From Planctomycetia bacterium (GTDB taxonomy: Bacteria > Planctomycetota > Planctomycetia > Pirellulales > Thermoguttaceae), in NCBI GenBank assembly GCA_030527015.1, contig JAUNBR010000008.1, forward strand, positions 1 through 64,000: a DNA stretch of 64,000 nt. The letters are read 5' to 3'. A program made the position numbers and the translations under genes. Numbering within the stretch: position 1 is the first letter of the stretch; every line of letters begins with the position of its first letter. Under the pieces are notes generated by a model. That model ran no database searches. It saw only the letters and a list, made by a program, of their open reading frames with translations, and was not told the DNA's origin. This document shows positions 1 through 64,000 of the stretch, in pieces.

Positions 1-509
1 AGTATAAAGTGGAATCAGTATAAATTGGGCACGGAAGGGAAGGTTCCGTGTCCTCTGTGGTATTTCTTGTGGCGGTGAACCAGAAGAATTCCTTTTGTCG
101 TGCCCGGTTTATCCGGAGATTTAAATGTCGGATGGATAAGGTGAGTTTTTGTGCATATTAGTTTTGCGGAAAGAGGCGGCGTTTATGGCCGTACAAAAGT
201 GTCTGTATAAAAGTTATCAGATTTTTCTTTAAATTTCCGTTTTGTGCGGCTCTGAAAGCAGATGTTTTCCACAAAGTAAAAAAATGCAGACCGGCCTGTC
301 GGGAGCAGGGAAAGCGGAAATGTATGGTGCATCGGAGATAAATACAAGAAAAATCATACAAAATTATTTATCGCGGGGAGTCGGAGAGTGGTACTTTCAG
401 AGGCAGGAAGTAAACAAGAAATAAAGATTATTGAGCGTCGGGTATAAATATATTCACACCGGGTTTATGTAATAACGCATATCAGAATGATCCGCGGGGG
501 AAGAGAATT
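1..509. other. Intergenic region with TPE remnants
   Basis: No convincing gene is visible. Bases 1-23 look like the right end of a minus-orientation TPE copy cut by the window edge (a GTGGAATCAGTATA-like end). A second, diverged copy lies at 221-342. The rest is AT-rich spacer leading to the first gene. A 60-codon open frame at 242-424 is mostly repeat sequence and is not called. Confidence 0.6.
221..342 (+). repeat. TPE copy, diverged
   Basis: It keeps the left arm TTTAAATTTCCG, the spacer TTTTGTGCGGCTCTGAAAGC and the right arm AGCGGAAAT. The central hairpin is enlarged by a CGGCCTGTCGGGAG-like insertion. The right end GTGCATCGGAGATA is recognisable. Confidence 0.75.
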
Positions 510-2234
510 ATGGTTTCTGGAAATCGTGCAGAACTGTTAAAGCAGCTGTATCAAGAATTAAAAAAACAGATCAGGCCGACCGTTATCATGGAACGTAACG
601 TTCTGGAAAGTTTTCTTTTTGGAACGTGTTTAGAAGACGCGGGTTTCGAAGCGGCGGAAACTGCTTTCGTCGCGTTAAAGGAATCCCTTTCTGGGTGGAA
701 TGAGGTGCGTGTCAGCAGTCCGACAGAGCTGGCGGAGATGATGCCTCAGCTGCCGGATCCGCGAGGAGTGGCGGTCCGAGTGAAGAAGGTATTAAATGCG
801 ATTTTTGAGGAGCGTTATACTTTTGATCTGGAAGATTTACGCAAAATGAATCTGGGAACGGCGTTTACGAAACTGGAAGCGATTCCCGGTGGAACACCAT
901 TTTCCACGGCATATACGGCGCAGGCTTCTCTGGGGCGTCATGGTATTCCTGTCGGGAATGGAGAGAAAAAACTGCTGTATGTTTTGGGAATTATTTCGGC
1001 GCAAGAACTGGAAAAGCGAGAAATAACTGGCCTGAATCGTTCGATTACGAAGCAGCAGGGAAGAGAATTTATGGTGTTACTGCATACGCTGGCGGCGGAA
1101 TTTGTGCTGAACCCATACGGACGAAAAATCACGGAATTTTTAAAATCGTTCGCGCCAGATTACAAAGATCGTCTGGTGCCACGACGGGCGGTGAAAGAAG
1201 AAAATCTTCAGGAAACACCACCTTTACCGGTGGTACGCGGATCACGTACATACTCCAAAAAAGAACTGGCCGAATATCTAAAAAAAGAGATTCTGGAAGA
1301 AGATGCGCAGCTAGATCAGTCAGAAGTACTGACAGAGACAGCAGAATCGTCAGAGAATCTGGAGTCCGAGGAGAATGGGGAAGGGAAAAAGAAACCCGGA
1401 CGGCGCGGAAGACGTTCACATAAAAAGTCGGAACGAGAGAATATCGTGGAGGTATCTGAAGAGATGACGCCAGAAGTCCCGGTAAAAACGAGACGGAAGA
1501 GAAGGACGAAGAAAGAAATTTCTTCGACAGAATATGAGCCGGAGGTGTCGGAAAAAACATCTCTTGATGTTTTAGACCAGGAAGAAAAGATCAGGAAACC
1601 CCGAAAACGAAAATCTGAAAAAGAAGATGTGTCGGGAAAGCAGAGTGCGGAGAAAGAGCAGGAAGCGTCTCCTCTGAAAAAGGAAATGATCACAAAAACA
1701 CGAAAACCAGAGGAAAATATTACGGATCCGGTAAAAATTCCGGAGAAAAAAACGCGAAAAAAGCGAGTTTCTCAGGCAGAGAAGGAAGAGAAATCCACGG
1801 AGAATGTTTCTTCTGAGAAGAAAGTGGTAAAGAAAAAAAATGCAGAAAAAAAAGTTTTTGAAGAAATACAGGAGAGAGATTCTGGCATGATGCGAGAATC
1901 GAAAAAGAGTGGGGGAGAGGGACGTCAGAAAAAGGCAGCGAAAGAGAGTTTCGCAAAAAAAGATGTGGCCAAAAAATCTGTTTTACAGAAAAGTGGTGAA
2001 ATAAAACCCCGAAAGACGAAAACAGAAAGGGAAACAGAGGGAAAAAAATCAGATCTTTCTGGTAAAAAGACGGGGCGTGGAAAAAAAGAAAGCGAAAAAC
2101 CGTCAGTTACTGTAAAACCCGAGAAAAAAACGAAAACGGTTAAGGAAGTTAAAAAAACCGGAGTGACGGTAAAAAAAGAAGTGGTTTCTGGCAGTAAATT
2201 AAAGACGGTAAAGAAAAAAAGTAAAAAAAAGTGA
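510..2234 (+). CDS. Degenerate HhH-GPD-like domain protein with histone-H1-like Lys-rich tail
   Basis: The 574-aa protein has two parts. Residues about 1-240 are globular and resemble the endonuclease III (HhH-GPD) fold, with a PGGTPFSTAY stretch where the helix-hairpin-helix would sit and IPVGNGEKKLLYVLG where the family has its VDTH motif. The catalytic Lys of the hairpin and the catalytic Asp are both missing, so glycosylase activity is unlikely. Residues about 245-574 are a low-complexity tail dominated by Lys, Glu, Arg, Ser and Thr, with many KKK, RKR and KKT runs like histone H1 and bacterial Hc1-like proteins. I infer a DNA-binding or nucleoid protein. The ATG at 510 follows a purine-rich GGGGGAAGAG. 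The gene is monocistronic with a TPE copy 66 bases after its stop. Confidence 0.75.
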   Translation: MVSGNRAELLKQLYQELKKQIRPTVIMERNVLESFLFGTCLEDAGFEAAETAFVALKESLSGWNEVRVSSPTELAEMMPQLPDPRGVAVRVKKVLNAIFEERYTFDLEDLRKMNLGTAFTKLEAIPGGTPFSTAYTAQASLGRHGIPVGNGEKKLLYVLGIISAQELEKREITGLNRSITKQQGREFMVLLHTLAAEFVLNPYGRKITEFLKSFAPDYKDRLVPRRAVKEENLQETPPLPVVRGSRTYSKKELAEYLKKEILEEDAQLDQSEVLTETAESSENLESEENGEGKKKPGRRGRRSHKKSERENIVEVSEEMTPEVPVKTRRKRRTKKEISSTEYEPEVSEKTSLDVLDQEEKIRKPRKRKSEKEDVSGKQSAEKEQEASPLKKEMITKTRKPEENITDPVKIPEKKTRKKRVSQAEKEEKSTENVSSEKKVVKKKNAEKKVFEEIQERDSGMMRESKKSGGEGRQKKAAKESFAKKDVAKKSVLQKSGEIKPRKTKTERETEGKKSDLSGKKTGRGKKESEKPSVTVKPEKKTKTVKEVKKTGVTVKKEVVSGSKLKTVKKKSKKK

Positions 2235-2300
2235 TCGGCTTATTTTTGTCGGAGGCTTTTCCTTTATGCTTTCCGTGATGTTTTATGCCGGATGCACACA

Positions 2301-2408
2301 TATTCTGGTTCCACTTTAAATTTCCGTTTAGTACCGGCTCTGAAAGCAGACATTTTCAGCGAAGCAAAATGCCTGGGAAGTGGAATTTATAGTGTATCGG
2401 CGCGGTAA
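2301..2408 (+). repeat. TPE copy
   Basis: A near-complete copy with left end TATTCTGGTTCCACTTTAAA, hairpin arms ACATTTT and AAAATGC around CAGCGAAGC, and right arm TGGAATTTATAGTGTATCGG. It ends 15 bases before the ATG of the TPR gene. Confidence 0.9.
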
Positions 2409-2423
2409 AAATGTTTTGATACC

Positions 2424-5363
2424 ATGGGTGTGTCTGTGGTTTCGAAAGGGGAATCGGGTTTATTATTTTGTCGGTATTTTGAGTTATTCAGATGGTTTAT
2501 GCTTTATTATTCATTTTTAAATCGAACATGTTCTGCGAAGCGAGTGTTTAATGCTTTCTTTCGTCCTGTATTTCTTTTTTCTTTTTTGTTAATGGCGTTT
2601 TTATCTCCATTCTTTACGGGAGAAACGTCAGCAGGAATATATTCTTGTGGTGAACGTGTTCCGGCGGATCCGGAAAGTGGCTTTTTCTTAAAGTATTTTG
2701 ATCTGTTTTGTGCGCCAGTTTCTTTTTTGGAAAATTCTGTAAATTCTATAATTGAAGAAGACATTTCTTCGGGCACAAAAAATGAAACGTTTTCTGAAGC
2801 GGAATCTGATATTTTTTTGAATGATCTGACGGAGATTCCTAAAAATTTTGAGCCGCGAATAAAGAGTATGTCGGAGCAAGAATCGGATATACTGAAGGCG
2901 GAATATCTTTATACTCAGGGACGCTTACTGGAAACGAAAGGGGAGAGATCTGCTGCGCTGCAAAAATATGAGCGTGCATTTCGTTATGGGGGGAATTCGG
3001 AAAGTATTTTAGCACAGATTATTTCCCTGGCAGGAGAACTGAATCGTCCGGGGGAAGTGCAGGTTTATTTTAAGAAAGCGGTGGATCTTTCGAAACTGGA
3101 TGTTTTAGCTCTGAGGAATGCGGCGGTACAGCTTACGCGTGTGGAAGCGTGGGAAGATGTAATTCGTGCGTATGAGACGGCTCTGGAATCTCCGGTGGTT
3201 TATGGAAATCCGGCCGTGGCGTTATTTTTTCGTTTAGAGCTGGGCCGGTGTTATTATTTATGTGGGAATTACCAGAAATCGGCGGAATGTCTGGAGCATG
3301 TTTTTCGCGCGCTGGAACATCCGGAGCGTTATGATCTGGATGAAGGAATGCAGAATGCTTTACAGCAAGAAAAGGTGCTGATTTTATTTTTGTTGGCGGA
3401 TGCTTATCTGTTACAGAAGGATGCGGCGCATGCGGAATTTTATATAGAAAAAGCGCGCCAGGCGGAAAGAGAAGAAATAGAAAAGGACGCAGAGCTTACA
3501 CAGGCGCAGCGAAAAGAAAAATTGGAGATGTTAAAAACGTCGGCTGAGTTTTACCGGGCTAAAATCGCGTATGCGAAAAATGATTTGGGAAATGCGAAAA
3601 TTTTACTGGAAATTACCCTTCGCGAACTTCGTCCGGAGGGTGGTTTAGAAATGACGCCATATGAGCTTTATGTGGAAGTGTTACAGGCTCTGGACCAGGA
3701 GGAAGAAATTCTTCCGGCTCTGAAACGGTATTATGCAAAAAATCCTGAAGATGATGCGCTGGGATTTTTCTTGGCGAAAAAACTCGCTCAGGCGGCACGA
3801 GAAACGCAAGAAAAGGAAAAATCTCGGGAGTATGAACGTCAGGCGGAATTATTATTAAAAGAATTATTGCAAAAAAACCCGGACAAAGAATCTGCATCAG
3901 AATTTCTGGAACTGGCGGTCCGAACAGGGGATGTTCCGCGTTTATGGGATGCGATTTATGCTGTTTTCCCGTGTGTCGATTCGACAGAAGATTTTTGTTA
4001 TATCTTCATGAAAACGTCTCAAAATATGAAAGAACCTCAAGAATCGGAAGAACCGAAAGAAAGAGGAGAAAATCATACAGAGAAAGAAATGGCAGGAGCA
4101 TCAGACGAGGAATCTGCTGAAAAAGAAACCGGGAAAGAAACTGCGGTGAATTCAGAGGCCGGTATGTTCGTGCAGGATGAAGAGGTGCTGAAGCGGAAGC
4201 AGAGAGAAGAGCTTCGTCGAAAGGCCGGTGCGTTTTTGGAGAAGGGTGGTCCCGAGATTTCAGAGATGATGGAGAAGGAGCTTTCCTTTTATTTACTGCT
4301 AAAACAGGCGGTGGAGCATGGGAGGAAACAGATTTTGCCGGAGGCCTCTTCTGGGGAATGGTCTGAGAAATGGAAAATGGGGATTTTACTGGAAATGGCG
4401 GGTGATTCTGCACGGGGAACGGAATATCTTCATGCGGCGCAAAAGTCGCTGGACGCGGGTAAAACTGATGAAAACGCGGTATTCTTCTTTGTGGACCAGG
4501 GACTCTTACAGTATGCAAAAAATAACTCTTCTGAATCCGTGACCTGTTTCGGAAACGCAGTAAAACATGCGAAAAAACAGGAACTTCGTGCTTCGCTGTA
4601 TATGTATTATACGTCTGCTCTGATGATGGACGATCAGTTTTTGCGCGCACTGGAAGTGGTGGATGATGGTCTGAAAGAGAATGAAAGAGCATTTCAGCTT
4701 AAGTTTCAGCGTGCCAGTATTTTGTGTCGGTTAAATCGGCACGAAGACGCCAAAAAAGAATATCGGGAATTTATAGACGCTTATAAAGATGAATACCGAT
4801 CGGTGATGATACGTGAAATGCTTCGAGATGCGCGTCTTGGGCTTTCGTCGGTGGAAAGTTTTACAGGATGCGAAGAAATCGCGGAAGAATTATTAGAGCA
4901 GGTGCTGGATGAATTTCCAGATGACGTGGGCGCGAAAAATGATTTGGCTTATCTGTGGTCTCAGCGTAAAAAAAATCTTCATCGTGCGCTGAAAATGTCG
5001 GAAGCTGCCGTTTCGTCGGATCCGGAAAATGCGTCTTATCTGGATACACTGGCCTGTGTGTTTTTTCAGATGAAAGATTACCAAAAATCGCTGGAATCAC
5101 TGCAGAATGCGCTAAAACTGGAAGAGGATCCGGTTATTTTGCTTCATCTCGGGAGTCTGTACGCCGTTTTAGGAAGAATGTCGGATGCCGAGGAATCATG
5201 GAAAAAAGCGGAAGAGGTCTTTCTGAAATATCGGGAAGAAGGGAAACTGGTGAGTCCGGAAGATGAGCGGTATGTGCGCCAGTGCTTACAGGCATGTTCA
5301 CAGGAGGGCGTCTCTTCAGAAATGGAAATTTTTCATGAAGGATTTAATTTAAGAACTCCATGA
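2424..5363 (+). CDS. Large TPR-repeat protein with N-terminal membrane anchor or signal
   Basis: The 979-aa protein has a hydrophobic stretch near residues 45-65 (VFLFSFLLMAFLSPFF), probably a signal anchor, followed by helical TPR-like repeats. Repeat-like units such as YTQGRLLETKGERSAALQKY, CYYLCGNYQKSAECLEHV and LDTLACVFFQMKDYQKSLES are visible. A charged Glu/Lys-rich linker lies at about 530-600. TPR proteins are scaffolds for protein-protein contacts, so a periplasmic or envelope assembly role is inferred. The start is uncertain: the ATG at 2424 has no clear Shine-Dalgarno and lies just after a repeat copy, and an in-frame ATG at 2499 is an alternative. No operon partner is seen. Confidence 0.8.
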   Translation: MGVSVVSKGESGLLFCRYFELFRWFMLYYSFLNRTCSAKRVFNAFFRPVFLFSFLLMAFLSPFFTGETSAGIYSCGERVPADPESGFFLKYFDLFCAPVSFLENSVNSIIEEDISSGTKNETFSEAESDIFLNDLTEIPKNFEPRIKSMSEQESDILKAEYLYTQGRLLETKGERSAALQKYERAFRYGGNSESILAQIISLAGELNRPGEVQVYFKKAVDLSKLDVLALRNAAVQLTRVEAWEDVIRAYETALESPVVYGNPAVALFFRLELGRCYYLCGNYQKSAECLEHVFRALEHPERYDLDEGMQNALQQEKVLILFLLADAYLLQKDAAHAEFYIEKARQAEREEIEKDAELTQAQRKEKLEMLKTSAEFYRAKIAYAKNDLGNAKILLEITLRELRPEGGLEMTPYELYVEVLQALDQEEEILPALKRYYAKNPEDDALGFFLAKKLAQAARETQEKEKSREYERQAELLLKELLQKNPDKESASEFLELAVRTGDVPRLWDAIYAVFPCVDSTEDFCYIFMKTSQNMKEPQESEEPKERGENHTEKEMAGASDEESAEKETGKETAVNSEAGMFVQDEEVLKRKQREELRRKAGAFLEKGGPEISEMMEKELSFYLLLKQAVEHGRKQILPEASSGEWSEKWKMGILLEMAGDSARGTEYLHAAQKSLDAGKTDENAVFFFVDQGLLQYAKNNSSESVTCFGNAVKHAKKQELRASLYMYYTSALMMDDQFLRALEVVDDGLKENERAFQLKFQRASILCRLNRHEDAKKEYREFIDAYKDEYRSVMIREMLRDARLGLSSVESFTGCEEIAEELLEQVLDEFPDDVGAKNDLAYLWSQRKKNLHRALKMSEAAVSSDPENASYLDTLACVFFQMKDYQKSLESLQNALKLEEDPVILLHLGSLYAVLGRMSDAEESWKKAEEVFLKYREEGKLVSPEDERYVRQCLQACSQEGVSSEMEIFHEGFNLRTP

Positions 5364-5380
5364 TGTGCGAAAAATGATTA

Positions 5381-5485
5381 CGGGAGATATGATAAATTTT
5401 CACATTCCCGATTTTTGCCGCCCTGTCTGCTGGCCGGGCCAAAATGTCGGAGAAGCGGAAATTCATAGTGCATCGAGTATAAATA
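5381..5485. repeat. Hybrid TPE copy with two right-type ends
   Basis: The left half resembles the start of a minus-orientation copy (GATATGATAAATTTTC). The right half is the end of a plus-orientation copy (GCGGAAATTCATAGTGCATC). Both termini are therefore the GATACACTATAAA type, which makes a longer palindrome than usual. It lies 17 bases after the TPR gene stop. Confidence 0.6.
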
Positions 5486-5560
5486 AGCATAAAATGAAAT
5501 AAAGTGACATTAAAATAAAAATTGGGTCCGTATTATTAACAAAAAGAAAGTGAGTAAAGA

Positions 5561-6313
5561 ATGGCAGGACATTCACACTGGGCGAATAATAAACATAAAA
5601 AAGCATTAATAGACGCGAAGCGTGGTAAATTATGGAGCCGACTGTCGAAAGCGATTATTGTCGCGGCGCGGAGCGGTTCTGATCCGACGATGAATGCACG
5701 TTTACGGCTGGCGATCGACGCAGCGAAAGCGGTCAGTATGCCGAAAGATAATATAGAGCGAGCGATTAAAAAAGGTTCTGGTGAGTTGTCGGACGGTGCC
5801 GTGATGGAAGAAATTCTGTATGAAGGTTATGGTGCTGGTGGTTCGGCGGTATTATGTGAAATTCTGACCGATAACAGAAATCGTACTGCGCCGGAAATCC
5901 GTAAAATTTTTGAAGTCGGCGGCGGTAAAATGGGTGCCACGAACTGTGTGGCGTGGATGTTTGACAGAAAAGGACTTTTTGTTGTAGACGCCACGGGAGT
6001 GGATGAAGATAAATTAATGGAAGTGGCCCTGGAAGCGAATGCTGATGACGTTTCTCTGGAAGATGAAATTTATGAGGTAACCTGTTTACCGGAAGCTTTT
6101 ACGGACGTGGCGGAGGCTCTTCAGTCAGGCGGATTTAATATTTTGGAAAGCTCGATTTCCCGAATCCCTCAAAATATGGTGGACGTGACGGATGAAGATG
6201 ATGCCAGAAAAGTACTGAAAATGGTCGATTTACTGGAAGATCATGATGATGTTTCTGCGGTATATTCGAATTTTGAAATTTCGGATCAGCTGAGAGAAAA
6301 AATTGAAGGGTGA
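5561..6313 (+). CDS. yebC: YebC/PmpR family regulator or translation factor
   Basis: The 250-aa product has the usual length and the family's N-terminal signature MAGHSHWANNKHKKALIDAK. The three-domain TACO1/YebC pattern follows, with ARSGSDPTMNARLRLAIDAA, ILYEGYGAGGSAVLCEILTD, NRNRTAPEIRKIF and the C-terminal YEVTCLPEAF and VYSNFEI segments. Family members have been described as DNA-binding regulators and as factors that help ribosomes through difficult stretches, and which role applies here cannot be told from sequence. The ATG at 5561 starts the conserved N-terminus. It stands alone between repeat copies. Confidence 0.95.
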   Translation: MAGHSHWANNKHKKALIDAKRGKLWSRLSKAIIVAARSGSDPTMNARLRLAIDAAKAVSMPKDNIERAIKKGSGELSDGAVMEEILYEGYGAGGSAVLCEILTDNRNRTAPEIRKIFEVGGGKMGATNCVAWMFDRKGLFVVDATGVDEDKLMEVALEANADDVSLEDEIYEVTCLPEAFTDVAEALQSGGFNILESSISRIPQNMVDVTDEDDARKVLKMVDLLEDHDDVSAVYSNFEISDQLREKIEG

Positions 6314-6416
6314 CGTGTTTTCGGTGCCGTAAAATTTAAATTTTGTGAGACCATGGACGCGGGCATTTTCTGTTTAGCCGAAGCTGGATGAAAATAAAAT
6401 GTCAGAAATGAAGATT

Positions 6417-6524
6417 TATATACCCGATACACGATAAATTTTCGCTTCTCCGGCATTTTGCTTCGCGGAAAATACCTGCTTTCAGAGCCGCACAAAACGG
6501 AAATTTAAAATGGAACCAGTATAT
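6417..6524 (-). repeat. TPE copy (first of a tandem pair)
   Basis: A near-consensus copy reading TATACCCGATACACGATAAA at its left and GGAACCAGTATA at its right on the plus strand. Hairpin arms are GGCATTTT and AAAATACC. Its terminal TATA is shared with the next copy. Confidence 0.93.
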
Positions 6525-6624
6525 CTGATGCACTATAAAATTCTGCTTCTCCGGCATTTTGCTGCGCGGAAAATGCTGGCGTTTAGAGCTGCATAAAACG
6601 GAAATTTAAACGAGAACCAGTATA
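6521..6624 (-). repeat. TPE copy (second of a tandem pair)
   Basis: It directly follows the previous copy in the same orientation and shares its TATA. Left end TATCTGATGCACTATAAAA, hairpin GGCATTTT/AAAATGC, right end GAGAACCAGTATA. It ends 74 bases before the pfkA ATG. Together the pair fills most of the 385-base gap. Confidence 0.93.
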
Positions 6625-6698
6625 TTTTTTCTAAAAATGTTTGTGAGTCGGGCGCGAAATTTAAATGGAAAGTGGAATTAAGAGAAACGGGAAGAATT

Positions 6699-7685
6699 AT
6701 GAAAATCGGGGTTTTTTGTAGTGGCGGAGATGCGCCGGGAATGAATGCGTGCATAAGGGCGATCGTTCGTTCCGCGGTTTCACAGGGACATGAAGTGGTG
6801 GGGATTATGCGTGGGTACCAGGGGATTCTGGACGAAGCGTTTTATTCCACACAGGATGGAAATGTTCAGTTAATGATGCGGTCTGTTTCGGGAATTTCCA
6901 TGCTCGGAGGAACGGTACTTCACAGCAGTCGGTGTCCGGACTTTCAGACGGAAGAGGGCATGAGGCGGGCAGCTGAAATCCTGAAGAAGCATCATTTTGA
7001 CGCGATTATTCCGATCGGCGGGAATGGGACGCTGAGCGGTGCTCATGAGTTTCGGCAGTTTTGGGACGGAAAAATCGTGGGATGTCCCGGAACGATCGAT
7101 AATGATTTATGCGGCACGGATTACACGATCGGGTTTCACACGGCGGTACAGACGGCGGTGGAAGCGGTGGATAAGCTCCGAGATACGGCACACAGTCATG
7201 ACAGAATGTTTATTATCGAGTTAATGGGGCGTCACTGCGGTTACATTACGCTGTATACGGCCATCGCGGCGGGGTGTGAAATCGCGTGCATTCCGGAAAA
7301 AACGCTGAAAACAGAAGAGATGATCGAAAAACTTCATGAACTGAAACGCGCGGGAAAAGATTCGATTATTATGGCCGTGGCGGAAGGATATTTGGAGGGT
7401 GTTCTGTCATTACAGAAGAAGCTGGAAGCGGCGGGGTGTCCGTTCCCGATCCGCGTGGTGGTGCTGGGGCATCTTTTGCGTGGTGGTGCACCGGTGGCAG
7501 AGGACCGTATTTTAGCCACACTTTTAGGGTATCATGCGGTAAAGGCGGTGCTTCAGGGACAGACGGACGTGATGGCGGGGATTACGTGTAACTCACCGAA
7601 ACTTTTTCCGCTGGAAGAAGTGATTAAGGATCATCGGCAGGTGCCGGATTATATGGTGGAGTTACTAAAAGTTGTCAGTAAATAA
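6699..7685 (+). CDS. pfkA: 6-phosphofructokinase
   Basis: This is a 328-aa group A phosphofructokinase that phosphorylates fructose 6-phosphate to the 1,6-bisphosphate in glycolysis. Visible motifs are the N-terminal CSGGDAPGMNACIRA, the substrate and catalytic PGTIDNDLCGTDYTIGF with the catalytic Asp of TIDND, ELMGRHCGYITLY and LGHLLRGGAP. The nucleotide loop reads IGGNGTLSG. Asn109 replaces the Asp that helps bind Mg-ATP in the E. coli enzyme, while the following Gly is the ATP-type residue, so the phosphoryl donor is uncertain. I start at the ATG at 6699, which begins the conserved MKIGVFCSGG. A GTG nine codons upstream adds an unconserved leader. The ilvA gene follows 37 bases later, possibly co-transcribed. 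Confidence 0.92.
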   Translation: MKIGVFCSGGDAPGMNACIRAIVRSAVSQGHEVVGIMRGYQGILDEAFYSTQDGNVQLMMRSVSGISMLGGTVLHSSRCPDFQTEEGMRRAAEILKKHHFDAIIPIGGNGTLSGAHEFRQFWDGKIVGCPGTIDNDLCGTDYTIGFHTAVQTAVEAVDKLRDTAHSHDRMFIIELMGRHCGYITLYTAIAAGCEIACIPEKTLKTEEMIEKLHELKRAGKDSIIMAVAEGYLEGVLSLQKKLEAAGCPFPIRVVVLGHLLRGGAPVAEDRILATLLGYHAVKAVLQGQTDVMAGITCNSPKLFPLEEVIKDHRQVPDYMVELLKVVSK

Positions 7686-7722
7686 AAATAGGTTTTCTAA
7701 AAAGTAAAGTTAAAGGTCTGGA

Positions 7723-8919
7723 ATGTTAACTCTTGATAATGTTTCGCGTGCGTCTTATGTTTTAAAAAACGTGATAAGGAAGACGGGTTTAATTCATACG
7801 TCGCGGATGGTGCCGGGCAGTGAAATTTTTTTAAAAACGGAAAATTTACAGATTACCGGTTCTTTTAAAATCCGGGGAGCATATTATCGGATTTCACAAT
7901 TAACGCCGGAAGAGAAGGCTCGGGGGGTGATCGCCTGTTCGGCGGGAAATCATGCTCAGGGCGTGGCCATGGGCGCGAAAAAAAATGGAATCGAATCACT
8001 GATATGTTTACCGGACAGCGCGCCGATTTCAAAAGTTGAGGCGACAAAATATTATGGGGCGGAGGTATGCCTGGTGGATGGCGTTTATGATGACGCTTAT
8101 CGTCGGGCATTACAGCTTCGGGATGAAAAGGGATATACGTTCATTCATCCGTTTAATGATGAAAATGTAATCGCGGGGCAGGGGACGATCGGACTGGAAC
8201 TGCTGGAGCAGCTGGCGCATCTGGATGCGGTGATTATTCCTGTCGGCGGCGGAGGTTTAGCGGCGGGTGTGGCGTATGCCATTAAAACACTAAAACCGGA
8301 GGTGAAGGTGTATGGCGTTCAGGCGTCTGGTGCGCCGAGTATGTATGAGTCTATAAAAAAGCGGGAAAAGATAAAACTGGAGCGCGTTTCGACGATCGCG
8401 GATGGAATCGCGGTGCTGGAGCCGGGAGAATTAACTTTTGCCTTATGCCAGCAGTATCTGGATGATATGGTAACGGTTACGGATGATGAAATCTCGACTG
8501 CCATTCTGACGTTAATAGAACAGCAGAAGTTAATCGCGGAAGGCGCGGGGGCCGTGGCGGTGGCTGCCGCGATGTTTCATAAGGTGCCCGTGACGGGGAA
8601 AAATGTCGTCTGCCTGGTTTCCGGAGGAAATATAGACGTCACCATTCTTTCTCGCGTAATTAAACGCGGGTTATTAAAATCTGGCCGCTCTTATTCACTG
8701 AATATCGAGTTAATCGATAAACCGGGACAGCTGAAAGGTGTGTCTCAGATTATCGCGGATTTAGGTGGAAATGTGATTTCCATTCATCATGAACGGACCA
8801 GCGAAAATTCAGACATTAACGGATGTTATCTGAGAATTATTTTGGAAACTCGAAATTTTGAGCATATCGAGCAGATTCGAGATGCTCTGATTCAGGCTGG
8901 GTATAAACTGGTTTTATAG
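7723..8919 (+). CDS. ilvA: Threonine ammonia-lyase with C-terminal ACT domain
   Basis: The 398-aa PLP enzyme deaminates threonine to 2-oxobutyrate. The PLP lysine is Lys49 in ITGSFKIRGAYY. The phosphate-binding glycine loop is IPVGGGGLAAG, and SAGNHAQGVA and CLVSGGNIDVTIL are typical. Residues about 330-398 form a single ACT domain (NIELIDKPGQLKGVSQII), as in the shorter catabolic-type enzymes rather than the two-ACT biosynthetic E. coli IlvA. Either an isoleucine-biosynthetic or a catabolic role is possible. The gene follows pfkA closely. A TPE copy begins 73 bases after the stop. Confidence 0.93.
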   Translation: MLTLDNVSRASYVLKNVIRKTGLIHTSRMVPGSEIFLKTENLQITGSFKIRGAYYRISQLTPEEKARGVIACSAGNHAQGVAMGAKKNGIESLICLPDSAPISKVEATKYYGAEVCLVDGVYDDAYRRALQLRDEKGYTFIHPFNDENVIAGQGTIGLELLEQLAHLDAVIIPVGGGGLAAGVAYAIKTLKPEVKVYGVQASGAPSMYESIKKREKIKLERVSTIADGIAVLEPGELTFALCQQYLDDMVTVTDDEISTAILTLIEQQKLIAEGAGAVAVAAAMFHKVPVTGKNVVCLVSGGNIDVTILSRVIKRGLLKSGRSYSLNIELIDKPGQLKGVSQIIADLGGNVISIHHERTSENSDINGCYLRIILETRNFEHIEQIRDALIQAGYKLVL

Positions 8920-9405
8920 GCGGTCCGTGCCTGCCCGTTTCGGTGTCCATTTTCGGTTTTTTCATAAAGCTGGTTTTATACAGATTCCATTTTATACAGA
9001 TTCCATTTTAAATTTCCGTTTAGTACGGCTCTGAAAGCAGGCATTTTCTGTGAAACAAAATACTGAGGAAGCGGAAATTCATAGTGCATCTGGGATGTAA
9101 GTTTAGGCGGATGTGCTGCAGGGTTTATTTTATTCTGGTTTCCAGATTACACCCGCTTCAGTTTATGCCCGTTTCGTTTTACATCCATTTTATTTTACAC
9201 CCGTTTCGTTTTATCCTGGATCCGTCTGAAGTTTCGATTTTAAACGGCCAGAGAATTCGGTGTTTCGTGAATCGTGAAATGCTGGCCAGGTGTGTCGGCG
9301 GACGGCGGACGCAGAAATTTATAGTGTGTCAGAAATTTTAGATAGTGACGCCAGGTTTCATGTGCTGACGGAAAACGGAAAGAGCATCAGGGAAGTGTCC
9401 TGAAT
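8920..9405. other. Intergenic region with a TPE copy and a short degenerate direct repeat
   Basis: After the TPE copy the segment at about 9150-9215 contains four imperfect 15-17 bp units of the type TTACACCCGTTTCG. A further decayed TPE right half lies near 9290-9340 (CGGACGCAGAAATTTATAGT). An 85-codon open frame across it has biased, repeat-derived composition and is not called. Confidence 0.5.
8993..9099 (+). repeat. TPE copy with duplicated left tip
   Basis: The left end TATACAGATTCCATTTT is preceded by a second copy of the same tip at about 8978-8993. The right half has GCGGAAATTCATAGTGCATC. The arms GGCATTTT and AAAATACTG are partly decayed. Confidence 0.85.
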
Positions 9406-11511
9406 TTAAAAAGAGTCGTTATCTGGCGATTCTTTTTTCCATAATCCGGCAGTCTGTTTTCGGATCCAGTCACTGATGTTTATCCCTTCTTCTTCAAGAA
9501 TTTCGCGGGCGTGATGATTTTCTTCGCCGTGAATTTTTTCGGAATAAAAAGATTCTTCGAAAGAGGAATTCAGAATTTCTGGAGGTAAAAACCGTGTGGG
9601 CAGAACGCGGCTAAATTTATCGCTCCAGGAAGGTCCGATATGATAATAACGCATGGGACATGTGATGTAAAGATGATCTTTTGCCCGAGTTATGGCGACA
9701 TAAAACAGGCGTAATTCTTCGTCGATTTCTTCTTGGGTGCCTGTGGTAAAATCAGAGGGGATATTTCCGTCACTGGCGTGAATGATGGAAACTGCGCGCC
9801 ATTCCATTCCTTTCGCGGAATGAATCGTGCTGAGAATGAGGTAATCGTCATCCCGGTCAGGTTTATCTGCGAATTCTTCGGAAGACTGAGGCGGGTCCAA
9901 AACAAAATCGGATAACAGTTCTTGCCGATTCTTAAATTTTGAGGAAATATCCACTAACTGTTCCAGATCGCGCAGCCGGGAATCATTATCGTGTGGATAT
10001 GCTTCCATTAAAAAAGGTTTATAAAACTGTAATGCTCGGTGCATCTGAGTGGGCAGATCCAGAGATTCGGAAGAAAGCTCTTCCAGCATTTCGATCATCG
10101 GGAACCAGAATTTTAAAGTATTTTTTGGCGGAGTCCAGGATTTCCAGACGTTCCAGTTTCTGTCGGTGCTCTGAAGCATGTCCGTCAGCTGCCGCGCTTT
10201 TTTTGGGCCGATTCCCGGCAGGAGGCTAAGAAAACGCATTCCGGCGGGCAGATCTCGTGGATTTTCCACCAGGCGCAAAATACTTAATAAATCTTTTACG
10301 TGCGCGGCCTCCGTGAATTTTAGTCCGCCATATTTTACATAAGGGATCCTGCGGCGGCTCAGTTCCGCCTCCAGACGCAGAGAATGGGAAGCGGCACGGA
10401 AAAGCACGGCCTGTTCTTTTAGGGGAATGCCATCTTCATAATGCTCGAGAATAGTTTCAGCGATAAATTCACTCTGCGCGTCTTCGTCTGCACAGCGAAT
10501 AAATTTTGGCAGATTTCCGTCTGGCCGCGTGGTATACAGATCTTTTCTGAAACGTTCGGATAATTGTCCCACGACCTGATTTGAGGCTCTGAGAATGGCC
10601 CCGCAGCTGCGATAATTCATTTCCAGAGGAAGAATCCGCGTTTTGGGAAAAAGTTTTGGAAGATCCAGAATATTTCGTACTGTCGCGGCGCGAAAAGAAT
10701 AAATAGACTGCGCGTCATCCCCGACGACAGTTAATCCTTCTCCGCTGGGAGTTAAACCGTGAATGATTTCCGCCTGAATGCGATTCGTGTCCTGATATTC
10801 GTCGACAAGAATCCAGTCAAAACGTTTTCGTATTTTTTCGCCAGTGACGGGGTGTTTCAGAATGGCACTAAAATACAGCAGTAAATCATCATAATCTAAA
10901 GTACCGTCATTCTGTTTTCGGGAGGTGTAAGCATCAAAAAGGCTGGCCAGGAGAGTCTGAAATTCAGAGAGTTTCGGATAAAACTGATCTAAAATTTTGA
11001 ACAGAGGTTCCTGAGAATTAATGCACCGACTGTAAATGGACATGCAGGTGGATTTTCGAGGAAAGCGTTTATCCAGTTTTTGGGGGAAGGCTTCACCGCG
11101 CATGGCGTTCATAAGATCTTCGGCGTCCGAGCGGTCAATAATCGAGAAGCCGTGCGGTAAACCGACCGAGTCTCCGTACATGCGTAAGAGGCGTGTGCTG
11201 ACGGCGTGAAAGGTGCCGCCCCAGATGGAGGAAACGCTGGCCGCTAGAGGCGTATTCTTTTGCGCCTGAGCCAGAGTATGTTTTGCGCGTGTGATGAGTT
11301 CTGTCGCGGCGCGCCGGGTAAAAGTTAAAAGTAAAATCCGTTCAGGCCGTACTCCCTGCGCGACTAAATACGCCACTCGGTGCGCCAGCATGGTGGTTTT
11401 TCCTGTGCCTGCACCCGCGACGACAAGAAGTGGTTCCCTGCCATGCTCGACAGCCGCTTTTTGTGAGGAATTTAAGTTACCAAAAAAATCATTCATTATG
11501 TGATCATTCAA
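9406..11511 (-). CDS. UvrD/Rep/PcrA-family superfamily 1 DNA helicase
   Basis: The 701-aa protein is a 3'-5' superfamily 1 helicase used in repair, replication restart or recombination. Motifs in order are Walker A GAGTGKTT (residues 33-40), motif Ia LLLTFTRRAA, motif II VDEYQDTNRIQ, motif III VVGDDAQSIYSFRAA, motif IV EMNYRSCG, motif V ILSTIHSAKGMEWRAV and motif VI RLFYVAITRAKDHLY. It is slightly shorter than UvrD/PcrA and lacks the usual C-terminal tail, so I give no symbol. The likely start is the TTG at 11511, which has AGGAAA nine bases upstream; an in-frame ATG at 11496 is the alternative but is too far from that site. It is transcribed alone. Confidence 0.93.
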   Translation of the reverse strand: MNDHIMNDFFGNLNSSQKAAVEHGREPLLVVAGAGTGKTTMLAHRVAYLVAQGVRPERILLLTFTRRAATELITRAKHTLAQAQKNTPLAASVSSIWGGTFHAVSTRLLRMYGDSVGLPHGFSIIDRSDAEDLMNAMRGEAFPQKLDKRFPRKSTCMSIYSRCINSQEPLFKILDQFYPKLSEFQTLLASLFDAYTSRKQNDGTLDYDDLLLYFSAILKHPVTGEKIRKRFDWILVDEYQDTNRIQAEIIHGLTPSGEGLTVVGDDAQSIYSFRAATVRNILDLPKLFPKTRILPLEMNYRSCGAILRASNQVVGQLSERFRKDLYTTRPDGNLPKFIRCADEDAQSEFIAETILEHYEDGIPLKEQAVLFRAASHSLRLEAELSRRRIPYVKYGGLKFTEAAHVKDLLSILRLVENPRDLPAGMRFLSLLPGIGPKKARQLTDMLQSTDRNWNVWKSWTPPKNTLKFWFPMIEMLEELSSESLDLPTQMHRALQFYKPFLMEAYPHDNDSRLRDLEQLVDISSKFKNRQELLSDFVLDPPQSSEEFADKPDRDDDYLILSTIHSAKGMEWRAVSIIHASDGNIPSDFTTGTQEEIDEELRLFYVAITRAKDHLYITCPMRYYHIGPSWSDKFSRVLPTRFLPPEILNSSFEESFYSEKIHGEENHHAREILEEEGINISDWIRKQTAGLWKKESPDNDSF

Positions 11512-11567
11512 AATTTTTTGTTTCCTATATATCAGATTCCAGTTAAATTTCAGATTCTGCCGTATTT

Positions 11568-11674
11568 TATACCCGATACATTATAAAATTCCATTTCCCC
11601 GACATTTTTGCTTCGCTGAAAATGCCTGCTTTTAGAGCCGCACAAAACGAAATTTTAAATTGGAACCAGGATAT
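11568..11674 (-). repeat. TPE copy
   Basis: Near consensus: TATACCCGATACATTATAAA at the left, arms ACATTTTT and AAAATGC around GCTTCGCTG, and TTGGAACCAGGATA at the right. It lies upstream of the helicase gene. Confidence 0.93.
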
Positions 11675-11906
11675 GATATGTAAAATAACGATTTTTGTAA
11701 CGTCAGAAAATAAAAAATAAATGGAAACATGGATAATTTCTAATTTTTTTGAGGTGTAAAAGAATGTGCGGTGAATGAAATGATGCGTCACGGAAAAAGT
11801 GAATCATCCTAAGATTTTATCTAAAATTAAGCTGATGTGGTCATGAAAATATTACATGTTATCCATTATGGAATGCCGGAGAAGCATGTTTTATGGTGAG
11901 TCGAAT

Positions 11907-12011
11907 ATATGCGGGTCCCACTTAAATTTCCGTTTCGTGCGGCTCTGGAAGCAGGCATTTTCAGCGAAGCAAAATGCCGGAGAAGCGGAAATTTATAGTG
12001 TATCGGATATA
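11907..12011 (+). repeat. TPE copy
   Basis: Near consensus: arms GGCATTTT and AAAATGCC around CAGCGAAGC, right end GCGGAAATTTATAGTGTATC. The left end is altered to TATATGCGGGTCCCACTTAA. Confidence 0.92.
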
Positions 12012-12230
12012 AAAACATCTGGCTTTCGTGTTTTGGCGCATAATACTTTCATAAAAATTGGCACGTGTGGTGAATTTTCATTTCCCCGCTTTTTGGCGGC
12101 CGTCATTTTATTTTTCTGTTATCTGTCGGCTGGATGGAAATGCTGACTTTTTTATGGATTCAAAAAACGGAAAAGTGAGCGGATCCAGAGTATATGTGAA
12201 GTCAGGGTAAATTTTGGGAAAAAGTGTGAT

Positions 12231-13430
12231 TTAATCACTGTTTTCGGATGAATGATGCGTACCTTCTACTAAAGCGTAAAAAGTCTGTAAAAAGTAAACA
12301 GAAATCTGTAAAATAATATGTCCCACGGCCGGGGCCATGGCCGCGATCAGTAAATAAAACGCATATTTTTGCTGGCTTTTCAGCGCGGAATGGTAAAGTG
12401 TAATTGTCTTGGGGGTGAAAGGTTCCAGTGAAAAAAATTCCCATGAGGCGATAATGATAATGACCAGGCTCATCATGCCATAAAGCATTATGGAACCGTG
12501 CAGAGCAAAAAGTTTTACCAGAAAAATACAGATACCATGAATCTCCTGAAAAGCGGTGCTGTGTGACTTATACTGAATGGCAGAACTGAGCGGATGTAAA
12601 GCGTAAAAGGCGAGATAAACACATCCGAAAAAGATCCCCAGTCCAATAATTATAGGGATGAAGGAGGCGTCTTGTGAGAGTCCGGAAAGCGTAAAACTGA
12701 CGAGCGTGGCCACACCGAAGAAAAGGAAAATCGCACTGATGATGTCACAGACAGAGCTGGTGGAAAGTACCGCCGGCGTGGAGGTGTTCCAGAATTTAAT
12801 TTCATGAAAAAGACGGTACGTAACGAACTGAAAAACCAGCAGTAAAAGCGTAATGGCCAGGACGAAACTCAGGGAAGATACTGCCCAGATTCCAGAGTCA
12901 GATGCAGAGGGGATTCCTCCGGGGCCTAATTTTCTGACAAGTATATAAGAGTAAATCGGGATAATTACCGCGCCAGATAATACAAAAAGGTGGCCTAAAT
13001 AAATAAGCATTCTTTCCAAAAATGCGAGCATGGCACGGTTAAACTGTTTTTGCAGAAAAAAAAGCAGCAGATCGATCGGATGCCGCATTCTTTGTGGTGA
13101 ACGATGAAAATCTGACGGAGGAGACTTCTTTTTAGATGGGATATTTTTCCTGTTTCCTGAGAAATTTTTTGTGTCTGCAGCAGGAATTTCCTGTGTCGGA
13201 AGAGGAGGTAACGGGGGAGGTACACTTTCGGGGAGTGTGGCTGCGGGTAACGTGTTCTTATCAAAAAGTCCTGGAAAAGACCTGGCGGGAAGAAAAGGGC
13301 GTGTCGCGCCGTCCGAAATCAGATCATTCGGTGATAACGTTCCCTTTTTAATTAAATTCTGGAGGGTGGAACCGGTTAACGGTCCTTCTGTTCTTCCATT
13401 TTTAATATAAAACCATTCTTCAGAACTCAT
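12231..13430 (-). CDS. GYF_2-domain multi-pass membrane protein
   Basis: The 399-aa protein begins with a GYF_2 (DUF4339) domain at about residues 4-55: EEWFYIKNGRTEGPLTGSTL, then a KKGTLSPNDLISDG stretch. A Pro/Ser/Lys-rich linker (about 56-120) follows. The C-terminal part has about five or six hydrophobic segments, for example FVLSGAVIIPIYSYILV, VLAITLLLLVFQFVTY and FIPIIIGLGIFFGCVYLAF. GYF_2 domains are thought to mediate peptide binding. The membrane part matches nothing I can name. The ATG at 13430 has AGGGG upstream. It stands alone between a terminator on its 5' side and a TPE-containing spacer on its 3' side. Confidence 0.8.
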   Translation of the reverse strand: MSSEEWFYIKNGRTEGPLTGSTLQNLIKKGTLSPNDLISDGATRPFLPARSFPGLFDKNTLPAATLPESVPPPLPPLPTQEIPAADTKNFSGNRKNIPSKKKSPPSDFHRSPQRMRHPIDLLLFFLQKQFNRAMLAFLERMLIYLGHLFVLSGAVIIPIYSYILVRKLGPGGIPSASDSGIWAVSSLSFVLAITLLLLVFQFVTYRLFHEIKFWNTSTPAVLSTSSVCDIISAIFLFFGVATLVSFTLSGLSQDASFIPIIIGLGIFFGCVYLAFYALHPLSSAIQYKSHSTAFQEIHGICIFLVKLFALHGSIMLYGMMSLVIIIIASWEFFSLEPFTPKTITLYHSALKSQQKYAFYLLIAAMAPAVGHIILQISVYFLQTFYALVEGTHHSSENSD

Positions 13431-13544
13431 ATATTTTACCCCTATTTTATTAATATCACTTTAAATTATAGTTTCGTGATTACAGAGACGTGGAGTTCTT
13501 ACTCCGGTCTGTTTCTTGTGGGGGGACGTAAAAAGCCCATTTTG

Positions 13545-13580
13545 GGCATCCGAAATGGAAATTTAAAGAGGATTCCGTAA
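13545..13580 (-). repeat. TPE right-end remnant
   Basis: A fragment reading GGAAATTTAAAGAGGATTCC resembles the right end of a minus-orientation copy. Only this end survives. Confidence 0.4.
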
Positions 13581-13584
13581 ATAT

Positions 13585-13615
13585 AAAAAAACCGGCATAA
13601 GTCATTTTATACCGG
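13585..13615 (-). terminator. Intrinsic terminator (minus strand)
   Basis: Plus-strand CCGGCATAA (13592-13600) pairs with TTATACCGG (13607-13615) around a 6-base loop. On the minus strand the stem is followed by seven T residues (13591-13585). It would end transcripts from the secreted-protein gene at 13854-14648, after reading through the TPE copy between them. Confidence 0.7.
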
Positions 13616-13724
13616 AAACTCAGGAACAGGAGAGCAGATGCCAGTTCAGAGATGATTTCTGAGGTAACGCGCGTACTGCGGCCATTTTTTTACGTGGCCA
13701 TCTTATTTCACTTATACGGATTTT

Positions 13725-13826
13725 TATACCCGATACACTATAATTTTTCGCTTCACCGGCATTTTCAGCGAAGCAAAACGGCTGCCTGCAGGCCAGGGAA
13801 AGCAGAAATTTATAGTGTATCGGGCA
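13725..13826. repeat. Palindromic TPE copy with two right-type ends
   Basis: The left end is TATACCCGATACACTATAA and the right end is its near-complement TTATAGTGTATCGGGC, so both ends are the same type. The hairpin region reads GGCATTTTCAGCGAAGC, then a CTGCCTGCAGGC palindrome. It begins 28 bases beyond the stop of the minus-strand gene. Confidence 0.85.
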
Positions 13827-13853
13827 ATAATCGTATATCCGGGAAATGAAAGT

Positions 13854-14648
13854 TTAATTTACAGAATTTCCTGTGCTGGTATCCTGAGATGCTTTTAATG
13901 CGGCGATTTGTTGCGCCATTCCACGTGCTTTTTTAATGGCGGCGATTCCAATTTGTACCTGTTTCTGTGAAAAATAATTAGTGTAGCGGCCATTCGCCCG
14001 ACGCACTTTTTCGGCGGCTAATTTTTCCACGGGAACTCCGCTGCTGAGGTGCCACGCGGCGAGCTGTAACGCGCTGAGGTCTGTCGTTCCGATAAGCGTG
14101 CATAACTGTTTTACGTCTTCTTTATCCGTAACATCATCGATCGAAACCAGTTCATAATCAGATCGTGAAGAAGGCACCGGCTTTCCATATTCCAGGCACA
14201 GAGAATTATATTTCATCGCGACCACTTTTTCGGGAGGGATATTAAAAAATCCGCCGCCACCACCATCCATCTGCCCATTCGAGCCAAATAACTGCTCGAT
14301 ATCATTCGAGTTTTGATTAAACTGAGCTAAAATTGGGCGCGTGCCAAAAGTCTGAGGGACTTTTACAGATAAGGGTTTATCGGAAACATTTTCCATGAAA
14401 AGTTTTCCTTTCGCCATTCCTTCCTGAATAATGCCTGCCTGGACTTTTCCGTCGGCGATCGCCTGAAAAAGATCCACTTCCACATAACCTTCCGGTGCTT
14501 TATCGGTTCCTTTCGTCATTTTCGCTTTTTTGGCCATTTCCCACGTTTTAGGCGGAGTGGAAAAAGCATTTCCCGACATGAAAGAAAAAATGATGGTAAA
14601 TAAACATGCCCGACAGAAAATACCAGAAATGGAATTTATATTTTTCAT
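13854..14648 (-). CDS. Secreted protein of unknown function
   Basis: The 264-aa product starts with a signal peptide of about 30 residues (CRACLFTIIFSFMSGNAFS). I do not recognise a family. The mature part has a VEVDLFQAIADGKVQAGIIQ segment, a short Gly-rich stretch (DGGGGGFFNIPPEKVVAMKY) near the middle, and a helical Lys/Arg/Ala-rich C-terminus (VQIGIAAIKKARGMAQQI). No catalytic motif or metal site is apparent. The ATG at 14648 has AAGGAG ten bases upstream, so the start is well supported. A periplasmic location is inferred from the signal peptide only. Confidence 0.8.
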   Translation of the reverse strand: MKNINSISGIFCRACLFTIIFSFMSGNAFSTPPKTWEMAKKAKMTKGTDKAPEGYVEVDLFQAIADGKVQAGIIQEGMAKGKLFMENVSDKPLSVKVPQTFGTRPILAQFNQNSNDIEQLFGSNGQMDGGGGGFFNIPPEKVVAMKYNSLCLEYGKPVPSSRSDYELVSIDDVTDKEDVKQLCTLIGTTDLSALQLAAWHLSSGVPVEKLAAEKVRRANGRYTNYFSQKQVQIGIAAIKKARGMAQQIAALKASQDTSTGNSVN

Positions 14649-14878
14649 TTTGTACGTTCTCCTTATAATAAAATTAAAATTTAGGCCAAAGATCGCCAGT
14701 TATCTTTATTATTTTACATTATTTATATAAAAATTCCAAGTAAAAAATAAAAAATGATGAAAAATTTTGAATTTTTTTGAAAAATTTTCCATGAAATATC
14801 GTTCAAAATGAAAAATATCACGTTTATATGAATTTTGCGGAGATGCCCTTTATGGAAAAAAAAGTATTTTTCGGTATA

Positions 14879-14978
14879 ATATACCCGATGCATTCCGCTT
14901 CCCCGGCATTTTTGCTTTACTAAAAATACCTGCTTAAAGAGCCGCACAAAACGGAAATTTAATGTGGAACCAGTATAT
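14879..14978 (-). repeat. TPE copy with an 8-base internal deletion
   Basis: ATACCCGATGCATTCCGCTT lacks the usual CTATAAAA between the end and the arm. Hairpin arms GGCATTTT and AAAATACC and right end GTGGAACCAGTATA are present. The rest of the 440-base divergent spacer between 14649 and 15088 holds nothing else I can support. Confidence 0.88.
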
Positions 14979-15088
14979 ACATAAAAACAGAGTATTTTAT
15001 GCGTCAGAGATAAAAGGAAGAAAATGTACTATTTTTAGAAAGACAAAAAAGCTGGTTTTTTCGAGAAAACATATTTTGATAAAATTAT

Positions 15089-18000
15089 ATGAAAGAAATA
15101 TTAATTGCCCTGCCGGCACAAAATTTCGAAAGTTTTTCGCTGCGCAGAAATGATGCGGACAGTCATGAAATTTTAACTGCCTGGACCGCGGTTTATCATC
15201 CGGATGTGTTATGTAAAACACGTCAGCTGGCGCAGCCATTTTTTGTGGAATACACATATGAAGAGCTAGAGAATAAAATTTTCATTGTGCCGTATACCAG
15301 TTATCATATGCTGGACGAAAATTGGATTATTCGGGCAAAAGAAAATGGATGTATCTTTTTGACGGAATGCGCGGAGCTAAAAAAGCTCGTGCGTCAAATT
15401 AAAAATGCCTGTTCGTGGGATGAATCTCAGAGGGTGACGGATGAGGAAATTTTGAAGAAATTTTCGGAAGGAGATTCTGAATTATCGGATAATTCTGAAG
15501 AAGAAAACTCGAAAATTACTGAAACGTATGCGGAACGGATGGTGGGGGAGGAAGATTTTCTTGCGCTGGGCATGATGCATTTTCTTGTCGAGATTTTTTC
15601 GCGGCGTATGAATTATAGTAGTTCGGTGGATGAATATGAGTTTAAAAAGCATGTACTTTCTGCGCTGGACGCATATCTTCAGGAGAATGAAACGGAGGCC
15701 GAAAGAGAAATTCAGTTTTCGTGGGATCAGCTGATTCAGTCACGCCAGTATTACTGTCCGTCTGATGGTACGCTTTTTGATCTGACGTTACTGACGGAAA
15801 GTGTTTTGTCCACGACATATTCTGCGCTGGAAGAGGAGATAAAAAATACGCAGGCTTTAAATATTTTGGCGGAGGGTGCCACGATTCGGCGTGTGGCGGA
15901 AAAATATCCTTCTCTTCTGGAAGCGATGAAAAATGCTCTTCATCAGGAACGAATTTCGCTTCTGGGAGGAGAGGAAATGGAATCTCCGTTACCGTTACTT
16001 ACACAGGAAGGTATTTTGTGGCGTTTATTACGTGGTATTTCAGTATATAAAAAATATTTAAACTGGCGCCCGGGAATATATGCACGGCGGAGTTTTGGGC
16101 TTACGCCCATGCTGCCAGGGATTCTGAAAGAAGTGGGTTATAAAGGTGCGCTGCATACGACTTTTGATGACGGAAAGTTTCCGGTTCCTCCGCAGAAGCA
16201 CCTGTTTTGGCAGGGAATGGGGACGGAAGAAATCGAAGTTCTTGCGACGATTCCCGCGGATGCCAAAAATAGTGGAGAAATTCTGTCTTTAATGGAAACT
16301 CTGGAAGAAACGCTGAAAACGGAGTATTCTCAGAGGTTTCTTTTTGCACACTGGCCGGGAAATGAAAATGTATCCTTCTGGTACCGGCTGTGGAAACGTT
16401 CGGCGCGGTATGTGCCCATTCTGGGAGAACTTTCCACTTTCGATAAGATGATACAAAATGCGGTGTTTTCTGGGCAGAACGGAAAGTTCATGCCGGATGA
16501 ATATGTTTCTCCATATCTCATGCACTGGGTGGCGGAAAAAAGAAAAGATCCGATTTCCCGGTGGATGCGTTATCATCAGCTGAGAGTGGAAGCGGAAGCA
16601 CTGCAGAGCATGGAAAGTATGCGTGACTGGGTGACGGGGAAAGTGTCAGAAAATTTCGTGGTGGAGAGGTTACTGGATGAAATGGAGGAGACGTCTGAGT
16701 GTTCGTCTTCCTGGTATGCGGTAACAAAAACGAAAATAGAGTCATTAAGAAAACAGTATGCTCAAGAAATCGCGGCGGGCATTATGGGAATCCCGGCCAT
16801 AAAAGAAGGGGGAGAAAGAGAAAATCGGACCTTAAAAAGTTATGGTGCGGAAAAAAGACGAAAACGGAAAGAATCTGCGGAAAAAAAATCAGCTCAAAAA
16901 TCGGAAAATGAAAATGCGGTGCTCTTATTAAATCCGCGGAATTTTGTTTGGCGAGAAACGGTGGATCTTTCTGCGGAGGAAAAAAAATTATCAGAAAATT
17001 CTCCGGGTAAAAAGGGGGTAAAGCTGTTTCCTGCGGAAGATTCGGGAATATGTTCTTCGGTGTGGAGGGATCTGGAAACACAGACTTCCGCGGCGAGTGT
17101 AAATATTCCTCCGCACGGATTTTCGGTGATAACACATTCAGAAAAAACGGAGGAGACGGTTTCTTCTGTGAAGCGTCAGAGCTGGTTACGTTCTTTGTTT
17201 AATCGTCCGAAAGAAACACCGGTACCGGTTTTTAAGGATACAGAGAGTAATACATGGGTAATGCGAAATGAGTTTTTAGAACTGCGTTTTGACCCGTACA
17301 CAGGTTATTTGCGCAGTGTTTATGATCAGATTCATCGCGGAAATCGGCTGTCACAGCAAATTGGGATGCGATTAAGGTCTGCGCCGCTAAACTCCATGAC
17401 GGATGAGGATAATGAAGATTATACCATCATGGCTGCGGACGATTTTCATGCAGAGTATGACGCATGTAAAGCGTCCCTTCTTGTCTCTGGCCGGCTGGTG
17501 GATCGTCAGGGTGTGACTGCCGCGAAATTTCATCAGCATACCATTTTACGTCGGGGCGAGTCTTTAATAGAATTCGAAATTACGCTGGATCCCATTCACC
17601 TTCCAGAGAAAAATGCATGGCAGTCATATTACGCGAATCGTTTCGTGTGGGCAGATGCTGTGACGGAACTTTATCGAAATGTGGGAGTGCAGGCGGTGAA
17701 AACTTCTGCGCGAAAAATGGAAGCGCCCCTATTTATCGACATTCGTCCCATTCATGTGGATGTCAGTACACGTGCGGTAAACACGGTAACGAAAACGGTT
17801 TCCCGTGCGTTTCAGAAAGAGAAATCTTTCGTTTTATCGGATTCAGAATCAGAAGGGCGGAGATATGGAAATGGCCGTATTACCATTCTGACGAATGGTT
17901 TACCTTTTCACCGTTTTATCGGAACACGGAGGATGGATAACTTACTGATGGTTCAGGGAGAAACTCAGCGGAATTTTCGGATGGCTGTCGCGCTAAATAC

Positions 18001-18346
18001 CATGTATCCGATTCAGGAGGCACTAAAGTTTATGACGCCTTCTGTATCGGTGCCGGTTCATTATGGGGCGGAGTTTAAGAAACCGAAAAGTGGATGGGTG
18101 CTGAGTGTGGACAGGAAAAATGTCCTGGTTACACACTGGCATACCACACCAGACGGGGCGGTTTTACGTCTGGCGGAAACGCAGGGACGTGGTACGACTG
18201 TCCGGTTATCGGCATATCGAGATATTACCAGAGCAGTTCAGACAGATTTTCTCGGAAACGTTTATCGTCCTTTAAAAATTAATGAAGGTTCTGCCGTTCT
18301 GGAAATGTCTGCGTATGCATGGATTCAGATGGAGATAAAGTTTTAA
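15089..18346 (+). CDS. Large GH38-like (alpha-mannosidase-like) protein
   Basis: The 1085-aa protein has no signal peptide and appears cytoplasmic. Its first half resembles the beta/alpha-barrel of GH38/GH57-type glycosidases, with a Glu-rich insertion (about 120-150) and the segment GIYARRSFGLTPMLPGILKE followed by ALHTTFDDGKFP. In GH38 enzymes the nucleophile Asp sits just before the PFG of IDPFG; here the equivalent reads RRSFG, so the nucleophile seems absent. A Lys-rich linker at about 575-610 precedes a beta-rich C-terminal part (NEFLELRFDPYTGYLRSVYD) like the GH38 C-terminal domain. The family call is tentative and the activity unknown. The ATG at 15089 has no strong ribosome-binding site. 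A TPE copy begins 53 bases after the stop. Confidence 0.6.
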   Translation: MKEILIALPAQNFESFSLRRNDADSHEILTAWTAVYHPDVLCKTRQLAQPFFVEYTYEELENKIFIVPYTSYHMLDENWIIRAKENGCIFLTECAELKKLVRQIKNACSWDESQRVTDEEILKKFSEGDSELSDNSEEENSKITETYAERMVGEEDFLALGMMHFLVEIFSRRMNYSSSVDEYEFKKHVLSALDAYLQENETEAEREIQFSWDQLIQSRQYYCPSDGTLFDLTLLTESVLSTTYSALEEEIKNTQALNILAEGATIRRVAEKYPSLLEAMKNALHQERISLLGGEEMESPLPLLTQEGILWRLLRGISVYKKYLNWRPGIYARRSFGLTPMLPGILKEVGYKGALHTTFDDGKFPVPPQKHLFWQGMGTEEIEVLATIPADAKNSGEILSLMETLEETLKTEYSQRFLFAHWPGNENVSFWYRLWKRSARYVPILGELSTFDKMIQNAVFSGQNGKFMPDEYVSPYLMHWVAEKRKDPISRWMRYHQLRVEAEALQSMESMRDWVTGKVSENFVVERLLDEMEETSECSSSWYAVTKTKIESLRKQYAQEIAAGIMGIPAIKEGGERENRTLKSYGAEKRRKRKESAEKKSAQKSENENAVLLLNPRNFVWRETVDLSAEEKKLSENSPGKKGVKLFPAEDSGICSSVWRDLETQTSAASVNIPPHGFSVITHSEKTEETVSSVKRQSWLRSLFNRPKETPVPVFKDTESNTWVMRNEFLELRFDPYTGYLRSVYDQIHRGNRLSQQIGMRLRSAPLNSMTDEDNEDYTIMAADDFHAEYDACKASLLVSGRLVDRQGVTAAKFHQHTILRRGESLIEFEITLDPIHLPEKNAWQSYYANRFVWADAVTELYRNVGVQAVKTSARKMEAPLFIDIRPIHVDVSTRAVNTVTKTVSRAFQKEKSFVLSDSESEGRRYGNGRITILTNGLPFHRFIGTRRMDNLLMVQGETQRNFRMAVALNTMYPIQEALKFMTPSVSVPVHYGAEFKKPKSGWVLSVDRKNVLVTHWHTTPDGAVLRLAETQGRGTTVRLSAYRDITRAVQTDFLGNVYRPLKINEGSAVLEMSAYAWIQMEIKF

Positions 18347-18398
18347 ATCGGATGCACTATTATTTTCGCGTTCTCTGTCTGCCGACAGACAGATATTT

Positions 18399-18507
18399 TA
18401 TATCCGATACACGATAAATTTCCGATTCACCGGCATTTTGTTTCGCTGAAAATGCCGGTGCTTCGAGAGCCGCAGAAAACGGAAATTTAAAGTGAAACCA
18501 GAGTATA
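18399..18507 (-). repeat. TPE copy
   Basis: Left end TATATCCGATACACGATAAA, arms GGCATTTT and AAAATGCC around GTTTCGCTG, right end GTGAAACCAGAGTATA. It is preceded at about 18376-18394 by a TCTGTCTGCCGACAGACAGA palindrome. Confidence 0.92.
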
Positions 18508-18553
18508 CTTCGCTGAAAATGCAGGGATTTCAGAGTTACATAAAACGAAAATT
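18508..18553 (-). repeat. TPE half copy
   Basis: It begins inside the hairpin (CTTCGCTGAAAATGC) and runs through a CAGAGTTACATAAAACG spacer to an arm-like AAAATTTA. It is wedged between two full copies. Confidence 0.7.
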
Positions 18554-18655
18554 TACACCTGATACACTATAAAATTCTGCTTCCATGACATTTTGCTTCG
18601 CTAAAAATGTCTGCGTTCAGAGCCGCAGAAAACGGAAATTTAAAGGAGAGCCTGT
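18554..18655 (-). repeat. TPE copy with compensated hairpin
   Basis: Hairpin arms are GACATTTT and AAAATGTC, a paired change from the GGC/GCC consensus. Left end CACCTGATACACTATAAAA, right end GGAGAGCCTGTATG. Confidence 0.9.
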
Positions 18656-18731
18656 ATGTAAAGTGCCTGATGGAAGATTCGTTTAAAATGAAATTTAATT
18701 AACATGAACCAGTAAATTAAGGAAAGTGAGT

Positions 18732-19121
18732 ATGATGAAAAAAGCTGCTATTTTTATTCTTTTGTTTTGTGTGTTACCTATTTTTATGACGGGATGTGGA
18801 GATAAAGGGCCGAAACGTTATCCGGTTTCCGGAAAAGTGACCTTTAAAGGTGCGCCGGTGGAGAAAGGAATGATCGTTTTTGAATCTGCGGAACCTAAGA
18901 TTTCTCCAGATGGTGGCGAGATTAAAGATGGCGCGTATCACTGCCAGGTAAGCCCAGGAAAGAAGATCATTAAAATTACGGGGGCTAAACGCGTAAAGGG
19001 AACGGGTCCGGACGCAGAACTGGAACTCTGGGAGGATTTTATACCGGAAAAATATTTACAGAATTCTGAAATTACTGTGGAAATTAAGGGAGAGCAGACG
19101 GAAGATTTTCATCTGGAATGA
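18732..19121 (+). CDS. Small lipoprotein with carboxypeptidase-regulatory-like fold
   Basis: The product of about 129 aa has a lipoprotein signal peptide ending in the lipobox MTGC. The mature part contains the pattern RYPVSGKVTFKGAPVEKGMI followed by a DGAYHCQVSPGKKIIKITG strand pair, which is the carboxypeptidase-regulatory-like beta-sandwich very common in planctomycete lipoproteins. The role is unknown; a structural surface or periplasmic function is likely. I place the start at the ATG at 18732, eight bases after AGGA. A GTG at 18726 is in frame but overlaps the ribosome-binding site. Confidence 0.85.
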   Translation: MMKKAAIFILLFCVLPIFMTGCGDKGPKRYPVSGKVTFKGAPVEKGMIVFESAEPKISPDGGEIKDGAYHCQVSPGKKIIKITGAKRVKGTGPDAELELWEDFIPEKYLQNSEITVEIKGEQTEDFHLE

Positions 19122-19172
19122 ACATGCGAAAAGGGTTTACAGATGTCGTGCGGTTTCGCGGGAGAGTAATTC

Positions 19173-19280
19173 TTATGCCCGGTACACTATAAATTTTCGC
19201 TTCACCGGTATTTTTGCTTCGCTGAAAATGCCTGTTTTAGAGCCACAAAAAGCGGAAATTTAAAATGAAACCAGGGTATA
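19173..19280 (-). repeat. TPE copy
   Basis: Left end TTATGCCCGGTACACTATAA, arms GGTATTTT and AAAATGCC, right end TGAAACCAGGGTATA. It begins 52 bases after the lipoprotein stop. Confidence 0.9.
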
Positions 19281-19345
19281 CTTTACTGAAAATCTGTGCT
19301 TTCAGAACAGTTTAGAGCAGGTATTTAAAGTAGTGCCAGTACATC
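19281..19345 (-). repeat. TPE half copy
   Basis: A decayed right half starting inside the hairpin (CTTTACTGAAAATCTG) and ending TAAAGTAGTGCCAGTACA. It follows a full copy directly, as at 18508. Confidence 0.6.
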
Positions 19346-19473
19346 CGGCTGTAAAAACGGGCATTTCTTATTCGTGGGATGTCTGAGGAAGTGAAATTAT
19401 ATGTGATGTATCAGAAAAAAATTTTCAGTTCATGGAAATACGGATTTAATTTTTTGAAAGGTGGAGTTTAAGT

Positions 19474-20151
19474 ATGTCTGTTTCATCCATTCAGGCGGTG
19501 GCTTTTGATATGGACGGTCTGATGTTTAATACAGAGGACGTGTATTTTCAGGTGGGGAGCCGACTCATGCGGCGGCGGGGGTATGAGTATACGGACGAAT
19601 TACGTGCTGCGATTATGGGGACGCCTCCTCAAAAAAGTTTTGAAACGATGATCGCCTGGTATGATTTACCGGATACGTGGGAAGCCATGCATCAAGAATC
19701 GGATGATATTTTTTTTGAACTGCTGGATGAAAGTCTGGCGCCGATGCCTGGTCTGATGTCTCTGCTGGATTATCTGGAAGCGCATAATATTCCGAAAGCC
19801 ATCTGTACCAGCAGCAGTCGCCGTGTTTTGGAGGGAGTATTAAAACGTTTTCAGCTGGAGCCACGTTTTCGTTTTACGATTACCGCGAATGAGATTACGC
19901 GCGGAAAACCGAATCCTGATATTTATCTTATGGCGGCAGAACATTTTGGTGTTTTACCGCAAAATATGCTTGTTCTGGAGGACAGTGAAGCAGGATGCAG
20001 AGCGGGTGCCAGCGCAGGTGCGTTTATCGTCGCGGTGCCTGGAGAGCACAGCAGAAATATGGATTTTTCTTCAGCAAAAATGATTCTGGAAAGTCTGGCG
20101 GATCCTCGGCTTTATGAGGTTTTGCCAGAAACTTCTGTGAATGGATTATAA
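19474..20151 (+). CDS. HAD-superfamily hydrolase, beta-phosphoglucomutase-like
   Basis: The 225-aa protein is a subfamily IA HAD phosphatase or mutase. Motif I is AFDMDGLMFNTE with the nucleophile Asp12 and acid/base Asp14. Motif II is ICTSSSRR, the conserved Lys is in TRGKPNPDIYL, and motif IV is LVLEDSEAGCRAGASAG. A helical cap lies between motifs I and II. The length and the DMDGLM(F/I)(N/D)TE pattern fit beta-phosphoglucomutase or phosphoglycolate-phosphatase-like enzymes, but the substrate cannot be assigned. The ATG at 19474 has AAGGTGGAG upstream. A TPE copy begins 36 bases after the stop. Confidence 0.92.
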   Translation: MSVSSIQAVAFDMDGLMFNTEDVYFQVGSRLMRRRGYEYTDELRAAIMGTPPQKSFETMIAWYDLPDTWEAMHQESDDIFFELLDESLAPMPGLMSLLDYLEAHNIPKAICTSSSRRVLEGVLKRFQLEPRFRFTITANEITRGKPNPDIYLMAAEHFGVLPQNMLVLEDSEAGCRAGASAGAFIVAVPGEHSRNMDFSSAKMILESLADPRLYEVLPETSVNGL

Positions 20152-20186
20152 AAAAAGGAATGTGCCAAGGAATTTTCGGAGGTATA

Positions 20187-20292
20187 TAATACCCGATACA
20201 CGATAAATTTCCGCTTCCCCGGCTTTTTGCTTCGCTGAAAAAGCCTGCTTTCAGAGCCGCACAAAACGAAATTTTAAATTGGAACCAGTATA
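20187..20292 (-). repeat. TPE copy with compensated hairpin
   Basis: Hairpin arms GGCTTTTT and AAAAAGCC differ from consensus GGCATTTT and AAAATGCC by a paired A/T to T/A swap. Left end TAATACCCGATACACGATAA, right end TTGGAACCAGTATA. Confidence 0.93.
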
Positions 20293-20437
20293 GAAATATG
20301 GTAATGCGTGGTAAAATTCTGGAAAGTCCGGCGAAAATGAAACCAGACGTGAATAATTCGCAGATGGAAACAGAAGATACTTCATATCATGTGAATTTTT
20401 TGATATGAGAGGTTCCGAAAGCGGTTTTTGTGGCGGA

Positions 20438-21613
20438 TTATTCTGTATAAATTTTCCAGTACGCGTCCACCATATTCTTGGCGTGAAGTTTTTCGCGCGC
20501 ATAAACCTGGGCGGACTGAGCCTGTTTTTGTGCCAGATCATTATTCTCCAGAAGTCTGCTGGAAAGACTGGCCAGCTGGAGAGTTTCTTTATTCACGGAT
20601 GCGAAACTGGCGGTTTCCTCGGGTAAAATTTCATGAATACCAGGAGTTTTGGTGGCGATAATTGGAGTGCCGGCGAGCATACCCTGAATCGTAGAAACGC
20701 TGCTGCCGAAAATGGACTGGGGAACCCAGAGAAGGTTCAGGCAGGGTAATATTTCTGGAATATCCGGACGATTTCCCAGAAAATGGATGATGTTACGCCG
20801 TTCATACTGACGGGCAAAAGTTTCCAGGCGGCCACGCTGGGGAAAAAGTGTGCCGTTATCTCCGTCTGAAGCGAGAAGGGTTTTTTGTCGTATATCCGCG
20901 TCATTTCCCAAAAATAGCAGATGAAACTCAGGATAAATTCGGATGATGGAATCCACGGACCAGACCGCCCATTTCCAGCGTTTTTCAGGCCGAATGGGGC
21001 CGATACACCCCACAAATTTTGCCGTTTCGGGTAATTTTAATTCCGTCAGCAGGGAATTTCGTTTTTCCTGAATCTTTTCCGCAGAGAGGGACGAAAATTC
21101 ACTCATGCACACGCCGTCATGCACCACGCGCCAGTCACCATGAATTCCCTGTGTCTGGTAATAATCCCGAGTTACAGAATTATTGGTGACCCAGACATTT
21201 ACACCAGAACATAATCGAGAATAGGGAACCGAAATGGTCCAGTCATGAAATGGATCTTGGCGGCGAATGGTGATAATAATTTTTGCGTTCCGTGCACACG
21301 ATTTAATTTTATTTACTCCCTGACAAAAAGTGAGAGAAGGATTTTCCCAGCCGTGAATGACATCTGGCTGAATGGTGGTAATCAGTTTTCTTAAACGAAG
21401 ATAAAAAAAAGGATCGAGAAATGAACGGAACGTACATTCGTGTAAAAAAATGTTCTCAGAACGAAATTTTTGTGCGAGTTTTTTTTGTACACCGGAAAGT
21501 ATACAAAAATGAATTTCTGTATTTTTAGATTTTAAATATTTAGAAAGCGTCCATGCCTGATGGAATTCGCCAGAGGGGGAGAGAGAATGCAAAATATATA
21601 AAATGCGTAACAT
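20438..21613 (-). CDS. Glycosyltransferase family 4 protein
   Basis: The 391-aa protein has the GT-B two-domain layout. The N-terminal domain starts MLRILYILHSLSPSGEFHQA and the C-terminal domain has FVGCIGPIRPEKRWKWAV, the usual start of a GT4 donor domain, followed by FLGNDAD and HFLGNRPDIPEIL. The region PQSIFGSSVSTIQGMLAGTP corresponds to the family's E-x7-E motif, but both Glu positions appear to be replaced, so sugar-nucleotide binding may differ. The acceptor is unknown; a surface polysaccharide or lipid-linked sugar is likely. No glycan-cluster genes surround it. The ATG at 21613 begins the conserved N-terminus. Confidence 0.88.
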   Translation of the reverse strand: MLRILYILHSLSPSGEFHQAWTLSKYLKSKNTEIHFCILSGVQKKLAQKFRSENIFLHECTFRSFLDPFFYLRLRKLITTIQPDVIHGWENPSLTFCQGVNKIKSCARNAKIIITIRRQDPFHDWTISVPYSRLCSGVNVWVTNNSVTRDYYQTQGIHGDWRVVHDGVCMSEFSSLSAEKIQEKRNSLLTELKLPETAKFVGCIGPIRPEKRWKWAVWSVDSIIRIYPEFHLLFLGNDADIRQKTLLASDGDNGTLFPQRGRLETFARQYERRNIIHFLGNRPDIPEILPCLNLLWVPQSIFGSSVSTIQGMLAGTPIIATKTPGIHEILPEETASFASVNKETLQLASLSSRLLENNDLAQKQAQSAQVYAREKLHAKNMVDAYWKIYTE

Positions 21614-22188
21614 AAGATGTGGTTTATTTTTAAGGAAGAGGATTTAAAGAAAACGGAAAATAAAAATATCGGTTACCATGAGCGTACAAAAAGATATAAT
21701 ACTGATTTCATTTTCTTTTTTAGTTTATGACGTTCAGGAAATGCCCCATTTTGGGTGAAACAAAATGCCTGTAAAAAGAAAATTTATAATGTGTTAAAAA
21801 TAAAATAATACAAAATATATTATAACATTTCTTGTTTTTACAGGAAGGAATGGGGCGGAAGAAAGAAGTATGGAAATTTCATCGAAAATCAGACGAGCGA
21901 TTTAAAGAGAAAAATGGTAAAAGGTAAATATTTAATCAGTTATTTTTTAATTGGGGCAGACTTTAAAATTTATAGTAAGTCGAAAGTAAAATCATCTTGA
22001 CGAAATCTTAAAATCATGTTATGCTAAACAGTCGTTTTAAACCTGACACCATAAAAATTCTGCTTTTTGAGAATTTTGTGCAGCATGAAATATCTGTTTT
22101 GTGACTGCGTGAAACTGAAATTTTAAGGTGAAATTAAGAAGATAAAAGGAAGAAGACTATATATTTTGCACAGGAAGGAGCACGAAAC
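21614..22188. other. Divergent intergenic region with decayed TPE copies
   Basis: Decayed plus-type right halves are seen near 21740-21815 and 21965-21990 (AAATTTATAGTAAGTCG). A decayed minus-type copy lies at 22039-22140. The region separates the glycosyltransferase and etfB, which are transcribed away from each other, so both promoters should lie here, but none stands out. Confidence 0.45.
22039..22140 (-). repeat. TPE copy, strongly decayed
   Basis: The order AACCTGACACCATAAAAATT, a degraded hairpin and CTGAAATTTTAAGGTGAAAT follows the element layout with many substitutions. Confidence 0.5.
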
Positions 22189-23058
22189 GTGGCTTTTAAT
22201 AGTATCGTATGTGTAAAGCAGGTTCCGGACACGGCGAATGTTACGGCGAACGCCATGACGCCAGAGGGGACGGTGAATCGTGGTGCGCTGCCCGCGATTT
22301 TTAATCCGGAAGACCTTCATGCGCTGGAAACTGCGCTGGAAATTCGTGATCGCTGGGGCGGGACGGTGACGGTGATTTCCATGGGTCCGCCGAAAGCGTC
22401 CGAGGTGCTGCGGGCATGTCTGTACCGGGGCGCAGATCGGGCGATTCTCATCACGGATCGTCGTGCGGCGGCCAGTGATACGCTGGCGACGAGTTATATT
22501 TTGTCGAAAGCGGTGGAAACGGTGGGGAATTATGATTTCGTTTTTTGCGGAAGACAGGCGATAGACGGTGACACGGCGCAGACGGGCCCACAGATCGCGG
22601 AAAAATTAGAGGTGCCGCAGGTGACGTATTTAGAAGAAGTTCTGGATCTGACGCGCGACAGTTCGGGAAAAGGTACCGCGAAATTACGTCGAAATACCGG
22701 AAATGGATGGGAAATTGTGGAAACACAGCTTCCTGCTCTGGTGACGGTGGTGGAAACGGCGAATGAACCTCGGCCCATGGCTGCGAAAAAAGTTTTGCGC
22801 TATAAAAATATGGTGGTGCCTGCGGAAGTGGATGAAGTAAAAGCGCAGCAGCTGAAAGAAAAGGGTCTGCTGCTGGAGCAGTGGACGCTGGACGATATTC
22901 ATGCGGATCTGGAACGCTGTGGTCTGGCGGGCTCCCCGACGAAAGTTTTCCGAATCGAGTCAATTATTCTGACGAAAGGTGGATATGTCGCAGTTCCCGC
23001 CACGGAAGAGGGAATTCAAAATCTGGTACATGAATTAATTGTGGACCGCACGCTGTGA
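22189..23058 (+). CDS. etfB: Electron transfer flavoprotein beta subunit
   Basis: The 289-aa subunit pairs with EtfA to carry electrons between flavoproteins. The N-terminus AFNSIVCVKQVPDTANVTAN and the segments VISMGPPKASEVLRACLYRG, GADRAILITDR and CGRQAIDGDTAQTGPQIAEK are visible. The GRQAIDGDTAQ(T/V)GPQIAE pattern is the one I associate with clostridial-type, including electron-bifurcating, EtfB proteins; mitochondrial-type EtfB has GKQAIDDD instead. The start is the GTG at 22189 with AGGAAGGAG eight bases upstream. etfA and an acyl-CoA dehydrogenase follow on the same strand, separated by 485- and 462-base spacers containing TPE copies. Confidence 0.95.
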   Translation: MAFNSIVCVKQVPDTANVTANAMTPEGTVNRGALPAIFNPEDLHALETALEIRDRWGGTVTVISMGPPKASEVLRACLYRGADRAILITDRRAAASDTLATSYILSKAVETVGNYDFVFCGRQAIDGDTAQTGPQIAEKLEVPQVTYLEEVLDLTRDSSGKGTAKLRRNTGNGWEIVETQLPALVTVVETANEPRPMAAKKVLRYKNMVVPAEVDEVKAQQLKEKGLLLEQWTLDDIHADLERCGLAGSPTKVFRIESIILTKGGYVAVPATEEGIQNLVHELIVDRTL

Positions 23059-23543
23059 TGCGTTTCTGAACGGAAGGCGTTAAATTATTGTGTGAATGTA
23101 TCGGTGAATGATTATTGTATCCGATACGCTATAAAATTCCGCTTCCCCGGCATTTTGTTTCGCTAAAAATGCCTGCGTTCAGAACCGCAAAAAACGGAAA
23201 TTTAAAGTGGAACCAGTATAAACAGGGTGTGATTCCGCGGAATTTATCATGTTTAATGATGGATTTATCGGACGGAAGAAGGAAGAATGTAATCGGAAAT
23301 TTGGGAATAAATCGGAAAATAATCGGATATAAAAAATTATCATCTGCGAAAAAAGATTTATCCCTGATTTTCCTTAAAATTTTTGTCTTGTGTGCCCCAG
23401 CAGACAGAATTTTCTGCTAAAAAAATAGCTGGAGCAAAAATATTAGAGAAGCAAAAATTTAAAATGTATCGGCATAAATAGGATAATAGTAATCTTATTC
23501 GTATTTTTATAAAAGAAATTTTAACTTAACACAGATTTAAGAT
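23059..23543. other. Intergenic region between etfB and etfA
   Basis: A good TPE copy (23116-23221) is followed by AT-rich spacer and a decayed right half near 23420-23478 (AAAATTTAAAATGTATCGGC). A 101-codon open frame at 23115-23420 is largely repeat and is not called. The gap is unusually long for an etfB-etfA pair. Confidence 0.5.
23116..23221 (-). repeat. TPE copy
   Basis: Near consensus: TATCCGATACGCTATAAAA, arms GGCATTTT and AAAATGCC around GTTTCGCTA, right end GTGGAACCAGTATA. Confidence 0.93.
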
Positions 23544-24587
23544 ATGGGAAAACCGAACAGAAAAGGCGAAGTATGGGTTTTTGCGGAACAGCAGGACGGG
23601 ATTCTGCATGATGTTTCGCTGGAATTATGTGGTAAGGCACGGGAACTGGCGGACCGGCTGGGCGTCAGTGTGGGTGCTGTTTTGCCGGGGCATAAGCTGG
23701 GAGATTTACCGCAGACGCTTATCTCGCATGGTGTGGATAACGTGTATGTGGTGGATGATCCGGCGCTGGCGCAGTTTACGACGAATCCTTATGCCCGGGT
23801 GCTGAATGCGATGATCGATAAATATGATCCGCAGATCGTGCTTTATGGCGCGACTCCTCTTGGGCGAGATCTGGCACCACGTGTGGCCAGTAAAGTTCGG
23901 GCGGGAATGACGGCGGACTGTACGGATCTGGATATTAGTGATGTGAATGATCCTCGGACGAAAGAGACGCACGAAAATCTTCTGCTGCAGATTCGTCCGG
24001 CTTTTGGCGGAAATATTATTGCGACGATCGTAAATTATGACCGCTGGCCTCAGATGGCGACTGTACGTGAAGGGGTGATGCCGCTTCAGGCTCCGGATGT
24101 TTTTCGGAAGGGAAATGTAATTTCGGAGACGGTGCCTGGTCTGGATGCGCTGGCGGAAGTCGTGAAGGTATTAGAGCGTCATGTCCAGGAAAAGAAGGTG
24201 AATCTGAAAGGTGCCCGAATTATCGTCGCTGGTGGCGGAGGAGTGGGAAGTAAAGAGAATTTTGAGCAGATTCGTGAATTGGCGGGTGCACTGGGCGGTG
24301 TGGTCGGCGCCAGTCGTGCCGCGGTGGACAGCGGTTTTATCGGAAAAGAATATCAGATCGGCCAGACCGGCACGACGGTCCGTCCCGCGCTTTATATCGC
24401 GGTGGGAATTAGTGGCGCGGTGCAGCACCGTGCGGGAATGGAAGAATCCGCGAAAATTATCGCCATAAATAATGACCCGGACGCACCGATTTTTTCCATC
24501 GCGAATTATGGAATCGTCGGAGACCTGAATCAGATCGTGCCTTTATTAACGAAAGCTGTCCGTGCCCGCCGCCGAGAGGCCGTGTGA
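23544..24587 (+). CDS. etfA: Electron transfer flavoprotein alpha subunit
   Basis: The 347-aa alpha subunit carries the C-terminal FAD-binding domain. The N-terminus GEVWVFAEQQDGILHDVSLE matches clostridial-type EtfA. The FAD signature is GQTGTTVRPALYIAVGISGA, then QHRAGM and IIAINNDPDAPIF, with IVAGGGGVGSKENF earlier in the same domain. No ferredoxin-like extension is present. The ATG at 23544 begins the conserved N-terminus. A short Cys-rich frame starts across its stop codon and is treated as a separate observation. Spacing from etfB suggests either a long leader or independent transcription. Confidence 0.95.
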   Translation: MGKPNRKGEVWVFAEQQDGILHDVSLELCGKARELADRLGVSVGAVLPGHKLGDLPQTLISHGVDNVYVVDDPALAQFTTNPYARVLNAMIDKYDPQIVLYGATPLGRDLAPRVASKVRAGMTADCTDLDISDVNDPRTKETHENLLLQIRPAFGGNIIATIVNYDRWPQMATVREGVMPLQAPDVFRKGNVISETVPGLDALAEVVKVLERHVQEKKVNLKGARIIVAGGGGVGSKENFEQIRELAGALGGVVGASRAAVDSGFIGKEYQIGQTGTTVRPALYIAVGISGAVQHRAGMEESAKIIAINNDPDAPIFSIANYGIVGDLNQIVPLLTKAVRARRREAV

Positions 24588-24641
24588 GGTGTGAACGGTG
24601 TCTGTGTACGGAAAATGCTTTTTTCGTTTTTCCGCACGTAA

Positions 24642-24686
24642 GCAGTGAATGCAGTAAATGCTGTGAGTGCTGTAAATGCTGTGAAT
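24642..24686. repeat. Five 9-bp tandem repeats
   Basis: Units read GCAGTGAAT, GCAGTAAAT, GCTGTGAGT, GCTGTAAAT and GCTGTGAAT. Any frame through them repeats every three codons. Confidence 0.85.
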
Positions 24687-24895
24687 GTGCGGAAAATGCC
24701 AGGAAAGTGGAAATTTCCTTTCCCATTTCCGGGAATTCACGAAAATCAGAGGTGTGTTTTTCGTCCGGCGGTTAAAAAACGGGATAAATGCCGTTTTAAG
24801 CAGTAAAAAGTAAGGGTGTAAGGGTGTTTCAGATGGCGAAAACGCGGAACACCGGTAAACAGATACGGAATACGCGGACGTGATGGCGTGTCGTG

Positions 24896-25005
24896 GATAT
24901 TCTGGTACTACTTTAAATTTCCGTTTTGCGCGGTTCGGGGAGCAGGCATTTCACCGAAATAAAAAAATGCCTGTGAATCTGAAATATATAGTGCATCGGA
25001 TATAA
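24896..25005 (+). repeat. TPE copy
   Basis: Left end ATATTCTGGTACTACTTTAA, right end AATATATAGTGCATCGGATA, hairpin arms GGCATTT and AAATGCC around an altered loop. It ends 44 bases before the acyl-CoA dehydrogenase ATG. Confidence 0.88.
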
Positions 25006-25049
25006 AATTATCATTATTTATCATTTTGCTAGTATGGAGATCCTTTTTC

Positions 25050-26795
25050 ATGGGAAATTTTTATACCGATAATGAAGACATTCAGTCTTATTTTGAGATA
25101 TTAGACGTGCGGTCTCTGGCCGAGATGGTGGAAGATTACGCGGAGAATGGAGACGCGGATTATGTTCCGGAAAATCTGGAAGATGCGGTGGACGGTTATC
25201 GCAGGATTCTGGAAATCGTAGGGCAGGTGGCGGCGGAAACGCTGGCGAAAAATGCGCAGCAGGTGGATGAAGAGGGAAATACGCTGAATCCGGATGGTAC
25301 GGTCACGCTTCACCCGCTGGTTCAGGAAAATCTGAAGCGTATGACGCAGGCAGACATGATGGGGTTTACGCTTCCGCGGCGTTATGGTGGGCTGAACTGT
25401 CCGACGACGATTTACACCATGGCCACGGAAATTGTATCACGCGGGGACACGTCATTTATGAATATGTTTGGCCTGCAGGGAATCGCGGAGACGATAAATG
25501 CTTTTGCGTCGCAGGAAATTAAGGATGAAACGCTGTCCCGTTTTTGTCGCGGAGAGGTGACGGGAGCCATGGTGCTTACGGAACCGGACGCGGGAAGTGA
25601 CTTACAGGCGGTGCGGTTACGCGCGGATTATGATGAAGCGTCGGGACAGTGGCTGCTGAATGGCGTGAAACGTTTTATCACGAATGGATGTGGTGAGATT
25701 CTTCTTACGCTGGCGCGCAGTGAACATGAAATTTCAGACGGAAGTGGTCTGAGTCTGTTTATTTCTGAGCGGAATGAGTGTGTGAAGGTCCGGCATCTGG
25801 AGCATAAACTGGGGATTCATGGTTCCCCGACCTGTGAGCTGGTGTTCACGAACTGTCCTGCAAAACTTATCGGGGAGCGTCGGCGCGGTCTGATGACGTA
25901 CGTAATGGCTCTGATGAATGGTGCCCGACTGGGAATCGCGGCGCAGTCTCTGGGGACGGCGGAAGCGGCGTTTCGTCTGGCCAGAACGTATGCGTATACA
26001 CGGCATCAGTTCCGGGCACCGATCGAGGTACTTCCCCCGGTGGCGGAAATGTTAACGGATTCTAAAGTTTCGATAGAAGCGGCGCGTGCGCTGGCGTATG
26101 AAACCGCGGCGGTGTGTGACCGGGAGCAGTATGCGCTGCGGCTTTCGGAGACGGTGGCGGAGCTGCCGGCGGATAAAGCGAAGAAAATGAAACAGCTGTC
26201 ACGGCAATTAAAACGCCTGAACGCCATGCTGACGCCCATGTCGAAACTGTATGGTTCTGAAATGTGTAATAAAGTAACGTATGACGCGATTCAGGTTTTG
26301 GGCGGTTCCGGTTATATGAAAGATTATGCCGCGGAGCGTTATGCTCGGGATGCCCGAATTACGAATATTTATGAGGGTACCAGTCAGCTGCAGGTGGTGG
26401 CGGCGATAAAAGGTGTCACCAGCGGAACGTTCCAGAATTATGTGGAAGAATTTGAGCAGACGGTTTTTGAAGATGCCGAGCTGGAATCACTGAAAAAAGA
26501 ATTGGTCTGCGCGAAAGAGAAAATTTTGGAAGCGGTGACGTATGTGAAGGGTGAATCGATTACATATGTGGATTTACATGCACGGCGTCTGGTGGAAATG
26601 GCCATGTCGGTGATTATCGGCCATTATCTGCTGAAGCAGGCGGTGAAGTTCCCGCGGAAAAAAGTGATCGCGAAATATTTTATAGAACGAGAAATGCCGA
26701 AAATAGAATCTGCTCGCCTGGCGGTTCTTTCAGGAAATCGGATGGCGGTGGATCATTATCTGGAAATCGTCGGGCCGGTGCCGGAAGTGGAATAA
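25050..26795 (+). CDS. Acyl-CoA dehydrogenase, long form
   Basis: The product of about 581 aa oxidises (or, with bifurcating Etf, may be reduced with) acyl-CoA thioesters using FAD and passes electrons to Etf. Visible family motifs are the flavin-contact segment GAMVLTEPDAGSDLQAVRLR, WLLNGVKRFITNG, YAYTRHQFRAPIEVLPPVAE, IQVLGGSGYMKDYAAERYAR and DARITNIYEGTSQLQV with the conserved catalytic-region Glu. It is about 200 residues longer than short-chain enzymes, with an N-terminal extension, a Lys-rich insert (PADKAKKMKQLSRQLKRL) and a C-terminal helical domain. The ATG at 25050 has GGAG ten bases upstream; a TTG eight codons earlier is less likely. A TPE copy begins nine bases after the stop. 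Confidence 0.92.
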   Translation: MGNFYTDNEDIQSYFEILDVRSLAEMVEDYAENGDADYVPENLEDAVDGYRRILEIVGQVAAETLAKNAQQVDEEGNTLNPDGTVTLHPLVQENLKRMTQADMMGFTLPRRYGGLNCPTTIYTMATEIVSRGDTSFMNMFGLQGIAETINAFASQEIKDETLSRFCRGEVTGAMVLTEPDAGSDLQAVRLRADYDEASGQWLLNGVKRFITNGCGEILLTLARSEHEISDGSGLSLFISERNECVKVRHLEHKLGIHGSPTCELVFTNCPAKLIGERRRGLMTYVMALMNGARLGIAAQSLGTAEAAFRLARTYAYTRHQFRAPIEVLPPVAEMLTDSKVSIEAARALAYETAAVCDREQYALRLSETVAELPADKAKKMKQLSRQLKRLNAMLTPMSKLYGSEMCNKVTYDAIQVLGGSGYMKDYAAERYARDARITNIYEGTSQLQVVAAIKGVTSGTFQNYVEEFEQTVFEDAELESLKKELVCAKEKILEAVTYVKGESITYVDLHARRLVEMAMSVIIGHYLLKQAVKFPRKKVIAKYFIEREMPKIESARLAVLSGNRMAVDHYLEIVGPVPEVE

Positions 26796-26803
26796 TCGGA
26801 TTT

Positions 26804-26911
26804 TGTGCCCGTTATACTATAAAATTCCGCTTCCCGGGCATTTCGCTTCTCGCAGAAAATGCCGGCTTTCAGATCCGCACAAAACGGAACGTTAAAGTGG
26901 AACCAGTATAA
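26804..26911 (-). repeat. TPE copy abutting a stop codon
   Basis: Near consensus: TGCCCGTTATACTATAAAA, a GGGCATTTC/AAAATGCCGG hairpin with a longer loop, and right end GTGGAACCAGTATA. It starts nine bases after the dehydrogenase stop. Confidence 0.92.
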
Positions 26912-26948
26912 AATACTGAGATGACAGAATGGATGGAAAAACAAAAAA

Positions 26949-26982
26949 GGCATTATGATGAAAGGTCATGATGTCTTTTTTT
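26949..26982 (+). terminator. Intrinsic terminator
   Basis: GGCATTATGA (26949-26958) pairs with TCATGATGTC (26966-26975), allowing G-T pairs, and is followed by seven T residues. It would end the acyl-CoA dehydrogenase transcript after the TPE copy. Confidence 0.8.
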
Positions 26983-27165
26983 CGAATAATTCTTTTTTTC
27001 TGGAGTTTTTGTTATCGTGTGAAATTCGTATGGAAGGCGAAATGGAGGCAGAAGAGAAAACTCTGTTTTTTTGCATTTTTTTTCTTGCGGCAGACGAGGC
27101 AAAAAATGCGTGAATTTTACACGGTGAATGAAAATGCGTGTTTTATGGCCGATTTTTTGGGGAAT

Positions 27166-27272
27166 ATATACTGGTTTCACTTTAAATTTCAGTTTTTTAC
27201 GGCTCTTAAGGCAGGCATTTTCTGTGAAGCTAAATGCCGGGAAAGCGAAAATTTATAGTGAATCGGGTATAA
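27166..27272 (+). repeat. TPE copy
   Basis: Left end TATACTGGTTTCACTTTAAA, arms GGCATTTT and AAATGCC, right end TTTATAGTGAATCGGGTATA. Between 26983 and this copy no gene is seen. Confidence 0.93.
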
Positions 27273-27384
27273 AAAATGGTGACAGTATAATTTTTTATTA
27301 TAAAATCCAGGAAGAAGGTTTATTTTTCAGAAAAAGAAGATATAATTAGGCATGAACGGTGAAAGAGTTAAATTTTCGGACGTT

Positions 27385-27492
27385 TATATGCCCGATACAC
27401 TATAAAATCCGCGTCTTCGGCATTTTTGATTCGCAGAAAATACCTGTTTTTAGAGCCACATAAAACGGAAATTTAAAATAGAACCAGTATAT
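27385..27492 (-). repeat. TPE copy
   Basis: Left end TATATGCCCGATACACTATA, arms GGCATTTTT and AAAATACC around GATTCGCAG, right end TAGAACCAGTATATA. It ends about 26 bases before the signal peptidase start. Confidence 0.92.
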
Positions 27493-27518
27493 AAAATTTT
27501 GAATAAAAGGAAAGAAAA

Positions 27519-29768
27519 TTGAGTAAGAAGGAAAAAGATACTTCACAGAGTGGGAAGCCGCAGGAAGTGGAAAAAAAGGAAGAGGGTGTTTTTCGGGAGG
27601 TGGTGGAATCCATCGCGATCGCGTTTATCGTGGCCTTTCTTTTTCGGACGTTTCTTGCGGAAATGTTCGTTATACCCACGGGTTCCATGGCTCCGACACT
27701 CTGTGGTGCGCATAAGGATTACGCATGCCCGAAATGTGGGAATCCCTGTCAGGTGGGGGCCAGTGAAGAATTTCGTAGTGCGTTAAAAATCGATTTTCCC
27801 ACCTGTCCGAACTGCGGGTATACCATCAGTTTTATGGAGGAACTTTCACGGGGGATAAAGTATCCGACTTATAGTGGAGACAGAATTTTGGCAGGGAAAT
27901 ATCCTTATCGGCTGACGGATCCGCAGCGGTGGGATGTGGCGTTATTTTTGTGTCCTGGAAACGCCGGGATGAATTATATAAAGCGGATTATAGGTCTCCC
28001 GGGAGAATCGATAAAAATTTGGGGCGGGGATATTTTTGTCGGTAAATATGATCCAGAATCACAAGATTCGTCGGAACAGAAATATCGGATCGCGAGGAAA
28101 CCGGCGGAGAAGATTTTAGCGACGATGATTCCGGTGTATGATAATAATTATCAGTCAAAAGAACTGCGTGATTATGGGTGGCCGTCCCGGTGGAGTTCTT
28201 CTCATATGCCGTTCTTTTTCCAGGGACAGGATTTATCCGCAAACAAGAATACTGCGGGAACAGAATGGGAAGAATCAGAAGATGGGCGTGTTTTTACCTT
28301 TTCTCCGGAAAAGGGGCAGACGGCGTACGGACAGCTGGAATACCGGCATTATCTTCCGCGGTGGCTGGACTGGAATCTGGTAAACGGGCAGAAAATGTCA
28401 GAAAATATTCGGCGGAATATTCGTGCTCGGCTGATTACGGACATGACGGGATATAACACGGGCAGAAGTTATGATCCGCAGAAAAAGAGTGGTTATATTT
28501 ATGAAGAGGGTGGAATTTCGAAGTATTATACCCCGCAGCCAGATACGAGTATGTATGGATTTCACTGGGTGGGAGATTTAATTGCGGAATGCACGGTAAA
28601 TGTTCGTTCACGGGAACAGGGTGCGCGTTTTTCGGTGGGGCTTATAAAAGGTGGATTTCCGTTTTGGTGTGATATTAATTTGGAGACAGGGGAAGTGGAG
28701 CTGTCCATTCCTTCGGAGCCGGATCATGGTCAGACCCCGGCGGCAGATTCCGAAAAAGTCGTTCGGCTGAATCGTGATTCCAGGAAGCGGAAGGGTGAGT
28801 CGGAATTAGCAGAGGAGAATCGGGTACCCTCGCGTGGCTCAGAGAATTCAGGAGAAGAGTATTTAGATAAGGGGGGATTCGAAGAAGCGTCCTCTTTTGC
28901 GTGGGTGGGAAGTCGCGCGGGGCATACTGAGTCGGAGAGAAATTTAGGGACGGTAACCTTTCCTCCGGCACCGGAAGTGGTGGGGCACAGGGAGAGTGTC
29001 GTGGAAAGTGAAGTGATGGTTCAGGAAATCGCTTCCGGTGAATGGGAAACGATGAAAGTGGAAAAAACAGTAAATCTTCCGATTTATAAGTATTCAGAAA
29101 AAACAGAACCGGAATATCTGGCGCGGGGAGATGGAGGCGGTCTGCGTGCGTCCGAATTTTTATCAGGAAAAGAAGGTGATTTTTATACACCGCGGGGAAA
29201 AACTCCGATGCATGGTGTGGGAACGTATCATGTACGTTTTGCGAATGTGGATAATCAGCTTCATTTATGGATAAATAATCAGCTTATTTCGTTCGATTTA
29301 CCCACCGCATACTGTGATTTAGGAATTACGCAGCCACAGGTGGAAGATTTAAGACCGGTGCAGATAAAATGCTGCTGTGCGAAAGTGCAGGTTTCGGACC
29401 TGAAGATTTTTCGAGATATATATTATATCGCGGAGAATATAAGGCGGAGTGAATTTTCTGATTTTCAGAGTCCGGAGGAAATATTTTTTGAAGCTGGCCT
29501 GGCGCATCCGAATCAGCAGTGGGAATTTTATACTGATCCGAAATACTGGCGGGCATTTCAGAATCGGCGTTCGATGGAATATTTCCTGGAAAAAGGCCAA
29601 TATTTTTTACTGGGAGATAATAGCGCGGCGAGTTCTGACTGCCGGGTCTGGTATGGAGTGCCGTATGTCAGGAAAGAATTATTATTAGGAGAGGGATATT
29701 ATGTTTATTGGCCGCATCCGTGGCAAGGAATTATCCCGAATTTTCCCAAAATGCGAAAGATACGATAA
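27519..29768 (+). CDS. lepB: Signal peptidase I with zinc-ribbon and long insertions
   Basis: The 749-aa protein is a leader peptidase that cleaves signal peptides at the cytoplasmic membrane. A Lys/Glu-rich N-terminus precedes one membrane segment (about 29-47). The catalytic Ser56 is in FVIPTGSMAPTL and the catalytic Lys155 in NYIKRIIGLPGE. Between them is a four-Cys zinc-ribbon-like insertion (CPKCGNPC at 70-77, CPNC at 96-99). The closing box GDNSAASSDCRVW (699-711) has Cys where most family members have Ser. About 540 residues separate the Lys and this box, against about 130 in E. coli LepB; the insert includes a beta-rich domain and a charged low-complexity stretch (about 410-500). The likely start is a TTG at 27519 after AAGGAAAG. 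The LptB-like gene starts two bases after the stop. Confidence 0.9.
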   Translation: MSKKEKDTSQSGKPQEVEKKEEGVFREVVESIAIAFIVAFLFRTFLAEMFVIPTGSMAPTLCGAHKDYACPKCGNPCQVGASEEFRSALKIDFPTCPNCGYTISFMEELSRGIKYPTYSGDRILAGKYPYRLTDPQRWDVALFLCPGNAGMNYIKRIIGLPGESIKIWGGDIFVGKYDPESQDSSEQKYRIARKPAEKILATMIPVYDNNYQSKELRDYGWPSRWSSSHMPFFFQGQDLSANKNTAGTEWEESEDGRVFTFSPEKGQTAYGQLEYRHYLPRWLDWNLVNGQKMSENIRRNIRARLITDMTGYNTGRSYDPQKKSGYIYEEGGISKYYTPQPDTSMYGFHWVGDLIAECTVNVRSREQGARFSVGLIKGGFPFWCDINLETGEVELSIPSEPDHGQTPAADSEKVVRLNRDSRKRKGESELAEENRVPSRGSENSGEEYLDKGGFEEASSFAWVGSRAGHTESERNLGTVTFPPAPEVVGHRESVVESEVMVQEIASGEWETMKVEKTVNLPIYKYSEKTEPEYLARGDGGGLRASEFLSGKEGDFYTPRGKTPMHGVGTYHVRFANVDNQLHLWINNQLISFDLPTAYCDLGITQPQVEDLRPVQIKCCCAKVQVSDLKIFRDIYYIAENIRRSEFSDFQSPEEIFFEAGLAHPNQQWEFYTDPKYWRAFQNRRSMEYFLEKGQYFLLGDNSAASSDCRVWYGVPYVRKELLLGEGYYVYWPHPWQGIIPNFPKMRKIR

Positions 29769-29770
29769 AG

Positions 29771-30583
29771 ATGACAGAAGATTATACTGAATCACCCAGT
29801 CTTCCCCCGTTATTAGAGGCCAGCCGCCTGCAAAAACAGTTTATCTCGGTAAAAAAAGGGCGTATCCAAAAAGTGGTACCTGTGAAAGATGTTTCTCTTC
29901 ATATTAACCACGGAGAAATTGTTGCGCTGCTGGGAAGAAACGGAGCAGGGAAGTCCACGACTTTTGATATGATTTCAGGTTTAACCCGGCCAAATAAAGG
30001 GATCATCCGATTTTTTAAGGAGGGACAGTGGACCGACGTAACGCAGTATCCTCTTTATCGTCGGGCACAGATGGGTCTGTGTTATTTACCGCAGGAACCG
30101 AGTATTTTTGCACATCTGACGACAGAAGAGAATCTGCTGGGAATTATGGAAATGCTGGGAATTCCTCTTACGCAGCGCGTGGCGCAGTGTGAGGATTTAC
30201 TGAAAAAATTTAATTTGACGAAACTTGCCACTTCGAAAGCATGCGATCTTTCTGGAGGAGAGACGCGCCGGCTGGAAATCGCGCGGTCTTTTATAGGGAA
30301 TCCACGCCTGATTCTGATGGATGAGCCTTTCGCGAAAATTGACCAAAAAGCCATTCAGGAATACACCGCTTTTTTCCGGGGGGTGTGTGATGCGTATGGT
30401 GTGTCCATTCTGATAATCGATCATAATGTGGAGGCGGTTCTGCAGATTTCAGATCGGGTATATTTTCTGCGGGACGGATATGTAGAGGGAATCGGGACTC
30501 CCCGAGAAATCGTGCGTCATCCGCTGGTGCAGAATGAACTTTTGGGAAAAGATACCCAAGATTTTTTGGAAATGTTTCCCTGA
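29771..30583 (+). CDS. lptB: ABC transporter ATPase, LptB-like
   Basis: The product of about 270 aa is an ABC ATPase. Walker A is LLGRNGAGKSTTFD, the Q-loop region is CYLPQEPSIF, the signature is LSGGETRRLEIARS, Walker B is LILMDEPFAKIDQ and the switch His is in IIDHNVEAVL. The SGGE(T/R)RRLEIAR signature, DEPFA and LLGKDTQDF tail resemble LptB, which powers lipopolysaccharide export with LptFG; partners are not in the window. I start at the ATG at 29771, two bases after the signal peptidase stop, which suggests translational coupling. A TTG at 29708 would overlap lepB. The final assignment among the LptB/LivF-like group is inferred. Confidence 0.85.
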   Translation: MTEDYTESPSLPPLLEASRLQKQFISVKKGRIQKVVPVKDVSLHINHGEIVALLGRNGAGKSTTFDMISGLTRPNKGIIRFFKEGQWTDVTQYPLYRRAQMGLCYLPQEPSIFAHLTTEENLLGIMEMLGIPLTQRVAQCEDLLKKFNLTKLATSKACDLSGGETRRLEIARSFIGNPRLILMDEPFAKIDQKAIQEYTAFFRGVCDAYGVSILIIDHNVEAVLQISDRVYFLRDGYVEGIGTPREIVRHPLVQNELLGKDTQDFLEMFP

Positions 30584-30621
30584 GAAAGAATTTTGTCCAT
30601 GAAAATGGCCGCTGTCCGAGA

Positions 30622-30726
30622 TATACTGGTTCCACTTTAAATTTCCATTTTGTGTGGTTCTGAAAGCAGGCATTTTCAGCGAAGCTAAATGCCGGTAAAG
30701 CGGAATTTTATAGTGTATCGGGTATA
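30622..30726 (+). repeat. TPE copy, near consensus
   Basis: TATACTGGTTCCAC and TTTAAATTTCCA at the left, arms GGCATTTT and AAATGCC around CAGCGAAGCT, TTTATAGTGTATCGGGTATA at the right. It begins 38 bases after the lptB stop. Confidence 0.95.
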
Positions 30727-30802
30727 TTATGCGGAAAAAGTGTAATATTTTAGAAAAAGCAGGAAAAATAACAAAAAATCTTTTTACTTTTTGGGAAAAG
30801 TC

Positions 30803-30832
30803 TTGCGTTTTACGAACTAAAAGTGTTATACT
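30803..30832 (+). promoter_or_regulatory. Sigma-70-like promoter
   Basis: TTGCGT (30803-30808) and TATACT (30827-30832) are 18 bases apart. This would start a leader of about 215 bases before the propeller-cytochrome gene at 31055. The leader has no supported gene. Confidence 0.55.
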
Positions 30833-31054
30833 AAATGTAATGATGAATGGGTATTCGGTGTACGGTAAATATTCATTTTACATGTCCCCCACATGGTGTT
30901 TTTTGTTTCGTCGTTCGTACAGGCAGGACGGAAAATGTATTACTGTCAGAGCGGTGCGAAACGAGAGGTTAAAGTGGACACGAGGCAGGAAAGCGAAAGT
31001 ACACGCAGCCCATGAAAAAATGATATGATAATAGATTTACGGAGGAAAAGAAAG

Positions 31055-32941
31055 ATGAAAAAATATCCCCGAATACTGCTCGCCTTATTTATGATGATGT
31101 TTATGATTTCGCCCGTGGTGGCGGAAAACGCGGATTATTCACGTGATACAGCGTATAAAGGTCCCACGCAGGCGGTGGCGACGAAAGATGGAAAGTATGT
31201 TTATATTTCGCAGTTTGATGCGTCAAAAATTGCGCAGGTGGAAACACAGACGCTGAAGGTGGTGAAGGAAATAGACACTCCGCCCACGCTGACGGCGATT
31301 ATTCTTAGCCCGGATGAAAAGAAGATTCTGGCCACCACGGCGGCTCCGCCGGCGAAAGGTTTTGTGTCGATTATAGATATTTCATCGGGAAAAGTGGAGT
31401 CCACGATTCCTGTGGGTTACTGCCCGGAAAGTCTGGTGCTGCATCCGGACGGGAAAACGTTATATGTGGCGAATCGGTTTTCCACGGACGTTTCGGTGGT
31501 GGATATGGAGAGTAAAAAAGAAACACGGCGGATTAAAACGATTCGTGAGCCGAAATCCGTGGCGGTTACTCCGGATGGAAAAACGCTGTTCATAACAAAT
31601 TTTCTTCCGCTGGATCCGGCAGATGGTTATGATGTGGCGGCAGAAGTAACCTGGGTGGATACGGCGACTTTCCAGCAGGGGAATATTCGTCTGATGAATG
31701 GCTGTGTGGCGTTACATCAGGTGACGGTTTCCCCGGATGGGAAGTATGCTTTCGTGACGAATAATCTGGCGCGGTACCAGATGCCGACGACCATGGTGGA
31801 GCGTGGGTGGATGAACACGAACGCTGTGGCGATTATTGACGCACAGGAACGGAAACTGATAAATGTAGTGCTTCTAGATTCGATCGATCTGGGTGCGGCG
31901 AATCCTTGGGGTGTTTCCATGACGGAAGACGGGAAAACGCTTTTAGTTTCACATGCCGGGACACATGAGGTCAGTATAATAGACGCGGAAGCATTATTTA
32001 AGAAACTGCTGGCCATTCCAGTCGGAGACCAGACGGAGGAAGGAAAGGGGTCAGAAACTCGAGGAACGTACCGAGTGACCACGGCGGCGGATGTGCCGAA
32101 TGATTTAGCGTTTATCGTGGGAATGCGTACGCGGGTGAAACTTACCGGTAATGGGCCGCGAGTAATGGCGGTGACGGGAGGGAAAGTGTATGTGCCCCTG
32201 TATTTTAGTGATTCGGTGGCGGTAATTGATCTGGCGACAAAAAAACAGTCGGGGGATCTGAAATTAACGCCGGATTTAAAACTTTCCGAGGAACGTTTCG
32301 GGCAGCAGGTTTTTAATGATGGAATGCTGTGCTTCCAGCAGTGGCAGAGCTGTGCGTCCTGTCATCCGTATGTGCGCGCGGATGGATTAAACTGGGATTT
32401 AATGAATGATGGACTGGGAAATCCGAAAAACGCGAAATCTCTGCTGCATTCCCATGAAACGCCGCCGACGATGATTTCTGGAATTCGGGCGGACGCACAG
32501 GCGTGTGTGCGTTCTGGATTTAAACATATTCTCTTTTCCGTGCGGCCAGAAAAGGAACCGGCAGCGATCGACGCATATGCGTCGAAGATGAAGGCACTCC
32601 CCAGTCCGTATCTGGTGGATGGAAAATTGAGTGAAAAAGCAGAACGTGGAAAGATAATCTTTAAGCGGGTAAAGTGCGATGTGTGTCATCCGGAGGACTG
32701 GTATTTTACGGATATGCAGATGCATGATGTGGATACGGAAAATCCTTTTGACCGCCGGCGGGATTTTGATTCCCCGACTCTGTGTGAGGTCTGGAGAACG
32801 GCACCGTATCTGCATGATGGACGTTATACCACCGTCCAAAAGCTGATTAAAGAAGGAAAGCACGGAAAACAAAAAGGGGACGTGGAAGGTCTGACGGATG
32901 CGGAAATAGAGGATCTGGCGGAGTATGTGCTTTCGCTGTAA
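31055..32941 (+). CDS. Secreted YncE-type beta-propeller fused to c-type cytochrome
   Basis: The product of about 628 aa has a signal peptide (YPRILLALFMMMFMISPVVA). Residues about 30-400 form a YncE/PQQ-type beta-propeller with blades such as KTLYVANRFSTDVSVVDMES, SVAVTPDGKTLFITNF and VSPDGKYAFVTNNLA. The C-terminal part carries two heme-binding motifs, CASCH (433-437) and CDVCH (541-545), as in cytochrome-c-peroxidase-like and related electron-transfer modules; APYLHDGRYTTVQKLI is typical of that domain. A periplasmic redox role is inferred, substrate unknown. The ATG at 31055 has GGAGG nine bases upstream; an ATG at 31025 is rejected because it lies before that site. Confidence 0.9.
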   Translation: MKKYPRILLALFMMMFMISPVVAENADYSRDTAYKGPTQAVATKDGKYVYISQFDASKIAQVETQTLKVVKEIDTPPTLTAIILSPDEKKILATTAAPPAKGFVSIIDISSGKVESTIPVGYCPESLVLHPDGKTLYVANRFSTDVSVVDMESKKETRRIKTIREPKSVAVTPDGKTLFITNFLPLDPADGYDVAAEVTWVDTATFQQGNIRLMNGCVALHQVTVSPDGKYAFVTNNLARYQMPTTMVERGWMNTNAVAIIDAQERKLINVVLLDSIDLGAANPWGVSMTEDGKTLLVSHAGTHEVSIIDAEALFKKLLAIPVGDQTEEGKGSETRGTYRVTTAADVPNDLAFIVGMRTRVKLTGNGPRVMAVTGGKVYVPLYFSDSVAVIDLATKKQSGDLKLTPDLKLSEERFGQQVFNDGMLCFQQWQSCASCHPYVRADGLNWDLMNDGLGNPKNAKSLLHSHETPPTMISGIRADAQACVRSGFKHILFSVRPEKEPAAIDAYASKMKALPSPYLVDGKLSEKAERGKIIFKRVKCDVCHPEDWYFTDMQMHDVDTENPFDRRRDFDSPTLCEVWRTAPYLHDGRYTTVQKLIKEGKHGKQKGDVEGLTDAEIEDLAEYVLSL

Positions 32942-33002
32942 AATTTTATTTTGTATGGATTTCACGGAAAATTTCAGGTTTTGGGCACACGGCGAATTAT
33001 TT

Positions 33003-33008
33003 TTGACA
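33003..33008 (+). promoter_or_regulatory. Possible promoter -35 element
   Basis: A perfect TTGACA lies 69 bases before the ATG at 33077. The matching -10 is weak (AATAAA at 17-base spacing), so this is a tentative call for the secreted-protein gene. Confidence 0.3.
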
Positions 33009-33076
33009 AAAATGCAGAAAATGAAAATAAACGGAGAGATCCTTTTTACGAGAAGTAAATGATAAAGGAATAAATA

Positions 33077-34021
33077 ATGAAAAAATTTTTGATCGTGATG
33101 GCGGCTGTGTTTTCGCTGGGACTTTTGATTTCAGAGCTTTCCGCGGCGGAGAAATATTCACTGAAAACTCGTTTTCCTGAGGGAAAATATACTCTTTTGT
33201 TGGAGATGGACATGAAAACAGCTGCCATTTCGCAGGAAGAGGACGTGGAGCCGCAGATAATGGTTCAGCAGAAACAGATACAGACGATAAAAATTGTGGC
33301 GGATCCGATAAAGGAGGATGGTACGCAAAAAGTGGCCATGAAATTCGCGCGGGTTCAGGTGGAGACGGATACCATCATGGGAAAGATGAAATATGACAGT
33401 GATGATAAAGAAAGTAAAAATTCTCCGCTGAACACGGTCGGCATTATGGTGGGCCTGGAGTTCATGACGTATTTTGATAAAGATGGAAATATCACGAAAA
33501 TAGAAGGAGTCGACGAATTTTTCGATAAACTTATCGAAAACGCGAAAGTGCAGGAAAAACCCCTGTTAGAAATGTTTAAAAAAGAGATGTCGGCAGAACG
33601 CATGGCGAAAAACATGAATATTGTGGGTGAATATCTGCCGAAAACGCCAGTGGAAGTGGGAGAGTCCTGGGAAAATGAACAGGAGTCAGAGCTTCCTCTT
33701 ATCGGAGAAATGGAAATGCAGATAAATAGCACGCTAAAAAGTGTGGAAAAGGAGAATGGAGAGGATGTCGCGACGATTCTTTCGAAGACGGAAATGTCTC
33801 TGAAGGAACCGAAAGATTTAGACGTGCAGGGAATGGGAGTAACGTTTTCGAAAATGGATGTAAAATCGGACGTTACGACGAAAATAGAAGTGAAAACAGG
33901 TTTAATGCTGTCCTCCATTACGAAAATGGAACAGATTATGCAGATAGGGGGTGCGGCTGAAGAGGAGGGGATGCTGATGCAAAATATTTTGGAAATGAGA
34001 AATACGGTTACCAGAGATTAA
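33077..34021 (+). CDS. Secreted protein, DUF6263-like
   Basis: The 314-aa product has a signal peptide (FLIVMAAVFSLGLLISELSA). The mature part is beta-rich and charged, with KYSLKTRFPEGKYTLLLEMD, a VMVQQKQIQT-like segment, GLEFMTYFDKDGNITKIEG and PKTPVEVGESWENEQE. This pattern resembles the DUF6263 family of secreted proteins of unknown function, which I recall only in outline. No catalytic residues are evident. The ATG at 33077 follows AAAGGA. A terminator lies about 40 bases after the stop, so it is probably a single-gene unit. Confidence 0.8.
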   Translation: MKKFLIVMAAVFSLGLLISELSAAEKYSLKTRFPEGKYTLLLEMDMKTAAISQEEDVEPQIMVQQKQIQTIKIVADPIKEDGTQKVAMKFARVQVETDTIMGKMKYDSDDKESKNSPLNTVGIMVGLEFMTYFDKDGNITKIEGVDEFFDKLIENAKVQEKPLLEMFKKEMSAERMAKNMNIVGEYLPKTPVEVGESWENEQESELPLIGEMEMQINSTLKSVEKENGEDVATILSKTEMSLKEPKDLDVQGMGVTFSKMDVKSDVTTKIEVKTGLMLSSITKMEQIMQIGGAAEEEGMLMQNILEMRNTVTRD

Positions 34022-34058
34022 AAAATACAGATAATTAAGAGACTTTTTTGAAAAAAGG

Positions 34059-34097
34059 ATGGCCGGAACGTTTTGTGACGATCCGCGCCATTTTTTT
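34059..34097 (+). terminator. Intrinsic terminator
   Basis: ATGGCCGG (34059-34066) pairs with CCGCGCCAT (34083-34091) with one bulged base, followed by T-rich 34091-34097. It ends the upstream secreted-protein gene. Confidence 0.7.
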
Positions 34098-34166
34098 ATG
34101 GTGCGTAAAGATAAATGTGTGGTGCGCAAAAGTAAATATGGGGGAATTTTAGGGCTTATACTGATT

Positions 34167-34292
34167 ATGTGCCCGATGTATGATAAGTTTCTATTTATTC
34201 TGTCTGCCGACAGACTGGGCGATTTTTGTTTCGCTGAAAATGCTCTGCTTTCAGAACCGCATGAAACGGAAAATTAAAGGAAAATCAGGATA
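34167..34292 (-). repeat. TPE copy with GTCTGCCGACAGAC insertion
   Basis: Left end TGCCCGATGTATGATAAG, then a TCTGTCTGCCGACAGAC palindrome ahead of the hairpin, then GAAACGGAAAATTAAAGG and an ATCAGGATA end. Confidence 0.8.
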
Positions 34293-34505
34293 AATTTTCA
34301 TTTTCAGATTTTTTTGCTTCCGAAAGGTTTATGATTCTGTGGGCGTGACGAAAATTGAAAGTAGAGGGAATGCGTAAATGTCGGGAAGCAAAAAAGGTGG
34401 GATTATGCTGATTCGGTGAAATATAAGGTCTCTGTGGAATTTTTTTATGATAAAAAGATTTTATTCTCGATAAAAAGAATGTGCGTTTTTGTATTATTTT
34501 GATTT

Positions 34506-34614
34506 TATACCCGAGGTATTATAAAATTTCGCTTCTTCGGCATTTTTGTTTCACTGAAAATACCAGCTTAAAGAGCCGCGCAAAACGGAAATTTAAAAGA
34601 GAACCAGAGTATAC
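34506..34614 (-). repeat. TPE copy
   Basis: Left end TTATACCCGAGGTATTATAA, arms GGCATTTTT and AAAATACC, right end GAGAACCAGAGTATA. The 215 bases between this and the previous copy hold nothing recognised. Confidence 0.92.
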
Positions 34615-34661
34615 TTTAGATTTAGATTTTTGTGGTCACGGAAATCGTTCTGTATTTTGAG

Positions 34662-34745
34662 CATGTCTGTCGGCGGGTGGGTAAGTTCAGAGTGTCTGTT
34701 TTCAGAACCGCATGAAATGAAATTTAAAGAAAAATCGGGAATAAA
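34662..34745 (-). repeat. TPE right-half remnant
   Basis: It starts with a TGTCTGTCGGCGGGT palindrome variant, then TCAGAACCGCATGAAATG and AAATTTAAAGAAAAATCGGG. It ends 45 bases before the next gene. Confidence 0.6.
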
Positions 34746-34789
34746 TTTTATTTCAGGAAAAACTGTTTTTGTTTTTTTCAGGGGAGATT

Positions 34790-35212
34790 ATGCATAATAA
34801 AGATTCTGAATCAGGTGTGGGGAAAATGATCCAGGTGGGAATGGTGGTTTTCATTCTTGTCGGCGTAATATGTCTTGCATGGGGAGCGCGAACTGCTCTG
34901 AGTAAGAATGGTGTTTCTCTGAAAGAAAGAACGGTACGGTCACGGATGACCGCACCGCCGAAAATCCAGTTAAATTTTTCGTCTCCGGAGACGGAAATAA
35001 AAGATATGAATCCATATTTTGTTGGACCGGACGGAAAAGAAATCGTGGGTGTTCCGGTGGTATCTTCAGTTAAAGAGGTTTCTTTTTCAGAGCCTGCCGC
35101 GGAGAAAAATGATATGGCTGGCGGGCAGAAGCCGGAAATAGGAATGGGAGTGAACAGTAATTCTCAGAAACCCGCACAGGAAGTGGTGCAGAGTGTGCGT
35201 GTGGGTATATAA
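34790..35212 (+). CDS. Small single-pass membrane protein of unknown function
   Basis: The product of about 140 aa has a charged N-terminus, one membrane helix (MIQVGMVVFILVGVICLAWG) and a C-terminal domain predicted to be outside the cytoplasm, ending in a Val-rich tail. I recognise no family. The sequence between (MNPYFVGPDGKEIVGVPVVS) lacks Cys and catalytic motifs. The ATG at 34790 follows AGGGGAG with short spacing. A strong terminator 90 bases downstream suggests a real, separately transcribed gene. There is no partner next to it. Confidence 0.7.
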   Translation: MHNKDSESGVGKMIQVGMVVFILVGVICLAWGARTALSKNGVSLKERTVRSRMTAPPKIQLNFSSPETEIKDMNPYFVGPDGKEIVGVPVVSSVKEVSFSEPAAEKNDMAGGQKPEIGMGVNSNSQKPAQEVVQSVRVGI

Positions 35213-35300
35213 AGAGAACGTAAACTGTGAAATCTTGGGAAATAAATAGTCTGAAAAGCGGAAAGAGAATCTGACGAAAAACGTTTTTTTGAGAGAGTGA

Positions 35301-35331
35301 CCATACACCATATGGATGTATGGTTTTTTTT
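35301..35331 (+). terminator. Intrinsic terminator
   Basis: CCATACA (35301-35307) pairs perfectly with TGTATGG (35317-35323) around a 9-base loop, followed by eight T residues. Confidence 0.88.
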
Positions 35332-35515
35332 ATATTTTTAGGAAATTTTGTCAGTTTTTGTTTTTTGGAGAAGAAGATGGAAAGGGAATGAAATAAAAGA
35401 ACGCGCGGTGATCGGGTTTATCGCGTGTTAAATGGGAAATGCGAAAGATATTATTATACCTGTATGTCTGGCATTTTGAGATTTATAAAAGGCCTGCTCA
35501 GGATTCATAAGAAAT

Positions 35516-35605
35516 TATACCTGATGCATTATGAATTTCTGCTTCGCTGAAAATGCTTGCTTTTAGAGCGGCACGAAATGGAAATTTATAGGAGAATCAG
35601 TATAA
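35516..35605 (-). repeat. TPE copy lacking the first hairpin arm
   Basis: Left end TTATACCTGATGCATTATGA runs straight into GCTTCGCTGAAAATGC, so the first arm is deleted. Right end GGAGAATCAGTATA. Confidence 0.85.
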
Positions 35606-35727
35606 ATTTAAAGCGCGCAGGTAAATGGAATCTGGAATCTGCGTGACAGGTTCAAAAAAGGTTTTCCTGTTTCGTGGTTTACAGGATTACGTTTTGCAGT
35701 ATAATTATAGGTGAATGAAATTTATTT

Positions 35728-35833
35728 TATGCATAATGTGCTGTAAATTCCTTTTTTTACAGTATTTTATTTTGCAGAAAATACAGGCTTTCGTGGCTGA
35801 CAAAACAAAAATCGAAAGTTAAACAGATATAAA
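35728..35833 (-). repeat. TPE copy, decayed
   Basis: TATGCATAATGTGCTGTAAA, a degraded hairpin TATTTTATTTTGCAGAAAAT and AAGTTAAACAGATATA follow the element order. It ends 25 bases before uxaC. Confidence 0.6.
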
Positions 35834-35857
35834 AATAGAAATAGGAAGGATGAGAAA

Positions 35858-37309
35858 ATGGCATTTATACATGAGGATTTTTTGCTTCAGACGCCGGTGG
35901 CTGTAAGGTTATATCATGAATATGCAAAAGATTTACCGATTATAGATTACCACTGTCATCTTTCGCCGCGGGAAGTGGCGAAAAATCGGAAATTTGAAAA
36001 TCTGACGCAGATATGGCTGGAGGGAGATCATTATAAATGGCGCGCCATGCGGACGAATGGTGTACCAGAGGAATACTGCACAGGAGAAGCGTCGGACAGG
36101 GAGAAATTCCAAAAATGGGCAGAAACGGTTCCATATACGCTGGGGAATCCGCTGTATCACTGGACACACCTGGAACTGAATCGGCCTTTTGGGATAAATG
36201 ATCGTTTATTGTCGCCGGAGACAGCTGAATCGATCTGGAATGAAACTCGAGAAAAACTGGCCACACCAGAGTTTTCGGCGCAGGGGATTATGAAACAGAT
36301 GCACGTGGAGCTGGTCTGTACGACAGATGATCCGGTGGATTCTTTAGAGTTTCATGCTCAGATCGCGAAACAAAATACGGAAAATAAATTAAGTACGCGT
36401 GTTTTGCCGACTTTTCGTCCTGATAAGGCCATGATGATAGATCGTCCGGAGGTGTTTCATCCGTGGGTGGATACGCTGGCGGAGGTTTCCGGCGTGGAAA
36501 TTACGGATTTTAGCACTTTTTTAAAAGCTCTTCGGAAGCGTTATGAGTATTTTCATGCGGCGGGATGTCGGCTGGCGGACCATGGACTGGGGAGGTTTCC
36601 ATTATGTAAAAAAGATGAAAATGGAGAAACGGCTCGGGCATTTTCGGTGGAAAGTGTGTTCAAAATTTTTGACACGGCGCGAAAAAATCGTATGCGTACG
36701 GCGGTGACGACGAAAGAAGTGAACGCATTTCAGTGGAGGGTTTTACATGAATTATGTCGGTTAAATCAGGAATTTGGCTGGACGCAGCAGTTTCATTTCG
36801 GCGCGATGAGAAATAATAATACGAAGAAATATGAAAAGTTGGGCCCGGATACAGGTTTTGATTCGATCGGTGACGGAAGTGTGGGAACCGCCATGTCCCG
36901 TTTTTTGGATTCTCTGGAACGAGAAGGTAAATTGGCAAAAACGATTATTTACAATTTAAATCCTATTCATAATCATCTGGTGGCCACGATGATCGGAAAT
37001 TTTCAGGATGGGTATACGCCGGGGAAAATTCAGTTCGGAAGCGGGTGGTGGTTCATGGATCAGAAAGATGGAATGGAAGCGCAGATGAAAGTTCTGGGAA
37101 ATATGGGACTTTTGCGGCGTTTTGTGGGAATGCTGACGGACAGTCGGTCTTTTCTTTCATATACTCGTCATGAATATTTTCGCAGAATTCTGTGTAATAT
37201 GCTGGGAAATGATGTCTCGGCTGGTCTGCTGCCAAATGATCTGGGATTACTGGGGGAAATGGTGAAAGATATTTCGTACCGAAATGCGGCGAGTTATTTT
37301 GGTTTTTGA
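35858..37309 (+). CDS. uxaC: Glucuronate isomerase
   Basis: The 483-aa enzyme interconverts D-glucuronate (or galacturonate) and the matching ketouronate, the first step of hexuronate use. It has the amidohydrolase-fold metal motif IIDYHCHLSPREVA near the N-terminus, CTTDDPVDSLEFH, the FHAAGCRLADHGLGRF segment, WTQQFHFGAMRNNN and a C-terminal GMLTDSRSFLSYTRHEYFRR. Length and motif order fit UxaC. The ATG at 35858 has GGAAGGA upstream. It is alone, with no uxuA, uxuB or kdgK next to it. This suggests use of host or plant glycan uronates. Confidence 0.96.
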   Translation: MAFIHEDFLLQTPVAVRLYHEYAKDLPIIDYHCHLSPREVAKNRKFENLTQIWLEGDHYKWRAMRTNGVPEEYCTGEASDREKFQKWAETVPYTLGNPLYHWTHLELNRPFGINDRLLSPETAESIWNETREKLATPEFSAQGIMKQMHVELVCTTDDPVDSLEFHAQIAKQNTENKLSTRVLPTFRPDKAMMIDRPEVFHPWVDTLAEVSGVEITDFSTFLKALRKRYEYFHAAGCRLADHGLGRFPLCKKDENGETARAFSVESVFKIFDTARKNRMRTAVTTKEVNAFQWRVLHELCRLNQEFGWTQQFHFGAMRNNNTKKYEKLGPDTGFDSIGDGSVGTAMSRFLDSLEREGKLAKTIIYNLNPIHNHLVATMIGNFQDGYTPGKIQFGSGWWFMDQKDGMEAQMKVLGNMGLLRRFVGMLTDSRSFLSYTRHEYFRRILCNMLGNDVSAGLLPNDLGLLGEMVKDISYRNAASYFGF

Positions 37310-37477
37310 GAGATTTTCGTTTTAAGGATTTATCGAAAAGAAATTACTTTTGTCTGGAAATGTTAAATTCGGTATATCAAAAAATACGTAAAATGGTGAA
37401 AATGTGATGTGATATAAATTACGGAAAATAAACAGAGATAAAATTATTATGTGTGTTTTATCAAAAAAATATGGATC

Positions 37478-37506
37478 TTGACAAAAAAAGTCAGTCCATC
37501 TAAAAT
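37478..37506 (+). promoter_or_regulatory. Strong sigma-70-like promoter
   Basis: A perfect TTGACA (37478-37483) is 17 bases from TAAAAT (37501-37506). Transcription would run through the TPE copy at 37523-37632 and reach cysS at 37889, giving a leader of about 375 bases. Confidence 0.65.
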
Positions 37507-37522
37507 AATTTTTGGAAGAAAA

Positions 37523-37632
37523 TATGCCCTGGTTTTAATTTAAATTTCCGTTTTGTGTGGATTTGAAAGCTGGCGTTTTCAGCGAAGCAAAATGCCGAGG
37601 AAGCGGAAAGTCATAGTGTGTATCAGATATAA
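37523..37632 (+). repeat. TPE copy
   Basis: Left end TATGCCCTGGTTTTAATTTA, arms GGCGTTTT and AAAATGCC around CAGCGAAGC, right end GTGTGTATCAGATATA. It lies in the putative cysS leader. The remainder of the 579-base gap is AT-rich with no gene seen. Confidence 0.92.
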
Positions 37633-37888
37633 ATAAAGGAAAATGATTCTGAGGATAATTCTGTTATCGTGAGTGTTTTGTCGGAATTATGTTTAAAATT
37701 CCTTTTTTATGATTATTTATTCAGTTTTTATGACCATGTATGGAGTTTATTTTTGAATTTTGCTGCACGAAAATGTAATTTTCATGATGAGAAACTAAAA
37801 TATGGAGATACACAAGAATAGATTTTAATGAAATTTTGTGTGAGTCCGAGTATAAAATGAAGGGTGTTTATTAAAAAATAGGTGTTCC

Positions 37889-39496
37889 ATGATTCAGGTT
37901 TATAATACGCTAAAAAAAACGAAAGAAGAATTTCAGACCATTCGTCCGGGAGAAGTGGGGATTTATCTTTGTGGTCCGACTGTGTATAAGCCCAGTCATA
38001 TCGGCCATATGGTGGGGCCAGTGATTTTTGACTGCATTACACGGTATTTAAAATATAATGGTTACGCAGTTCGTTTTGTGGTAAATATTACGGATGTGGA
38101 TGATAAATTAATTGCGGAATCACGTGCTCGGGGCATTTCCATGTCTGCTCTGGCGGAGGAAATGACAAAAGATTATCAGGCGAATCTTGCCGCGCTGGGT
38201 GTGGACACGATTACGGATTTTCCGAAAGCCACGGATTATATTCACCAGATTATTCAGTTTATAGAAAAATTGGTGGCGCAAGATTTTGCGTATTCGGCGG
38301 AGGGAGATGTTTATTTTGATATTAGTCGCTTTAATGAATATGGGAAGCTTAGTGGACGCAGTCCGGATCAGATGCTGGGAGAGGGCGGGATGACGGCCAG
38401 TCGGAAACGGAATATCGCAGATTTTGCGCTCTGGAAGTCGGCGAAGGAAGGTGAGCCGTTTTGGGAGAGTCCGTGGGGGCCGGGGCGTCCTGGGTGGCAT
38501 ATCGAGTGTTCGGTGATGAGCCAGGCACTTCTTGGAGATACTTTTGATATTCATGGCGGTGGTCTGGATCTGGTTTTTCCGCACCATGAAAATGAAATCG
38601 CACAGAGTGAATGCTGTACTGGTAAGTCGTATGTGAAGTACTGGATGCATAATGGGTTAATGCAGGCGTCCTCAGAAGTGGGAAAAGTCGGGGGACGAAA
38701 GACGCGTGACGCTCAAAACGCGGGAAATGATGAGCCGGAAGTCGGAAATCTGGCCTCACAGGAAGCGGGGAAAATTAGTAAATCGAAAGGTGCCAGTGCT
38801 TTTCGTGAAATGCTCGAGGAATTTTCTGGTGAAGTGATTCGATTTTTTGTGCTTTCGTCGCATTATCGTCGGCCAATCGATTTTAGTACAGAACGGATTC
38901 GGCAGGTGGAAGTGGGAATGGAGACGTTTTATCGTTTCATTAAACGTTTTCAGCAGATTACTGGGGAATCATTTTATGAGCTGGATTTTCCGGAAAATCG
39001 TGCGGAGGGGGACTCTCTGGCGCGGCAGCTGCCGGGTGGCTTTATGGAGGAAGTATTAAAAAGACGAGAAAAATATCTTCAGTCCATGGATGATGATTTT
39101 AATACCGCCGGGGCGATCGGCGAATTATTTGAGCTCGTGCGCACGCTGAATCGTTTTGTGGACGAATATGATTTAGAGAGTTTAAATGTAAATTATTTAG
39201 AGCGTTTCGGAAAAGAAAAAGTAGTTTTAATTAATGAACTAAAAAATGGGTGCCGTGTTTTTCGGGAACTGGCTGCGACACTCGGGATGTTTCGCACGGA
39301 AGTGGTTTCAGAAAAGGAAAGTACAGAAGATGAGCATCTGACGGCGGATCTTATGAGGATTTTAATTGATTTACGGACGGCTGCAAAAAAATCGAAAGAT
39401 TTTGTTACGGCGGACATGATCAGAAATCGCCTGCGGGAAATCGGAATCGCGCTGGAAGACAGACCCGGTGGTACAGAATGGAATAAATTAAACTAA
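37889..39496 (+). CDS. cysS: Cysteinyl-tRNA synthetase
   Basis: The 535-aa class I synthetase charges tRNA-Cys. The HIGH motif is in CGPTVYKPSHIGHM and the zinc ligands are in YLCGPTVY, WHIECSVM and FPHHENEIAQSEC. The KMSKS loop reads KISKSKGAS. An extra charged stretch of about 30 residues (from VGKVGGRKTRDAQNAG onward) sits just before the KMSKS loop and makes the protein longer than E. coli CysS (461 aa). The C-terminal DALR-type helical domain has MDDDFNTAGAIGELFEL. The ATG at 37889 follows AGGTG. The nucleoside phosphorylase gene begins 17 bases after the stop, so the two are co-transcribed. Confidence 0.96.
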   Translation: MIQVYNTLKKTKEEFQTIRPGEVGIYLCGPTVYKPSHIGHMVGPVIFDCITRYLKYNGYAVRFVVNITDVDDKLIAESRARGISMSALAEEMTKDYQANLAALGVDTITDFPKATDYIHQIIQFIEKLVAQDFAYSAEGDVYFDISRFNEYGKLSGRSPDQMLGEGGMTASRKRNIADFALWKSAKEGEPFWESPWGPGRPGWHIECSVMSQALLGDTFDIHGGGLDLVFPHHENEIAQSECCTGKSYVKYWMHNGLMQASSEVGKVGGRKTRDAQNAGNDEPEVGNLASQEAGKISKSKGASAFREMLEEFSGEVIRFFVLSSHYRRPIDFSTERIRQVEVGMETFYRFIKRFQQITGESFYELDFPENRAEGDSLARQLPGGFMEEVLKRREKYLQSMDDDFNTAGAIGELFELVRTLNRFVDEYDLESLNVNYLERFGKEKVVLINELKNGCRVFRELAATLGMFRTEVVSEKESTEDEHLTADLMRILIDLRTAAKKSKDFVTADMIRNRLREIGIALEDRPGGTEWNKLN

Positions 39497-39513
39497 AAGG
39501 AAATCGGTACAGG

Positions 39514-40653
39514 ATGAAGACGGTTACCGTATTTTTTGCACTGGAAATCGAGTCAGGCTGTTTTGAAGACATGCTTTCGGGTATTCGCAGGTCCCGGGGA
39601 GATGGTTTTGACGTGATCCAGGGACATTTCCCGGGTACCGGTTTTTTGGACACTTTTTTAAGAGGTGCATGTACGGAAAATGTTTCCGCGAAAACGGAAA
39701 AATCAGAAGAAAATTCAGAACATTTTGTTTTGAAAACCATTAATGTGAAGTCTGGTGCCTCAGATAATATTAAAACAGATGTTTCTGGAGGATCGAGAAC
39801 GGTCGGAGAGACAAAAATTTTCCATGAAGTCGGAACATCTGAGTCGGATGACGGATTAAAAGATTTTCAGAAAAATAAAAAGTCTGGAAAAACTGATGAT
39901 TCAGAGGATGTACGGAATTTTGATAGGTCTGGGAAAACTGGGAATCCTAAAACTCAAAAAAATACGGAAAGATACGGACGATTTTCAGAAAGAAAAGAAA
40001 AACAGGAAAAAAAAGAGACAGAAATTCAGATTTATGTAATCCGTACAGGAGCCGGAATGCAGAATGCGCGTGGTGCGGCAGAGGCGGTGCTCCAGGCACA
40101 CCGGCCAGATTTTGCGATTTCGGCTGGTTTCGCGGGTGCTCTGACACCGAATTTCCAAAAATCAGATCTTTTTTTCCCCACGGAAGTGTGTGATGAAATG
40201 TTTCGGCTGATTTCGCTGAAACATTTTCCGGACGAGATTCTGAACGCTAAAGAATTCCGAAAAAATGCGGTATGTGGAGGGCGCCTCCTGACATTTCCGG
40301 CGGTCGTGGCGAGTTTTCAGGAAAAGGAAAGATGTGCCCGAGAATTCACGGCTCTGGCGGTGGATATGGAAACGTATGCGCTGGCGGACGTGTGCCGGGA
40401 AAGGAAAATTCCACTGTACTGTGTCCGCGCGATGAGTGATACGCTGAAGCAGGAAATATCAAAAGATATTCAAAAAATTGTTGGACAAAAAACTTTTATG
40501 GCGCAGCTGGGTGCGGCGGTGCGCACGGCGGTGCGGCGGCCGGGAAGTATTTTGGAAATGGCTAAATTACGAGAAGATTCTCTTGCGGCGTCCGTGCGTC
40601 TGTCGGAAATTGTGGAAAAAACGATTAAATTCTTGTGTGCGCATGAGAGATAA
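39514..40653 (+). CDS. Nucleoside phosphorylase / MTA-SAH nucleosidase family protein with low-complexity insertion
   Basis: The 379-aa protein belongs to the PNP_UDP_1 superfamily. The core strands are TVTVFFALEIESGCFEDM at the N-terminus, IYVIRTGAGMQNARGAAEAV, FAISAGFAGALTPNFQKSDL and the signature FTALAVDMETYALADVC with the conserved VDMET. Residues about 52-169 are a hydrophilic Lys/Glu/Ser/Thr-rich insertion absent from normal family members, with no hydrophobic core, so it is probably disordered. Substrate cannot be assigned: purine nucleoside, methylthioadenosine and hopanoid-related phosphorylases share these motifs. It forms a two-gene unit with cysS. A TPE copy begins 19 bases after the stop. 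Confidence 0.85.
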   Translation: MKTVTVFFALEIESGCFEDMLSGIRRSRGDGFDVIQGHFPGTGFLDTFLRGACTENVSAKTEKSEENSEHFVLKTINVKSGASDNIKTDVSGGSRTVGETKIFHEVGTSESDDGLKDFQKNKKSGKTDDSEDVRNFDRSGKTGNPKTQKNTERYGRFSERKEKQEKKETEIQIYVIRTGAGMQNARGAAEAVLQAHRPDFAISAGFAGALTPNFQKSDLFFPTEVCDEMFRLISLKHFPDEILNAKEFRKNAVCGGRLLTFPAVVASFQEKERCAREFTALAVDMETYALADVCRERKIPLYCVRAMSDTLKQEISKDIQKIVGQKTFMAQLGAAVRTAVRRPGSILEMAKLREDSLAASVRLSEIVEKTIKFLCAHER

Positions 40654-40672
40654 TATTTTATGTTTATATGTT

Positions 40673-40776
40673 TATACCCGATACACTATAAAATTTTACT
40701 TCCTCGGCATTTTGCTTCGATGAAAATGCCTGCTTTTAGAGCCGCATAAAACGGAAATTTAAAGTGGTACCAGTAT
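40673..40776 (-). repeat. TPE copy
   Basis: Near consensus: TATACCCGATACACTATAAA, arms GGCATTTT and AAAATGCC around GCTTCGATG, right end GTGGTACCAGTAT. It starts 19 bases after the phosphorylase stop. Confidence 0.94.
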
Positions 40777-40982
40777 CCATAAAAGATAATGTAACGGAAT
40801 ACATGATTTTCGATTTCATTTTTTACATTTCTTTTTTCGTACGGTTCCGTGTTCAGACATTTTATCCCACATGCGGCCAGGCAGAGGCGTAAAGTTTTGG
40901 ACTGACGGCGGGCAGGGAGGAGAAAAAATTTGGACAGAGGAGAAAATATTTATAGTGCACCGTGTGTGAAAAGCTCTGAAAA

Positions 40983-40997
40983 CTGACAAAATGTCAG
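40983..40997. promoter_or_regulatory. Palindromic candidate operator or enhancer site
   Basis: CTGACA and TGTCAG are perfect inverted repeats with a 3-base AAA spacer. The site lies about 106 bases upstream of the sigma-54-like -24 element, a normal distance for an enhancer-binding activator. The function is inferred. Confidence 0.4.
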
Positions 40998-41102
40998 ATA
41001 AAGGAGACGAAAAGATACGAAAAAATCAAAAAGTATCAAAAAAAGATAAAAAATTCTAGATAAAAAGTGAAATTTTCTTTGGTTCACTGGTTATTTTTTC
41101 TT

Positions 41103-41118
41103 TGGCACGGATTTTGCT
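41103..41118 (+). promoter_or_regulatory. Sigma-54-type (-24/-12) promoter of groEL1
   Basis: TGGCACG (41103-41109), a 4-base spacer and TTGCT (41114-41118) match the sigma-54 consensus TGGCACG-N4-TTGCW exactly. The predicted start is near 41130, giving a leader of about 280 bases before groEL1. Known sigma-54 promoters need an AAA+ activator bound upstream; the palindrome at 40983-40997 is a candidate site. Confidence 0.65.
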
Positions 41119-41179
41119 TTATACTTCTATTATCTTATCCTGCTGACATTTCGGCATGTTTCTGAAAGATATAAAAAAG

Positions 41180-41216
41180 CTGGTATTTCCGGGAACTCAG
41201 AATTCTGAAGTACCAG
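41180..41216 (+). promoter_or_regulatory. Hairpin in the groEL1 leader
   Basis: CTGGTATTTC (41180-41189) pairs with GAAGTACCAG (41207-41216) with one G-T pair, around a 17-base loop that contains the palindrome CAGAATTCTG. It is not followed by a T tract, so it is a leader structure rather than a terminator. Confidence 0.45.
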
Positions 41217-41412
41217 GATATTTGGCGATTCAGATAAAATAAGGGTAAGAGTGTTCTGGAAAAGCAGAAGGTTTTCCTGTATTTCAGAGCACGGATTTCG
41301 GGTTCAGATGCTCGAAATTTCAGAGAGAAGTTTCCTGGAATCATAAAAATTAATATTTTTCGTTTTTTATTTTGTTAATTAAAGAGTTCGCCAGCAACAG
41401 GAGGTATCTACT

Positions 41413-43089
41413 GTGGCTAAAAAAATGGTGTTTGAGGACGAGGCACGCCAGCCGATTTTGGATGGTGTCCAGAAGTTAACGCGCGCGGTCCGCAGTACGT
41501 TAGGTCCACGTGGTCGTAATGCAGTGCTAGATAAAGGATGGGGCGCGCCGAAAATCACAAAAGACGGCGTGACGGTCGCGAAGGAAATCACTTTAGATGA
41601 TCCGGAAGAAAACTTAGGTGCGCAGTTAGTGAAAGAAGCGGCCAGTAAGACGAATGACGTGGCGGGGGATGGTACCACCACGGCGACGGTTCTTGCGGAA
41701 GCGATTTATGCGGAGGGGCTTCGGCTGGTGACCTCTGGCGGTGTAAATCCTGTGTCGTTACAGCGAGGTATCTTAAAGGCTGCGGATGCAGTGATCGCTA
41801 TGATCGAAAAGTCGGCGAAACCGGTGGATGAGAAGAGTAAAAAGGAAATCGCGCAGGTGGCGGCGATCGCTGGGAATAATGATCCTGAAATCGGGAAAGA
41901 TTTAGCGGATGCTTTCGTAAAAGTCGGGAAAAATGGTGTGGTGACGGTGGAAGAAGGTCGGGGCGCGGAAACCACGGTGGAATTCGTGGAGGGAATGCAG
42001 TTTGACCGCGGCTTTTTATCGCCACATTTTGTAACGAACGAAGATAAGCAGATCGTGGAGCTGGAGAATCCATATATTCTTTGTTATGAAGAAAAAATTT
42101 CTGGCGCGAAGGCTCTCGTGCCGTTACTGGAGGCTCTCAGTAAGACGAATAAACCTTTAGTTATTATCGCAGAGGATGTGGAGGGGGAAGCCCTGGCGAC
42201 TCTCGTGGTAAATAAACTGCGTGGTATTTTGAATGTTTGCGCGGTAAAAGCTCCGGCGTATGGTGAGCGAAGAAAGGCCATGCTGGGAGATATCGCGACT
42301 CTGACTGGCGGAAATGCTATTTTTAAGGATCTGGGCATTCAGCTGGAGGCCGTTCAGCTGAAGGATCTTGGCCGGGCGAAGAAAGTCGTGGTGGGAAGTG
42401 ATTACACGACGATTATTGATGGTGCGGGGTCAAAAGAAGCGATTTATGGCCGTGCGGATCAGATTCGGGCGGAAATAGAAACCACGACCAGCGATTATGA
42501 TCGTGAAAAGCTGCAGGAACGTCTGGCGAAACTTGCCGGCGGTGTGGCGAAAATTATGTGTGGCGCGGCGACAGAAACGGAAATGAAAGAAAAGAAATTC
42601 CTTCTGGAAGATGCATATCACGCGACGAAAGCGGCTCTGGAGAAGGGTATCGTTCCCGGTGGTGGAGTGGCTCTTATCCGTGCGGCGGGTGCTGTGGATA
42701 AGCTGAAGCTGGACGGTGATGAAGCTCTGGGAGCACAGGTTCTGAAACGTGCTCTGTCTGTTCCGCTGAGAGAAATCGCAGAAAATGCTGGTGTGGACGG
42801 CGCAGTGGTCGTGAGCCGAGTTTCTAAAATGAAAGGAAAAACGGAAGGATATGACGCGGATAAGGATAAGTACTGTGATCTGATGGACGCAGGAGTAATT
42901 GACCCGGCGAAAGTCGTCTGTACTGCTCTGCAGAATGCTGCGAGCGTCGCGGGTTTACTGCTGACGACTTCCTGTCTGATTACGGATATTCCGAAAGATG
43001 AGCCGGAAGCTCCTGCTGGTGGCGGCATGGGCGGCGGTATGCCAGGCATGGGTGGTATGGGCGGCATGGGTGGTATGCCCATGATGTAA
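41413..43089 (+). CDS. groEL1: Chaperonin GroEL, paralogue 1 (GGM-tailed)
   Basis: The 558-aa chaperonin forms the 60-kDa ring that folds proteins with GroES. Motifs are [20 protein letters not shown], the ATP-binding [57 protein letters not shown] and [13 protein letters not shown]. The C-terminus ends in a GGM-rich tail ([13 protein letters not shown]), as in the housekeeping GroEL of many bacteria. The start is the GTG at 41413, eight bases after AGGAGG. No groES is attached; it stands alone behind a sigma-54-like promoter. A second GroEL lies 1.4 kb downstream. Confidence 0.97.
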
Positions 43090-43101
43090 AAATATGAGAG
43101 G

Positions 43102-43129
43102 GTGTGCGCCAGTTTTTGCTGGTACACAC
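43102..43129 (+). terminator. Terminator-like hairpin after groEL1
   Basis: GTGTGCGCCAG (43102-43112) pairs with CTGGTACACAC (43119-43129), with two mismatched positions. The T tract after it is weak, so termination efficiency is uncertain. Confidence 0.45.
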
Positions 43130-43903
43130 TAATTTCTCTTCCTTTCGCGTGGTGGCAGAATTTTTGATCGCGCGAGTATGAAAATCAGAATTCTCCGTAT
43201 GTCGGGAATTTAAAATTTCTCTTGAAGTCATGGCAGAGAAAACACATTTCGGTTTCTTTTCTGGCATGTACTGATGAGAAAATTTCCAAGAAAACAGCGC
43301 TTCGAGCCAGGGAAAGACGGAATCACTTTTTCGTGAAGAACGAACTTCTTGGTCGGGTCTGAGGGCGAATAATCGTGAGAACGGTATTTTGCAGAGAAAA
43401 GACGCGTGCCGGATAAAAGTGAATCGGTAAAGAGAATCGTGAAAACGGAGTTTCCCTGGTGAATTGAACGAAAGAATTTTCCGAAATGGCGGTGTATTTT
43501 ACCGGTTTATGTACTTACAGAAGGCTGGAATTTTCACTGTGCTTTTCGGAAAAATGGAACGAAAGATGGACGGACACGTCATATTTTCCGATAAGTTTTT
43601 CCTTTACCGAATTTTGTGAAGAAGACATGATCATGTTTCTCTGTCACGGAATGAATATTTCGTCCAGAGGTGTTCCGTTTTTGGTTTATGCCGGTTTCCC
43701 TTTCGTTTTTGTTTTGAGCGGCCACAGAAAAGGTATTTTCATACATCACGAAAGTTGCCCGGCCCGTCAGAAGAAAAGATGACGTGAAATTTTAATCGTG
43801 CACCGGCGATGAATTTTACCTTTTTGTTTTTCGTTTTCTGAAAAGGAAAAATAAAAAAGGTTTTGAAGTGGGAAGAGAAAAAAGAAACCGCGTATACGCC
43901 TGG

Positions 43904-44005
43904 TATGCTGGTTCCACTTTAAATTTCCGTTTAGTGCTGTTCTGAAAGCAGGCATTTTCAGCGAAGCTAAATGCCGGTGAAGCGGAAATGGTGAATCGGG
44001 TATAA
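43904..44005 (+). repeat. TPE copy
   Basis: Near consensus: TATGCTGGTTCCACTTTAAA, arms GGCATTTT and AAATGCC around CAGCGAAGCT, right end AATGGTGAATCGGGTATA with a short deletion of ATTTATAG. Confidence 0.93.
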
Positions 44006-44117
44006 AACCAGTGTAAATGAAATTTTATTGTGTGTGCCCATAAGAGTTTTTAAGACTTTTGGCGGTCAGTTTTAAGGTTTATTACACGTGGCGTTAAGAA
44101 CTGAGTGAGAATTTTTA

Positions 44118-44156
44118 GGCAAGATATTTAAGCAAAACATTTAGACAAAAATATTA
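44118..44156 (+). promoter_or_regulatory. Three 13-bp direct repeats upstream of groES
   Basis: GGCAAGATATTTA, AGCAAAACATTTA and GACAAAAATATTA lie end to end, finishing 36 bases before the groES ATG. This spacing is where an operator or promoter would be. No CIRCE element was found, so this may be the control site of the groES-groEL2 operon. Confidence 0.45.
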
Positions 44157-44192
44157 AAGTATTTTTATATAATTTTAAGAAGGAGTTAAACC

Positions 44193-44489
44193 ATGAGTAT
44201 TAATTTACGTCCTTTAGATGATCGAATTGTCGTGAAGCCGATGGAAGCTGAAGAAATGACCGCGGGAGGAATCGTGCTGCCGGATACCGCGAAAGAAAAA
44301 CCCCAGCGTGGTACGGTGGTGGCCGTGGGGCCTGGAAAATTACTGGAAAACGGCACACGTGGTGAATTATCTGTCGCGGTGGGAGATGAAGTAATATATG
44401 GAAAGTACGCGGGCAGTGATATCGAAGTGGGTGGTGACGAATACAAAATTCTTCGTGAAACGGACGTTTTGGCAAAACTCGTAAAATAA
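44193..44489 (+). CDS. groES: Co-chaperonin GroES
   Basis: The 98-aa protein is the heptameric lid of the GroEL chamber. It has the conserved start [20 protein letters not shown], the mobile loop [40 protein letters not shown] and [13 protein letters not shown]. The ATG at 44193 has AAGGAG upstream. groEL2 begins 43 bases after the stop, so the two form the usual operon. Confidence 0.98.
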
Positions 44490-44532
44490 GAACAGAACAT
44501 TCAGGTCAAAAAATATATAAGGAACACTAACT

Positions 44533-46152
44533 GTGGCTAAACAATTATTGTTTGATGATGCGGCACGGCAGCGAATGATGCGTGGCGTAAATAAGTTGGC
44601 GGATGCGGTGGCCGTAACCATGGGGCCCACGGGAAAGAACGTGATCATAAATAAGACTTATGGTGGTCCTCAGGTCACGAAAGATGGCGTAACGGTCAGC
44701 GGAGAAATTGAGCTGGAAGACCGTTTTGAGAATATGGGCGCGAAACTGGTGAATGAAGTCGCGCAGAAAACGAATACTGTCGCGGGAGATGGGACGACGA
44801 CAGCGATCGTTCTTGCGCGTGCGATTCTTAAAGAAGGTTTAAGAAACATCACGGCGGGCAGTAATCCCACGGCCATACGCAGAGGAATCGAGATCGGCAC
44901 GAAAGCTGCGATTTCGCAGTTATATTCGTTCGCGAAGAAAGTGACGACGAAAGAGCAGATCGCGAATGTCGGAGCGATTAGTGCGAATAATGATCGGGAG
45001 ATCGGGAAACTTCTGGCGGACGCGATGGAAGCTGCGGGAAATGACGGCGTGATCACGATCGAGGAAGGAAAAACGGCCGAAACGACATTTACCGTCGTGG
45101 AAGGAATGCAGTTCGATAAGGGGTATCTCTCACCGTATTTTGTAACACGGCCAGATACCATGGACTGTTATATGGAAAATGCACTGATACTTCTGCATGA
45201 GAAGAAAATTAGTAACTTACGGGAACTGGTTCCTCTGCTGGAGAAAGTGATTCCGACAGGGCGTCCACTTTTAATTATCGCGGAAGATATCGAGAATGAA
45301 GCGCTGACGACGCTTGTGGTGAATCGGCTGCGTGGTACACTGAATATTTGCGCGGTAAAAGCTCCTGGTTTCGGTGATCGTCGGAAGGCCATGCTGAAGG
45401 ATATCGCGATTCTGACGGGTGGTGAAGTGGTCAGTGATGATCTGGGCATTAAACTGGAAAATGTCGGTCTGGATATGCTGGGTTCTGCGAAGCAGATTAC
45501 TGTCACGAAGGATGATATAACGATCGTTGAAGGTGCGGGCAAGAAATCGGATATTAAAAAGCGTATCGATCAGTTACGTGAAATGATCGAGAATACGGAC
45601 AGTACGTATGATCGGGAAAAATATCAGGAACGCCTGGCGAAACTTTCCGGGGGAATCGCGGTGGTACAGGTCGGTGCCAGCACGGAAGCGGAAATGAAGC
45701 AGAAGAAGGCGAGAATAGATGACGCACTTCATGCCACACGCGCTGCGGCGGAGGAAGGCATTTTGCCCGGTGGTGGAGTGGCACTTCTCAGAACACGAGA
45801 GGCCGTGGAAAAGGCGCGCGAGAAAGCCCGCGGTGATGAAAAAATCGGAGTGGATATTATTTTACACTGTCTGAGTATTCCGCTGGTGACGATCGTGAAT
45901 AATGGTGGCGGAGACGGAACTGTCGTGGCGGATATCGTGCGGGAGAAGAGTACGAATGTCGGTTATGACGCGAATTCGGAAGAATATGTAGACATGTTTA
46001 AAGCCGGAATTATAGATCCGCTGAAAGTCGTTCGGACCGCGCTGGAAAACGCGGCCAGTGTGGCAGGGCTTATGCTTACCACAGAAACCATGATCACGGA
46101 TTATGATAAAGAGGATAAGGCGAAACAGAGTATCGAATCGGCTGTCATATGA
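44533..46152 (+). CDS. groEL2: Chaperonin GroEL, paralogue 2 (no GGM tail)
   Basis: The 539-aa chaperonin is co-operonic with groES. Motifs include [20 protein letters not shown], the ATP-site [57 protein letters not shown] and [13 protein letters not shown]. The C-terminus ends [16 protein letters not shown] and lacks the GGM repeat of paralogue 1. GroEL paralogues without this tail often serve special clients or stress conditions. The start is the GTG at 44533 after AAGGAA. Confidence 0.97.
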
Positions 46153-46208
46153 AAATGTGCTGCGGGTAAATGAGTCTGTTTTGCCCGCAGAAACTGTCCG
46201 ACTTAATT

Positions 46209-46335
46209 TATATCACGATTTACTATAAATTTCCATTTTTCCAGTCTGCTGTCCGGCGGGCCGGCTTTTTTGCTTCACTAAAAATGCGTATTTTCAGAAC
46301 TGCAAAACACGGAAATTTAAGGTGGGATCAGCGTA
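46209..46335 (-). repeat. TPE copy with enlarged hairpin
   Basis: TATATCACGATTTACTATAA at the left, a CTGTCCGGCGGGCCGGC insertion before the hairpin, and GGAAATTTAAGGTGGGATCA at the right. Confidence 0.78.
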
Positions 46336-46569
46336 AGTTAAGCTGTGAAGTGAAAAATGATTTTATCTCTGAGGCACGATGAATTTTAGCTTTTTGGATA
46401 TTTCGCGGCGCGGGAAATGATTCTTGGCGCCGCGTAAAACTGAAATTTAAGTAGTGTTCATATATGTCTGGCATGCTGTAAAATTTTGTGAATCCCGCGC
46501 GTGTCTGGGTTAATATCAGGCAGAGAGGGTGCGCATTTTGAAGGCAGCGTGTGGTATATATGATTCTGC

Positions 46570-46682
46570 ATTAATTTCTGTTATGCGCGGCCATAAAACG
46601 AAATGTTTTCCATGATATAAAATGTTAGCCTTCCTGCAGGCGGGCCGGGGAAGTGAAGTTTATAGTGCATCGGGAATAAAAA
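46570..46682 (+). repeat. TPE copy, decayed
   Basis: A right end AAGTTTATAGTGCATCGGGA is clear; the left half (TTTCTGTTATGCGCGGCC) and hairpin are degraded. Confidence 0.55.
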
Positions 46683-46698
46683 TGTTTTCACTTTATTT

Positions 46699-46804
46699 TA
46701 TACCCGATGCATCATAAAATTCCGCTTCTCCGGCATTTTGCTTCACTGAAAATGTCTGCTTAAAGAGCCGCATAAAACGGTAATTTAAAGGAGAATCAGT
46801 ATAT
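46699..46804 (-). repeat. TPE copy
   Basis: Near consensus: TATACCCGATGCATCATAAA, arms GGCATTTT and AAAATGTC (one G-T pair) around GCTTCACTG, right end GGAGAATCAGTATA. Confidence 0.93.
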
Positions 46805-46905
46805 TCTGGTGTGTTATAAATTTTTGCTTTTTCGGTATTTTGTGAAGTCTGAAAACACCTGTTTTCGTGGTTATGTGAAGTGGAATTTAAGTGGAATCAG
46901 CAGAA
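46805..46905 (-). repeat. TPE copy, decayed, in tandem with the previous
   Basis: GTGTGTTATAAATTTTTGC, a degraded hairpin and GGAATTTAAGTGGAATCAGC follow the element order. It shares the TATT junction with the preceding copy. Confidence 0.65.
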
Positions 46906-46996
46906 GGCGGAACCCGACTGTCGGGGTTTTGGGGAAGTAAAGTGGGTGTGTATTTTTCGTATTTTTTCTTTCTCTCTGTGAATAATTATCGGCATC

Positions 46997-48205
46997 ATGT
47001 CTAAAACACCACGGGATTATTATGAAGTACTGGGCGTGGAGCGTACCGCCTCAGGGGAAGTGATCGCACAGGCATATCGGAAGCTGGCGATGAAATATCA
47101 TCCGGACCGTAATCCGGGAGATGAAAGTGCGGTGGAGCGTTTTAAGGAAGCGGCGGAAGCTTTCGAGGTATTAAATAATCCGGAGAAACGTTCGATATAT
47201 GATCGTCATGGTCATGCGGGCTTAAATGGAATGCCTGGCGGGGGAGGGTTCCAGGATCTCGGGGATATTTTTGAGGCGTTCAGTGATATTTTTGGGGGAG
47301 GATCTTTTGGGGATATTTTTGGAGGCCGTGGTGGACGCGGAAGACACCGTCCTGCGCGGGGGTCAGATGTTCGGCTAATTTTGGAGCTGGATTTAATAGA
47401 AGTAGCGCGGGGAGTAAAGAAAGAAGTCGAAATTCGCCGGAAAGTTATCTGTTCCACGTGTCATGGAAGTGGCGCACGGCCAGGAACCGCGGCGGAGACC
47501 TGCAGTTACTGTGGGGGAAGTGGTCAGATTTTGCAGCAGGCGGGATTTTTCCGTATGCAGTCGACGTGCCCGAACTGTCGGGGAGCAGGGAAGATCGTGC
47601 GTCAGGTATGTCCGTCATGTCGTGGACAGGGACTTTCTCCGAGTATTTCACACAGGGAAATTGAAATACCGGCAGGAATCGATGAACGCACACAGTTACG
47701 CGTGTCGGGTGAAGGGGATGAAAGTTTAAACGGCGGTGAACCGGGAGACTGTTACATCACCATTAAGATTAAAGAGCATCCGGTATTTCAGCTGGATGGG
47801 AAGAATCTGATATGTCATGTGCCGATTACATTTTCGCAGGCTGCGCTGGGAGGGAAAATAGAGATACCCACGTTATCGGGGAAACAGGATTTTCAGCTTC
47901 CTGCGGGAACGCAGCACGGAGACGTGTTTCGTATGCATGCAGAGGGTTTACCGAGTATGCGGGGAGACCGGCGTGGAGATATTCTTGTGATTATCCAGAT
48001 CGAAGTGCCGAAAACGCTGACGCCGGAGTATGAAAAATTACTGCGAGAATTGGCGGAAATCGAAAATGTGAATGTTTTGCCTCAGAGGAAAGGTTTTTTT
48101 GCCCGAATCAAGGATTATTTACATTCATTATGCCCGGTGGAGACGGAGGAGGATGCGGAATCACGGGATGCACAAAAACAGAAAGAGGATAAATCGTCGT
48201 CATAA
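46997..48205 (+). CDS. dnaJ: Chaperone DnaJ (Hsp40)
   Basis: The 402-aa type I J-protein stimulates DnaK and binds unfolded clients. The J domain (about 5-72) has the HPD motif in KYHPDRNPGDE. A Gly/Phe-rich region follows (GGGGFQDLGDIFEAF, FGGGSFGDIFGG). The zinc-binding domain has four CxxCxGxG repeats: CSTCHGSG, CSYCGGSG, CPNCRGAG and CPSCRGQG. The C-terminal client-binding beta domains and a Glu/Lys/Ser tail complete it. The ATG at 46997 is preceded by no clear ribosome-binding site. grpE follows 33 bases after the stop, an order opposite to the usual grpE-dnaK-dnaJ; dnaK is not in the window. Confidence 0.97.
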   Translation: MSKTPRDYYEVLGVERTASGEVIAQAYRKLAMKYHPDRNPGDESAVERFKEAAEAFEVLNNPEKRSIYDRHGHAGLNGMPGGGGFQDLGDIFEAFSDIFGGGSFGDIFGGRGGRGRHRPARGSDVRLILELDLIEVARGVKKEVEIRRKVICSTCHGSGARPGTAAETCSYCGGSGQILQQAGFFRMQSTCPNCRGAGKIVRQVCPSCRGQGLSPSISHREIEIPAGIDERTQLRVSGEGDESLNGGEPGDCYITIKIKEHPVFQLDGKNLICHVPITFSQAALGGKIEIPTLSGKQDFQLPAGTQHGDVFRMHAEGLPSMRGDRRGDILVIIQIEVPKTLTPEYEKLLRELAEIENVNVLPQRKGFFARIKDYLHSLCPVETEEDAESRDAQKQKEDKSSS

Positions 48206-48238
48206 AGAAAGATTCATTTAGGAATCAGGAGGAATAAT

Positions 48239-48919
48239 ATGGCTTTCGGAAAATATAAAAAAGGGCATTCCGCTTCCGATAAAGAGCAGGAACGTCAGCA
48301 AAATATGAGTGAGGAAGAGGGGAACGTGCGTCAGAAGAAAGCGGAATCGCTGGAGCGAGAGGATTTAGAAGAGCTGTTTCGTCGGGAAATGGGAACAGAC
48401 GGGAAAGAGGGGGAGAAAACGTCCGGCCATGAACCAGCAGGCAAGGAATTTTTTGAATCTCAGGCGAAACTGGAAGAACTGGAGAAGGCTCTTCAGAATG
48501 AAAAAGATCGCTGTTTAAGGGTAATGGCAGAGCTGGAAAATTATCGTCGCCGTGCCGCGCGTGAACTGGAAGAGGAAAGAAAATATCGCGCGATGGATGT
48601 GATTCGAGAAATTTTGCCGGTGATGGATAATCTTGGCCGGGCCGTGGAGGCGGCGGAAAAACAGAATCCGGATGATCCGCTGCTGGAAGGCGTTAAAATG
48701 GTGTGGCAGCAGTTCGAGCATGCGCTGGAGAATCAGAAATGCACGCGAATAGAGGCGTTAAACCAGCCTTTTGACCCGAATCTTCATCAGGCGATTCAGC
48801 AGTTCGAGTCGGATGAGGTTCCTCCGAATACGATTATTCATGTGGCGCAAGATGGTTTTTTGCTGGAAGATCGTGTCGTGCGTCCCGCACAGGTGATCGT
48901 CTCGAAAGCGAAATCATAA
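48239..48919 (+). CDS. grpE: Nucleotide exchange factor GrpE
   Basis: The 226-aa protein releases ADP from DnaK. Residues about 1-80 are a charged low-complexity N-terminus, then a long coiled coil (QAKLEELEKALQNEKDRCLR and ELENYRRRAARELEEERKYR). The C-terminal beta domain has the family signature VMDNLGRAVEAA, then NQPFDPNLHQAIQQFES, TIIHVAQDGFLLEDRVVRPA and QVIVSKA. The ATG at 48239 has AGGAGG upstream, stronger than that of dnaJ. The two genes form an operon. Confidence 0.96.
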   Translation: MAFGKYKKGHSASDKEQERQQNMSEEEGNVRQKKAESLEREDLEELFRREMGTDGKEGEKTSGHEPAGKEFFESQAKLEELEKALQNEKDRCLRVMAELENYRRRAARELEEERKYRAMDVIREILPVMDNLGRAVEAAEKQNPDDPLLEGVKMVWQQFEHALENQKCTRIEALNQPFDPNLHQAIQQFESDEVPPNTIIHVAQDGFLLEDRVVRPAQVIVSKAKS

Positions 48920-49112
48920 AACGGAAAGACGTTTTTTCATTATGTCGGAAAATGATACCTGGCGTATGTGACAGGTTTTCCTTTAAATTTCCGTCCTGTG
49001 CGGCGCTTAACGCGGGCATTTTCAGCGAAATAAAATGTCTGCCTGCCGGCGCACGGGGGGAGTGGAAAATCATCGTGCCTCGGGTATAAAATTTTATTTT
49101 GTATAGCATTTC

Positions 49113-49138
49113 TTATTTTTAGGAATGCCGTTTTTTTT
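49113..49138 (+). terminator. Intrinsic-terminator-like hairpin, array unit 1
   Basis: AGCATTTCT and AGGAATGCC pair around TATTTTT and are followed by a run of eight T residues after one G. It lies about 190 bases after the grpE stop and could end the dnaJ-grpE transcript. The same structure recurs in the next two units. Confidence 0.55.
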
Positions 49139-49323
49139 GCTCTGGTAAAATAAAAATTTACCGTGTGTTAAGAAGAGTAAAAAATTTAAATTATGCTGGT
49201 GTTCCTGTAAATTTTCGTTTTTTTTAGCTCTTTATGCGGGCATTTTCAGTGAAAAAGTGTCTGCCTGCCGGTGCATGGGGGGAGTGGAAAATCATCATGC
49301 CTCGGGTGTAAAATTTTATTTTG

Positions 49324-49359
49324 TATGGCATTTCTTATTTTTAGGAATGCCGTTTTTTT
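49324..49359 (+). terminator. Intrinsic-terminator-like hairpin, array unit 2
   Basis: GGCATTTCT and AGGAATGCC pair around TATTTTT, followed by G and nine T residues. Confidence 0.5.
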
Positions 49360-49549
49360 TTGCTCTGGTAAAATAAAATTTTACCGTGTGTTAAGAAGAG
49401 TAAAAAATTAAATTATACTGGTGTTCCTGTGAAATTTCCGTTTTTTTGTAGCTCTTTATGCGGGCATTTTCAGTGAAAAAAGTGTCTGCCTGCCGGCGTA
49501 CGGGGGGAGTGGAAAATCATCATGCCTCGGGTATAAAATTTTATTTTGT

Positions 49550-49585
49550 ATGGCATTTCTTATTTTTAGGAATGCCGTTTTTTTT
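49550..49585 (+). terminator. Intrinsic-terminator-like hairpin, array unit 3
   Basis: The same GGCATTTCT/AGGAATGCC hairpin followed by G and eight T residues. Confidence 0.5.
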
Positions 49586-50139
49586 GCTCTGGTAAAATAA
49601 AATTTACCGTGTGTTAAGAAGAGTAAAAAAATTAAATTATGCTGGTGTTTCTTTAAATTTTCGTTTTTTTTTAGCTCTTTATGCAGGCATTTTCAGTGAA
49701 AAAATGTCTGCCTGCCGGTGCACGGGGGGAGTGGAAATTTATCGTGCCTCGGGTATAAAAGAGGAAGCGTATCTTTTTTCTTACAGCGGTTTCCCGTTAA
49801 GTTTTATGAGGCCAAGAAAAATAATGCTTGGCGTTTCGTGAAATTCTGTTTTTACGGTATTTTATTTTTTTCTGAAGCACCAGTATTTTACGGATAAGAG
49901 AAAATTTTACTGTGTGTATCTGGTGTTCCTGTAAATTTTCCGTTTTTTTGTAGCTCTTTATGCGGGCATTTTCAGCGAAAAAAGTGTCTGCCGGCCGGCG
50001 TACGGGGGGAGTGGAAATTCATCGTGTCTCGGGTATAAAATATCTCTGTTTTTTATAAATAAAAAATTTAAGGTGTCTTCGGTATGAAAATCTGACATGG
50101 TGTGGCAGAGCTAAATAAAGTATGCAGGTGGCATTCTTT

Positions 50140-51387
50140 TTATTTTGAATGATTGCAGCAGGTGCCCTCTCCACATTCCCTGCACTGGACGCATAAAGCG
50201 GAGGTGTAACACATGTCGATCGCCGTGGTGGGGATCCGGTCATCTTCACGGCAGGGTGCACAAATTCCGAAGCATAATGATGTACCGGTGCAGCATAAAC
50301 AGGAATAGCATACGAACTGGCTGCAGGAAGCGGGCTCTACTTCTGTCTGTGCAAGAAGTGTAATCGCGGGGCAGGCTGCTGCGGCGTGTGTCATTTCCAA
50401 GACAGGTTTTGTCTGTAAGTATTTATGGTACCGAGAGTCTTGGCGCGCGATAAAAAAGAGTCGGTCATGAACGCCGAGCGCGATTTTTGCGCAGAGGCTT
50501 TCATTCCCAAATTTTGAGATGCATAAATCGTGTAACCTTTTCAAAAAAATCTGGGAGACGGTGTATGCCTGGGCAGACATGGGGAGTGTGTGAACGGGAT
50601 TAAACTCCTCGTGGCGAAGGTCTTTTTCCCAGTCATATGCGCAGTCGGCCAGTAAAAGAGCGGCACCGACGGAAAATCCGATTTCGCTGATCCAGTCTGC
50701 GGTTTCTTGATCGGCACCGAGCTGTGTGGCGAAAAGCTGGAAAATCCAGGCAAAAGTTTTTGCCGTGGGATCCGCATATTCCTGAAGTAAGGACGTGATC
50801 TGTTCAGATGAGACTTCTCTGAAAGGAATGCTTTCCAGGTTTATGTGCTGGGAGATAAACGTATTTATTTTTTCGTCAAAAAAAGGGTCCAGCGTGCGGA
50901 AATAGCGGCGACTTTTTAAAATGGACTGCCGATAAAAAGCGAGAATCGCGCGGGCTAAAAGTGAGTTTTCATCTCGAATATCATCTTCCATTTTTGTGGC
51001 CATTAAAAGAAGTGTGAATGCGGATGAAAACTCTCCGACAAGATATTCTTGACGTGTTTTTGAAGTGGGGTTTTTATTCGTGGAAATTTTTGCAGAGGTT
51101 TTCGTGGAAGGGGTTAATGTGAGATTTTCTTGTTTAGACCGCGAAAGAAAAGACAGGTATGAAATTTCTTGTGAGGGGATGGGCAGGTAAGAAAAAGGTT
51201 TACATTTTTGTATGTGTGTCGTGCTGATCCAGTGAAGGTCCACCGCCAGTGCGTGAAGAAAAACGGCTTCATAACTTAAAAAAGGCAGAGCGGTAAGGCC
51301 ATAATGCATTTTTAAATGCCGGCATGTCTGACAATATACCTGAGAGTATTCAGGGTTACAGTAACAGGAACGCATGAAACCGAACAT
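50140..51387 (-). CDS. Cys-rich protein, DUF5685-like
   Basis: The 415-aa protein begins MFGFMRSCYCNPEYSQVYCQ and continues TCRHLKMHYG, a Cys-paired start that resembles the DUF5685 family as I recall it. The middle is helical with conserved-looking acidic and His positions (LLADCAYDWEKDLRHEEFNP, VHTLPMSAQAYTV). The C-terminal 65 residues are strongly Cys-rich (FVCYSCLCCTGTSLCFGICA, VQCRECGEGTCC), suggesting one or more metal or Fe-S sites. Function is unknown. No signal peptide is apparent. The ATG at 51387 has only a weak ribosome-binding site. It is followed on the minus strand by the tandem array. Confidence 0.75.
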   Translation of the reverse strand: MFGFMRSCYCNPEYSQVYCQTCRHLKMHYGLTALPFLSYEAVFLHALAVDLHWISTTHIQKCKPFSYLPIPSQEISYLSFLSRSKQENLTLTPSTKTSAKISTNKNPTSKTRQEYLVGEFSSAFTLLLMATKMEDDIRDENSLLARAILAFYRQSILKSRRYFRTLDPFFDEKINTFISQHINLESIPFREVSSEQITSLLQEYADPTAKTFAWIFQLFATQLGADQETADWISEIGFSVGAALLLADCAYDWEKDLRHEEFNPVHTLPMSAQAYTVSQIFLKRLHDLCISKFGNESLCAKIALGVHDRLFFIARQDSRYHKYLQTKPVLEMTHAAAACPAITLLAQTEVEPASCSQFVCYSCLCCTGTSLCFGICAPCREDDRIPTTAIDMCYTSALCVQCRECGEGTCCNHSK

Positions 51388-51414
51388 GAAAACAGACTCT
51401 TAAAAATGGAGGAA

Positions 51415-51510
51415 ACTGATTTACTTTAAATTTTCATTTCGTTCGGTTACCGGTACGTGCATTTTCTGAAAAAGAAAAAGGGAAGAAGGAACAAAATGAA
51501 AAAAAATGTC
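51415..51510 (+). repeat. TPE copy, decayed
   Basis: ACTTTAAATTTTCATTTCG, GTGCATTTTCTGAAAAAG and a lost right arm. It lies between the two minus-strand genes. Confidence 0.5.
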
Positions 51511-51528
51511 TGTAAAATATACTGATTT

Positions 51529-51706
51529 TATATCCGATGCACTATGAATTTCCGCTTTCCAGGCATTTTTTCGCTAAAAATACCTGATTTTTATGCCACA
51601 TTTAAATTCCGTTTTGTGCTGCTCTGAAAGAGGCATTTTCAGCGAAAAAATGCTGGCCATCTGTCGGCGGACAGGGAAAAGCGGAAATTTAGTGTGTATC
51701 GGGTAT
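51529..51706. repeat. TPE left half followed by a TPE that overlaps a gene end
   Basis: A minus-type left half (51529-51595, TATATCCGATGCACTATGAA and GGCATTTTTTCGCTAAAAAT) runs into a plus-type copy (about 51598-51706). The latter carries a CTGTCGGCGGACAG palindrome in its core and ends GTGTGTATCGGGTATA. Its right end overlaps the last codons and stop of the GHL10 gene. Confidence 0.85.
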
Positions 51707-53806
51707 AAAGATGGGCAGGAGTTCTTCCGTGCACCGTGGCTGGAGGTCAAAAAGCATGATGCCCGGACAGCCTAATTCTGCGGCGGTGATAATTTGTCCG
51801 ATTACGTCTTCTGTGTTTAATCGCCAGACCCCGATTCCCGGGTAAAGGGGAAACCCCTCCGGAATATATGTTTTTTGGTGTTCTGTTAAATTCCGAAAAC
51901 TGTCTGTCATTTTAGTATAATTCATGGGACAGAGGAAGTCCACGATTCCTGTTTCCGCCCATTCCGCCCAGTCCTGGCCGATGGTTATTTTAGTATTCGG
52001 ATATCCCTTAAATACTGCGGCCGAAATCATTACCTCGGGACGAATTTTTTTGGCTTCCTGAGAAACTTTTTGGACTAAACGTGTGATCTGTTCCTGTCTC
52101 CAGTTTTTAAAACTTTCGTTTTGGGGTCCGGAAAGAACATCCTGCGGCCAATTTTTAACGGTTACTCCAGACGCCTCCTCAAAACGCTGGCGGCATCCTG
52201 GGCAGTAACAGTATTTTTCACCTGGATAACGGATATAATCGAAATGGAGTCCGTCCACGGGGTATTTTTCGACGATTTCTTGCATGGAACGCCATTCCAG
52301 TTCAAAATTTTCGGGATGAGAAGGGCACAGCCAGAGAATTTCTTCACCGTTTATGTCTTGTTGGAGCCGTTTTTGCTGGCGTAATGTATTTAAAAATTCT
52401 GGTGGAGGAGGGTTTTTTAACCGAAAGTTTACTTTCCATACGTGAACACGCAGTCCCTCTGCATGACAGGCGTCCAGACATGCTTTTAGCAGATCACCCT
52501 GTTTTTGAAAAATTTTACTGGGCGGAATCAGAGAACTGGGATAATGAGCCTCAGAAGCCCAAAGAAGATTCGGAAAAACATCGGTGAAGCCCGCCTGCTT
52601 TAATGTTTTTGCCGTTTTTTTCCAGTCACCGTCATGGGCACCGAGACCAGAGTGATTCCACCATCCACGGAACGCTAAACTTTTGGGCGCGGATAAATCT
52701 TCAGGCCACCAAATATTTTTAATCGTGTTTCTTAAAAGTTTCTGTCGTTCTTTTTGACAAAAATGAAAAAGGGAACTGTATGGGCATTTTTTAATATCAG
52801 GAGAAAATGTTAAATATGCTTCCTGTAATTTTTGTAATTTTTCTTCTGGAGAATATGCGTCAGAACAATTTTCGAAACCACACATTTCCCAAAAAGACAG
52901 AATGATATGTTTCTGAAGCATGGGATTTTTTATCATGGTATGAAAAAATTCTTCCTGAAAGAGTAATTTTTCATGGAAATTTTGGTCAGCGAAAAAATAT
53001 GTTTTTTGATTCTGTTTCGCCCAGTGAATGATTTTTTGCCGAAGATCTGCGGGCATATTTTGAGGAGAAGTTACCAGAACCATTTCTCGTCCGTGGAAAA
53101 GAGAATCCCATGAAGCTTCGTCCATTTCTGGATTTTCAGGGATTTCGATAAAATTTGCACTCATATTTAATTTAGCAAAAAATTTCGTCAGAATGTTCGC
53201 GTTATTTCGTGCGTTCCATGGAAGCACTCCTTTTTTATTTTGAAATCCCAGTAACAGAATATCTCCCTTTTTAGCGCGGAGCTGAAAAAGTGTGATTTTT
53301 GAGGAAAGATCGTTTAGCTTCCAGAAGGAAATTCGGATGCGGTCTATTTTCCCCCAGCCGGCAGGATTTCCCTCTGAAATGGCATCCGCACGAGAAAAGA
53401 GGATGGTGCCGGAATTCTGTGGAACACCACCTGAAATATTATACCAGCCGTCCCCAGAATGGAAATAAAGAGTGGAACCATAAAAAGCACCGTTATTTTC
53501 AGTATTTACGTCCAGTTCAAAAGTACTCCAGGCGGATAAATCGAAATTTTGATGTAAATCATGTGAGGTACGTTCCATTTCCGGATATTTTGAAAAATCG
53601 GCATAAATCTGTCCTCCCTGTCTTTTTTTTCCCGAAGATGTGAGTTTTTTTTCGTTCGGATAAAAACTCATGGGCGTTTTTCCGCCTCCGCTGTCTCTCC
53701 AGACCGCAGTATTTTCGGGTGAGAAATCGGCCAGTATACGTACGTTTTCGTCGTTTTCCTGAAAAATTAAGGAAATCGTCAGTAAAATGGGAATAAAACA
53801 GATCAT
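51689..53806 (-). CDS. Secreted GHL10-type (DUF187-like) glycosidase
   Basis: The 705-aa protein has a short hydrophobic N-terminus (MICFIPILLTISLIF), probably a signal peptide. Residues about 40-190 look like a beta-sandwich carbohydrate-binding module (SAWSTFELDVNTENNGAFYG, YFHSGDGWYNISGG). The C-terminal half (about 380-700) matches the glycosyl-hydrolase-like 10 barrel: FRGWWNHSGLGAHDGDW, ACHAEGLRVHVWKVNFRLKN, the motif VDGLHFDYIRYPGEKYCYCP with the likely catalytic Asp, and DFLCPMNYTKM. The last residues IPDTH and the stop are encoded by the end of a TPE copy, so the native C-terminus may have been replaced. The ATG at 53806 lacks a clear ribosome-binding site. Confidence 0.88.
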   Translation of the reverse strand: MICFIPILLTISLIFQENDENVRILADFSPENTAVWRDSGGGKTPMSFYPNEKKLTSSGKKRQGGQIYADFSKYPEMERTSHDLHQNFDLSAWSTFELDVNTENNGAFYGSTLYFHSGDGWYNISGGVPQNSGTILFSRADAISEGNPAGWGKIDRIRISFWKLNDLSSKITLFQLRAKKGDILLLGFQNKKGVLPWNARNNANILTKFFAKLNMSANFIEIPENPEMDEASWDSLFHGREMVLVTSPQNMPADLRQKIIHWAKQNQKTYFFADQNFHEKLLFQEEFFHTMIKNPMLQKHIILSFWEMCGFENCSDAYSPEEKLQKLQEAYLTFSPDIKKCPYSSLFHFCQKERQKLLRNTIKNIWWPEDLSAPKSLAFRGWWNHSGLGAHDGDWKKTAKTLKQAGFTDVFPNLLWASEAHYPSSLIPPSKIFQKQGDLLKACLDACHAEGLRVHVWKVNFRLKNPPPPEFLNTLRQQKRLQQDINGEEILWLCPSHPENFELEWRSMQEIVEKYPVDGLHFDYIRYPGEKYCYCPGCRQRFEEASGVTVKNWPQDVLSGPQNESFKNWRQEQITRLVQKVSQEAKKIRPEVMISAAVFKGYPNTKITIGQDWAEWAETGIVDFLCPMNYTKMTDSFRNLTEHQKTYIPEGFPLYPGIGVWRLNTEDVIGQIITAAELGCPGIMLFDLQPRCTEELLPIFIPDTH

Positions 53807-53825
53807 AATATATTACATAAAAAAT

Positions 53826-53930
53826 TATACTGATTCCACTTTAAATTTCCGTTTTTTGCGGCTCTGTAAGCAGGCATTTTTTGCGAAGCAAAATGCCGGA
53901 GAAGCGGAATTTTATTGTGTATCGGGTATA
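53826..53930 (+). repeat. TPE copy, near consensus
   Basis: TATACTGATTCCACTTTAAA at the left, arms GGCATTTT and AAAATGCC around TTGCGAAGC, right end TTTATTGTGTATCGGGTATA. It lies 19 bases upstream of the GHL10 ATG. Confidence 0.95.
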
Positions 53931-53977
53931 TAAGGAAGGAAATGGAAAATTGAACAGGTAATATTTTAATTTTTTCA

Positions 53978-54066
53978 TACGAATTACGATAAATTTCTGC
54001 CTTTCCAGTATTTTAGATTTCGCTGAAAATGCTGGTGTGCAGAACCTCATAAAAGGAAATTTAAAG
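53978..54066 (-). repeat. TPE copy lacking its right tip
   Basis: ATTACGATAAATTTCTGCC, a degraded hairpin and AAAGGAAATTTAAAG. The final TGGAACCAG is missing and the copy joins the next one at a shared TATA. Confidence 0.75.
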
Positions 54067-54170
54067 TATACGGATTCCACTTTAAATTTCCGTTTTGTTC
54101 GGCTCTGAAGCAGGTATTTTTAGCGAAGCAAAAATTCTGAGAAAGCGGAAATTTATAGTGCATCAGGTAT
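54067..54170 (+). repeat. TPE copy
   Basis: TATACGGATTCCACTTTAAA at the left, arms GGTATTTTT and AAAATTC, right end TTTATAGTGCATCAGGTATA. It is head-to-head with the previous copy. Confidence 0.92.
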
Positions 54171-54370
54171 AACACCAGGATATATGATAAAATTTTGTTT
54201 TAGGAGGACGGGAGCAGGGAATATTTTCATTTCAGTTTTTCATGGACCGGGAGATATAAAACACGGAAGAAACCAAAATTTTATGTGTCAGGACTAAATA
54301 AGAAAAAGGACAGATTATCAGAATTATACTTATAATGGACATTTTTTTCAAGAGTCCGTCAGAAGGAATT

Positions 54371-54478
54371 TATACCCGATGTATTATGAATTTCCGCTTC
54401 CTCAAAATTTTTGCTTCGCTAAAAATGTCCTGCTTTCAGAGCCATATAAAATGAGAATTTAAACGAGAACCAGTATAA
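54371..54478 (-). repeat. TPE copy
   Basis: TATACCCGATGTATTATGAA at the left, core CAAAATTTTTGCTTCGC then TAAAAATGTCC, right end GAGAACCAGTATA. The first arm has lost GGC. Confidence 0.88.
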
Positions 54479-54863
54479 ACCAGCAGTATTCTGAACTTTC
54501 ACTTTTTCTCCGTCCCCGACATACCGACTTTTTTGAAGTATGAGAGGGGGTCTTTTGTCTGCCCGAGAGTCGGTTATAATAAAATATATCTCGGATTCAC
54601 TTAAATTTTCATTAATTTTCATTTTTTGATACTCAGCTGACAGATATTTTACGCTGCGTATACACAGGTACCGCTTTAATTTTGTTTAGTGCGACACTAA
54701 ATATAACTGGTTTTTATATTTCACGGACGTCAGTCTGTCGGCAGACAGAGAAAAGTGAAAATTTTTCATGATCTGGTACAAAAATTAGAGAGTGTGAAAA
54801 TTTATCGTGCATCGTCTAAAAATAATTGGACAAAAGTTCTTTTTCATAAGTCGGGTGTAAGTA

Positions 54864-55295
54864 ATGTATACAGAGGTGTTTTTATCGCGAATCGTTTTTT
54901 CAGATATCGATGAAACTAATCTTATTTTTCTTCGGGAAAAATCCGGAAATCGTGAATTTCCGATCGTCATCGGCGGTGTGGAAGCTCTGATTATGGAACG
55001 TGAGATTTATGAAGAACATGGTTCTCGGCCATTAACCCATATTTTGCTGGGAAAGGTGATCCAGGCTTTAGGTGGTGAAGTAAAAGATGTGATTATATAT
55101 GATATAAAAGAAGATACTTTTTATGCCGCCATCCGAATTTCCACGAAAGAGAATGGAAACGATAAAAAGTGGACAGAAATTGACTGTCGGCCGTCAGATG
55201 CGGTGGCCATGGCGATTTCACAGCGTCCGCCATTAAAAATTCTTGTGAATGACTGCGTCTGGGAAAGACTGAAGGCCTTAAAACAAAAAGAATAA
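54864..55295 (+). CDS. Bifunctional nuclease family (BFN/DUF151) protein
   Basis: The 143-aa protein matches the bifunctional nuclease (DUF151) domain across its length. Visible conserved segments are the N-terminal TNLIFLREKSGNREFPIVIG, EALIMEREIYEEHGSRPLTH, VIIYDIKEDTFYAAIRI and IDCRPSDAVAMAISQRPPLK, the last being the family's best-known motif. Some homologues have DNase and RNase activity, and in others the domain acts in stress or gene control. The precise role here is unknown. The ATG at 54864 has only a weak ribosome-binding site. It is a single gene. Confidence 0.92.
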   Translation: MYTEVFLSRIVFSDIDETNLIFLREKSGNREFPIVIGGVEALIMEREIYEEHGSRPLTHILLGKVIQALGGEVKDVIIYDIKEDTFYAAIRISTKENGNDKKWTEIDCRPSDAVAMAISQRPPLKILVNDCVWERLKALKQKE

Positions 55296-55458
55296 TGAAG
55301 ATGTGATCTTTTTTTGCTTTTCTGAATAAAAAGTCTTATTCTTTAATTTTTGTGTCTGGTGTGCTAATAAAATGAGTTTTTCCGACATGAAATTTCCACA
55401 TTTATGGCCGTATATGATGGAAATTAAATGAAAAGCTGGCACATTTAAGAAATTTTTG

Positions 55459-55550
55459 TACCCGATTTATTATAAATTTTTTTCTTTTGGGGAATTCTTT
55501 TTTCTGAAAATATTTTTTGTAACTGTGCGAAAAAGTTAAGGTAAAAGCCG
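55459..55550 (-). repeat. TPE copy, decayed
   Basis: TACCCGATTTATTATAAAT at the left, a degraded core TTCTGAAAATATTTTTTG, and a poor right end. Confidence 0.55.
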
Positions 55551-55580
55551 AGACGAATTTTCTTTTCTTATCTTATATTT

Positions 55581-55813
55581 TTTATTCTCGAGGCACTATA
55601 AATTTCCACTTTTCCTGTCTGCCGACAGTGCATGCAGGCATTTTTGTTTCGCTAAAATGTCGGGTTTTTATACCCGATACACTATAAATTTTCGTTTCCC
55701 AGGTATTTTGCTTCGCTGAAAATGCCTACTTTTAGAGCCTCACAAAACGGAAATTTAAAGTGGAACCAGTATAAGAGCTTCATAAAACGGAAATTTAAAA
55801 AGAGAACCAGTAA
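55581..55813 (-). repeat. Nested TPE: a complete copy inserted inside an older copy
   Basis: The outer copy's left part (55581-55668, GAGGCACTATAAATTTCC and a CTGTCTGCCGACAG palindrome) is interrupted by a complete copy (55669-55773, TATACCCGATACACTATAAA to GTGGAACCAGTATA). The outer copy resumes with AGAGCTTCATAAAACGG and ends GAGAACCAGTAAA at 55813. Joining the outer halves restores TTTTAGAGC with no extra bases. Confidence 0.92.
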
Positions 55814-55930
55814 AAGAAAAAAACTTTATTTCCAGTACTCGCATAAAATGTGATTTTACGATATAACGAAGAAGGATGGGGTGTGATTTTATCTTTCCGT
55901 AACTACTCTTTAGTTTTATAGGAGTTTTTT

Positions 55931-58900
55931 ATGAAGTTAATAAAGACTTTTTTGGTGATTTTCGGAGGTCTTTTAATTTATCCGGGAGGGGGAGCGGCAG
56001 AATTTTTCCGGGACGATTTTAAATTTCCATTTATGGAAAGTATGGCGGGCATTTTGGCGGAACAGAAAAATACTGAAACGGAAATTTCTCATACACCAAA
56101 AATGGAGGAAATTTGGCTGGAGGATTTAAACTTATCCATATCTCGGTGTGGATGGAAGAAGACGCAGTCATGTAAATCGGTGGAGGGAAATCCACTTTCG
56201 GTGGGAGGAGAAAAATTTGAGCGTGGAGTGGGAACACATGCTCCTGGAGAGATTATAATTATGGTGGATCCTCAGGGAGGGAAGTTTTGTGCGAAAGTTG
56301 GGATAAATGATGAAGCCGGTACATCAGGACATGCGGAATTTTTAGTTTACGGAGATTCAAAACTTCTCTGGCGCAGCGGTTTTATGACAGGAGGAGAAAA
56401 GCCAAAAAACTGTGAAGTGGAATTTCATGGCATGAAAAAGATTCGTCTTGTCGTGGATACCGGGCCAGAAGGTTATGGGCATGATCACACGGACTGGCTG
56501 AATGCTAAAATCTATTACCGGGGAAAGAAGCCGTATACGGTTTCTTCCGATTTAATAAGAATTGACGAAGACGGAAAAATTTTTGATTGGACGGATGAAA
56601 ATACATGTGAATGGTATTCTCTGAAAAAACAGTTAAAAGAAGGAATGAAATCGGAGGTAAAAACACAGGCGTTTCACCCCGCGGCGACATTAATGAAAAA
56701 TGATCGGGATCCTCTGGATGTGGTCACCCGGCGTATTTTTCCGCTGATCGAGTATATTCGTGCACTGAAAAATGGCCCTGCGCTGACAGAGGAAACAGAA
56801 ATACTGAATTTACTGGAGACGAAGCGTCAGAACACGGATGTGGCGGATGTGGCGGCGCGAAAGACAATTTTTGCAGAGGTTACTGCGCTGCGACGAAAGA
56901 TTATGTTTCAGAATCCGGTACTCGATTTTCAGAAGATTCTGTTCATAAAACGGCATTTTAACCCGGAAGCTGAAAAGCAGGGAAATCATATGTGCGATCA
57001 GTTTTTTGGTTTCCACGGACAGCCAGGTGGTGGGCTTTTTATACTCGAAAATGCTTTTTCTGAAAATGCTGAAGCTAAAAATATTCTTGAAAATTCGGAA
57101 GTGTCACAGGAAGAATACACTCAAAAACAGTATGTAGGGAAATTTTTGGACTCAAAATGGGCATTCCTTTCACCTGAACTGTCTTTTGATGCGCAAGAAA
57201 TTTTGTTTGCCGCGACAGATACTTCCTCGCCACGACATACGTACACCTGGACAGACGAGAATACGTATCATATTTTTCGGTGTAAAATAGATGGAACGAA
57301 ACTGGTTCAGCTGACAGAAGGGTTATATAATGATTTTGACCCCTGTTATTTACCCAGTGGTCGTATCGTGTTTATTTCTGAACGCCGCGGAGGATATGGC
57401 CGCTGTCATGGCCGTCCGGTGCCGTGTTATACGTTATATTCCATGCTCCCGGATGGGCGTGATATTACGCAGCTGAGCCCTCATGAGACGAATGAATGGG
57501 CACCGAGTGTCGATCATTCAGGAATGGTGATTTATACTCGCTGGGATTATGTGGATCGGGGATTTAACCAGGCACATCATCCGTGGATAACCACACCGGA
57601 CGGGCGTGACGCTCGGGTAATTCAGGGAAATTATGATCTAAAACAAAATGGGCGGCCTCATTTTGAAACGGGAATTCGCGCCATTCCAGGTTCTCGAAAA
57701 ATTATGTGTACGGCGTCCTGTCATCATGGACAGTCATACGGTTCTATTATAATTGTGGATCCAGATATTCCCGATGATGGAAAAATGGCCTCTGTGCGCA
57801 GAATGACACCAGATCAGCTGTTTCCTGAATCAGAAATCGGAATTCATGGTCCGCCTGTGAATTATGGTACGCCATTTCCTCTAGATGAGTACACATTTTT
57901 GTGTGTTTATGATGCGTTTAGCAGGTCAGACGCTGGAGAGAGGAATAATTACGGATTATATCTGGTGGATGCTTTTGGAAATCGGACACTTTTATATCGT
58001 GATCCACAAATTTCGTGTTATGATCCCATTCCTGTAAAAGTGCGTCCAGTTCCTCCGGTGGTGCCGCACAGGACTTTAGTGGGAAAGCCTTTAATGCCGG
58101 GAGAAGAGTATGTGCCGGTAAATAAAAATACGTTACCAAAAACAGCGCGTGTGGGAGTGATAAATGTGTATGATTCGATAAATTCTTTGCCTGAGGGGAC
58201 GAAGATTCAGAAACTTCGAATCGTACAGTTACTCCCGAAGACGACTCCGTGCGCGAATCATCCGCGGATCGGTTATGGGGACGAAAAAGGTGCGAGAAGA
58301 GTGCTGGGAACGGTACCGGTGGAAGAAGATGGTTCTGCTCTATTTTTGCTTCCGGTGAATATTCCAGTGTATTTCCAGGCGATCGACCAAAATGGACTGG
58401 CGATTCAGTCCATGAGGAGTGCGACTTATGTTCATCCGGGAGAGGATTTAGTGTGTCAGGGATGTCATGAATTTCGTCATGGAGCGGTGGGAAATACACA
58501 GAAGCGTCTTCAGACACCTCTGGCCATGCGGCGTGAGCCGAGTAAGATTTTACCAGGACCGGAAGGATCTGATCCGATGAATTTTCCACGACTCATACAG
58601 CCGATTTTGGATAAACACTGTGTGGAATGTCATGAAACGGGAGTGGATGGGAAAAAGACCTTCTCTCTGAAACGGGGGCCAAAACATAAACACTTTTTTA
58701 CTTCTTATGAAAATTTACGGGAATATACCCATTATTTTAATGACAGAGCCTGGACAGAGCCTAAAACGCTTCCATTAAAATTTGGGACATATGCCAGTCC
58801 ATTATATAAAATTTTGAAAGATACGCATTATGGTGTGCGTTTATCTTCTGAAGAATGGGAACGTTTAACACTCTGGATGGATACGAACTGTGATTTTTAT

Positions 58901-58963
58901 GGTGCTTATGACGAAATGAAACCGCAGCGTGAGGGAAAAATAATTGTGCTGAAATCAGAATAA
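55931..58963 (+). CDS. NPCBM and PD40/HzsA-like multidomain cytochrome
   Basis: The 1010-aa protein has a signal peptide (LIKTFLVIFGGLLIYPGGGA). Residues about 55-200 form an NPCBM carbohydrate-binding domain (KFERGVGTHAPGEIIIMVDP, HTDWLNAKIYY). After a helical linker, residues about 410-700 form a TolB/PD40-type propeller resembling the middle domain of hydrazine synthase alpha (SSPRHTYTWTDENTYHIFRC, ERRGGYGRCHGRPVPCYTLY, MVIYTRWDYVDRGFNQAHHP). The C-terminus has two CxxCH heme sites, CQGCH (842-846) and CVECH (897-901). Such proteins are widespread in planctomycetes outside anammox bacteria and their role is unknown; a periplasmic glycan-linked redox function is inferred. The ATG at 55931 has AGGAG six bases upstream. 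Confidence 0.88.
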   Translation: MKLIKTFLVIFGGLLIYPGGGAAEFFRDDFKFPFMESMAGILAEQKNTETEISHTPKMEEIWLEDLNLSISRCGWKKTQSCKSVEGNPLSVGGEKFERGVGTHAPGEIIIMVDPQGGKFCAKVGINDEAGTSGHAEFLVYGDSKLLWRSGFMTGGEKPKNCEVEFHGMKKIRLVVDTGPEGYGHDHTDWLNAKIYYRGKKPYTVSSDLIRIDEDGKIFDWTDENTCEWYSLKKQLKEGMKSEVKTQAFHPAATLMKNDRDPLDVVTRRIFPLIEYIRALKNGPALTEETEILNLLETKRQNTDVADVAARKTIFAEVTALRRKIMFQNPVLDFQKILFIKRHFNPEAEKQGNHMCDQFFGFHGQPGGGLFILENAFSENAEAKNILENSEVSQEEYTQKQYVGKFLDSKWAFLSPELSFDAQEILFAATDTSSPRHTYTWTDENTYHIFRCKIDGTKLVQLTEGLYNDFDPCYLPSGRIVFISERRGGYGRCHGRPVPCYTLYSMLPDGRDITQLSPHETNEWAPSVDHSGMVIYTRWDYVDRGFNQAHHPWITTPDGRDARVIQGNYDLKQNGRPHFETGIRAIPGSRKIMCTASCHHGQSYGSIIIVDPDIPDDGKMASVRRMTPDQLFPESEIGIHGPPVNYGTPFPLDEYTFLCVYDAFSRSDAGERNNYGLYLVDAFGNRTLLYRDPQISCYDPIPVKVRPVPPVVPHRTLVGKPLMPGEEYVPVNKNTLPKTARVGVINVYDSINSLPEGTKIQKLRIVQLLPKTTPCANHPRIGYGDEKGARRVLGTVPVEEDGSALFLLPVNIPVYFQAIDQNGLAIQSMRSATYVHPGEDLVCQGCHEFRHGAVGNTQKRLQTPLAMRREPSKILPGPEGSDPMNFPRLIQPILDKHCVECHETGVDGKKTFSLKRGPKHKHFFTSYENLREYTHYFNDRAWTEPKTLPLKFGTYASPLYKILKDTHYGVRLSSEEWERLTLWMDTNCDFYGAYDEMKPQREGKIIVLKSE

Positions 58964-59047
58964 ATATATTTTATGATAAAAATATAAAAAATTCAGTTTT
59001 TGATTTTTGTTGTGAGCAAAAATCTTTCATTATGGCTGCCAGAAATT

Positions 59048-59152
59048 ATACTGTTTCCATTTTAAAAACTGTTTTTTGCGGCTCTGAAAACAGGACATTT
59101 TCAGCGAAGCAAAAATGGCGGAGAAGCGGAAATTTATCGTGTGTCGGGTATA
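59048..59152 (+). repeat. TPE copy (ATGGCGG subfamily)
   Basis: TATACTGTTTCCATTTTAAA at the left, arms ACATTTT and AAAAATGGC around CAGCGAAGC, right end TTTATCGTGTGTCGGGTATA. Confidence 0.92.
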
Positions 59153-59163
59153 TAAATTTACAA

Positions 59164-59306
59164 GATACCAGGTTTCATTTTTGATTTTAAGTTTTGCGTG
59201 GTTCGGAATCCGGTATTTTCGCTCAGTCTGTGCTGCTGGAGGGGAATTAAAATACCGGTCTGTCGGCGGACAGTGAAAAAATGAAATAATGTACATGATA
59301 TATAAA
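59164..59306 (+). repeat. TPE copy, decayed, with enlarged core
   Basis: TACCAGGTTTCATTTTTG, a GGTATTTT/AAAATACC pair with a long interior containing CTGCTGGAGG, then a CTGTCGGCGGACAG palindrome. Confidence 0.6.
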
Positions 59307-59313
59307 TTTAATT

Positions 59314-59419
59314 TATACTGTTTCCATTTTAAAATACCGTTTTTTTCGGTTCTGAAAGCAGAAATTTTCAGTGAAGCAAAAATGGCGGAGAAGCGGGAAT
59401 TTATCGTGCTCGGATATAT
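59314..59419 (+). repeat. TPE copy (ATGGCGG subfamily)
   Basis: TATACTGTTTCCATTTTAAA at the left, AATTTTCAGTGAAGCAAAAA core, right end TTTATCGTGCTCGGATATA. Confidence 0.92.
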
Positions 59420-59558
59420 AAGTAAGAAGAAATCTTATTTCTAAAATTTTATTGTGTGAAGATGTGTACGTAAAAATATTTTTGTATCGGAATGCCCGTC
59501 AAGAATGAAAGTTATACCTAAATAAATATTAGGGTACGTAAAATGGTAATAAAGAGAA

Positions 59559-59586
59559 AGTCTGCGAAAAGCAGACTATTTTTTTT
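59559..59586 (+). terminator. Orphan intrinsic terminator
   Basis: AGTCTGC (59559-59565) pairs perfectly with GCAGACT (59571-59577) around a GAAAA loop, followed by A and nine T residues. The nearest upstream gene ends almost 600 bases earlier, beyond two TPE copies, so it may end a small untranslated transcript. Confidence 0.85.
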
Positions 59587-59722
59587 AGAAATTATGAATA
59601 GACAGCACATGATGATGGATGCATTAATAATATTATTATGTGAATACGTTTAAATAATACTTTCTCTATAATATTTATTTGTAAAATTTAACGGACACAC
59701 GACGAAATTTGTATCTGAGGTA

Positions 59723-59829
59723 CATACAGTTTCCACTTTAAAATTCCATTTTTTGCGGCTCTGAGAGCAAATATTATCTGCGAAGCAAAAATGGCGGAGA
59801 AGCGGAAATTTATTGTGTGTCAGGTATAT
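59723..59829 (+). repeat. TPE copy (ATGGCGG subfamily)
   Basis: CATACAGTTTCCACTTTAAA at the left, core CTGCGAAGCAAAAATGGC, right end TTTATTGTGTGTCAGGTATA. Confidence 0.9.
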
Positions 59830-60092
59830 AAATTTTCATCTTTTAATATTTTAGGATATTTAAAAGATCTGATTTCTTGGGCACAAAACCTAAATTTAAG
59901 TAAGGACGGTGAAATAATAAAAGAGGTTAAAAAATATAGTAAAAGTAAAAAAAGTGATTTATAAAAAATATTTTTTAATCAAAAAAACGAAAAAACAGAC
60001 AAAATTCCAGTAAATAAACTTACGTTACATGTGTTTTGAGACGATAATCCTAATAATAACGACAAGGAGTTTTTTGCTGAAAGTTATGTTTT

Positions 60093-60200
60093 TATACCCG
60101 ATGTATAATAAAAAATTTCTGCTTCTCCGACATTTTTGCTTCGCGGAAAATGTCTGCTTTCAGAGCCGCTTAAAACGGAATTTAAAGTAAAAGCAGTATA
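60093..60200 (-). repeat. TPE copy with compensated hairpin
   Basis: Arms GACATTTT and AAAATGTC around a TGCTTCGCGG loop. Left end TATACCCGATGTATAATAAA, right end AAGTAAAAGCAGTATA. Confidence 0.92.
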
Positions 60201-60291
60201 ATTTAAAAGACGAAAAAATGAATTGTTTCTTAAATATCTGTTAATTTGGTGATTTTTAGAACACTGAAGAAAAAATATAAGGAGAAAAAGA

Positions 60292-60777
60292 ATGGATTAT
60301 ATGAGGAAAGGTAAATTTCGATTATGGATTCCAGGAATCGGAATTTTGTGCCTTATGTTTTTATTAGCTCCCGCACATGGTCAGTCTGAAAAGAAAAGTA
60401 TCATCATGGGAGCAGTTCCTCAGGTAACAGGAGAAAAGGACGTGAAAGTGGTGCCTGAACAAAAAATCGAAAGTGTACCGTTTACGTCCGTACCATGTGA
60501 AAGCTGTTCCAGAGGAGAATTTGTCGGAGATATTTCTGTAAGCTGTGAATGCCAGGCAGGAAGATATGCACAAAAAGAACATATTTCATTACGTAAGAAT
60601 CGTGCGAATATGGCTAATTTTAATTGTCGTGTAAATGGCAGTTATAAATATCCTGTACCGAAACAGTATACTTATTTTTGGCCAGGGATTTTTAGCCAAA
60701 AACGGATGACGGATTATGTTTCGCCCTATCAGGGTTATGAACTGGAGTCACCACAAAAGGTTTTTGGGACGAAATAA
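60292..60777 (+). CDS. Small secreted Cys-containing protein
   Basis: The 161-aa product has a signal peptide (LWIPGIGILCLMFLLAPAHG). The mature part contains a Cys cluster (VPCESCSRGEFVGDISVSCE and CQAGRYAQ) and a C-terminal aromatic/Pro-rich segment (KYPVPKQYTYFWPGIFSQKR). I recognise no family. The paired Cys residues could form disulfides or bind metal, and there is no CxxCH heme motif. The ATG at 60292 has GGAG seven bases upstream. The Tad-type secretin gene follows 348 bases later after a TPE copy, so a link to pilus assembly is possible but unproven. Confidence 0.75.
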   Translation: MDYMRKGKFRLWIPGIGILCLMFLLAPAHGQSEKKSIIMGAVPQVTGEKDVKVVPEQKIESVPFTSVPCESCSRGEFVGDISVSCECQAGRYAQKEHISLRKNRANMANFNCRVNGSYKYPVPKQYTYFWPGIFSQKRMTDYVSPYQGYELESPQKVFGTK

Positions 60778-60867
60778 TCAGATAAAATGAGAAGACTTAT
60801 TTTTGATGATACAGAAATAAAGTCAGAATTTTGAGTTTTAAGGGAATGAAACACGTGCAAGATATAT

Positions 60868-61068
60868 ATTCGGAGATGTGATAAATTTTCGTATTATGGT
60901 ATTTTGTGAATGTTATACAGGTTCTCCTTTAAATTTCCGTTTTGTGCGGTTCTGAAAACCATTTTCGGCGAAATAAAAATGTCGAGGAAACTGAATTTAT
61001 AGTGCATCGGGTATAAAAATATCTGCTGCACGGCAGCGTGAAACTGAAATTTAAAGTGTAACGGTTAT
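60868..61068 (+). repeat. TPE copy with flanking partial copies
   Basis: A minus-type left fragment (60868-60913, GAGATGTGATAAATTTTCG) precedes a plus-type copy (60914-61015, TATACAGGTTCTCCTTTAAA to TTTATAGTGCATCGGGTATA). A right-end fragment (about 61016-61068, ACTGAAATTTAAAGTGTAAC) follows. Confidence 0.8.
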
Positions 61069-61125
61069 ATGAATAAATGATTTAAGATTAAAATCTTTTA
61101 AATTTCTCATTGATAGGGAAGTTAA

Positions 61126-62991
61126 ATGAAAAAGCCAAGTATTATTAATTGTCGTAATATCAAAAACATTTTTTGTGTATTAATGTTTTTGATGATCCCA
61201 GTAATTGCTGCGGAGGGGAAGGGACAGGATGCCCAGAGCCAGACAGATTTACCTTCTTCATTTTTATCCTGTGTTGAAGCGGCATTAGGCGTTCATACAG
61301 AAAGTAATGAAAATGAAGCAGGGGTTTTGCCGAAGCTATCTGACGGACAGAAGACTTTCGCACCGACGGAAGAAGTATTTATTCTTCCGGAGAGGAAGGG
61401 AGAGGCTGTTCCACGAAATATGGCTGTGGGCGATTTTTCTGCTGCAGAAGCGGAAAGTGGAAAAAAACAGAATCGTTATCCAGCAAAAAGAGGAACGTAT
61501 CAGGAAGTCGGTTACCAGAGTATGGAATTCACTCCGATTTCGAAACCTGTGGGGGCGAATGCTGGTGATTTTAATCCGGAATCATCCCAGTGGTCGTCGG
61601 TCGGCCCGTTTCGTGTGTCGGAAACCGAAATGGAATTTCGTGTTATTTCCCGCCGAAGTAAGATTTTAAGAACGAAGAGTGATTTAATCCGCACGGCGAT
61701 CGTGGATCCCAGTATCTGTGATGTGGTGCAGTTTACGCCCCGAGAGATTTCTATTATCGGAAAGACGGTGGGTGCCACGCACGTAACGTTCTGGTTTAAG
61801 GACAGTACAGAACCAGTTACTTTTTTGGTTCGTACGGCACCGGATCCGTCATTAAGAGAAATTCGAGAAAAGGAATTCCAGCTGCTGGAAAAGAATTTAG
61901 CGATTTTGTTTCCGAACAGTAAGGTAAAGCTGACATTAGTCGCGAATAAATTATTAGTGACCGGACAGGCGAAATGTGTGGAAGAAGCTGCGGACATTTT
62001 ACGGATTTTACGCAGTGATGCCACGTCTAATTCCCTGGGTTTCGCGAATAATAGTGAGGCGGCGACAGTCGCTCACGAGCTGGATGTGGATGTTTCTGAT
62101 GTGAATAACCGGTTAATCATCGTGGACCGTCTGCGTGTTCCTGGAGTGCAGCAGGTTTCATTAAGAGTAAAGCTGGCAGAGCTTTCACGTTCATCAGCGG
62201 ATGGTGCGGGAGTGGATTTCCGACTGAATTTTAACGGCGATAAAATTATGCTGAATTCACTTCTGGGCGCGTTAACTGGTGGTGGCGGATTAATTACGTA
62301 TGATTGTGCGAATGTTCATGTAGGTTTAGCGTATCTGAAGCAGAATAATATCGTGCGTAAGCTCAGTGAAGCGACTTTAATAACGGCCAGTGGAAAAAGC
62401 GCGAATATGACCGCGGGTGGTGAGATTCCGATTCCTGTTTCGGTGGGACGTTCCGAAACGGTGGCCACGGATTTCCGTTCTTATGGTACGGTGGTGAATT
62501 TTACCCCGGTGGTGATGGATAAAGATATGATTAAGCTTAAGATAAATGCAGAATTCAGTTCGCTTGACGGCGAAAACGGAAATGAGATGAATGGAGTGCC
62601 GGGGCTTCGTACGAAGACGGTGGATACGGAAGTTCGGATGCGAGAAGGCCAGACTTTTGCGCTGGGAACTGCGCTGGATGATACGTACCAGGCCACGTCC
62701 AGCAGTAATATTCCGGTATTTTCTGATCTGCTGGGAGTGAAGAGTAAATCGCGCAGTGAGGGAGAGATGGTGATTCTGGTGTCTCCGGAACTGGTGATGC
62801 CCATGGAGCCGGATGAAGTTCCTCCGCTGCCGGGTTTTGATGTTACGGAGCCAACGAATGCTGAATTTTTATTGTTCGGACGCCTGGAAGGGAATCCCAC
62901 ACTGGAAAATCGCAGTACGGTCTGGCCGAGATTACGAAACCGTTATTTAAATGGTGGTTCTGCTCTGATCAGCGGCCCTTATGGACATTAA
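61126..62991 (+). CDS. Secretin of a Tad/Flp-type pilus (CpaC/RcpA-like)
   Basis: The 621-aa protein has a signal peptide (IFCVLMFLMIPVIAAEG), a variable N-terminal part, then the pilus-type N domain at about 165-235 (EFRVISRRSKILRTKSDLIR, DVVQFTPREISIIGKTVGAT, HVTFWFKDS). A BON-like segment follows (LLVTGQAKCVEEAADILRIL). The secretin domain has LRVKLAELSRSSADGAG, GKSANMTAGGEIPIPV, GTVVNFTPVVMDKDMIKLKI and a terminal VPGLRTKTVDTEVRMREGQT. It would form the outer-membrane pore of a Tad pilus or type II-like system. The lipoprotein gene follows 19 bases later. Other tad genes may lie beyond the window. Confidence 0.92.
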   Translation: MKKPSIINCRNIKNIFCVLMFLMIPVIAAEGKGQDAQSQTDLPSSFLSCVEAALGVHTESNENEAGVLPKLSDGQKTFAPTEEVFILPERKGEAVPRNMAVGDFSAAEAESGKKQNRYPAKRGTYQEVGYQSMEFTPISKPVGANAGDFNPESSQWSSVGPFRVSETEMEFRVISRRSKILRTKSDLIRTAIVDPSICDVVQFTPREISIIGKTVGATHVTFWFKDSTEPVTFLVRTAPDPSLREIREKEFQLLEKNLAILFPNSKVKLTLVANKLLVTGQAKCVEEAADILRILRSDATSNSLGFANNSEAATVAHELDVDVSDVNNRLIIVDRLRVPGVQQVSLRVKLAELSRSSADGAGVDFRLNFNGDKIMLNSLLGALTGGGGLITYDCANVHVGLAYLKQNNIVRKLSEATLITASGKSANMTAGGEIPIPVSVGRSETVATDFRSYGTVVNFTPVVMDKDMIKLKINAEFSSLDGENGNEMNGVPGLRTKTVDTEVRMREGQTFALGTALDDTYQATSSSNIPVFSDLLGVKSKSRSEGEMVILVSPELVMPMEPDEVPPLPGFDVTEPTNAEFLLFGRLEGNPTLENRSTVWPRLRNRYLNGGSALISGPYGH

Positions 62992-63010
62992 ATGTTAGCA
63001 GGAAAAGGAA

Positions 63011-63667
63011 ATGATAGGAATGTTTACATTAAAAAATAATCGTTTACTGCTGGTTCTGTTTACGTTAATGATGGCAGGCTGTCAGTGTATGGAACCTTAT
63101 CGTTACGAAGAAGTTTCTTCCGAAGGTTTTTCAGAACCCGTTTCGCAGTACGTGGCGGATGAACCGTGGGGAGGAAATGCGTATGCTCCCAGACAGGGAT
63201 GTGCGAGACATCAGCGGCCGGTTATGCCGCCGTATGACAGGCCATTTCCTCTGGGACAGGTGACGGATGCTCATACGGATACACAGGAAACGAATGCTGA
63301 GGCGGCAAAATTTATTCTGTATGATCATGAATTTCGTGAAACAAAAGAAAAGAATGGCGTGGTCACGACCATGTTAACGCCGGATGGTAAAAAACATTTA
63401 ATGCAGATCGCCATTCGTCTGTCCCAGGTACCGTTCCCGGTGGTGGTGGAAGAATCGGATGATCTGGCGGTGAATGAACTTCGTCGTACGAATGTCGTTC
63501 GGTGGTTATGTGCCTTCCATCAGCTGGAAGAAAATGATCCGCAGCGAGAAGTGATTATGGGACGGGTGGTGATCGCTCCCGCGCTGGAAAATGGATTATC
63601 TGCGGAAGAGGCCGTAAGTGGTCTGATGAGTTCAGGGATGAATTCTTATTCTGGCCAGGTTTATTAA
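63011..63667 (+). CDS. Lipoprotein downstream of the secretin (CpaD-like position)
   Basis: The product of about 218 aa has a lipoprotein signal (LLLVLFTLMMAGCQCM, lipobox MAGC). The mature part has a Pro/Tyr/Arg-rich N-terminal stretch and a C-terminal domain with QIAIRLSQVPFPVVVEESDD, then RRTNVVRWLCAFHQL and VIMGRVVIAPALENGLSAEE. I do not recognise the family with certainty. Its position right after a Tad-type secretin and its lipobox suggest the CpaD-like pilotin role. Start: ATG 63011, with ATG 63020 as an alternative; both have AGGAAA-type sites near. A repeat-like terminator follows at 63806. Confidence 0.75.
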   Translation: MIGMFTLKNNRLLLVLFTLMMAGCQCMEPYRYEEVSSEGFSEPVSQYVADEPWGGNAYAPRQGCARHQRPVMPPYDRPFPLGQVTDAHTDTQETNAEAAKFILYDHEFRETKEKNGVVTTMLTPDGKKHLMQIAIRLSQVPFPVVVEESDDLAVNELRRTNVVRWLCAFHQLEENDPQREVIMGRVVIAPALENGLSAEEAVSGLMSSGMNSYSGQVY

Positions 63668-63690
63668 TTTTCCGGTTTTATTTTACAGTA

Positions 63691-63797
63691 TATACACAGT
63701 TTTCACTTTAAATTTCCGTTTTGTGTGGCTCTGAAAGCAGGCATTTTCTGTGAAGTAAAATGTCGGGAAAGTGGAATTTTATAGTGTATCGGGTATA
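63691..63797 (+). repeat. TPE copy, near consensus
   Basis: TATACACAGTTTTCACTTTA at the left, arms GGCATTTT and AAAATGTC, right end TTTATAGTGTATCGGGTATA. It begins 23 bases after the lipoprotein stop. Confidence 0.93.
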
Positions 63798-63805
63798 AAT
63801 TTTGT

Positions 63806-63841
63806 CAGGCATTTTAGTTTCGCTAAAGTGCCTGTTTTTTT
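63806..63841 (+). terminator. Intrinsic terminator resembling the TPE core hairpin
   Basis: CAGGCATTTTAG (63806-63817) pairs over 12 positions (one G-T) with CTAAAGTGCCTG (63823-63834) around TTTCG, followed by seven T residues. The stem and loop match the minus-orientation TPE core (GGCATTTT, TTTCGCT). It ends the secretin-lipoprotein operon. Confidence 0.88.
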
Positions 63842-63878
63842 ATATTAAACTTCACAGATTTTTTCTTCGAAACGCTAT

Positions 63879-63983
63879 TATACCCGATACATTATAAAAT
63901 TCCGCTTCACCGGCTTTTTTGCTTCGCTGAAAAGCCTGCTTTTAGAGCCGCACAAAACGAAATTTTAAATTGGAACCAGTATA
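63879..63983 (-). repeat. TPE copy with compensated hairpin
   Basis: TATACCCGATACATTATAAA at the left, arms GGCTTTT and AAAAGCC around a TTGCTTCGCTG loop, right end TTGGAACCAGTATA. Confidence 0.94.
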
Positions 63984-64000
63984 TTTTATTTTTTAGCTGC

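Follow-up and report, generated by a model that had tools for sequence, protein, structure and literature searches.

Sites for sigma-54 are predicted to be enriched before genes of the GroEL, GroES, DnaK, GrpE, DnaJ and IbpA families in Planctomycetota and Bacteroidota, according to a 2025 study that cites Studholme and Dixon 2004 on Pirellula (PMC12316311). That study reports statistical enrichment only and mentions no upstream activator site (UAS), whereas the present analysis describes a palindrome, its spacing, a genus-specific variant of it and a candidate activator. The authors of PMC12316311 state that the assignment of activators to promoters is not known for all organisms, and their account includes sigma-54-dependent grpE/groES in Bacteroides thetaiotaomicron and Flavobacterium psychrophilum, which resemble the locus studied here in the sigma-54 control of chaperone genes but belong to a different phylum. 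In Rhodopirellula baltica, the available text of PMC2754498 gives Cpn60, Cpn10, GroEL, DnaJ, GrpE, DnaK, Hsp20 and ClpB as heat-induced and rpoN as not induced, with no known heat-shock sigma gene responding. This is the same kind of gene set as that found here, but the regulator was left open and, within that text, no sigma-54 enhancer was proposed. In the sigma-54/AtoC system of Chlamydia, hrcA-grpE has a sigma-54 promoter and is heat induced, and HrcA/CIRCE also acts on dnaK and groESL (PMC8762339), whereas no CIRCE element was found in the window (the whole 64-kb stretch of DNA analysed here).

The features of the locus are as follows.

40983..40997, no strand assigned: palindrome CTGACAAAATGTCAG, the putative UAS (enhancer) at which a sigma-54 activator would bind
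41103..41118, + strand: putative sigma-54 -24/-12 promoter, TGGCACG-GATT-TTGCT (TGGCACGGATTTTGCT)
41129..41412, + strand: predicted long, strongly structured 5' leader of groEL1
41413..43089, + strand: groEL1 (Cpn60; Pfam PF00118), GTG start, the putatively controlled gene
44193..44489, + strand: groES (Pfam PF00166)
44533..46152, + strand: groEL2 (Pfam PF00118)

In a pattern scan, TGGCACGGATTTTGCT matched 12/12 defined positions of TGGCACG-N4-TTGCW, including the GG-N10-GC core. It was the sole match on both strands of the window, where dinucleotide shuffles expect 0.01. The -24/-12 match claimed in the preliminary description is confirmed. Scaled to the 3.84-Mb genome, the chance expectation rises to ~0.6 matches of 12/12, and one such match is therefore by itself suggestive rather than decisive. 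The distance of 310 bp from the site to the groEL1 start codon is greater than in relatives and counts against the assignment. Transcription is predicted to start near 41129. The chance expectation would suit an explanation in which the match is accidental and transcription of groEL1 depends on a housekeeping promoter of the sigma-70 type, as would a TTGACA-N18-TAGAAT-like stretch downstream of the site in one genus mate (G017). Against it, a scan of 40640-41450 for TTGACA/TATAAT returned two weak minus-strand matches only and none on the plus strand, and the site recurs at every orthologous locus compared, with a paired palindrome and an own-genome regulon (below); we regard this explanation as very improbable.

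In other phyla groEL is usually controlled by HrcA/CIRCE or by sigma-32. Classical heat-shock control of this kind, with the sigma-54 site in a secondary role, would follow that precedent, and in Chlamydia hrcA-grpE is preceded by a sigma-66 and a sigma-54 promoter in tandem, with HrcA control besides (PMC8762339). However, the window contained no match to CIRCE (TTAGCACTC-N9-GAGTGCTAA, up to 3 mismatches) and none to the exact form of the sigma-32 consensus pair (CTTGAA and CCCCAT separated by 11 to 17 nt), and there is little probability that groEL1 is governed in this way.

Orthologues of groEL1 (71–86 % identity) were found in 60 of the 61 family genomes hit, in the same genus and in other genera of the family. 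The 500 bp upstream of the gene was compared at 30 loci, the window's own among them. A sigma-54 site scoring 10–12/12 was present at 30/30 loci, mostly at -96 to -223. Only 124 of 3000 shuffled controls (4 %) scored 10 or more, and neither the reverse strand of the 500-bp upstream regions nor any groEL1-groES intergenic gap scored above 9. This difference settles the question against a chance origin of the site. No recognisable site was seen in G019 and G046, both incomplete assemblies, the G019 contig ending soon after; in G046, a genus mate, the GG of the site is absent, which counts against the sigma-54 reading.

The preliminary description had also pointed to a CTGACA/TGTCAG palindrome about 106 bases upstream, which proved to be real. 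It reads CTGACA-AAA-TGTCAG, and 106 bp separate the end of its core from the T of TGGCAC, a distance expected of a UAS (~80–150 bp). When inverted repeats upstream of the site were sought without a preset motif, TGCCA-N3-TGGCA stood out; of 27 non-redundant loci, 19 carried it in perfect form. Symmetry and position are conserved in 28/30 loci, where CTGCCA-N3-TGGCA or a close variant lies 85–116 bp (mostly 98–100 bp) before the -24 box. Among loci of equal spacing, enhancer and promoter columns were 94–99 % conserved and the intervening columns ~50 %. The window palindrome (TGACA...TGTCA) equals the consensus element with one symmetric substitution per arm; the form in the window's genus is a variant that has drifted from TGCCA-N3-TGGCA to TGACA-N3-TGTCA. 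An unusual arrangement occurs in the genus mate G017, in which TGCCA-N3-TGTCA stands 1 bp before the -24 box, an odd geometry for an enhancer that is seen twice, at groEL1 (L011) and at groES-groEL3 (L316), and that also counts against the sigma-54 reading. Sigma-54 promoters need an AAA+ activator to fire and are silent without one, and the conserved palindrome at 40983-40997 is therefore best read as the predicted binding site of the activator.

The preliminary description had further suggested that sigma-54 control explains a groEL gene without a groES partner. This is wrong, since groES directly follows groEL1 in relatives, at 72–244 bp in 26/28 loci, and the gap in the window (1,103 bp) is merely widened. 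From this spacing, groEL1 heads a groEL1-groES-groEL2 cluster; reading of the ORFs places dnaJ and then grpE after groEL2. A dispersed repeat of ~64–106 bp has one inverted copy inside the widened gap; the repeat occurs in both orientations at 40671-40776, 43904-43982, 46268-46331 and 46697-46802. Sequence resembling this repeat also flanks the activator gene in L002, and repeat units ~222 bp apart lie behind grpE at 49032-49480. Compared with shuffles, the predicted leader of groEL1 is far more strongly folded (z-score -3.4) and may provide a second, RNA-level layer of control. A terminator-like hairpin is located at its start, at 41141-41156.

The genome was searched over 3.84 Mb for TGACA-N3-TGTCA followed within 60–140 bp by GG-N10-GC. 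Exactly three palindrome and box pairs were found, and the reversed control gave zero. One is the groEL1 pair in the window; the others are:

contig C39: pair before groES-groEL3; site 11/12, gap 74
contig C58: pair before dnaK (dnaK start at C58:910); site 10/12

Perfect CTGACANNNTGTCAG occurs in only two copies in the genome, each before chaperonin genes. The groES-groEL3 pair (L085, G000:C39) shares its contig with a gene for a GAF-type sigma-54 activator, and groES3 at this locus encodes a protein of 111 aa whose N-terminal extension is rich in Cys. A search of the 61 family genomes for the consensus pair returned 36 matches, and the reversed control none. The genes behind these 36 pairs were groEL1, dnaK, groEL3 (with or without groES) and hsp20, the assignment in G023 (L048) being tentative as the contig ends inside the gene. 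A wider scan for the consensus pair, covering one genome per species for 84,980 species, gave at least 119 loci. Among those listed, 70 had a chaperone gene match within ~900 bp downstream (dnaK 32, groEL 28, hsp20 5, clp 4 and groES 1), many of them in Planctomycetota. The matches listed include groEL1 of Blastopirellula marina, dnaK of Candidatus Kuenenia stuttgartiensis and groEL of Scalindua, and chaperone genes of Poribacteria, KSB1 and Puniceicoccales. The other 49 listed loci come from many different phyla and resemble background. The few Bacteroidota pairs listed (L124, L148, L151, L155 and L209) included none before chaperone genes. In Nitrospirae-like genomes (L130 and L175), a palindrome/-24/-12 pair directly follows an activator gene. 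Sigma-54 control of a chaperonin, which the preliminary description had considered unusual, looks common for chaperone genes of Planctomycetota, and its prediction in bulk already stands in PMC12316311.

A search of the genome for rpoN and for AAA+ activators had been proposed at the outset. By profile search of the contigs, rpoN is present and intact on C112 (PF04552, E 1e-61; open frame of 504 aa), and five PF00158 proteins were found. L002 is of the GAF type, L003 and L004 are response regulators, L005 (G000:C126) has the architecture FHA-GAF-AAA-HTH, and L006 is, on our reading, RtcR-like. The motif GAFTGA is found in L002, L005 and L006, and GAFTDA in L003 and L004. No perfect copy of the palindrome lies in loci L001-L005, and autoregulation, with the palindrome beside its own activator gene, was rejected as an explanation; the L004 locus has one 9/10 palindrome match, with no box reported.

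The FHA-GAF protein L005 is our candidate for the activator of groEL1 across the family, at slightly better than an even chance. This rating reflects its wide presence and the covariation of its recognition helix with the palindrome, set against counterexamples. Proteins of the L005 type were found in 57/61 family genomes and are missing from G019 and G046, the two incomplete assemblies in which no recognisable site was seen. Their recognition helix is near invariant, being IERSTLDRKIRRY in most genomes and IERTTLDRK in the window's genus and some others. The third palindrome base was changed in at least one arm in 9/11 T-helix genomes and 7/36 S-helix genomes (Fisher P=3e-4, uncorrected for kinship). 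In the activator tree the window's genus branches from within the S types, so that its T change is separate from that of other T types. G051, with an S helix yet an altered palindrome, is a counterexample to this association. In one family genome (G025:C13, L289), a shortened L005-type gene, apparently without the FHA domain, lies ~8.5 kb from groEL1.

The promoter may instead be real and served by another enhancer-binding protein, either the response regulator L004 or the GAF protein L002, to which we give somewhat less than an even chance. L004-type proteins are likewise widespread, L002 and the groES-groEL3 promoter are ~3 kb apart on contig C39, and in one Planctomycetota genome (L132) a gene for a response-regulator activator stands immediately before the palindrome/-24/-12 pair of dnaK. 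Outside Planctomycetia, moreover, chaperone genes are preceded by the palindrome where no clear L005-type orthologue was found, and no single recognition helix was shared among the 14 genomes compared there. Against these points, an L004-type orthologue was not found in G009, G032, G043, G044, G048 and G060, and the retention of both palindrome and box in four of these six weakens that candidate; close relatives of L002 are confined to a minority of the family, and L002 was rejected as a universal regulator; and in G019 and G046, the incomplete assemblies from which the L005 type is missing, no recognisable site was seen.

With L005 as the favoured candidate, conservation, the own-genome regulon and the presence of rpoN and activators together give strong support to the sigma-54 promoter and upstream activator site first proposed for this locus. 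On this genomic evidence, sigma-54 and an AAA+ activator at the palindrome very probably drive groEL1 as part of a small chaperone regulon. RNA polymerase containing sigma-54 would transcribe groEL1 from 41103-41118, starting near 41129, and the enhancer-binding protein would sit on 40983-40997 and contact the polymerase at the promoter through DNA looping. The regulon would consist of groEL1, groES-groEL3 and dnaK here, with hsp20 and clp genes elsewhere, and TGCCA-N3-TGGCA would usually lie 85–115 bp before the -24 box. Proteotoxic or heat stress would be the trigger. Closed complexes of sigma-54 are inert without activator, so that stress would work through the activator and not through sigma levels. 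The induction of chaperones but not of rpoN by heat in Rhodopirellula baltica, as given in the available text of PMC2754498, fits activator activity as the switch.

The sigma-54 control of chaperones is thus already known as a bulk prediction, and what appears to be new is the common palindrome, its geometry and the regulon. The open-access literature yielded no account of the palindrome or its fixed spacing, and none of its chaperone specificity or its activator; part of this may already stand in papers under subscription, Studholme and Dixon 2004 in particular. A joint reading, which we offer tentatively and which may well fail in part, is that a dedicated sigma-54 enhancer system, with TGCCA-N3-TGGCA as its palindrome, controls the core heat-shock response in Planctomycetota and in some Poribacteria, KSB1, Verrucomicrobiota and other lineages. 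The phosphothreonine-binding FHA domain of the activator in Pirellulales would couple Ser/Thr kinase signalling to chaperone synthesis, and in the window's genus enhancer and helix would have evolved together towards a new specificity.

The control of heat shock in Planctomycetota has been open, and the compact and highly specific enhancer-promoter pair before groEL, dnaK, groES and hsp20 provides a testable answer. The pairing of palindrome and promoter is specific enough for members of the regulon to be found by pattern search alone. If the proposal is true, the core of the heat-shock response would be an activator-gated sigma-54 system, in contrast to the usual models based on sigma-32 or HrcA.
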